IMG/VR virus record: IMGVR_UViG_3300006875_000096
Span: 1 to 29,992 of that record
DNA: 29,992 bases
Reading direction: 5' to 3' (one strand)
DNA from: a virus
Below, piece after piece: positions 1 through 29,992 of this stretch. The notes under the pieces were generated by a model that saw nothing but the letters and a program-made list of their open reading frames with translations, was not told the origin of the DNA and searched no databases. How positions within the stretch are numbered: the stretch's first letter is position 1; each line of letters starts with the position of its first letter. The translations under genes and the position numbers were made by a program.

Positions 1-1212
1 CTGCACACCCCAAAAATCTGCTGTGATGTTTTGTATGCCCAGCGATCCAGTTCGGGAATTGAATGTAGAACCAGCAGATGTCCAGAAGTTCAACTGGAAA
101 TAATCATCCCCTGCCGTACCCAACGTCTTTCCAGAAATAGAGGGGACAGAAACCGTGAACCGAAAACGTGTCCATGATGTAGAAAGTGTCGCTTGGCCTA
201 CATAAGTATTGACGGGCGACGATGGCGACCCACCAGTACCAAAACCCTGTTCCAGTTCAATGGCAAGTTTCGGCGTTCCAGATGAGGCTTTTGCCCAAAA
301 CGAAACCGTGATTTCTTGACCTGCAAATGTCCGTACAGATTCCATTCTTTGGTTGAAAATGCACAGATCCCCAGACGCACTTTGGCTTGCCGTTACGACC
401 CGAGCAAAATTTGTCGGCTCATACCCAGTAATAGGGTTACCAATGGTAAATGTCTGAGCAGAATATGTGACCGTTCCGCCAGAAAAATTGAAACGCCACC
501 GATCAAAACCGTATTGACCACTTGTAAGAGCGACCCCGCCGACTTGACCCGATGAGTTCAACCCACGTTGGTTGATTCTGAAATCACCGTTGATAATTGC
601 GTTTCTGAAACCTGACAATGGAGAGTAAGCCAGCCCATTGGTCGCAGTTGAGTCTGCGACTACAGCATGGCCGTCCGTACCCACCGCAAGACGAGCAACC
701 GTGTCAGCCGCTGAGCCAACCAGCAGATCGCCCTTGGCATCGATGACCGTGTTCTGTGTATCAGCAACCCACTTGAGGCCAGTCGTTTCACCCGAGGCGG
801 CAACAAGCCTATGGTTGTTTGTGCCGACACCGAGACGTGCCGGATCGGACCCATCATTGGAAACCAAGTCACCCTTGGTTGTCATGGTCGAGGCAAGCTT
901 GTTCGCCTGGTCAGCGTCAACCGCCGTGAACACGGGGTAGCAGGTAGCACCAGCATCGTGGCTGGCGGCCAACGTGCCGTCCACACCACGGGTCACCGAC
1001 GACAGCGAGCCGGTCGTCCTCGCCCCGACGAACACCTTCTCTTCGGTGGACAGACCTGGGTCAATGACCATGTAAAAGCCACCGCCAGCCGTTGCAGGCC
1101 AGCCCGTGGTCGTACCGCTGATCGAGAATGACGTGGCAGAGCTGTTGATCGTGGACGACAAGGTGCAGGCTGCTGCCCCTCCCGCATACGAACGCCGTGT
1201 AGGTAGTGCCAT
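1..1212 (-). CDS. Tail fibre / receptor-binding-type structural protein, 3' end cut by window edge
   Basis: The frame is open for 404 codons from an ATG at 1212 to the window edge, so the C-terminus is missing. A GGGAGAG ribosome site lies just upstream, 10 nt after the stop of the preceding gene. Residues about 57-95 carry an RGxxGTxAAxHDA motif seen in phage adaptor and tail proteins. Residues about 111-190 hold two repeats built on KGDLLVGSAADT and RLAVGT, typical of phage tail fibres. From about residue 203 the stretch NAIINGDFRINQRG followed by YGFDRW starts a beta-rich module common in phage fibre C-terminal regions, often compared with carbohydrate-binding folds. The AT content rises in the last 600 bases, as is frequent in fast-evolving receptor-binding regions. 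The fibre role is inferred from these motifs; the receptor cannot be guessed. Confidence 0.75.
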   Translation of the reverse strand, partial: MALPTRRSYAGGAAACTLSSTINSSATSFSISGTTTGWPATAGGGFYMVIDPGLSTEEKVFVGARTTGSLSSVTRGVDGTLAASHDAGATCYPVFTAVDADQANKLASTMTTKGDLVSNDGSDPARLGVGTNNHRLVAASGETTGLKWVADTQNTVIDAKGDLLVGSAADTVARLAVGTDGHAVVADSTATNGLAYSPLSGFRNAIINGDFRINQRGLNSSGQVGGVALTSGQYGFDRWRFNFSGGTVTYSAQTFTIGNPITGYEPTNFARVVTASQSASGDLCIFNQRMESVRTFAGQEITVSFWAKASSGTPKLAIELEQGFGTGGSPSSPVNTYVGQATLSTSWTRFRFTVSVPSISGKTLGTAGDDYFQLNFWTSAGSTFNSRTGSLGIQNITADFWGVQ

Positions 1213-1222
1213 TTCTCTCCCG

Positions 1223-3088
1223 TTAGACCGATCTCATGGTAACAATAGCAGTCCCCTCAAACACGTTGCCTCGCTCGACCACGTCATACTGCTGGAAATC
1301 AACCTCTTCCACGATGACGGAATACTGGTCAGACCCCTCTTGGTAGTTGACGACGCGGGGATCCGAGATGAGGCCACGGAGTTCCTGCAACTCTTCTTCC
1401 ACGTCAAAGAAGTAGTCCGACCCCCAGCGGTTGATGACGCTGTGGATCAGCACCGGAACACGGAACACCTCAGAGCGGGCGGGGGCTGCGTAGGCTCGAG
1501 CCATCCAGCGGGTCATCGTCGGGCCGACGGCCCCCGAGTCACGGTTCAGCGTGAACTTGAGGCGGGCCTCAATGAACTTGGTCTGCGGCGGGTTGCTGGT
1601 CGATTCATAACTGAGCGGGACGATCTGCCCCGACAGCACCGAATACGCACCACCGTCAAACGAGATGGACGGGATGATCGTGCCGTACAACTGGCGGGAG
1701 CGGGTGTCAATCTTGGCGATGAACTTACGGTCGGGGATACCCCATTGGTAAGTGCCAGTCGTCAGCTCGCCCGAAGCCACCAGGTTGGCGGAATCCTCGG
1801 CGATAACCCCGACACCCGAAACGCTGAACACGGCCTTGTCGTTGAAGATCGCCACCGACAACACAGTTGCCGTCGAGGCGTACATCAGATCCGTCGCATA
1901 CGCAGGCGTGTTCGCACCCGTAAAATTGGCAAGATCCAGCCGACCGAGACCACCAGACGTGCCGTCGTAATTCGTCAGGGTGTACCACACAAACCGGTCA
2001 TCGGCAGCGATGTCGTACACAGGGCTGGTTGTCGGGATCAATGCACCCGCAACAAGGTTGGCGTTGGAGTCGGTGGTGCAGTAACGGATGCCCTTGTTCG
2101 TGCCAAGCAGAATGAACCCGAGATACCCGAGGATGCTGGTCGGGTATTCGCCCGTCGGTAGTTCCAGCGCAACAATCGGATTCTCGAGTGTCGTGCCGTC
2201 GCTCTTCAGCGACAGACGGTAAACCACGCCACGGTCGGTGTTTCGACCCGCAACATAGACAGCGTTCTGGCCACCCGTGATGCCGGCGCAGACAAAAGCC
2301 TGGTTGGCGAACTCCGCCACCGCCGTACCGTGGCTCGTTGACGTGGCATAGGGGATGATGTGGACGTGGCTGTCAGCCGTGTCGTTGTGGAAACCCAGCA
2401 CGAAACCCTTGCCGAAGCCGAGCTTGGTGTAGTTGTAGGTTCCGCCCGAAGTCGCGTAGTGGGCTGCCACCGATGCACCACCAACCGCACCCATGTAGAT
2501 GCCAGAACTTGCGTACGCAACATAAACCTGCGAGCCGTCGGTCGTGATGTCATTGATCGCAGCAGCCGGTCCACCCGTCACCGTCGTCCACGACGGGGTT
2601 GAAGCGTAAGGATCCTGCGTGTATTTGAGAGTCTGGTTGTCCCCGACATACAGGTAGCCGTTGACCTCGATCATCGGCAAGTTCGTGGCAGCAGAAGTCA
2701 ACGCAGACTTAGTCGCATTCAAGAGCGACAACTCGCCCTTTGTCCAGACGTTGATGCCCTTAGACTCGTCAAACCGATACGCAACCGAATCCGCCACATC
2801 GGCCCGACCCTGCCCAGCACCCAAATGCCACGAAGCCTCACCACGCCGCCACAAGCCACCCGTCGAAATGGACGACTCGCCAGGGGCCGTAGAAATGTCC
2901 TGCGAATCACGGACACGCTGCTCGAATCCGCGAGCGTACTGGCCCGATTTGACATCGACCATGTACGCACGACCGTTGATCGCAACAGGAAACACGTCAG
3001 GAACAAGGGTCGCTGAAGGCTTGCCCGTAAAGAACGCTTCAGCGGGCGAGAACCTGACCGTGAGGTGATTCGTGAACGGCGTAGCCAC
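1223..3088 (-). CDS. Large virion structural protein (probable tail/stopper-associated)
   Basis: A 621-aa protein starting at GTG 3088, one base after the stop of the 295-aa gene. It is rich in beta-type sequence: short glycine/aspartate turns alternate with hydrophobic strands along most of its length, which would suit a beta-propeller or beta-sandwich tail protein. No enzyme motif is visible. It opens with a segment containing NHLTVRFSPAEAFF and ends in a charged segment rich in D, E and V. Its place between an adaptor-like protein and the tail fibre, in the same operon, indicates a tail or tail-hub structural role. I do not recognise a named family. The gene reality is strong because of length, codon use and tight junctions; the function is inference. 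Confidence 0.7.
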   Translation of the reverse strand: MATPFTNHLTVRFSPAEAFFTGKPSATLVPDVFPVAINGRAYMVDVKSGQYARGFEQRVRDSQDISTAPGESSISTGGLWRRGEASWHLGAGQGRADVADSVAYRFDESKGINVWTKGELSLLNATKSALTSAATNLPMIEVNGYLYVGDNQTLKYTQDPYASTPSWTTVTGGPAAAINDITTDGSQVYVAYASSGIYMGAVGGASVAAHYATSGGTYNYTKLGFGKGFVLGFHNDTADSHVHIIPYATSTSHGTAVAEFANQAFVCAGITGGQNAVYVAGRNTDRGVVYRLSLKSDGTTLENPIVALELPTGEYPTSILGYLGFILLGTNKGIRYCTTDSNANLVAGALIPTTSPVYDIAADDRFVWYTLTNYDGTSGGLGRLDLANFTGANTPAYATDLMYASTATVLSVAIFNDKAVFSVSGVGVIAEDSANLVASGELTTGTYQWGIPDRKFIAKIDTRSRQLYGTIIPSISFDGGAYSVLSGQIVPLSYESTSNPPQTKFIEARLKFTLNRDSGAVGPTMTRWMARAYAAPARSEVFRVPVLIHSVINRWGSDYFFDVEEELQELRGLISDPRVVNYQEGSDQYSVIVEEVDFQQYDVVERGNVFEGTAIVTMRSV

Positions 3089-3089
3089 G

Positions 3090-3977
3090 TTACGCCTTCG
3101 TCATCAGCGTCGGGTATTGACGCGCCAACCTCATCGCTTCAGCCGTGATGCGGTCACGACGCAACCGCATGAGAGCCTGCATCGAGTTACCGACAGCACC
3201 TTGCGGAACCTCATCCGCTCGGCGCGTGTCCCCTTGTGACTCTGTGAAATTGCGCTTGATTTCCCTCGGCGACATGAGACGAATCTGTACACCCAACGCC
3301 AGAATGTCATCGCACGATGCCGGCACACCAGCCGCCGTGGTCACGTCCTGCGATTCGGCAGTCAGCGCGGTGAACGGCGACTTGTAGACAATCCGTAGAC
3401 GACCAGCCAGCACGGCTTGGTCCATCCGCAACGCCACACCAGTCGGGAAGTCGTCGGTGGGAACGTCACGCATGAGACGGAACCGCTTGACTGGAATGTA
3501 ATCGTCGGTCAGATACCGCACAGACACCGAGATGATGTCCTGAATGTTTGACGTGCCAGTCAGGTCGATCATCGTGTCCGAACCGTTGTAGTCCAAGTTC
3601 AGCGACGTGACCTTGAACAGTCCGTTCGTCGGCGACGACAGATCGGCGAGTTCGTCGTTCAGAGCCTCAAGCGACTGGTTGCGCGGAAACCGAGGATTGA
3701 CCGTCACCAACGCATTGGCATCATGTGTGGCGGCAGTCGTGCCGTTGAAACCACGCTCAACAGTTGCAGACTTCGTGCCAACCGAAACCGCCCAGACGTA
3801 GAACAGTTCCGAGTCAATCTCGAACACCTGGCCTTGACGAATCCCCTCAAGGTCGTAGGAAAACGTGACCGTGTCGGTGGATGCGTTGATAGAGGCCGCA
3901 AGCTTGTTGCGGGACTCAACCGTCCCCGACAGGAGTTGCCTGTTGGCGCGGGTAATGATCGTGGCGGCTGTGGTCAC
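3090..3977 (-). CDS. Adaptor/tail-type virion protein
   Basis: A 295-aa protein. Its GTG start at 3977 overlaps the TGA of the preceding 52-aa gene (GTGA), which argues for translational coupling. Residues about 45-95 include the sequence VERGFNGTTAATHDANALV, the same RGxxGTxAAxHDA module found near the N-terminus of the tail fibre encoded two genes downstream. The middle part is mixed alpha/beta with a conserved-looking DYIPVKRFR segment, and the C-terminal 60 residues are helical and basic. The module recurs in phage neck and tail proteins, so an adaptor or tail-attachment role is likely, but this is inference from motif and location. Confidence 0.6.
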   Translation of the reverse strand: MTTAATIITRANRQLLSGTVESRNKLAASINASTDTVTFSYDLEGIRQGQVFEIDSELFYVWAVSVGTKSATVERGFNGTTAATHDANALVTVNPRFPRNQSLEALNDELADLSSPTNGLFKVTSLNLDYNGSDTMIDLTGTSNIQDIISVSVRYLTDDYIPVKRFRLMRDVPTDDFPTGVALRMDQAVLAGRLRIVYKSPFTALTAESQDVTTAAGVPASCDDILALGVQIRLMSPREIKRNFTESQGDTRRADEVPQGAVGNSMQALMRLRRDRITAEAMRLARQYPTLMTKA

Positions 3978-4132
3978 TTCTTCTTCTTGCGGGCCTGCGT
4001 CAAGGCGATGGCAACAGCCTGCTTCTTGGACTTCACAACCGGACCACCCTTGCCAGAATGGAGGGTTCCACGTTTGTACTCGCCCATGACCTTCTGGATC
4101 TTGGCCGCTTTGCCACGCATCGACTTAGCCAT
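3974..4132 (-). CDS. Small basic protein, DUF6496-like (52 aa)
   Basis: Reading from ATG 4132 gives a 52-aa protein with the core KVMGEYKRGTLHSGKGGPVV followed by KSKKQAVAIALTQARKKKK. This closely matches my memory of the DUF6496 family of small basic proteins found in bacteria and phages, whose function is unknown. About a third of the residues are Lys or Arg. The start ATG shares one base with the stop of the 40-aa gene (TGATG), and its stop overlaps the GTG of the 295-aa gene, so it is embedded in a coupled chain of tiny genes. Nucleic-acid binding is possible from the charge, but unproven. Confidence 0.8.
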   Translation of the reverse strand: MAKSMRGKAAKIQKVMGEYKRGTLHSGKGGPVVKSKKQAVAIALTQARKKKK

Positions 4133-4254
4133 CACTTGCCCTTTTTGGCGGCCTTCTTCTTGCCGTACTCCATCATCCGTTCCTTCTTGCCCTCCATCTT
4201 TTCATGGCGCATCTTGGCGGACTTGGACTTGTACTTCTCACCTTTTGCAGACAT
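4132..4254 (-). CDS. Tiny lysine-rich protein (40 aa)
   Basis: ATG at 4254 opens a 40-aa frame made almost only of Lys, Glu, Met, Ala and Gly, with the segment KMEGKKERMMEYGKKK. Its stop shares one base with the next gene's ATG, and it lies in a row of similarly small basic genes, which supports it being translated. It is shorter than usual gene-calling limits and has no recognised family. It would be expected to form a charged helix. Confidence 0.6.
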   Translation of the reverse strand: MSAKGEKYKSKSAKMRHEKMEGKKERMMEYGKKKAAKKGK

Positions 4255-4275
4255 GGGGCTGATCCTACCCCATCG

Positions 4276-4533
4276 TCACCAAGCTTTGCAGGACCAGTAG
4301 CGAGCCTTGGTCTTGGGGCCAGGATCTGCACAGTTATGCCTCGCACGGAAATTAGACCGGCGACCAGGCTGGTTCTTCTTGATCGTCATGTTCGGATCCC
4401 CGAAAGTGACCCGCTTGACCTTGCCACCGTCCGAAACGTAGACCACGGATTTCTTGCGTCCGTAACTCGGCTCCCCCTTGCGGATCGGGCGTGGCTTGTT
4501 CAGGCTGACTTTCTTGCCTTTGTACTCAGCCAT
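4276..4533 (-). CDS. Small basic phage protein, DUF5754-like (85 aa)
   Basis: The preferred start is ATG 4533, which shares one base with the stop of the upstream 53-aa gene; a GTG one codon earlier is possible. The protein reads MAEYKGKKVSLNKP at the N-terminus, has VTFGDPNMTIKKNQPGRRSNF in the middle (split here only to show the basic stretch) and ends RARHNCADPG...ARYWSCKAW. The ending, with two cysteines and a histidine, matches a small family I recall from marine and freshwater phages (DUF5754). The function is unknown; the Cys/His pattern could bind a metal. Confidence 0.75.
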   Translation of the reverse strand: MAEYKGKKVSLNKPRPIRKGEPSYGRKKSVVYVSDGGKVKRVTFGDPNMTIKKNQPGRRSNFRARHNCADPGPKTKARYWSCKAW

Positions 4534-4694
4534 CACTTACCCATCCGTCGAGCGGCAGCATTGTCCACAAGGTTCGGGTATGGCCGCCCAGCTTTCTTCG
4601 CCCGAGACTTGGCAAACGCCTTCTGCTTCGGGGTGAGCGGAGTCGATTTCTTGTTCGGGTTCTTCGTATCCCAAAAGGCTTTTTTCTGCTTCAT
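4533..4694 (-). CDS. Tiny basic phage protein (53 aa)
   Basis: ATG at 4694 overlaps the TGA of the glycosyltransferase gene (ATGA), and the stop shares a base with the next ATG. The 53-aa product contains TPLTPKQKAFAKSRAKKAG followed by RPYPNLVDNAAARRMGK. A C-terminal GRPYPNLVDN segment of this kind recurs in small proteins of uncultured marine phages. It is strongly basic, with no membrane segment. The function is unknown. Confidence 0.7.
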   Translation of the reverse strand: MKQKKAFWDTKNPNKKSTPLTPKQKAFAKSRAKKAGRPYPNLVDNAAARRMGK

Positions 4695-5782
4695 GCGACC
4701 TCCACGACACCTGCATCGTACAACACTTGATACTGACCGTCGGTTATTTTCATTTCTTGCCCCTTGGCCATGCGGATTCGGGCGTTCCCGATGGTGGCAT
4801 CTATCGGTTTAGTTGCCCGCACCGGCAACATGACAGGCAGATCCTGCACCGTGGCTGTGGGCAACTTGTGTCCTTTGGGGACAGCCGACACCAGTTGATC
4901 CACAGCCCGTCCCCAAGAAAACTGATCAACTTTGGGGACATTCTTCATGGCCTGCTTGCGATACTTGGTGGAGTTGTCGTAATGATCCTTCATCAATTCG
5001 CACAACTCGTCCAGATTTGGCTCGTCCCAGTACCCGTAACTACTGCTCGGCCTCTTCTCACAATTTAGTTTTCCAGTTGCAAGATGTGAGAACTGGATCT
5101 GTCCGGTCGTCAGACTGACAATCGTCGGGATGCCCATAGCAATCGTCTGCAATGGCATCAGCCCGAAACCCTCGCCTCGAGCAGCGGCGATGAAACAGTC
5201 AGCCTCAGCAAACCAGCGGCATTTCTCGTCTTGGGTCATCCATTGGCGGTCAAAATAAATGTTTGGCCCGAGCGACCCAGTCGGGACATTACGGGCGTGA
5301 GGGGCAATCTTGATCCGTAGATCGGCATCGGGCAAGGCCAACCTGTTGAACGCCTCGACCACAACGTCCAGCCCTTTTCGCAGCCAGAGACTGCCGCCGG
5401 CGCGAAATTGGAATCGATCCACACGCGGGACATCCAGCGGATGGTACTCAGTCGTATTTACGCCGAGTGGTACGACGGTGGTAATTGGATGCCACTTGCC
5501 AAACACTTCACGATCATGCTCATTGGGGACGATGACCTGGTCAAATAGATTCAACCCGAACCGAAAAACCGGTGGCAGTTCGGTCGTCTCCCACATCGTG
5601 AACAGAACACGATGCTGTCCTTTCAACGCTCGCTGGAACAACTGTGGGATGCCCATGTAGACAACAACCGATGCAGATTCGTCCAGCGTGACTGACGGCG
5701 GAACATGGTTGATAAACCCCTCGTACATTGCCCCGTAGCCGTATCGGCTATCGGTGATTCCCCTCCAATGTTGATAGTTCAT
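4691..5782 (-). CDS. GT-B fold glycosyltransferase (family 4-like)
   Basis: A 363-aa protein that would transfer a sugar from a nucleotide-sugar donor, with the acceptor unknown (DNA base, virion protein or host surface). The C-terminal Rossmann half carries the donor-site signature: LRKG at about 134-137 (phosphate contact), ADCFIAAARGEGFG at about 194-207, and PLQTIAMGIP. GT4 enzymes usually have an E-x7-E motif; here the first Glu is E204 but the second position is Gln (Q212). The N-terminal half includes VYMGIPQLF and VIVPNEHDREVF, typical of the acceptor domain, and the last 35 residues form an extra basic tail. It sits inside the structural operon with 4-nt overlaps on both sides, suggesting virion or surface glycosylation rather than metabolism. 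The family call is firm, the acceptor is not. Confidence 0.85.
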   Translation of the reverse strand: MNYQHWRGITDSRYGYGAMYEGFINHVPPSVTLDESASVVVYMGIPQLFQRALKGQHRVLFTMWETTELPPVFRFGLNLFDQVIVPNEHDREVFGKWHPITTVVPLGVNTTEYHPLDVPRVDRFQFRAGGSLWLRKGLDVVVEAFNRLALPDADLRIKIAPHARNVPTGSLGPNIYFDRQWMTQDEKCRWFAEADCFIAAARGEGFGLMPLQTIAMGIPTIVSLTTGQIQFSHLATGKLNCEKRPSSSYGYWDEPNLDELCELMKDHYDNSTKYRKQAMKNVPKVDQFSWGRAVDQLVSAVPKGHKLPTATVQDLPVMLPVRATKPIDATIGNARIRMAKGQEMKITDGQYQVLYDAGVVEVA

Positions 5783-6054
5783 TTGTCAGGCAGGATGCCA
5801 GTTTCTACTTGCCACGGTTCTTTCGCACGACGCTCCACTTCGGCGGCCCCATCGATTTTCTTTGGTTGCAGACCGTTCTGACGTAGACGTTTGTACGCCG
5901 GCATATCCTTGTGCCAGCCTCGTTCACGCTTGTTGATTTCATCAACAACCGCGCCGCGACTTGTCGTCGTATTTGCACCCATGCGGATGCCAGCAACCTT
6001 GCAACCAAAACAACCCTCCACGTCCAGGTCAGGATGCACTTCTTGATGTTTCAC
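5779..6054 (-). CDS. Small CxxC protein (91 aa), conserved phage hypothetical
   Basis: GTG at 6054 overlaps the stop of the 98-aa gene (GTGA), and its own stop overlaps the ATG of the glycosyltransferase. Near the N-terminus it has HPDLDVEGCFGCKVAGIRMG, a His and Cys arrangement resembling half of a zinc site, followed by a long charged helix with NKRERGWHKDMPAYKRLRQNG. I recall similar short proteins with the EGCFGCKVA signature in actinobacteriophages, where they have no assigned function. The ribosomal coupling to both neighbours supports it being real. Confidence 0.75.
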   Translation of the reverse strand: MKHQEVHPDLDVEGCFGCKVAGIRMGANTTTSRGAVVDEINKRERGWHKDMPAYKRLRQNGLQPKKIDGAAEVERRAKEPWQVETGILPDK

Positions 6055-6347
6055 GTTATGTAAGCCCCGTATCCAGCAGCAGTCAGGTCGGCGACCTCCT
6101 GCTCGTCCACTTCGATGTCGTGACCCCCATAGTAGACCTTGGCAATCAAGTCGGGATCGGATGGCTGGCCGTCGGTGTACGTCCCGTCAACAAGCTTGTA
6201 GATGTTGCGACCTCGAGCAGCGTTACGAATGTGGTAGCCGATCTGGTTGGCGAAACGTTCATCGAGGGAAAGTGGGAAGTTCCCACTCGGATCTTCTGGC
6301 AGTACGAATGCCACAAAGTTGTCGGTCGGTGGTCTGAATGTAGCCAT
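6051..6347 (-). CDS. 98-aa virion-type protein, paralogue of the repeat protein's C-terminus
   Basis: ATG at 6347 shares one base with the TAA of the 353-aa gene. The last 50 residues, from IYKLVDGTYT to LTAAGYGAYIT, align with the last 50 of the 353-aa neighbour at about 33 identical positions, including VYYGGHDI and the terminal LTAAGYGAYIT. This is an in-place gene duplication where only the C-terminal module is kept. The module reads as small and beta-rich and may be a fibre tip or attachment unit, which is inference. The N-terminal 48 residues are unrelated to the neighbour. Confidence 0.75.
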   Translation of the reverse strand: MATFRPPTDNFVAFVLPEDPSGNFPLSLDERFANQIGYHIRNAARGRNIYKLVDGTYTDGQPSDPDLIAKVYYGGHDIEVDEQEVADLTAAGYGAYIT

Positions 6348-7408
6348 TAGGTGATGTACGCTCCGTAGCCCGCTGCGGTCAATTCTCCCACTTCGGTGTC
6401 ATCCAAGAAGATGTCGTGACCACCGTAGTAGACCTTGATCACCAGTTCGGGCCGGCGAGGATCCGTCGTCGTGTACGTCCCGTTCGTCAGCTTGTACAAG
6501 TTGTCCGCCCGCAAACCTTTCGGCGTGAAAGAAAACAGTCGATCCGCATCGGACTCGCCGAGCCTCTGGGCATAGCCAACCTTCTGCTTGGCGGGGACGC
6601 GGAAAATCCGAGACTTGACCCACACCGCCGTGCCGGACCCGTTGCCCGTGTTCGTCCCCGACACCCGAACGACTCTCGCCCCTACAACGACCTGTGTGCC
6701 TGCCCCAGATCCCGTAGCGGTTCTTGGCGCAATATGTAGCCCAGACGCAGCAGACGAGCCTACAGAGGCGTTAGAAGCCGTTCTGGGGGCAATGTGCAGC
6801 CCGTCAGCAGCCGATGTGCCAGTCCCCGACCCTGTGGCCATCCTGGCTCGAGTCGAAGAACCGTCCGCTGTTGCCGACCCAGTCCCCGAACCCGTGGCTG
6901 TACGGATGACAACGATGACCTCAACAGACGATGACGACCCAGTCCCCGAGCCAGTAGCGGTACGGGCATAGACGATGGCCCCGACAGCCGTGCCTACACC
7001 CGTACCCGACCCCGTCGCTGTACGGACACGAATGTAATCGCCATCCGCCGCCTGCGTCCCCTGTCCAGCACCCGTCGCAGTACGCGGCGAGATGTGTAGA
7101 CCTGTTACCGAATCCGATCCTGTGCCGGACCCCGTTGCAGTCCGTGGAGAAATGTGTAGACCTGCAACGGTTGCAGAACCCGTACCCGAGCCTGTAGCGG
7201 TACGCGGGGCGATATGCACCCCAGTAGCAGACTGCGTCCCTGCACCCGAACCAGTCGCGGTGCGGAACTTGATGACGACATTGACCGTCGTCGCCGAACC
7301 AGTACCAGACCCTGTGGCGGTACGGTCCTTGATCGGGCCGAGATAAAACTGCCCGCCATTGACAAACCCGAAGGTGAAGTCTGTGAGCCTGTCGAGCGGC
7401 GAAGCCAC
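6347..7408 (-). CDS. Repeat-containing virion/fibre-like protein (353 aa)
   Basis: GTG at 7408 is preceded by a GGGGTAGGCG ribosome-site region, 11 nt after the upstream stop. Residues 1-28 form a short N-terminal unit. Residues about 29-248 are eleven tandem copies of a 20-residue repeat with consensus RTATGSGTGS followed by ten variable residues often ending GLHIAP. Residues about 304-353 form the same C-terminal module as the downstream 98-aa gene. The Thr/Gly/Ser-rich periodic pattern suggests an elongated beta-solenoid or fibrous stalk capped by a globular end. A tail or head fibre role is inferred from this and the operon context. The number of repeats may vary between relatives. Confidence 0.75.
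   Translation of the reverse strand: MASPLDRLTDFTFGFVNGGQFYLGPIKDRTATGSGTGSATTVNVVIKFRTATGSGAGTQSATGVHIAPRTATGSGTGSATVAGLHISPRTATGSGTGSDSVTGLHISPRTATGAGQGTQAADGDYIRVRTATGSGTGVGTAVGAIVYARTATGSGTGSSSSVEVIVVIRTATGSGTGSATADGSSTRARMATGSGTGTSAADGLHIAPRTASNASVGSSAASGLHIAPRTATGSGAGTQVVVGARVVRVSGTNTGNGSGTAVWVKSRIFRVPAKQKVGYAQRLGESDADRLFSFTPKGLRADNLYKLTNGTYTTTDPRRPELVIKVYYGGHDIFLDDTEVGELTAAGYGAYIT
6665..7324 (-). repeat. Coding tandem repeat, about 11 units of 60 bp
   Basis: The DNA repeats with a 60-base period inside the 353-aa gene. Each unit starts with codons for RTATGSG. The units differ at many third positions and in the second half of the unit, so the array is old or diversified rather than a fresh expansion. 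Unit 10 (RTASNASVGS) is the most divergent. Confidence 0.85.
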
Positions 7409-7419
7409 CGCCTACCCCG

Positions 7420-7782
7420 CTAGTCCAGCGACAGCGTCAGCGACGTGATCTGAAAAGTGTCACCCGCCGTGACAGCAGCCGACGTTGATAACGCACCCGA
7501 CCAGAGGCAGTTACCCGTGCTGGCATTGTCCCACAACGACCAATGCGTGTACGTTTCGGTCGCAGCCACGTTCGTCCATTCCAACGTCGCAGACGAAGCC
7601 AACGAACCGCTCGATGCGGCAGACCACGATACCGACTTGCGGGTCGTCTCGGTTGCAGCGTTCGACGTGCCAGCCTCACCAGGGTCGCCGGTGTGCAACT
7701 TGACGTACGTCGTGGTGACAGCAAACGACTGATTGCGAAGCGTGTCAAGCAGAGCGTTTTCGGCGTAGTTAGAAATCGACAT
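7420..7782 (-). CDS. Phage structural protein of the LHTGDPG type (120 aa)
   Basis: ATG at 7782 follows a GAGGTAAC ribosome site. The sequence YVKLHTGDPGEAGTSNAA followed by ETTRKSVSW is a hallmark of a small virion protein widespread in tailed phages and prophages, usually labelled minor tail or fibre-associated protein. The rest is beta-rich with SLWDNASTGNCLWSGAL. It is the first gene after the capsid terminator and so begins the distal part of the late module. The structural role is well supported; the exact position in the particle is not known. Confidence 0.75.
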   Translation of the reverse strand: MSISNYAENALLDTLRNQSFAVTTTYVKLHTGDPGEAGTSNAATETTRKSVSWSAASSGSLASSATLEWTNVAATETYTHWSLWDNASTGNCLWSGALSTSAAVTAGDTFQITSLTLSLD

Positions 7783-7806
7783 GGGTTACCTCGGTCGTGA
7801 TAATAG

Positions 7807-7835
7807 CAAAAGCCCCCCGCCGAAGCAGGGGGCTT
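7807..7835 (-). terminator. Rho-independent terminator after the capsid gene
   Basis: On the minus strand the arms at 7825-7835 and 7810-7820 pair over 11 bp (one G-T) and close on a perfect TTCG tetraloop (7821-7824), followed by CTTTTGC. It lies between the capsid stop (7882) and the start of the 120-aa gene (7782). It probably reduces read-through, so capsid protein is made in excess over downstream proteins. Confidence 0.85.
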
Positions 7836-7881
7836 GCCACACGGGCCTGACAGTCGAAACCGTCAGGTGAGTTGAGCCGTG

Positions 7882-8850
7882 TTACGCGTTGGTCCCGATG
7901 GACGAAGCCGACTCAATGCGGCGGAGGCTTGCCTCACGGAAGCGTCCGTAGCCGCCGAGCCAGTACCAGCCAATCGGCTGGAGGCGCATGAGAAGGTCGG
8001 TCACGTTGCCGCGAACGATCTTCGGCATGGAGCCGTTGCCATCGGTGATGCTGTGTGCCTTGGCGAGAGCCTGACGGCCCATGATGTGGGTGCAGTACAC
8101 GTCCACCGTGCCAGCCGAACCCGATCCGTCCGAGGCGTTCGTGAACACCTTGGCGCGGGGGGTTTCGATGAAGCGGACCGACTCAAACGTGCCGATCTCG
8201 CCCTGGTAGAAGGGCATCGCCGTGGTGTACTGAACCGAGCTACGGAAGCCAGCCGCGTCGGTCGCCGAACGGAAGTCGAACGACACGTCGGGGTGGATGT
8301 AGCCGATGTACGAACCGTTGAAGGTTGCGACATTGGCTGCACGGAGCTGGGCGACGACCTTGCGGACATCGCTTGCCGTGATGGTGTCCTCCGGCTGAAC
8401 CGTGGTACGGCTCGACGGATCGGTCGATCCACCCGTTGCGTACACGACGTTCGTGCCGCCAGCGAGAACGTCACGGACAACCTGGTCGATCGAGTCGCCA
8501 GCGTTGTAACCGATGATGTTCGCAGCAGCAGCGTCAACGTCGAGGAACGACGTGCCACGGAGCTTGGCCGTGGTGACGACAGCGTTGCCGTATTCAGCGA
8601 GGGTGACGGTGACCTGCGAGTCGCTCAGAGCGGTCGGGGTAACGTCGGTGACCTCGTTGAGGGTGCTGGTGGCAGCCGCGATGTCCGCGAAAATCGTGAA
8701 CGTGACGGCAGAACCAGGCATGGACTGCTGGGTCGGCTGCACATCGGCAGCCTGGTCGAACAGAAGTTCCGAACGCAGAGCGAAGTACGCAAGGCGATCA
8801 AATGCTGTCTGGTCAACCGAAAGTGAGGAGGTGGTTGTTTCTCCGGCCAC
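7882..8850 (-). CDS. Major capsid protein, N4-gp56-like family
   Basis: A 322-aa protein from GTG 8850, with a GAAAGGAAA ribosome site upstream. It resembles the N4-gp56 family of HK97-fold capsid proteins in the order and content of its segments: N-terminal FDRLAYFALRSELLFDQ, then GSAVTFTIFADI and TLNEVTDVTP, TVTLAEYGNAVVTTAKLRG, YIGYIHPDVSFDFR near the middle, and a C-terminal VDVYCTHIMGRQAL region. It sits directly downstream of the scaffold gene and ahead of a strong terminator, as expected for the most abundant virion protein. It forms the icosahedral shell. Confidence 0.88.
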   Translation of the reverse strand: MAGETTTSSLSVDQTAFDRLAYFALRSELLFDQAADVQPTQQSMPGSAVTFTIFADIAAATSTLNEVTDVTPTALSDSQVTVTLAEYGNAVVTTAKLRGTSFLDVDAAAANIIGYNAGDSIDQVVRDVLAGGTNVVYATGGSTDPSSRTTVQPEDTITASDVRKVVAQLRAANVATFNGSYIGYIHPDVSFDFRSATDAAGFRSSVQYTTAMPFYQGEIGTFESVRFIETPRAKVFTNASDGSGSAGTVDVYCTHIMGRQALAKAHSITDGNGSMPKIVRGNVTDLLMRLQPIGWYWLGGYGRFREASLRRIESASSIGTNA

Positions 8851-8891
8851 TTGGGTTTCCTTTCAGGGTTGAAGTGATTTGGGGGTATTCG

Positions 8892-9338
8892 CTACCCGAG
8901 GGCAGCTCGTGCCTCTGCCATGATCGCTTCGACCTCTGCGGGGGATTCGGCGGCGTTGATTCGTGCGTTCCAATCAACGGGTGCTTGTGCTGCGTTGGCT
9001 CCCGCAGCCACCTTGGCGGTGCGGTTCCACGCGGCCTGCTCGTCCGCACTTGCGGACACCGGCGACGGCGGGGCGATCAACTGCGCCTCAATCCCTGCTT
9101 CTCGGATGGCATCTGGAGTCAGATCACCGTCGTAGCCTTTGACGAAATACTTGAACTTCGCATCATTCGGGTCGATGCCCGCTTTGATGAAAGCGTTCTC
9201 TCGTTTGGCTGCGAGTAGTTCCTCACGCTCTTTTCTCAGAGCAGCGAGTTCCTTCTCCAGTTTCTTGTTGACACTCCGCAAAGGGTTTCGGTCAACAATG
9301 TCGTCATCCTCGTAATCGAAGTCATCGATCTGGGACAT
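8892..9338 (-). CDS. Capsid scaffolding protein
   Basis: A 148-aa protein with an acidic N-terminus (DDFDYEDDDIVD), a charged coiled-coil segment at about 23-48 (KKLEKELAALRKEREELLAAK), an alanine-rich middle and a helical C-terminus ending MAEARAALG. These are the usual features of scaffolds, which are low in Cys and aromatic residues. It starts at ATG 9338 after a clear AAAGGAGAG site and lies immediately upstream of the capsid gene. It guides procapsid assembly and is lost before or during DNA packaging. Confidence 0.8.
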   Translation of the reverse strand: MSQIDDFDYEDDDIVDRNPLRSVNKKLEKELAALRKEREELLAAKRENAFIKAGIDPNDAKFKYFVKGYDGDLTPDAIREAGIEAQLIAPPSPVSASADEQAAWNRTAKVAAGANAAQAPVDWNARINAAESPAEVEAIMAEARAALG

Positions 9339-9345
9339 ATGGCAC

Positions 9346-9388
9346 TCTCCTTTTTGCCCTCACCACGGCGGAGGACCGTGATGGCTGC
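9346..9388 (-). promoter_or_regulatory. Hairpin and ribosome site ahead of scaffold/capsid
   Basis: In the 136-nt gap between the zinc-ribbon gene and scaffold, the minus strand can form an 8-bp stem (CATCACGG with CCGTGGTG, one G-T pair) about 20 nt before a strong AAAGGAGAG. No T-run follows, so it is not a terminator. It could be an RNA-stability or processing element that boosts scaffold and capsid expression. This is inference from structure and position only. Confidence 0.3.
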
Positions 9389-9474
9389 ATAGTTGTTGGT
9401 CGCCCCTTGTACGCAACCAGCTAGGGGGATTACTGGTCGGTTCCTCCACTCGGGATCGTGAAGAACTTTACACA

Positions 9475-9603
9475 TCAATCGTTGTGTGTGCAACTATCTT
9501 GCGCTTCGCCCTCGCAGCATGACGACTTGAGTCCGCACTTGGGGCAACGCCAACGACAACCGACGGGGTCGTACTCAACTCCGCAGCCGTCGCATTCGAT
9601 CAT
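9475..9603 (-). CDS. Zinc-ribbon mini-protein (42 aa)
   Basis: ATG at 9603 overlaps the TGA of the 379-aa gene (ATGA). The 42-aa product has CDGCG at residues 4-8, CRWRCPKCG at 16-24 and a CC pair at 29-30, giving two CxxC knuckles spaced as in a zinc ribbon. I recall very similar short proteins with the YxPxxxRWRCPKCG pattern in other phages. It may bind a nucleic acid or protein partner; no role is known. It is too short for many gene finders. Confidence 0.7.
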   Translation of the reverse strand: MIECDGCGVEYDPVGCRWRCPKCGLKSSCCEGEAQDSCTHND

Positions 9604-10739
9604 TCGCCAACCGTCCTCAGACCCACGACACCCTGAGCGGTTTCGGCAAAGCCACCGCCCTGCTGGAACTCCGCCTGCCGGCGACGGCGACGTGTCTCAA
9701 TTCGCTGACGTGCAGCAGCGTCCAAACCAAACGTCGCGCCGATCTGCTCTTCTTCGCTGATCGCCTGCTCGCCCTGCATGAGCGGCTGGAACAATCCACG
9801 CTGTTCAGCAATCGTCGTGAATCCCTGCCTTGCACCGGCAGCGGTGACACCCTCGGCGGCGAGACGCTCGGCCATCGTCGCACCCAACTGGATCCCGCCA
9901 GCCTGCTTGGCCGCAGCCGACACCTGGACAGCCTCAGCCTGACGCTTGAGGATGTTTGCACCTCGAGTCGGGTCAAGGAAGTAGGCAGCCAATTGGGCCT
10001 CGTTCACGCCGTAGAGGGTTTCCATCTGCTTGATCACGTCTGGGCTGGACTCACGGACAGCAACATAACCGCTGGCTACGCGGTCACGAAGTTCGGTGAC
10101 ATCGACGTTTCCTTCGATCAGTTTCTGGAAATCTGATGTCTCGTCGTAGAACTCCGTCGGGATGCTGTAAGTCTGGAAAATCTTGCGGTAACTATTCTCC
10201 ATGCCGACATACTCAGACGGGGTTAGTTCCGGCAAGCCTTTGGCGACTCGAGCCGCGTTGCCGGCAAAACGGGTCTTGTACAGATCTGTGCCACGCAACG
10301 AGCGAAGGAACTCGTCCTGCGTACCAGTCGGGTTGTCAACGAGAAACTTGTACGCATCGTCGGCAAGGCCGTCCAGACCGTAATCCTTCAGAGCATCGCG
10401 CAAAAGCTGCACAGCATCATCAGACGGTGCGGCGGGGGCTGGAGTCTCAACCGGCGCAGGAGTCGGGACCGGCGGCGGTTCTGCTTGTGGGGTTTCGGCA
10501 GCGGGGGGCGTTGGGGTTGGGGCGGCCTCCGTGGGCAGCGCAGCCTCAACAGCAGGACGACCAGTCGGCTGGCCGAGGGCAATAGCAGCAGCGGCTTCAG
10601 CCTCGGCTGGGGTCATTGTCGCCGTGGGGGCTGCGGGCTGGGCCGTTGCCGTCTGACCGAATGCAGCCAACGACTCGGCAGGCAATGCCGACCAGTCGAT
10701 GTTGCTGAACGTGTAATCAGTCCTGTCAATGTTGGACAT
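9600..10739 (-). CDS. Putative internal virion protein (379 aa)
   Basis: ATG at 10739 directly follows the stop of the 538-aa gene. Residues about 40-105 are an Ala/Pro/Thr-rich low-complexity linker (APTPTPPAAETPQ). The remaining 270 residues are predicted helical, with SEYVGMENSYRKIF, PDVIKQMETLYGVNEAQLAAYF and a strongly basic RRRRRQAEF near the end. There is no signal peptide or transmembrane helix. The position between portal and scaffold, next to two other helical proteins, fits an internal or ejected virion protein. The function is inferred. Confidence 0.6.
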   Translation of the reverse strand: MSNIDRTDYTFSNIDWSALPAESLAAFGQTATAQPAAPTATMTPAEAEAAAAIALGQPTGRPAVEAALPTEAAPTPTPPAAETPQAEPPPVPTPAPVETPAPAAPSDDAVQLLRDALKDYGLDGLADDAYKFLVDNPTGTQDEFLRSLRGTDLYKTRFAGNAARVAKGLPELTPSEYVGMENSYRKIFQTYSIPTEFYDETSDFQKLIEGNVDVTELRDRVASGYVAVRESSPDVIKQMETLYGVNEAQLAAYFLDPTRGANILKRQAEAVQVSAAAKQAGGIQLGATMAERLAAEGVTAAGARQGFTTIAEQRGLFQPLMQGEQAISEEEQIGATFGLDAAARQRIETRRRRRQAEFQQGGGFAETAQGVVGLRTVGE

Positions 10740-12356
10740 TTACTGCACCTTCCCGAAAGCGCGGAGAATCGTGGATGCGGCGTTTCGTGCCAGATCCTTG
10801 GCCTGCTCGGTCTTGCTCCAGCCGTACTGCGTGTCGGTGCGAAGTTTGCGTTCCCACTCGCCCAATGTCATCCGGCGACGGTTTCCCTTGTCGTCGGTGA
10901 AATCCAGCGCGGCGCGGAACTTCGGGTCGGCCACGTCCACCATGTCAACCTCGAGAGTCCGAGCAGCGACTTGGTTGTAGGGCTGTGCAATATCTGCAAC
11001 CGAGTAACCCTGGTCAAGTAGTTCACCAACATCGGCTCCGTAGAGAGACTTGACCTGCTTGAGAACTTGATCACGGTATGACGCAGTCGTCATCTGGCCG
11101 GTCACGACATTGGCAATGGACTTGTTTAGGAAATCCGTCGAAGCCTCGTAGCCGTAGTCGGAGTTGATCTTGCGAAGAGTCTGGCCGACAGAACCGAAAC
11201 GCAATTGGTCAACCGCACCGACGTTGTCACCCTTGACGATGATCGAGCCAACACCGTTCTGCCAGATGTTCTGCTGCATCCCCTGACGCAACGATTCACG
11301 GGCGAAAGCCTGCAATGACTCCTGCGGCAACGCTACGCCAAACTGACCGAGGGCGTAGTCCTGCATCTCCTGCACACGGTCGCCAATCTCCTTGGTTGCC
11401 GTAGAGCCAGGTGTGCGTTCCTTCAACTCCCATTGACGGATGAAGTCGTTGGTGTTCTTCCACCATTGGCTGGAGCGGATCTTGGCATCAAATCGTGTGC
11501 CGTCAATTTCGTTGCGGGCCAACTGGCCGAGAGCCTCATCGACCGTCGGGTCAATGCCGATGTACGCCGCATACGCACCGAACTCACGTTGAATGATCTG
11601 CTGCCACGGACGCTTGTCTTTCTTGACATCCGTCGCCCCTTGCGTCACCGACGACGGGATAATGCCAGTCGTGTCCACCGGTGCGGGCGTGGTCGGCTTG
11701 CGTGTCGCACGGGCAGCGGGCTTGCGTCGTTCGACATCTGCCATCGTCGCGGCGGTCGGCTGACCAGCCGCTTGTTCCGCCATGCGGAATTGCCCTGCCG
11801 TTGAGACACCAGCCCTCGGTGTGGCCGTAGGGCCGACGACAGTCTGGCCAACAGCACCTTGCGCGGGTCGAGGCTGGATCCCTGACGGTGCTTTTTCTGG
11901 CTCCGTTGTGGCGAGAGCAATGGCCGCAGTCGTGGACTCTGACTGGCGGTACTGCTCCACCGGCACGTTCTGAGAATCAATCTCACCCTTGAGTTGGGTA
12001 GCGATCGTCAGATAGTCGGTGGCATCACCCTTGTACTGAGATGCAAGACTCAATTCCTGCTTGGCCAGTTTGCCCTTCGGACCTTTGGTCAGGTCGGTGT
12101 AGCGGTTTGCCACGACAGCACGAAATGCTTTCGCCCGCAACAACTGGACCAACGCCAATTCACGACGGCGCAAAGCGTTACCAATTTCGGTGCTACCGAA
12201 TGGCACTTTGTCAACATCGACCTGCGCTTGGTCATACATCTTCTGAGCTTCCTTGACGGCCTCTTCGGCCCGTGTCGGAAATGGCCCAAAGTCTTGGCCT
12301 GCAAAGAAGTCAACAATCTCTTGCTCTTGCGGAGTCAGTTCGCCTGCAAGTGCCAT
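10740..12356 (-). CDS. Putative internal virion protein (538 aa)
   Basis: ATG at 12356 shares one base with the TGA of the 266-aa gene. The protein has a helical N-terminal region (about 1-130), a Pro/Thr/Ala-rich linker (about 135-235), and a helical C-terminal half with WWKNTNDFIRQWELKER and a tail containing DDKGNRRRMTLGEWERKLR. It has no recognised enzyme motif. The helix-linker-helix layout is shared with the 379-aa neighbour, suggesting related roles, possibly as internal head or ejection proteins. This is inference from gene order. Confidence 0.6.
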   Translation of the reverse strand: MALAGELTPQEQEIVDFFAGQDFGPFPTRAEEAVKEAQKMYDQAQVDVDKVPFGSTEIGNALRRRELALVQLLRAKAFRAVVANRYTDLTKGPKGKLAKQELSLASQYKGDATDYLTIATQLKGEIDSQNVPVEQYRQSESTTAAIALATTEPEKAPSGIQPRPAQGAVGQTVVGPTATPRAGVSTAGQFRMAEQAAGQPTAATMADVERRKPAARATRKPTTPAPVDTTGIIPSSVTQGATDVKKDKRPWQQIIQREFGAYAAYIGIDPTVDEALGQLARNEIDGTRFDAKIRSSQWWKNTNDFIRQWELKERTPGSTATKEIGDRVQEMQDYALGQFGVALPQESLQAFARESLRQGMQQNIWQNGVGSIIVKGDNVGAVDQLRFGSVGQTLRKINSDYGYEASTDFLNKSIANVVTGQMTTASYRDQVLKQVKSLYGADVGELLDQGYSVADIAQPYNQVAARTLEVDMVDVADPKFRAALDFTDDKGNRRRMTLGEWERKLRTDTQYGWSKTEQAKDLARNAASTILRAFGKVQ

Positions 12357-13156
12357 CAGTATGCCCCCACCAATTTTGCGAGTCGATCAACAGCTTGGAT
12401 GTACCCGTACGCTTCCGTCTCGCCCGCGTATTTTTCTTTCAACTGGTTCATCACCATCGTCTGCGGGTCGGCAGGCTGAACAACAGCACCACTCATCTTG
12501 GACTGATCCTGCTGCTGGTACTTCAACTGCTTGCGCTGGTACAGCTTGGCGAATGCTTCAGCATCCGAATCATCCAGCCGGCGACCAAGCGTCTCGATGG
12601 CCACGCGGTTGGCGATGACTTTCAGATCCTCGGCAGATGTCAATGTGTACCGCTTGACCGCACCACCAGTCGGCTGCTCGTCAGGGCGGCCCTTGATCTG
12701 GCTCAACAGATCGTTGTAATCAGTCTGCGTCCAGTTTGCCTCAAGCAGCAATTTGCTCACAGCGGCTTCGTCATCCTTGGTGATTCGGTTAGGCGACGGC
12801 TTGTCTTTCGTGTCGTAGTAGCCCTTGGCGAACAGCGTGTCACGCAGGTCGTTCCGCAGAACGTCGTTCATGCGGTTGTACAAAATGTCGTACGGGTCGT
12901 TGTTCAGGTCGTAATAACCTTCGCGGGACAACGAACCGTCAAGCTTGAAAATGCCAGCCTTTGCCTTGTCCTTACGCTTGTACCCGACCGGAACGCCGTA
13001 ATACGAGGACTGGTAACCCGTAGACGACTGGCCAGGGGATGCAGCGGCAGCATTGATCGCCTCAAGGATGGCGGCAATATCGTCGTCGGGTGTCTGCCCC
13101 ATTGGGGTGGCATCGGTTGTCTGTGCTTTTTTACTCGCCACTTGGATCCGTGTCAC
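12356..13156 (-). CDS. Putative internal virion protein (266 aa)
   Basis: A GTG at 13156 gives 266 aa and a 26-nt overlap with the 1910-aa gene; a second GTG at 13141 (reading MASKKAQTT) would cut the overlap to 11 nt and is an equally reasonable start. The protein has a short disordered N-terminus, a middle part with YYDLNNDPYDILYNRMNDVL, and helical segments to the end (YGYIQAVDRLAKLVGAY). I see no enzyme signature. The context points to a virion protein that works with the giant protein upstream. Confidence 0.6.
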   Translation of the reverse strand: MTRIQVASKKAQTTDATPMGQTPDDDIAAILEAINAAAASPGQSSTGYQSSYYGVPVGYKRKDKAKAGIFKLDGSLSREGYYDLNNDPYDILYNRMNDVLRNDLRDTLFAKGYYDTKDKPSPNRITKDDEAAVSKLLLEANWTQTDYNDLLSQIKGRPDEQPTGGAVKRYTLTSAEDLKVIANRVAIETLGRRLDDSDAEAFAKLYQRKQLKYQQQDQSKMSGAVVQPADPQTMVMNQLKEKYAGETEAYGYIQAVDRLAKLVGAY

Positions 13157-16100
13157 TTTCTACTTCACGCGCCAGCACCCGATCATACAACCTGACGAAA
13201 TCTGGGTATTTCTTCACCAGCGCGGTTCCATACTGCCGAAGCAGGTCACGCAGGTCGCCGTCTTTGGCCGAGGTCAGGCTGCTGCGACCACGCGACTCGG
13301 CGATGCCCAGCACTTGATCACGAACTGACAGGTAGTTGGCGACAGCGTCACGCACGGGGTTGCCAGCCAACTCTTCGTCCTTGACCGCGTTCTGGAGTTG
13401 CGCCAATTGGCGGTTGAACTTCTGCGTGTCAAAAGACTGCAACGTCGCAAAACCTGGGTATTTCTTGCCAAGGGTCGTCCGCAAAGCCTTCAGCAAAGCC
13501 CGCTGTTCCTCGGTCCGATTGCCAGGGAACTTGTCGGCTGCCTTCTTGTACACGGCGTTAGCCGCGTTGAACTCAGCCTGGTCAATTACCTCTCGACCAG
13601 TCTGCCGTTTCCGCTTACCCTGCGACAACTGGCGGGAAAACACGGCCATGTCCACCGTATTGTCAAACGGCCCAAAGAGTCCGCCGACATCACGGTAACG
13701 CTTGATAATCCCGCCGTTCTCGGATTCCCACTTGCCGTATGCCTCGGTAATGTCCAGACCGCCGTACTGGGACTTGGTCTTTGCGCCAAGGTAAGCGACA
13801 GCGTCAGGGTAGAGCAACAGGAAGTTTGACACCGCCGTGTCGTAGTCGCCACCCTGCTCGGGATCCTGCAACTTGCGAAGCTCGGAAGCGTAAAACGCGA
13901 CCGGCAAATCGCCCTGCTCAAACTCGACTGCTGGCCGCGTCGGACCCATGAACTGCCCAAACGACCGCAGAACTGTCAATGTACGGGCGAGTCCGATGGC
14001 ATCCTCAAACATCCGCTCACGGTCGTTGATGTCGGAAGTGTTGTAGTCGCCACTTGAGTACAAATGCTGGACAACTTCGACATAGGTCTGGCCCATGACG
14101 CGGCTGGTGTCGGGGCTGTCCCACACGCCAGAAACGAACTTCTGCAACCACGACGGGATGAACGCTGCACCTCGAAGATCGGGTGTCCCGTATGGCATCA
14201 AGAACTTCTGCACTTCATCGGTCTTGGGGACGTTACGCAGGATGACCGACGCAGGGATCTGGGCTACTGGGCCAAGACCAGGCGACAACGAGAAACCCAT
14301 GCTTAGCGTTTGGATCGGGGCGGTCAGGGTGGCATTGACTGCGCCGGCATCGGATCCGAAACGATTCAACACCGGAACCTTGTTGAGAGCCTGCGAAACG
14401 GGGCCAGTCAACAAACCGATGAACTTGTCCGACAGCGGGTAATTGAAAACGTACTGACCCGTCACGGGATCCTTGTAGAAGAAACCACGACCATCGCCGT
14501 CAGGGTCGGCCCCCTTGGCTCCTTCGATCATCACATTGGCACGACGCAGGATGCGAGGGTCGCTGACAACCAACTTGGTCCATGTTTGGAGAATCTCTCC
14601 CCACGCCTGACCAAACGGTGCGATGACACGGGCAACGTCCGTGAGATTGTTACGGTCTGTTGCGTTGTACAACTCACGCTTGACAGCATCCAAAGCGTGG
14701 CCCTTGGCGAACTCGTCCAACTGCTCGAGATTGAGGCGACCAGCGCGGGTGGCATCAACAGCCTCAAGTTTCTTCCACAACGCCTTCGACCCGACGTATT
14801 GCTCGGGCTTGATGCCCAGACGTTCCGCTGTCTGTGCTACCTGAGTGCGAAGGGCAGCGATGGTATCGCCCGAAGCCACGGGCAGAATCGTCTCAACCTG
14901 TTCCCAGTAACGCTGACGGAACAACGGCGAACGGTCAAGGTAGGCAGTCGTACGACCGAACAACTGACCGAAGAACTTGTCAACCGCGCCATCCATACCC
15001 TGCAATGTCCGGCGAGCCGACTCGCTCTGGGAGCCACGGGTCAAACGGCCAGCAGAAACACGCACCTCGTACTTGATTTTGCTGGGCAAGAGCGGAGCCG
15101 TGGCTTGATCATCAAGCAGGCCGTTCATCGCCCGCTTGAACGCAGCCGTTGGATTGCGGTTCTCATCCCACGCATTATTCAACAGCACCATGCGGCGGTT
15201 GCCCATATCATCAACCGAAGTGACACGACCGTAGGTGACTTCTTCGACGCGACGACCACGCACACGCTTGGCTTCACGCTTGACGACATACACCGTGCCG
15301 ACATCATCCTTGCCTGGGCTGGTGAAGAACTTGCGAAGATCAGACGTTTCCTTGGCAGTCAACACCAACTCGTCACCGTTGCGGACCAGACCGAATGCGG
15401 CAACGTCACGCAGAATGTTGTCCGGCAACGACCCGACCTCGCCAGCCTTCAGGTTGAGGCGACCAGCAACGTAACGGTTGACATAGTTACGCAGGTTCCG
15501 CTCATCCAGCATTGAGGCTTGGACGGTCTTGACTGCACCCGTCTCATCCACGAAACGGACACCAGCCTCGAACATTTCGTTGATTTCGTTCCAATGGGTG
15601 CGACCTTCTTGGGTTTCCCTGAACCAACGCATGACGGCTTCTTCATCCGCACCACGGGCAAGCATCCGCCCAACCGGATCGTCGTGCAACTGACGCAATT
15701 CGTCGGCATATCCTGCGATGTATTCAGTACGATTCGTCTTGGCAGCGGGACGGAAATCGCCTGAACGGATGGCCCGCATCTGGGCAGCAACTGGGTCACC
15801 GCCGTAACGATGGTACGAATTACCGATGGCGGCGATGTATTCCTCATGGCTGGCCCGCATGAACTCGTCCAGACTGGCGACTTCTTCAGCCTGCTGGCCA
15901 CGAACCAAGAACCTGTTCGGTGCATCCAACTGGTATGCCTTGCCGAGAACGTCGCCAGCACCCTTCCATCCCGATGCCCACATGATGTGCTGAATCGGAT
16001 GCTTGAAGATCGACGTGCGGGACAACAACGTCATTCGGGCCTGTGCCTCGGCGATGTTACGAAGAACGTAACCACCAGTCATCAAGGTGAGCGGTCGCCA

Positions 16101-18863
16101 AACATCCTGCTGGATGAACTCGAGCATGGCAGCCGGCAACCGCAACTGGCCAGCCATCTCGGGGTTTGACTTGCGAACGCCAGTAATCCAGCCCAAGCGT
16201 GACTGCAAACGACGCACTTGGCGCGGGTCTGGCAGGTAGAGGTGACGCGACAGCATCTCGGAACGCAGACCAGGCGAAGCCAACACGCCACCCGTCGGAA
16301 CCAATTCGCCACCTTCGTTCGGCAACAAAGCCTTGCCGAAACCGAAGTCGGTGACATTGCCCGCTTCGTCAATAGCGTAGAGCGACTGCTCCGAGATGTT
16401 GCTGTAGTAGGAGTTGAGTAGTTCGTCTGCCAAGTCACCGTCAATGCCAGAACGCACCAGACCCTCACGAACCATCCCACGGAACTTCTCAGCGACTTGG
16501 TACAGATCGGCTCGGGCCGTACCACGCGGGGGCAGACCAACCGACTTGAAACGCTGTTCGATTCCGTCAAGACGTGTCTGTGCTTCTTCCAATTGCTTAG
16601 AAATGGCGCGGGCGACCTTGAGCGATTCGCCTTCCGTGCCGGACAAAGCCAGACCGATCATCGCATTGACTTCGTCCTCGCTATAGCCAGCCAACTCATC
16701 AATGCGGCCAGCCAGCGCATCCTCAACAAACTCATCGACGGCATTGTCCAGACGACGTGCGTTCAATACCGACAACACTTCGGTGTTGCGAGTCGCTTCA
16801 AGGACATCCTCAAAGCTCGCTCCACGAAACTCACGGCCAAACAAAGTGACGGGGTCAAGAAGATCGCCGGCATTGCCGTAGACCTTGACGGAGGTGACGC
16901 GGGTTTTCTTGCCTTCTTTGACAGCCCGTGAAAAGAACGGACGCAATGTGTCAATGATGTCGGCGTTGCGAGCAAACTCTTCGGCGAATTGGGCGATGCT
17001 CATTTCCGCACCCGACGTGAACGTCATCGCATTGAGAGCCTGGTCAATGCCTTGCAGGAAGTTCTTCGTGCCACCACGGTAAGTACCCATGCCTCTGTCA
17101 CGGGCCGATTCCCCGAACTTCACCCACCCGCGACGGCTGAACTCCTGCACTCGACCGCCGAGAGCATTGACAAGATCGTCAATCTCCCCACCGAGCCGAT
17201 TGCCGAAACGGTCAAACTTGCCCCTAGCGTTACGAACGCCGACCTTTAGGCTTGTCGTCGGGCGAAGTGTTTGGCCATCTAAACCAATGCCAGCCTGTTC
17301 CATCCATCGGACAGCAGAGTCAAAGACGTTCCGCAACTGGCCCAATTGGTTCGGCTGACGCAACCATTCACGCAACGAAGCGCGGGTGAAGTCAGTCTTT
17401 GTCGCAGACGGACCGAATGTGGACGCGACGAAACCCTCGGCAACTGCCCGCTGCGACACCGCAGTCGATTCGTCCTGAAGCGCAATTAGATCCTGAAACG
17501 CAGCACGATGCTCGTCGTCCAGAGCGGATTCGGCAGCAGACTGCAATTTGGCGATCCGCTCCGACTTGACCTGCGGATCCATCACCCCCGTGAATGCTCG
17601 AGCGAACTCTTCGATCACCGGCGCGCGTTCAGCCTCCGTGTAGCCAGTCGAACGCAACCAACGATCCACGTTTTCAACGGCTTCGTCAATGCCACGATCC
17701 GATGCCCGCAGCGAAATGGCACGGGACGGCATCTTGTCGAACAGTTTCGTAATGCGTGAACGCTCCGAAACCGACGGCTGACCAGTAAAAATCGACTTGT
17801 ATTTGATGTCGTCAGTCTTGATAAGACCCGACTCAAGTCCGAGACGTGGGGCCAATACGGCTCGCACGTCCTCCACCGTCTTGGCATCGGTCAATGCCAA
17901 CTGGGTGCGGGTGGAAACATTCGGCAGAATCTTGCGTGTATCAGCAAGTGTCGCAGTCTCTGCCAATTTCTCGGTAACGCGACGACCAGCACCAGAGTCC
18001 AGCCAGTTACGGGCCTTCACCGGATCCACGTTGCGGGCAGTCGCATACACACCGCCAGCAGCAGTCAGCGCATCTTCGGCTTTTGCCGCACCCGTAATGC
18101 CCTCAATGACATCGTCGGCAAGCGGCAAAATCTTGCCACGCGGCCCCCAGCTAGTCAGACCAGCCCCTTCAGCCCCCACTTTCAACCCAGTTGGCACAAG
18201 CTTGTTCAACGGATCAAGTGTGATCACCGACGCGGCATCGACCAAACCCGACAAAATGTTGTACGCCTCAGACCCAGGTTCTGCAACGAGGGAAGCAGCA
18301 CCACGACCAGGAGTCCAAGCCTGCCCACCAACCGTGCCACGGTAACGCCTCGCACGATCCGCTTGATTCTTCTGCGCCTCGCCACCGATGAAGTAACCCG
18401 AGCCAGACTTCTCGCCATCCTTGATCAGCGATCCGAGCGATGTCGAAACAAAGAAACCGTTCGCTACGCCTGGGTCACCGCCCGCAAAGACCTGACTGGC
18501 CACGTTGACACCAGCCTCATACGGCAACGCCAATGCAGCGGTAGCGTATTTGACACCGGTACGGAACGCCCCACCGATACCTTTCGGTTTGTCGGCTGCG
18601 GCGATGCGGGCCTGACGTTCCGCAGACCCGTTGACCAGACGCTGCGCCTCGGCTTTCGCCACAGTCTCAATCGTCTGCTCGGAAGCGTTTGACTTGGCAA
18701 GCGACAATGCGACACCAGGAGTGATATGCGGGTACAAACGGTGGATCGCACCGGCACGATTCGCAGTCTCAAGCGTGTTGCGCTGTTGCGCTAACTTCTT
18801 CTGTCGCTCTTCTTCGTATTTGAGAGCCGCTTCTTCGTCACGAAAATCCGCAGCAAAGGGCAT
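13131..18863 (-). CDS. Giant internal/ejection virion protein (1910 aa)
   Basis: This single frame fills 5.7 kb. ATG at 18863 shares a base with the stop of the 138-aa gene. The sequence is mainly charged amphipathic helix, with a hydrophobic segment near residues 106-130 (ATAALALPYEAGVNVASQV) and another hydrophobic patch around LTLMTGGYVLRNIAEAQA. The C-terminal half contains FFYKDPVTGQYVFNYPLSDKF and several aromatic-rich stretches. Its size and position between portal and scaffold recall the large ejected inner-core proteins of podoviruses (T7 gp15/gp16) and the large proteins of N4-like phages, which help DNA cross the cell envelope. I see no lysozyme or transglycosylase motif and no complete polymerase motif set. 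An ejection role is inference. Confidence 0.65.
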   Translation of the reverse strand: MPFAADFRDEEAALKYEEERQKKLAQQRNTLETANRAGAIHRLYPHITPGVALSLAKSNASEQTIETVAKAEAQRLVNGSAERQARIAAADKPKGIGGAFRTGVKYATAALALPYEAGVNVASQVFAGGDPGVANGFFVSTSLGSLIKDGEKSGSGYFIGGEAQKNQADRARRYRGTVGGQAWTPGRGAASLVAEPGSEAYNILSGLVDAASVITLDPLNKLVPTGLKVGAEGAGLTSWGPRGKILPLADDVIEGITGAAKAEDALTAAGGVYATARNVDPVKARNWLDSGAGRRVTEKLAETATLADTRKILPNVSTRTQLALTDAKTVEDVRAVLAPRLGLESGLIKTDDIKYKSIFTGQPSVSERSRITKLFDKMPSRAISLRASDRGIDEAVENVDRWLRSTGYTEAERAPVIEEFARAFTGVMDPQVKSERIAKLQSAAESALDDEHRAAFQDLIALQDESTAVSQRAVAEGFVASTFGPSATKTDFTRASLREWLRQPNQLGQLRNVFDSAVRWMEQAGIGLDGQTLRPTTSLKVGVRNARGKFDRFGNRLGGEIDDLVNALGGRVQEFSRRGWVKFGESARDRGMGTYRGGTKNFLQGIDQALNAMTFTSGAEMSIAQFAEEFARNADIIDTLRPFFSRAVKEGKKTRVTSVKVYGNAGDLLDPVTLFGREFRGASFEDVLEATRNTEVLSVLNARRLDNAVDEFVEDALAGRIDELAGYSEDEVNAMIGLALSGTEGESLKVARAISKQLEEAQTRLDGIEQRFKSVGLPPRGTARADLYQVAEKFRGMVREGLVRSGIDGDLADELLNSYYSNISEQSLYAIDEAGNVTDFGFGKALLPNEGGELVPTGGVLASPGLRSEMLSRHLYLPDPRQVRRLQSRLGWITGVRKSNPEMAGQLRLPAAMLEFIQQDVWRPLTLMTGGYVLRNIAEAQARMTLLSRTSIFKHPIQHIMWASGWKGAGDVLGKAYQLDAPNRFLVRGQQAEEVASLDEFMRASHEEYIAAIGNSYHRYGGDPVAAQMRAIRSGDFRPAAKTNRTEYIAGYADELRQLHDDPVGRMLARGADEEAVMRWFRETQEGRTHWNEINEMFEAGVRFVDETGAVKTVQASMLDERNLRNYVNRYVAGRLNLKAGEVGSLPDNILRDVAAFGLVRNGDELVLTAKETSDLRKFFTSPGKDDVGTVYVVKREAKRVRGRRVEEVTYGRVTSVDDMGNRRMVLLNNAWDENRNPTAAFKRAMNGLLDDQATAPLLPSKIKYEVRVSAGRLTRGSQSESARRTLQGMDGAVDKFFGQLFGRTTAYLDRSPLFRQRYWEQVETILPVASGDTIAALRTQVAQTAERLGIKPEQYVGSKALWKKLEAVDATRAGRLNLEQLDEFAKGHALDAVKRELYNATDRNNLTDVARVIAPFGQAWGEILQTWTKLVVSDPRILRRANVMIEGAKGADPDGDGRGFFYKDPVTGQYVFNYPLSDKFIGLLTGPVSQALNKVPVLNRFGSDAGAVNATLTAPIQTLSMGFSLSPGLGPVAQIPASVILRNVPKTDEVQKFLMPYGTPDLRGAAFIPSWLQKFVSGVWDSPDTSRVMGQTYVEVVQHLYSSGDYNTSDINDRERMFEDAIGLARTLTVLRSFGQFMGPTRPAVEFEQGDLPVAFYASELRKLQDPEQGGDYDTAVSNFLLLYPDAVAYLGAKTKSQYGGLDITEAYGKWESENGGIIKRYRDVGGLFGPFDNTVDMAVFSRQLSQGKRKRQTGREVIDQAEFNAANAVYKKAADKFPGNRTEEQRALLKALRTTLGKKYPGFATLQSFDTQKFNRQLAQLQNAVKDEELAGNPVRDAVANYLSVRDQVLGIAESRGRSSLTSAKDGDLRDLLRQYGTALVKKYPDFVRLYDRVLAREVESDTDPSGE

Positions 18864-19279
18864 CAGATACCGCCGTCACGGAATGCGCTGATCAGATCCG
18901 CAAGATCGTCGTTCGGATACATTGAGTAGATCATCTGCAACTCGTCCATGACAGGGTTCTGAGGCGCAATGTACTTCGGAATACCAGCCTGCATCGCATT
19001 GCGACCAGGGCCGAAGTCAGCACCATCGGTGATCGGACGGTTGTTCTCGCTCGCACGGAACAAATCACCCGCTTCACCAGGCACAGGACGCGGCCTTGCA
19101 CGTTCAGCAATCTTCTGAGCCTCAACCTGCGCCGGCGATGCACCCATCGGAACGGCCCTCTGCGCTTCCATCTGGCGTGTCGCCTCACCGTAGGTCTGGC
19201 CTTTTGCGGCCTGACGGGCAATCTTTGCGGCGGGATTACGCAGATCAGACCGATTTGCGTACGACTCGACGTTTGACAT
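18863..19279 (-). CDS. Hypothetical virion-module protein (138 aa)
   Basis: ATG at 19279 directly follows the portal stop. The 138-aa product is polar and probably disordered in its first two thirds (Ala, Arg, Gln, Pro rich) and ends with a more ordered part containing MDELQMIYSMYPNDDLADLISAF. No family is recognised. Small proteins between portal and internal proteins are often head-completion or portal-associated factors, but nothing in the sequence proves it. Confidence 0.6.
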   Translation of the reverse strand: MSNVESYANRSDLRNPAAKIARQAAKGQTYGEATRQMEAQRAVPMGASPAQVEAQKIAERARPRPVPGEAGDLFRASENNRPITDGADFGPGRNAMQAGIPKYIAPQNPVMDELQMIYSMYPNDDLADLISAFRDGGI

Positions 19280-21058
19280 TTAGGCAGCACCCCCAAGTTG
19301 AGCCAACAATGCTTCGATTCCCTGCGGACCAGCAGGTGCGGCAGCCACTTCGGGCGGCGGCGCAACCGGCATTTCCGCACCCATACCAGGCATCGCCAAA
19401 CCAGGCATCGTCTCAGGTGAACCCTGCGGAGCCTGCTGCGCTTGACGTTCCTGCGCGCGTTCGTTCGTTTTACGCACCGCCTCGTACAGGCTGACGTTCT
19501 GTTCGACAACAAGCTGCGTCAGATACGCAAGATCGTCCGGCTGGTACGGACCCTGCGGATTCGCAGCCTGCTGCTGGATGCTTGCCAGCAACGCAGCCTC
19601 AATACCTTCCGCCGTGATGCGATCTGCCTCAAGTTCGGGGTCTGCGATCAGCGGATCTGCTTCACGCGCCGACTCTTTTGACATCAAACCCGTGCCGAGA
19701 CGCTGACCCAGACCGACAATCAGACTGTTCACATCAGTTCCCGACGCGGGGTAAGTGACATAGTGGAAGTCCGACTCCCACAACTTCTCTGCCGTGTAGT
19801 CGGTCTTGCCAGCATTCTTGTGACCGGCGATGAAGAACGACTTCGGCTGGCTACCCCAGTACGCTTTTTCGATAGCGATGGCGATGCGATCCTCTTCAAG
19901 CATCGATGACTCAAACGTCGCTTGTGCTTCCTGCACACGGAAGTCAACCGTTGCCGACAACACCGACTCGCCACGACGACCGGTACGGATGTTCGTACCC
20001 GATTCGCCGCCAAACTCGGCAGGGATCGCACCCTCAAGACGTTCCTGACGTTCGATGCGGTCAAGAGCGATGTCGGTTTTGTAGCCAGGGTTTGTCTGCA
20101 ACTGCTGGATGTCGCCACCCTTGACGATACCGAGCTGGCCGATCTTGCCGTCAGCGACCTGAATGATCTCAGGGTTCTCAGCAGGACGCGCAACGAGATA
20201 CTCGTCGGGGAAAATGCCACGCTCAATGGCGATTTCGGTCAATGCCTGCAACCTCGCGCGGGTGTAGTACATACCCAACACGCCGTCAAACTGGCCGCGT
20301 GGACGATCAAGCGTGATGCGCTGCGGAACAACCGCCAACGGCATACCCGTACGGTTGATCACACGCTCAAGTTCCATCACTTCGAGAACACCCGTGATGT
20401 TTATTCCGAAACTCTTTTCTTCACCCAAAACGCAAAGAACGATCTCGTCGTAGGAGACGTACTCAAGGAGGACAAACTTGGTGTCAGGGCGGACTTTACC
20501 CATCCGCAGTTTGCCGGCCACGATTCCGCCGTAATTGTCGAACAACCATTTGGCTGTTTTGGTGTAGGTGAAAATGCAGTCATAGGGAACAGGGTTGTCT
20601 GGATCCTCGTCGGGGCAAGGGAAGGTATCCAGCGGGTTGCGGACGTGCCACGTCGGGATAAGACGCTTGAAATCAGGCTTGATCACGACCGGAGCAGAAG
20701 AGTATGCGAGCAAGTGCCTCGCACGACGCTTCATCTTCATCTTCATGCGGTTCTGATCCCAGATCGACAGCATTGCCTTCTTGCGGGTGCGAGCCATCTC
20801 TTTCGCCCGCTCGGATCCTTCGCGCAGCGGCGGGAAATACGGCGACGGCATAGTCGAAGAAACACGCATCGACATCTGGTCAAGACCAGTCACCAAAAGG
20901 TTTGCAACCGATGCCTTCGCGTTGCGATCCAACTCATTCAACGGTATGACAACATCGCCGTTTGCCAACTCACGCACGTCACGCATCTGTTGAAGCACCG
21001 GCCCTTGGGCCTCAAGACGCTCCCTGTACAGCGCAACAATCTCTTCTGCTGTGATCAT
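19280..21058 (-). CDS. Portal protein
   Basis: A 592-aa protein from ATG 21058. It is the second gene of the packaging module, directly after the large terminase. It has the usual portal-like plan: a helical N-terminus (EEIVALYRERLEAQGPVLQQM), a wing region with IPTWHVRNPLDTFPCPDEDP, a central beta/helix region with MELERVINRTGMPLAVV, and a long C-terminal helix-rich and Gln/Pro/Ala-rich tail. It would form the dodecameric ring at one vertex through which DNA enters and leaves. The call relies on sequence feel, length and synteny. Confidence 0.8.
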   Translation of the reverse strand: MITAEEIVALYRERLEAQGPVLQQMRDVRELANGDVVIPLNELDRNAKASVANLLVTGLDQMSMRVSSTMPSPYFPPLREGSERAKEMARTRKKAMLSIWDQNRMKMKMKRRARHLLAYSSAPVVIKPDFKRLIPTWHVRNPLDTFPCPDEDPDNPVPYDCIFTYTKTAKWLFDNYGGIVAGKLRMGKVRPDTKFVLLEYVSYDEIVLCVLGEEKSFGINITGVLEVMELERVINRTGMPLAVVPQRITLDRPRGQFDGVLGMYYTRARLQALTEIAIERGIFPDEYLVARPAENPEIIQVADGKIGQLGIVKGGDIQQLQTNPGYKTDIALDRIERQERLEGAIPAEFGGESGTNIRTGRRGESVLSATVDFRVQEAQATFESSMLEEDRIAIAIEKAYWGSQPKSFFIAGHKNAGKTDYTAEKLWESDFHYVTYPASGTDVNSLIVGLGQRLGTGLMSKESAREADPLIADPELEADRITAEGIEAALLASIQQQAANPQGPYQPDDLAYLTQLVVEQNVSLYEAVRKTNERAQERQAQQAPQGSPETMPGLAMPGMGAEMPVAPPPEVAAAPAGPQGIEALLAQLGGAA

Positions 21059-21096
21059 TTACCGACGCTTTCAGACATGGCCGAAAAAATCATACA

Positions 21097-23070
21097 CTAG
21101 ACAGCCAGCCACGTCGGTCGCCATTGACGCGGCGGTGCTTTCAGCGGACGCAACTGCGGTAGGTGCAACTCGGCAAACCAATGCGCCATGACAAGGTCAG
21201 TACCCCGCTTCTTGTCGCGGGTCCAGGTACACATCTCGTCCACAAGAGCCATCGTTTTCCAGTTCTCCACCATCGTCGGCAGCCGGATCGACCCTGAACG
21301 CCACAACGGAGGCAGCAAAGCCTCGACACCCAACGACTCGTCCAGCTTGTTCCGCGATGTGGTGTGCGGAATCACGTTCACTTGATGCAAAGCCTGCCAA
21401 CGACGCACGAAATCGTGGGCCAACAGATACCGCTGGGCCGCGTTGATCTCAATGATCCAATGGGTGATCGGGTAGCCCAAGTCAACAGACCGGTTCTGCC
21501 ACTCTTCCATGATCCCCGAATACTTCCCCGAAGCCACGTCGTAGCCCAACAACTCTTCGGCGGTCATCTTCGGACGCTCGAGGTCAATCAGATACCGCAG
21601 GTTCGTCTCGGGCTGGAACAGCCACCACTCAACACCCCAAAAGTTCTGGGCGGACGGGTCAACCGAAGCCACCGAAATGATCGGCGGATGCAGATACTGG
21701 GGGATGTGACCAGGTCGGCGGCCACGATCAATACAGCCTGGGTACTCAACACCGTCCTTGCCGACCCCACCCACCGCATGGACACGGTCGATCAAGGCTT
21801 CTTCGATGTCAATGTCCTCTTGCTGGTACACCACCCGAAACTTGTTCGGATTGGAGTGCCGAATGTATGACAGATCCTTCCACGACAAACGGAACGGATC
21901 CAACAACGGACCCTCTGGCCACGCCGGTGCGTCCTTACGCCGCGACTCAGGCCCAGTATCCAGTTCCTCGTAATACGCTTTGTAGACGATGTGGTGATAC
22001 TTCTGATGCTTGGTCGGTTCCCGCTCGGCCCGCTTCGACACATCCGTAACATCCGAACCGTCATACCCGTCCTCGTCTAGGTCGTCGTAGGTGTACTTCG
22101 CCAAACAATGGGCGTACAAGTCATTGCTCGAAAGACGCTGACCGATCACCACCAACAAACCACCTGGATCGACGCGGGCCTCGGCCATCGAATCCCACCG
22201 CTCGATCAGCTTGTCGCGGGAAGCAGAATCCTTCGCGTTCTCCGTCGTCGCAACGTCGTCATACAAACACAAGTCGGCGCGGTGACCAATGAACTCCGAA
22301 TCAATACCGTACGCGGCAACAGTCGGTTCCTTGTTGTCCAACCCACCGATATCCAACTGCTCGACAATGAACTCTTCGGCTCGCCACATGGAGCCGGCAG
22401 CAGCAGGCTTGAACCGCCCATAATCCGTAGCCAAACACCCCTCGGCATTCAGAGCCATACCCTTCTTCACTAACTCAGGGTCAGGCTTCAGAGGGTACGA
22501 CCGCTCGAGAGTTTCACGAATACGCCGCGAATACTGCTTCGCCAGTTTTTCTGTGTTCGACCCGATCAGCACACGGATCCCACGGTTGCGGACAATCGCC
22601 CACACAGCGACATCATGGAACAACGTGGACTTGCCAGCACCAGGCGGACAATTCAGAACAAGATGTTCCTTCTCCTGCGACTCCAAATACTGAACAATCT
22701 TGTACGCCGCTTCAACCTGCCACGGTGACGGGACACGACCGAGGTACACCCGTCGGAAATAGTCAAAATCCTCCAACCCCTTCTTTGCCCTAGTAGACAA
22801 CCGAGAAGCCGGAATAACAGGCGGCAGACCATCCTCCACCTCCTGCACAATCTTCAGCGCAGTACGGTTGTAGTCCTTCGCTTTCGCCTGCACCTCATCA
22901 AACTCAGCGATCTTCGCCTCAGCAACAGCTTTACGCTTCTGAGCATCCCAACGCTGACCCGTGTTGTAGTTGATCCCCGCAACCTTCGAGGACTCCTTGA
23001 TCGTCAAACCAGAAGCCCGAGCCTGCCAAAACCTCGCAACATCCTCAACCGGAACTTGTCTCTTGCCCAT
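21097..23070 (-). CDS. terL: Terminase large subunit with N-terminal helix-turn-helix
   Basis: The ATPase-nuclease motor that packages phage DNA. I prefer ATG 23070; a TTG four codons earlier is possible. Counting from the ATG, residues about 7-50 form a helix-turn-helix-like segment (VARFWQARASGLTIKESSKV then GINYNTGQRW), the kind of DNA-binding unit expected in a small terminase. Walker A is NCPPGAGKST at about 140-149, Walker B LCLYDD at about 267-272, and the RNase H-like nuclease begins with the conserved Asp in ASVDPSAQNFW near residue 471, with a further acidic site at INAAQRY in the C-terminal part. No separate small terminase gene is seen in the window. Confidence 0.92.
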   Translation of the reverse strand: MGKRQVPVEDVARFWQARASGLTIKESSKVAGINYNTGQRWDAQKRKAVAEAKIAEFDEVQAKAKDYNRTALKIVQEVEDGLPPVIPASRLSTRAKKGLEDFDYFRRVYLGRVPSPWQVEAAYKIVQYLESQEKEHLVLNCPPGAGKSTLFHDVAVWAIVRNRGIRVLIGSNTEKLAKQYSRRIRETLERSYPLKPDPELVKKGMALNAEGCLATDYGRFKPAAAGSMWRAEEFIVEQLDIGGLDNKEPTVAAYGIDSEFIGHRADLCLYDDVATTENAKDSASRDKLIERWDSMAEARVDPGGLLVVIGQRLSSNDLYAHCLAKYTYDDLDEDGYDGSDVTDVSKRAEREPTKHQKYHHIVYKAYYEELDTGPESRRKDAPAWPEGPLLDPFRLSWKDLSYIRHSNPNKFRVVYQQEDIDIEEALIDRVHAVGGVGKDGVEYPGCIDRGRRPGHIPQYLHPPIISVASVDPSAQNFWGVEWWLFQPETNLRYLIDLERPKMTAEELLGYDVASGKYSGIMEEWQNRSVDLGYPITHWIIEINAAQRYLLAHDFVRRWQALHQVNVIPHTTSRNKLDESLGVEALLPPLWRSGSIRLPTMVENWKTMALVDEMCTWTRDKKRGTDLVMAHWFAELHLPQLRPLKAPPRQWRPTWLAV

Positions 23071-23129
23071 CAGAAACCCCAATCGTAATACAGCACAATA
23101 CTCCGTTGTTATCCGCTAGCGTGGAAACC

Positions 23130-23681
23130 ATGAAACTTCTCAAACCAGCCACACTCATCACCTACCTTGCAACAATCCCCTTCGCCAACTGGCTCATCAG
23201 TAACGTCGGATCGCAACAATTCCCCAACGGCCCACACACAATACCAGTTGGCTTTGGCTACGCCGCTCCCAGCGGAGTTCTCGCCATCGGCATTGCGTTA
23301 TTCGCTCGAGATTTTGTTCAAGAAAATTACGGTCGAAAAATAACATTCGTCGCCATTGCGATCGGTGTCGCTCTTTCATACACAATCAACCCAGCAGTCG
23401 CCACAGCATCGGCAATAGCTTTCGGGATTAGCGAACTTGCAGACCTAACGATCTACACAACAATCCGCAAACGGAATATCGTTGCGGCAGTCACAATTTC
23501 TGGAATTATTGGTGGTATTGTTGATTCTCTTCTGTTCTTGCAAATCGCATTTGATTCAACGATGTTCTGGCAAGGACAAGTCATCGGCAAAACATACATG
23601 GCGATTTTGGGTGGAATCCTAATTTGGAGCGGACGTGGTTTATCTAACCGGATGTTTGCCGGCAAAACAGCACTTGCGTGA
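23130..23681 (+). CDS. VUT/YhhQ-family queuosine precursor transporter
   Basis: ATG at 23130 (183 aa) is preceded by GGAAA; an upstream in-frame TTG at 23106 is less likely. The protein is hydrophobic with about six membrane helices and resembles the VUT family (DUF165/COG1738) in its motifs: YAAPSGVLAIGIALFARDFV with downstream ENYGR, SAIAFGISELADLTIY, and SGIIGGIVDSLLFLQIAF, including the membrane-embedded D/E residues. The E. coli member YhhQ imports preQ0/preQ1, the 7-deazaguanine precursors of queuosine. The protein would sit in the host membrane. It is divergent from the terminase, overlaps the transglycosylase-like gene by 47 nt, and is clearly more AT-rich than its flanks, as expected for an acquired cassette. 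Confidence 0.85.
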   Translation: MKLLKPATLITYLATIPFANWLISNVGSQQFPNGPHTIPVGFGYAAPSGVLAIGIALFARDFVQENYGRKITFVAIAIGVALSYTINPAVATASAIAFGISELADLTIYTTIRKRNIVAAVTISGIIGGIVDSLLFLQIAFDSTMFWQGQVIGKTYMAILGGILIWSGRGLSNRMFAGKTALA

Positions 23682-24249
23682 AGCATTAGAACGTCACGGA
23701 ATTGGTCTGCTCGCAACACCTTATTCGCAAAGGTTGGTGCCAGACCAATGGATTTGGGCAGCAGACAACGGTTGTTTTGGCTGTAAATGGGACGAACAAA
23801 CTTGGCTACGTTGGCTTGATTCAAAGCCCCGCACAGCCCTTTTTGCCACAGTCCCAGATGTTGTCGCCAACCACATTGAAACTGTCAAGAGATGGCATCG
23901 ATACGGGAATCTGGTTCGTAGTATGGGCTTCAAAGCGGGATTCGTATTACAAGACGGAGCCAGAGAACTGCCCTGGGACGAAATGGATGCGCTATTTGTG
24001 GGTGGATCAACAGAATACAAACTGTCTGAAGAAGCCCACAATTTTGTTCAAGAAGCAAAACAACGCGGAAAATGGGTTCACATGGGTCGAGTGAATTCAA
24101 AACGCAGAATCGCAATAGCCCGCGAATGGGGATGCGACTCAGTTGACGGCACATTTCTTGCATTCGGCCCAGACATAAATACCCCAAAGCTCATCAAAAT
24201 GATGGAACCAGACCTACAACTTTCATTATTCAGAGATAGTCGCATCTGA
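23635..24249 (+). CDS. dpdA: DpdA-like 7-deazaguanine DNA transglycosylase
   Basis: GTG at 23635 with GGAG 7 nt upstream gives 204 aa. The protein retains the order of key residues of tRNA-guanine transglycosylase: D44 in ADNGCF (TGT DSGGF, acid/base Asp), D75 in VPDVV (base-binding Asp), Q106 in FVLQDG, G123-G124 in FVGG (substrate base pocket), and D171 in CDSVDGT (nucleophile, TGT MFDCV). It is about half the usual TGT length and lacks the four-ligand zinc site of tRNA enzymes, as expected for phage DpdA-type proteins that act on DNA. It would swap guanine in DNA for a 7-deazaguanine such as preQ0. Its partner is the transporter upstream. DNA specificity is inference; a tRNA target cannot be excluded. 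Confidence 0.82.
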   Translation: MVYLTGCLPAKQHLREALERHGIGLLATPYSQRLVPDQWIWAADNGCFGCKWDEQTWLRWLDSKPRTALFATVPDVVANHIETVKRWHRYGNLVRSMGFKAGFVLQDGARELPWDEMDALFVGGSTEYKLSEEAHNFVQEAKQRGKWVHMGRVNSKRRIAIAREWGCDSVDGTFLAFGPDINTPKLIKMMEPDLQLSLFRDSRI

Positions 24250-25160
24250 CATTTCAGGTCTGCTACCTTGCAGCCGCAATCGATCAAGACCTCACCGCTG
24301 GGAAGCAGGCGAGGCAAGCACGACCCTTACCCCACTCACAAAGCATGGGAAGTGGGATGGGTACAAGTGGCCGGTAACGGGGACCGCCCTCCCATGCACA
24401 AACGCCTGCAAGCGAACCTAGTACCGAGACAAAGAACGGAGACTTGCAGATACGTCGAGGGGGATGAGAAACAAAACGGTGTCGGCTAAAACTCTTGGTC
24501 ACGGCCACCGGTCACTAACTGTGACAAAGCGTGGGGGGGACTAAACAGCTGTGCCTGCAACTGGCCTGGTGGCTCCCGCCCTCGCTGCCGCTCGGTTGGG
24601 CTGACGCGCCGCTGACGCGGCTTGTCGGCAGAGAGGTGAGGTTGGATCGACCCACAAGCCAGACGCTGCGAGTGCCGGATTGTTGCACAGCCAAGTTGTA
24701 AACCCGACCCAGCCGTGTGACATTCCACGATGCGGAATAGCAACACATATCGGGAAGGAGTAATACCCCCTACCCGCCCGCGCGTGGCTCGGCAGACCCC
24801 CAGTCGAGAGGGTGCCGGCTCGCTCGTTTCTGCCCGCCCATAACAGCTCTTATGTAAAATGGCACGGTCGCTGACAAAACATTGCCCGAAATACCCCCCT
24901 CCCGCACCCCATACGGCCAAAAAACACCCCCCACCCTGGGCAAGTTCGACCCGCCCACCCGCTTGGCCGTCGGTCCCGCCTACGTTCTCACCGTCTCACC
25001 GACGTTCTCGCCCGCTATCCGGATCTTCGCACCGCTCGACCGAGCCACCAAGCCCCACCCCTAACCCAACCCGACCAACCCGCCAACCCTCTCAGCCCGC
25101 TGACACGCCCACACACGACCGAGCCAGAACCGCCGACCCACCTACCCCCACACAACAAGA
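24250..25160. other. Gene-free region of about 0.9 kb with multiple inverted repeats
   Basis: I find no frame here with convincing protein-like sequence or a matched ribosome site. The first part (24250-24760) holds several perfect 7-8 bp inverted repeats, some nested (24305-24409 and 24548-24691), a GCCGC-TGAC-GCGGC hairpin at 24608-24621 and the dyad GTCAC-TAACT-GTGAC at 24511-24525. The second part (24880-25140) is very C-rich on the plus strand, with repeated ACGTTCTC elements near 24983-25010. A minus-strand TTGTCA-17-CATAAG promoter-like pair lies at about 24850-24880. It could be a structured RNA, a control region or an origin; none is shown. Confidence 0.5.
24305..24409 (+). repeat. 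Nested inverted repeats forming a possible branched RNA structure
   Basis: GCAGGCG (24305-24311) pairs with CGCCTGC (24403-24409). Inside it GCATGGGA (24343-24350) pairs with TCCCATGC (24390-24397), and inside that GG-C-CGGT (24369-24375) pairs with ACCGCC (24383-24388) around a 7-nt loop. CTGCAAG (24406-24412) could instead pair with CTTGCAG at 24443-24449, an alternative fold. In a region this size several 7-bp matches are expected by chance, so the support is only moderate. Confidence 0.35.
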
Positions 25161-25188
25161 AACCCCCCCGCCCGAAGGCGAGAGGGTT
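25161..25188 (-). terminator. Rho-independent terminator of the accessory operon
   Basis: On the minus strand the arms 25177-25188 and 25161-25172 form a 12-bp stem (three G-T pairs) on a TTCG loop, followed by TCTTGTTG. It lies 27 nt after the stop of the 73-aa gene, the last gene of the operon that begins at 27624. Confidence 0.8.
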
Positions 25189-25190
25189 CC

Positions 25191-25213
25191 CCGTAGTTGT
25201 ATGACGTTACAGA
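25191..25213. repeat. Copy 1 of an imperfect direct repeat
   Basis: Starts CCGTAGTTG, then TATGAC and ends TTACAGA. It matches the element at 25449-25476 apart from a 5-nt gap and two substitutions. It lies between the stop of the 73-aa gene and the terminator. Confidence 0.45.
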
Positions 25214-25214
25214 A

Positions 25215-25436
25215 CTAGCACACTTGCCATGTCCACCCGTAGGTAACGAACTCACCCCCGCCGATGTCGTGGACCTGATCGGACACGTCTCCGAACTCTG
25301 CCCGCTCGCACTCTGCCACCAACGTGGCAACTTGCTCCGCCGTGAATACTGGCTGAACGAATCCGTTCCACGTCTCGCCCATGTTCAGCAAGTGCGAACA
25401 CTCAACCGTTAGCACGTCATCGATACAAACCTTCAT
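25215..25436 (-). CDS. Hypothetical protein (73 aa)
   Basis: ATG at 25436 is preceded by AAGGGGCAATAA, the same AAGGGG ribosome site used by several other genes of this region. The 73-aa product starts MKVCIDDVLTVECSHLL and has a helical middle FTAEQVATLVAECERAEF and a beta-like end GGGEFVTYGWTWQVC. It is acidic, with four Cys residues. No family is recognised. It has its own likely promoter, and the terminator follows, so it can be expressed as a single-gene unit. Confidence 0.65.
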   Translation of the reverse strand: MKVCIDDVLTVECSHLLNMGETWNGFVQPVFTAEQVATLVAECERAEFGDVSDQVHDIGGGEFVTYGWTWQVC

Positions 25437-25448
25437 TTATTGCCCCTT

Positions 25449-25476
25449 CCGTAGTTGGTATGTATGACAATACAGA
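25449..25476. repeat. Copy 2 of the imperfect direct repeat, in the promoter of the 73-aa gene
   Basis: Starts CCGTAGTTG and contains GTATGTATGACAATACAG. It overlaps the likely -10 box (25467-25472). Having a copy on each side of one small gene suggests a duplicated operator or promoter. Confidence 0.45.
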
Positions 25477-25496
25477 CGACCGCTACCACTAGTCAA
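25467..25496 (-). promoter_or_regulatory. Likely promoter of the 73-aa gene
   Basis: On the minus strand: -35 TTGACT (25491-25496), 18-bp spacer, -10 TATTGT (25467-25472), then the AAGGGG site and ATG at 25436. The -35 box overlaps the stop of the upstream 64-aa gene. Confidence 0.5.
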
Positions 25497-25683
25497 GTCT
25501 CACCCGATCAGACGACACCCACGCCCGACCCCGACCCTGGGCAGGCTCCACCAAGTAGTCAACCCGACCGAACACCCGCCGAGCGTCATGCACAACCACC
25601 CGCACCGAGAGAGGGACTCTGTCCGCCGTGAGATCGAGCAAACCACCCCGACCGATCACCGCTCCAAGTTCCGCCACCGTCAC
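25489..25683 (-). CDS. Hypothetical protein (64 aa)
   Basis: GTG at 25683 overlaps the TGA of the 155-aa gene (GTGA). The product has a short helix (MTVAELGAVIGRGG) followed by alternating beta-type strands with LSVRVVVHDARRVFGRVDYLV and a VSSDRVRLD end, the look of a small beta-barrel. No family is recognised. Codon use fits its neighbours. Confidence 0.6.
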   Translation of the reverse strand: MTVAELGAVIGRGGLLDLTADRVPLSVRVVVHDARRVFGRVDYLVEPAQGRGRAWVSSDRVRLD

Positions 25684-26147
25684 GACCTAACCCCCGCGTC
25701 AAAGCTCACAACGCTCGCCGGCACACCTTGTGCAGCATCGAAGAACCCCGAGAACGTGACCGAATACTTGCCCACCTTCCGAGGCAACACGTCAACACGC
25801 CCGCCCCATGTATGCCAGTCAGCCAGGGCCAACCGCACGACATCGCCGACCGTCTCGACCCCGTCGCCGTTTATCGCCTCCCGAGCCTGACCGTGAGCCA
25901 GAACGAACACAGGCCCGTTACCGTGCCATTCGTACGCATACGCCGACCCCGTCGGCGAGATCGTCACCGACAACCCCGCCAGAACGACATCGGCCCGAGT
26001 TAGTGCGTCGAGTTGCTCCGCACCCGCCAAAGAATACGCCCCGACCGTGTCGCCCGCCTCCGGAACGTGAACCGACAACGATCCACACAACCGACACGCA
26101 CCGACAGACTCGGAAACCTTTCCACACCTGAAACATTCCACCAACAT
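25680..26147 (-). CDS. Zinc-ribbon-containing hypothetical protein (155 aa)
   Basis: ATG at 26147 has AAGGGG 9 nt upstream, inside the end of the previous gene, with only 3 nt between genes. The N-terminus carries CFRCGKVSESVGACRLCG (residues 5-22), two CxxC pairs that form a classic four-cysteine zinc ribbon. The remaining 130 residues look like a compact alpha/beta domain with YAYEWHGNGPVFVLAHG and a final VGKYSVTFSGFFD. I do not recognise this domain. It could be a nucleic-acid or protein-binding factor. Confidence 0.65.
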   Translation of the reverse strand: MLVECFRCGKVSESVGACRLCGSLSVHVPEAGDTVGAYSLAGAEQLDALTRADVVLAGLSVTISPTGSAYAYEWHGNGPVFVLAHGQAREAINGDGVETVGDVVRLALADWHTWGGRVDVLPRKVGKYSVTFSGFFDAAQGVPASVVSFDAGVRS

Positions 26148-26150
26148 GGC

Positions 26151-26468
26151 CTAACCCCTTTTCTCTTGTGAAACCGACGGCCACACGACCGCCAGAAATG
26201 ACAAACCCAGACCGACGAACACGCCGACCCAACTACCCCGCCCAGCGTTAGCCGAGTCAAACGCCCGCCCCGCCGTAACGATCCCGCCGAACCACAACGC
26301 CCACCGCATGGGCAACACAACCCACGACGGCACACGTTGAACCTTCCGCACCCGTGGCGGATTCTTCCACCCATTCGCCACCGCAAAACACGACGGACAA
26401 ACCCGCTCCGCCATGAAATAGCACCAGTCCGAAGAATGACACCGATCCCCGCACCTTTCGCACCTCAT
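26151..26468 (-). CDS. Cys-rich small membrane protein (105 aa)
   Basis: ATG at 26468 overlaps the TGA of the GP88 gene (ATGA). A longer frame exists upstream, but this start is preferred because of the coupling. Residues 2-35 include CERCGDRCHSSDWC and CPSCF, enough Cys and His for one or two metal sites. Two hydrophobic spans follow: WVVLPMRWALWFGGIVTAG and WVGVFVGLGLSFLAVVW. It therefore looks like a zinc-finger domain facing one side of the membrane, joined to a two-helix anchor. The function is unknown; such layouts occur in small phage membrane proteins. Confidence 0.65.
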   Translation of the reverse strand: MRCERCGDRCHSSDWCYFMAERVCPSCFAVANGWKNPPRVRKVQRVPSWVVLPMRWALWFGGIVTAGRAFDSANAGRGSWVGVFVGLGLSFLAVVWPSVSQEKRG

Positions 26469-27448
26469 GCCGACACCCCCCGACGCACTTGGAGCCGTTG
26501 CCACGTCGCCGACGTACCCGCCCCGCCATGCCGTAAAAAAGCGATGTCACGCACCCGTGACCCTGGGAGACACGCCGAACACGACGCACACGCCCCCACC
26601 GTAGGCCCGTGATCGAGCGAGGCCCGCCGACCATCAGCCCCGACGACGTACGACGGCCCTAGATCGTCGTCAGCCCACACGCCCGACGCAGGACAAACCA
26701 ACCCCGTCACCTTCTCACCCCGCACCGAATCCACAACGGCCCGAAGTAGTGCCAATTCGGCCCGATCCTTAGCCAAATACGCCACCGGCAAACCGTAACG
26801 CTCCGCCGAAACCGAATGCGTGCCGACGTTGTCAGCATCGACCGACACGAACCACCGAGCATTAGCGGGCAACGATGACCGCCCGAAAAGGTTCGTTAGG
26901 TATCTCACCGAGCGTGTATAGCCCCAAAACGAAACCGACGGCCTCGCCCGCTGAACGTCCCGCACCGCCGACGCAAACCACGGAGCGAAAAGATCACCCG
27001 ACGACAACCACCGAAACGACGGAGACACGACACCCGAGGCCACTTGTAACGCCGTCGAACGATCTACCAACGCCGTCAGCGCATCCACGACCGCCCCCTG
27101 CCCGTATTCCTTCAACCGTTCAAGCGTTGCCAGATTCCGAGAAACCATCTCGGCGAATTGCCCAAACGGCCCGCCCTCCATCCGTGCCGCATAACACGAC
27201 AGACACGCATTAGGCGAGAATTGCGGACAGGTTCCGCCGATCTCGACAGGCCCCGAAGGAAGGCCGAAAGCGTTCGGGATGATCGAGACAGGCCGACGAC
27301 CTTCGCCCCAAAACCCCGACGGCCCCGTTTTTGCGTCCGCATGAAGTTGTAACGGCCCCGCAGGAGTCTCAACCCGCACCCTAATAGGCCGATCCGATAG
27401 GGCCACCGTCGCAACGTGTGCCGACCTTTTCGCCGTCGCCGTACTCAT
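26465..27448 (-). CDS. GP88-family (mycobacteriophage gene 88-like) Cys-rich protein
   Basis: ATG at 27448 overlaps the TGA of the 59-aa gene, giving 327 aa; the frame stays open further upstream, but that part is non-protein-like. An N-terminal CPQFSPNACLSCYAAR motif (CxxxxxxxCxxCY), a central RWLSSGDLF, then FWGYTRS, and a C-terminal CPASG and CASCSACLPG cluster match the gene product 88 family known from actinophages and other phages. The biochemical role of that family is not established. The grouped cysteines could hold a metal or iron-sulfur cluster, which is my inference. The gene is the second of an early-type accessory operon. Confidence 0.82.
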   Translation of the reverse strand: MSTATAKRSAHVATVALSDRPIRVRVETPAGPLQLHADAKTGPSGFWGEGRRPVSIIPNAFGLPSGPVEIGGTCPQFSPNACLSCYAARMEGGPFGQFAEMVSRNLATLERLKEYGQGAVVDALTALVDRSTALQVASGVVSPSFRWLSSGDLFAPWFASAVRDVQRARPSVSFWGYTRSVRYLTNLFGRSSLPANARWFVSVDADNVGTHSVSAERYGLPVAYLAKDRAELALLRAVVDSVRGEKVTGLVCPASGVWADDDLGPSYVVGADGRRASLDHGPTVGACASCSACLPGSRVRDIAFLRHGGAGTSATWQRLQVRRGVSA

Positions 27449-27624
27449 GCCACGCCCCCAAGATCCCGACCCGATGCCCGCACAATGTCGGCGATGTCGG
27501 CGAGCGTGTCCGCCTCCGCCGTGCCGTCGTTGCCAATTCTGGCCCGAAGAAGTTCGGCCACCTGGTCGAGCGTGAACGTGTCCGCCTCCGGAGACGGCAC
27601 TACTACCCATTTACCTTTTCTCAT
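27445..27624 (-). CDS. Small hypothetical protein (59 aa)
   Basis: ATG at 27624 with AAGGGG 6-8 nt upstream; the stop overlaps the GP88 start. The product reads MRKGKWVVVPSPEADTFTL then DQVAELLRARIGNDGTAEAD and ends in an Asp/Ala-rich helix. It is acidic, with one basic N-terminal patch. It is the first gene after a good promoter and is short enough to be missed by length cut-offs. No family is recognised. Confidence 0.7.
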   Translation of the reverse strand: MRKGKWVVVPSPEADTFTLDQVAELLRARIGNDGTAEADTLADIADIVRASGRDLGGVA

Positions 27625-27664
27625 GCTTGCCCCTTCTGGCCGACCCGATGCCGACCACCTGGAG

Positions 27665-27693
27665 ATTATGCCTCAGGCGTATGACACTTACAA
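27665..27693 (-). promoter_or_regulatory. Sigma-70-type promoter of the accessory operon
   Basis: On the minus strand: -35 TTGTAA (27688-27693), exactly 17 bp, -10 CATAAT (27665-27670), 35-40 nt ahead of the AAGGGG site of the 59-aa gene. The GTATGAC, GTAATGAC and GTTATGAAC sequences at 27679-27710 overlap and follow it and might be operators. Confidence 0.7.
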
Positions 27694-27780
27694 GTAATGA
27701 CGTTATGAACACAACTAACCCCGTGGCTTACCTACGTTGCCACCTTCGCCGATCCGTAAAGCTTGCCCGATAATGCCCGC

Positions 27781-27987
27781 ATGACCCGCCCCGCCGAAAT
27801 CGATCAGACCCGAGCCACGCTCGCCGAGCGTCTCGCCGTCACCCTCGGCGGACCGATGACACCCCCACGCCACCCCCAAACTACCCCGCTAGTTAGTTGC
27901 GCGACACAAACAACCACGACCACCACCCCCCACCTGGGGACGACCGGTGCGGCCACCCTCGAGGTGGCGGGGGATTTTCACCACTAA
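27781..27987 (+). CDS. Possible leaderless small gene (68 aa)
   Basis: ATG at 27781 lies 7 nt after a GATAAT -10-like box (27768-27773), the arrangement of leaderless mRNAs that are common in Actinobacteria. The frame has high GC at third positions. The first 25 residues (MTRPAEIDQTRATLAERLAV) look like a helix, but the rest is Thr/Pro-rich low complexity. A 22-codon leader frame (27705-27773) ends in the -10 box. The convergent hairpin at 28067-28124 could end its transcript. It may equally be non-coding. Confidence 0.35.
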   Translation: MTRPAEIDQTRATLAERLAVTLGGPMTPPRHPQTTPLVSCATQTTTTTTPHLGTTGAATLEVAGDFHH

Positions 27988-28026
27988 GGGCGAGCCGCCC
28001 GATTCGGTTCACCTCTAAGGGCGAGC
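27976..28026. repeat. Two 20-bp direct repeats, 31 bp apart
   Basis: Copies at 27976-27995 and 28007-28026 share TTCACC(A/T)CTAAGGGCGAG and differ at one base. The first copy overlaps the end of the possible plus-strand gene. They could bind a regulator or a replication protein. Confidence 0.6.
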
Positions 28027-28033
28027 CATAGAA

Positions 28034-28060
28034 ATGAGACACACAATGCGTGGTAGTCTC
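28034..28060. repeat. Inverted repeat TGAGAC-N15-GTCTCA
   Basis: A 6-bp perfect dyad just after the direct repeats, overlapping a TAGTCT that resembles a -10 box. It could be an operator; nothing more can be said. Confidence 0.35.
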
Positions 28061-28066
28061 ACCCGC

Positions 28067-28124
28067 TGAAGCCCCGCGCCGTCAGGTATCCCCTTCCCTG
28101 TTCAGGCTGCGGGGCTTCGCCTTT
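28067..28124 (+). terminator. Long hairpin with T-run, probable terminator between converging units
   Basis: GAAGCCCCGC (28067-28076) pairs perfectly with GCGGGGCTTC (28108-28117) around a 31-nt loop and is followed by CGCCTTTT on the plus strand. It spans the stop codon of the HNH gene (28102), which converges on it from the minus strand; there is no T-run on that strand, so termination is better supported for plus-strand transcripts. Confidence 0.55.
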
Positions 28125-28620
28125 TCCTGCGAAACTGCACCAGCAAGGCATCACGCTTGGAGAAGTTGCAGGCTCGGCAACATGACTCGAGATTCCCCAC
28201 CGAATGACGGCCACCCTTAGCTATCGGGACACGGTGGTCGATGGTGTCAGCGGGCAGACCGCAGATGTAGCAGGGTCGCCGGCGCAGCTTGCGAATGTCG
28301 GCCTCGGTCACCAGAAACACCCCGTTTTCTTTCAGCCTGCGGTCACGTTTCATGCGTCCTGCATGAACCCGATCACGGTGTCGTTTGCGATACGCCGCCA
28401 TGTCAGCACGGATCTTGTCCCGATTCTCGGCCCGATACACCCGCTTGTATTCCTGACGCTCTTCACGATGCGTCTCGGCGTAGCGTCTAGCTTGCTCCCT
28501 CGAACGCTCCAAGTTCTGGGTCCGGTAAAGCCTCAAGTAGTGACGATTGCAGAGTCCCTTGCCCTTGGCGGGCAGGCTGCACTCGGATTCGCTGCAATTC
28601 CCTCGCCGCTTGCGCGTCAC
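28102..28620 (-). CDS. HNH endonuclease
   Basis: A 172-aa protein. Residues 9-31 carry CSESECSLPAKGKGLCNRHY, a Cys/His cluster common at the N-terminus of phage HNH proteins. Residues 35-100 are a long Arg/Lys/Glu helix, likely DNA binding. The nuclease core follows: CYICG (117-121), TIDHRVPIAKGG with the catalytic D128-H129, N143 in GNLESCC, and CNFSKRD with the second Cys pair. All core residues of the zinc-bound HNH fold are present. The first 44 codons overlap the 3' end of whiB by 134 nt in another frame, the sort of arrangement left by insertion of a homing-type endonuclease. It could also serve in packaging, but it is far from the terminase. Confidence 0.85.
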   Translation of the reverse strand: MTRKRRGNCSESECSLPAKGKGLCNRHYLRLYRTQNLERSREQARRYAETHREERQEYKRVYRAENRDKIRADMAAYRKRHRDRVHAGRMKRDRRLKENGVFLVTEADIRKLRRRPCYICGLPADTIDHRVPIAKGGRHSVGNLESCCRACNFSKRDALLVQFRRKRRSPAA

Positions 28621-28867
28621 GATCAGATTGTAGACCGCGCCGTTCCCTCGGTGTCAGGCCACCCCACATCCCGAACCTGCGGGGCTGCTCAAGTTCGTTC
28701 CGCATCGCCTGCTCGAGGCATTCTTTCTGCACCTCGCAGGTTTCGCACAAGGCTCGGGCCTCCCGAAACGCCACCCTGTCGCTGATCCCCACCAGGTCTG
28801 GGAAGAACACGGTGCCGGCAACCCCGACACAGTTCCCCCGACGCATCCATCTAGGTCTTTCGATCAT
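28487..28867 (-). CDS. WhiB-family iron-sulfur transcriptional regulator
   Basis: ATG at 28867 overlaps the TGA of the methyltransferase gene. The four cluster cysteines are C13, C41, C44 and C50 (C-x27-C-x2-C-x5-C), followed by the family's turn motif GMWGG (66-70) and LTPRERRGL. These bind a [4Fe-4S] cluster and the host sigma factor region 4 in characterised WhiB proteins. WhiB proteins usually end soon after the basic RRGL segment; here about 45 more residues continue into the HNH overlap and look unconserved. Phage WhiB proteins can reshape host transcription or block superinfection. This gene is the main evidence for an actinobacterial host. Confidence 0.9.
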   Translation of the reverse strand: MIERPRWMRRGNCVGVAGTVFFPDLVGISDRVAFREARALCETCEVQKECLEQAMRNELEQPRRFGMWGGLTPRERRGLQSDRDAQAARELQRIRVQPARQGQGTLQSSLLEALPDPELGAFEGAS

Positions 28868-29370
28868 TCCTCGGATCCCCTTTGACTAATCACTTCCGCT
28901 AAACCATTCGTGCCAGGAAACAGATCATCAATCACATCGCCTTCTTCCCAGCCGATCATGTCCAATACCCAGTTGTAGAACGCAGCCGGCTTCGCACCAG
29001 GCAGACCCTTTCGCATGGCGATAGGACAAGCCATCCAATCTCGAGTCATTGGCCTGCGATGCCTCATGTCCCGACCCCCCCCCAGAACCACAGGTTCCCA
29101 TGCGTACTGCACAGAAACATTGACGCGGATCTGATGAAACGTCTTAGTCCATGCACAAACCCGCACCGAATCAGGTAGAGCGGGCAGCACCCACCGCAGG
29201 TCTTTCGGGTTGCATGACAAGGCCCAACCATCTGGGTATTCATCGACAAGCCGTGCCAACAAATCCAAATGCGCTTGGACATTGTCGTATTCGTCCGCGT
29301 TCTCATGAAACGGTGCGTATCGTCGCTTGCCGTTGCCGAGATAGGGCGGGTCAGCGTATGCGAACTTCAT
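28864..29370 (-). CDS. DNA methyltransferase, adenine-N6 or cytosine-N4 type
   Basis: A 168-aa protein from ATG 29370, with AAGGGG upstream and a 20-nt overlap with the 53-aa gene. Catalytic motif IV is ADPPY (residues 6-10) at the very N-terminus, while the S-adenosylmethionine-binding motif I (DLFPGTNG, 149-156) is near the C-terminus, preceded by KPAAFYNWVLDMIG. This permuted order is typical of the beta class. There is no separate target-recognition domain of size, so it is a compact orphan enzyme without a partner nuclease. It probably protects phage DNA from restriction. A run of nine G on the coding strand (29075-29083) encodes GGG at residues 97-99 and could slip. Confidence 0.85.
   Translation of the reverse strand: MKFAYADPPYLGNGKRRYAPFHENADEYDNVQAHLDLLARLVDEYPDGWALSCNPKDLRWVLPALPDSVRVCAWTKTFHQIRVNVSVQYAWEPVVLGGGRDMRHRRPMTRDWMACPIAMRKGLPGAKPAAFYNWVLDMIGWEEGDVIDDLFPGTNGLAEVISQRGSEE
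29075..29083. repeat. Homopolymer of nine C inside the methyltransferase gene
   Basis: Nine consecutive C on the plus strand (G on the coding strand). Tracts of this length are prone to slippage, which would shift the frame after residue 99. A second nine-C run ends the window (29984-29992) inside the cytosine methyltransferase frame. Confidence 0.9.
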
Positions 29371-29512
29371 CTTTTCCCCTTGCTTTCTTCCGCTGTTTCG
29401 TGTTCATCTGGTCATAACGCCGCGCGTTATGGCAGTCGCAGGCACAGAACGCCGTGTCCTCGACGGACCAGACGGTCAACGCCCGCGTGACTGTCCCGCA
29501 ATGCTCACACAT
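29351..29512 (-). CDS. Small Cys-rich protein (53 aa)
   Basis: ATG at 29512 overlaps the end of the cytosine methyltransferase by 8 nt, and the frame runs 20 nt into the next gene. The product begins MCEHCGTVTRALTVWS and has FCACDCHNARRYDQM in the middle, giving a CxxC plus CxCxCH pattern fit for a zinc-binding fold, then a basic tail (KQRKKARGKDE). Its short length, the coupled junctions and the Cys spacing support it. The role is unknown. Confidence 0.65.
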   Translation of the reverse strand: MCEHCGTVTRALTVWSVEDTAFCACDCHNARRYDQMNTKQRKKARGKDEVRIR

Positions 29513-29992
29513 CCGATTCAATTTTGTTGATCTGCTCGGCGATCCATTGCGCCACCGGCGAGGCTACACCGTTCCCGCACATCTTGTAGCGGGTCGTGTC
29601 GCTGTTCGTCTTACCGTCGGCTCGATGCAGGGTGTGGTCATCGGGCCAGCCCATGAGCCTCTCGCATTCGGTTGGTGTTAGTCGTCGTACCTGCATCGGT
29701 TGCCCTTCTGCCACAAACGGCACGTTGTTCCCTCCTGTACCCATGCGATTCTTTAGGCACGGTGTTATCTCGTCGTCGTACACTCGCACGTCATTGACCC
29801 GTGTCCCATCAAGAATCAAAATATGTGGCTCATTATCACCACGATGTGATTCTGCTCTCAAGGTAGGCACTACTCCTTCCCACGCACCGCCACCCAACCG
29901 AACCATTGTCCCTGGCTGGAACACAATGACAACCGTTGCCCGACTGTCGCCGGTGTTGTCGAATGCGTTCAAGGTTGGTGACACCCCCCCCC
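29505..29992 (-). CDS. DNA cytosine-5 methyltransferase, C-terminal part (5' end cut by window edge)
   Basis: The frame is open to the window edge; a GTG at 29984 is only an internal possibility. The visible 160 residues carry the C-terminal motifs of C5 methyltransferases: motif IX as RRLTPTECERLMGWPDD and motif X as MCGNGVASPVAQWIAEQI. The preceding part, with SPTLNAFD and VPTLRAESHRGDN repeats and ITPCLKNRMGTGG, resembles the variable target-recognition region. The catalytic PCQ/ENV motifs would lie beyond the edge, so activity cannot be judged. The gene adds to the restriction-evasion set of this region. The edge is a run of nine C, where an assembly break or a true frame error is possible. 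Confidence 0.82.
   Translation of the reverse strand, partial: GGVSPTLNAFDNTGDSRATVVIVFQPGTMVRLGGGAWEGVVPTLRAESHRGDNEPHILILDGTRVNDVRVYDDEITPCLKNRMGTGGNNVPFVAEGQPMQVRRLTPTECERLMGWPDDHTLHRADGKTNSDTTRYKMCGNGVASPVAQWIAEQINKIESDV

Follow-up and report, generated by a model that had tools for sequence, protein, structure and literature searches.

How does a phage that carries a putative enzyme for writing a 7-deazaguanine base into DNA, in a record without QueC, QueD or FolE, come by that base? The question is raised by IMGVR_UViG_3300006875_000096, a linear virus record of 29,992 bases that was analysed at its full length (the window), in which the gene for a VUT-family membrane protein (VUT) overlaps that for a short DpdA-like transglycosylase (DPD). 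A sequence-only reading had proposed that the infected cell takes up the base from its surroundings, or that the base is drawn from host queuosine metabolism, and that the phage inserts it without making it.

The gene pair and its phage context

With its genes for the terminase, portal, major head protein and tail, the record represents part of a tailed phage genome. Its WhiB-like regulator and its major head protein, whose nearest relatives are those of Streptomyces phages (44% identity), point to an actinobacterial host. Both reading frames of the pair were found where the sequence-only reading had placed them (Table 1); the program's list of open reading frames begins that of VUT earlier, at TTG 23106. 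The GTG start of DPD agrees with the starts of its homologues (MVYLTG or M-YLSG) and has GGAG 5 nt upstream. The overlap is of exactly the length first described, but the genes are separate and lie in different frames, so that "fused", as they had been called, was loose wording; in the ten nearest relatives the overlaps are 29–59 nt. In comparisons with two related loci (L020 and L023), substitutions fall mostly at third codon positions in both genes, which indicates that VUT and DPD are both real genes under purifying selection. The GC content of the pair is 0.48 (GC3 0.42–0.46) against 0.58 for the window and a GC3 of 0.64–0.78 for the structural genes tested, as expected for an acquired cassette.

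Family searches of the phage's own linear fragment gave no match for QueC, QueD or FolE, in agreement with the absence originally reported for the window. A search for tRNA genes found none within the window, and Rfam at gathering thresholds returned no match for the window or for nine related loci; thus no preQ1 riboswitch was seen.

Table 1. Positions of the gene pair, of other features of the window and of selected features in related loci
Feature	Record	Position	Strand	Remarks
VUT-family (COG1738 / PF02592) membrane protein, 183 aa	Window	23130..23681	+	ATG 23130; Pfam Vut_1, phrog_4899
DPD, short DpdA-like transglycosylase, 204 aa	Window	23635..24249	+	GTG 23635; phrog_15826
VUT/DPD overlap, 47 nt, different frames	Window	23635..23681	+	GGAG ribosome-binding-like site just upstream of GTG
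Terminase large subunit, divergent neighbour	Window	21097..23082	-	phrog_38, E=1.4e-63; cassette begins 47 nt from annotated terminase start
WhiB-like regulator	Window	28487-28867		
Glycosyltransferase-like gene	Window	4691-5782	-	phrog_2170, E=1e-18; amid the structural genes
Partial DNA methyltransferase	Window	29505-29990	-	phrog_116, E=3e-23; right end of the window
Stretch 3' of the cassette, ~1.4 kb	Window	24250-25680		No clearly coding ORF; no Rfam match
QueF-family gene between VUT and DPD	L002	3625-3954		
Split DPD relative	phiG7 (L013)	5711-5995 and 5974-6303		Two frames; beside DNA polymerase
PAPS-reductase-like gene	L005	4694-5611		phrog_424
PAPS-reductase-like gene	L103	6557-7420		phrog_424
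PAPS-reductase-like gene	L114	6528-7397		phrog_424

Other features of the window are listed alongside the pair in Table 1. They include a glycosyltransferase-like gene and a partial DNA methyltransferase; because of the latter, a second modification of the DNA is probable in this phage. On the + strand, the skew towards C peaks at 25–28 kb.

DPD belongs to a short family distantly related to CAjan DpdA

DPD falls into phrog_15826 (E=1.4e-54), a family that has no annotated function in PHROGs and some members of which are named DpdA-like transglycosylase in phage records. It has no significant sequence match in Pfam, NCBIfam or the PDB; neither the Pfam DpdA family (PF23859) nor that of tRNA-guanine transglycosylase (TGT, PF01702) matches it, and CAjan-type DpdA is likewise without a Pfam match. 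Comparison of the DPD family profile with one of CAjan-type DpdA, the first row of which is 99.7% identical to CAjan DpdA, gave 93.6% in hhalign (E 2e-7) with 12% identity in the profile alignment. Judged from these profiles, DPD is a distant homologue of the experimentally tested CAjan DpdA, deletion of which removes both the modification and the resistance to restriction (PMC6884629). Neither the DPD profile nor the CAjan-type profile gave a significant hhalign match to cellular TGT and, as the latter fails too, the failure of DPD is not counted against its assignment as a DpdA. In the HMM comparison suggested at the outset, DPD thus matched one DpdA subfamily and gave no significant match to TGT.

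The AF2 model of DPD (pLDDT 93.7) is a TIM barrel. In Foldseek the TGT structure 2pot ranks second (E 2.4e-5), and TGTs dominate the best PDB matches, the PDB being rich in TGT entries; VIA aligns the model with TGT at Z 14.4 and 15% identity, with pyruvate kinase barrels tying. Among viral structures in BFVD, the commonest name of the matches is queuine tRNA-ribosyltransferase. Structural matches to ribulose-phosphate epimerase and pyruvate kinase were judged to reflect generic TIM-barrel similarity. The structural comparisons thus placed TGT among the best matches, with other TIM barrels tying.

Seven residues of DPD (D44, D75, Q106, G123, G124, H149 and D171) are invariant in 56 sequences, and three of these (D44, H149 and D171) align in the profile comparison with D63, H187 and D206 of CAjan-type DpdA. 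From motif and residue order we infer a likely equivalence of the catalytic residues to D102/D280 of Zymomonas mobilis TGT. A tRNA TGT has a zinc site, and bacterial TGTs are about 350–380 aa long; DPD, at 204 aa, falls short of this length, and no conserved Cys/His zinc-binding cluster occurs in the 56 family sequences, which speaks against a tRNA TGT. Taken together, the CAjan-type profile match, the TIM-barrel fold and the invariant residues bear out the description of DPD as a DpdA-like transglycosylase, and its predicted reaction is the replacement of guanine in DNA by the imported base. A scan of viral contigs with the single DPD protein returned no match; a search of IMG/VR with an alignment as the query yielded 463 relatives.

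VUT is a family member below the ortholog cut-off

VUT passes Pfam Vut_1 (41.9 bits, cut-off 27.2) and matches phrog_4899 (E=4.8e-34), but scores 38.4 bits against TIGR00697, the queuosine precursor transporter equivalog, for which the cut-off is 50.95 bits. The family half of its first label, "YhhQ/VUT-type transporter", is upheld and the ortholog half is not: on these scores VUT is a member of the VUT family that we do not file as a YhhQ ortholog, and its substrate could differ. Its AF2 model (pLDDT 90.5) is a multi-helix integral membrane protein with a fold like that of ECF S-components. ECF-type transporter components, S-components in almost every case, occupy the top 14 rows of its VIA list, with RibU (3p5n, Z 9.2) the best match. 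E. coli YhhQ transports preQ0, and COG1738 may contain subfamilies with other substrates (PMC5372724). By analogy with E. coli YhhQ, and from the genes that accompany it, VUT would import a 7-deazaguanine base, most likely preQ0.

VUT and synthesis genes alternate around DPD

The co-occurrence of the two genes was examined in 118 dereplicated DPD loci from viral contigs, phages and bacterial genomes (Escherichia phage phiG7, in which DPD is split, was left out). In 64 of these loci VUT is no more than 1 kb from DPD, and in 8 QueC is present; no locus has both, and 46 have neither nearby. The pair is thus conserved across many phages, and none of the 64 loci that hold it contains QueC. The exclusion of VUT and QueC has a Fisher p of 0.0014 without phylogenetic correction, and a phylogenetic independent-pairs test provided just 4 supported pairs, too few to decide. 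When 41 whole records were searched, QueC, QueD and the phrog_887 DpdA were absent from all 20 with VUT and DPD, some of these 20 being near-copies of one another.

VUT comes first in 58 of the 64 paired loci and the enzyme first in the other 6. The DPD tree requires 6 changes in the Que label and 4 in gene order, which indicates that the association between VUT and DPD was formed or rearranged repeatedly. The supported group that contains the DPD of the window comprises 10 rows, each of them with VUT. A chromosomal clade from Nocardia, Nonomuraea and relatives has neither VUT nor QueC nearby (L113, L115, L130, L137, L139, L140, L143-L146, L149, L150 and L156).

DPD is the only recognised transglycosylase in three records with QueC (G006, G022 and G023), so that next to synthesis genes it stands in for dpdA, and in several records it is the only one alongside queC, queD and queE. 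Sonali, Vibrio R29Z, phiG7 and G018 carry DPD together with another dpdA and synthesis genes; because of these, DPD may have another role there. Phage phiG7, the only member of the DPD family with both VUT and QueC, has its VUT gene 4.6 kb away and also possesses a full dpdA, queC, queD and folE; its split DPD (Table 1) looks like a decayed second copy.

The transporter gene also adjoins dpdA genes of other subfamilies, namely phrog_887 in PEAT2, RHph_N3_2, Pam5, RHph_X2_30 and Flyfo Tbat1_6, and a PF23859-type dpdA in phiLM21; QueC and QueD are absent from all six. A PAPS-reductase-like gene (phrog_424) lies a few kb from DPD in many loci, in some of them directly overlapping it (examples in Table 1). 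In PADLOC these phrog_424 genes are weakly similar to BrxP and DndC, and their product could process the base further or constitute a second modification system.

The alternation can be followed at one genomic position. In Arbiter (Rosebushvirus), a close relative that stands for Rosebush in this comparison, dpdA-queC-queD-queE-folE lies directly before the terminase gene; in Rosebush about 28% of G is dPreQ0 (PMC6884629). Rhodococcus phage ReqiPine5, annotated as Rosebush-like across its structural genes, carries VUT and DPD beside TerL, from which a PAPS reductase gene separates them, and has no QueC or QueD.

Some cassettes include a QueF-family gene

In nine dereplicated loci (L002, L033, L035, L043, L049, L052, L072, L095 and L100) a QueF-family gene stands between VUT and DPD; PF14489 was over its cut-off in all three of those tested. 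Arthrobacter phage Aoka has such a gene in this position, gp39, annotated as hypothetical. The cassette genes share a spacing of Cys, Asp (+7) and His-Glu (+41/+42) that presumably fits the active site of B. subtilis QueF. As the known substrate of QueF is preQ0, the cassettes that bear it are tied to 7-deazaguanine chemistry, and they are predicted to yield dPreQ1 or dG+ rather than dPreQ0.

Host genomes and the source of the base

We searched 19 bacterial genomes that carry VUT and DPD, within the limits that draft assemblies set; a match to QueC was taken as strong at E<1e-20. A TGT match over the cut-off is missing in 17 of the 19, and a strong QueC is missing in 11 and present in 8. Such hosts would have no complete queuosine pathway to act as a source and no use for queuosine, and uptake from outside is favoured. 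Of the two sources first proposed, host queuosine metabolism has become the less likely for most relatives, given the 17 genomes without a TGT match. The scavenging claim itself has fared better: the 64 paired loci free of QueC, the nine cassettes with a QueF-family gene, the 20 whole records and the 11 genomes all support the view that a phage with VUT and DPD scavenges its base instead of making it.

Proposed mechanism and alternatives

We consider it probable that VUT and DPD form a minimal import-and-insert cassette through which an actinobacterial tailed phage modifies its DNA with a 7-deazaguanine, and which replaces de novo synthesis. VUT would supply the infected or lysogenic cell with external preQ0 (or preQ1), and DPD would swap guanine in the phage DNA for the imported base in a TGT-type reaction that uses the conserved Asp pair. 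As the record contains no QueF gene, the product in this phage would probably be dPreQ0. The modified DNA would then resist host restriction enzymes, the most likely use of the modification, and the cassette would stand in for the FolE, QueD, QueE and QueC synthesis that relatives carry instead. What the analysis shows are the two genes, their families, the modelled fold, the invariant residues and the conserved linkage; the substrate and direction of transport, DNA as the target and the protective role are read from homology and gene context. Whether, more broadly, actinophages and related elements share a compact, exchangeable cassette of VUT and DPD, sometimes with a QueF-family gene, through which modification depends on an environmental base that the hosts neither make nor use, is a proposition to which we give even chances.

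Three other explanations deserve weighing. The base might come from a host pool of preQ0, with VUT topping up that pool or carrying another purine-like nutrient and being inessential to modification. The strong QueC in 8 of the 19 genomes would fit such an arrangement, as would the possible COG1738 subfamilies with other substrates (PMC5372724) and three phages in which VUT, not adjoining dpdA, occurs together with QueC; yet 11 of the 19 lack a strong QueC, VUT and QueC never coincide in the 118 loci, and in nine cassettes a gene of the family that acts on preQ0 sits between transporter and enzyme, all of which makes a host pool unlikely. DPD might alternatively act on tRNA, the phage importing a queuosine precursor and modifying its own or the host's tRNA to aid translation. 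Among the best PDB matches of DPD, TGT occurs most often, and some phages do carry queuosine-pathway genes without dpdA (PMC6884629). However, the profile match of DPD is to a phage DpdA, the protein is short and has no conserved zinc-binding cluster, the window holds no tRNA gene, and 17 of the 19 genomes, being without a TGT match, are probably without Q-modified tRNA; we therefore regard a role on tRNA as quite unlikely.

It is very unlikely that DPD is a divergent TIM barrel past transglycosylation, serving as a regulator or partner of some other modification enzyme, or that the pair is a degenerate remnant. Its identity to a tested DpdA is low; DPD occurs as a second copy next to a complete DpdA in Sonali, R29Z, phiG7 and G018, and in phiG7 it is broken across two frames. 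Against a loss of activity stand the residues Asp44, Asp75, Gln106, Gly123/124, His149 and Asp171, invariant across 56 divergent members, the codon-position pattern of purifying selection, and the several records in which DPD is the sole recognised transglycosylase beside queC, queD and queE. Import followed by insertion into DNA is thus the reading that we prefer.

If it is true, the phage modifies its genome with a base made by neither itself nor its host, and its resistance to restriction would hang on the surrounding microbial community. Should the broader, environmental-base proposition also hold, protection of the DNA would depend on a nutrient, and one enzyme would have been served by an import module or a synthesis module, each replacing the other repeatedly. 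The analysis assigns a likely function to the unannotated phrog_15826 and also to phrog_4899, the transporter family that accompanies it, and it predicts that the product depends on whether a cassette has the QueF-family gene. As relatives occur in laboratory phages of M. smegmatis and Arthrobacter, the cassette is directly testable.

Comparison with known systems

The idea of precursor uptake dates from Hutinet et al. (2019), who suggested that phages with DpdA only (their third group) may use host preQ0 or take up an exogenous precursor; they found phage YhhQ homologues, which did not correlate with any phage group, and Orion, which carries DpdA only, lacked the modification when grown in culture (PMC6884629). 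The present analysis adds a conserved cassette of VUT and DPD that alternates with synthesis genes, and with it a sequence-based answer to the 2019 question of where DpdA-only phages obtain their base. No description of the phage cassette, of its QueF-family form or of the alternation was found in the literature, of which coverage was partial, so that prior publication is possible. Like the DpdA-only phages, the present phage has a dpdA-type gene without genes for preQ0 synthesis. It differs in having a transporter gene that overlaps with the dpdA-like one and in that the enzyme belongs to a shorter family (phrog_15826); moreover, YhhQ was uncorrelated with the phage groups there, whereas VUT alternates with QueC in the DPD family.

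In bacteria, YhhQ is found in about 9% of dpd islands (PMC11888242), which resemble the cassette in holding 7-deazaguanine DNA-modification genes near a preQ0 transporter gene. Those islands comprise dpdA-B-C, often with a restriction operon (dpdD-K), in contrast to a two-gene phage cassette, neither protein of which has a PADLOC match. The genes annotated as 'DpdA-like tRNA-guanine transglycosylase' by SEA-PHAGES (Fishburnevirus, Aoka and Sonali) are homologues of DPD with 43–46% identity, and in Fishburnevirus and Aoka VUT lies immediately or one gene upstream. In the Fishburnevirus and Aoka records, unlike here, the transporter is annotated as a hypothetical protein or a membrane protein; in Aoka, the QueF-family gene in the middle is called hypothetical. 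The preQ0 operon of Rosebush and Arbiter shares with the cassette both the proposed end product, a 7-deazaguanine in DNA, and the position beside the terminase, but there the base is synthesized, whereas here it would be imported and inserted by an enzyme of a different dpdA subfamily.
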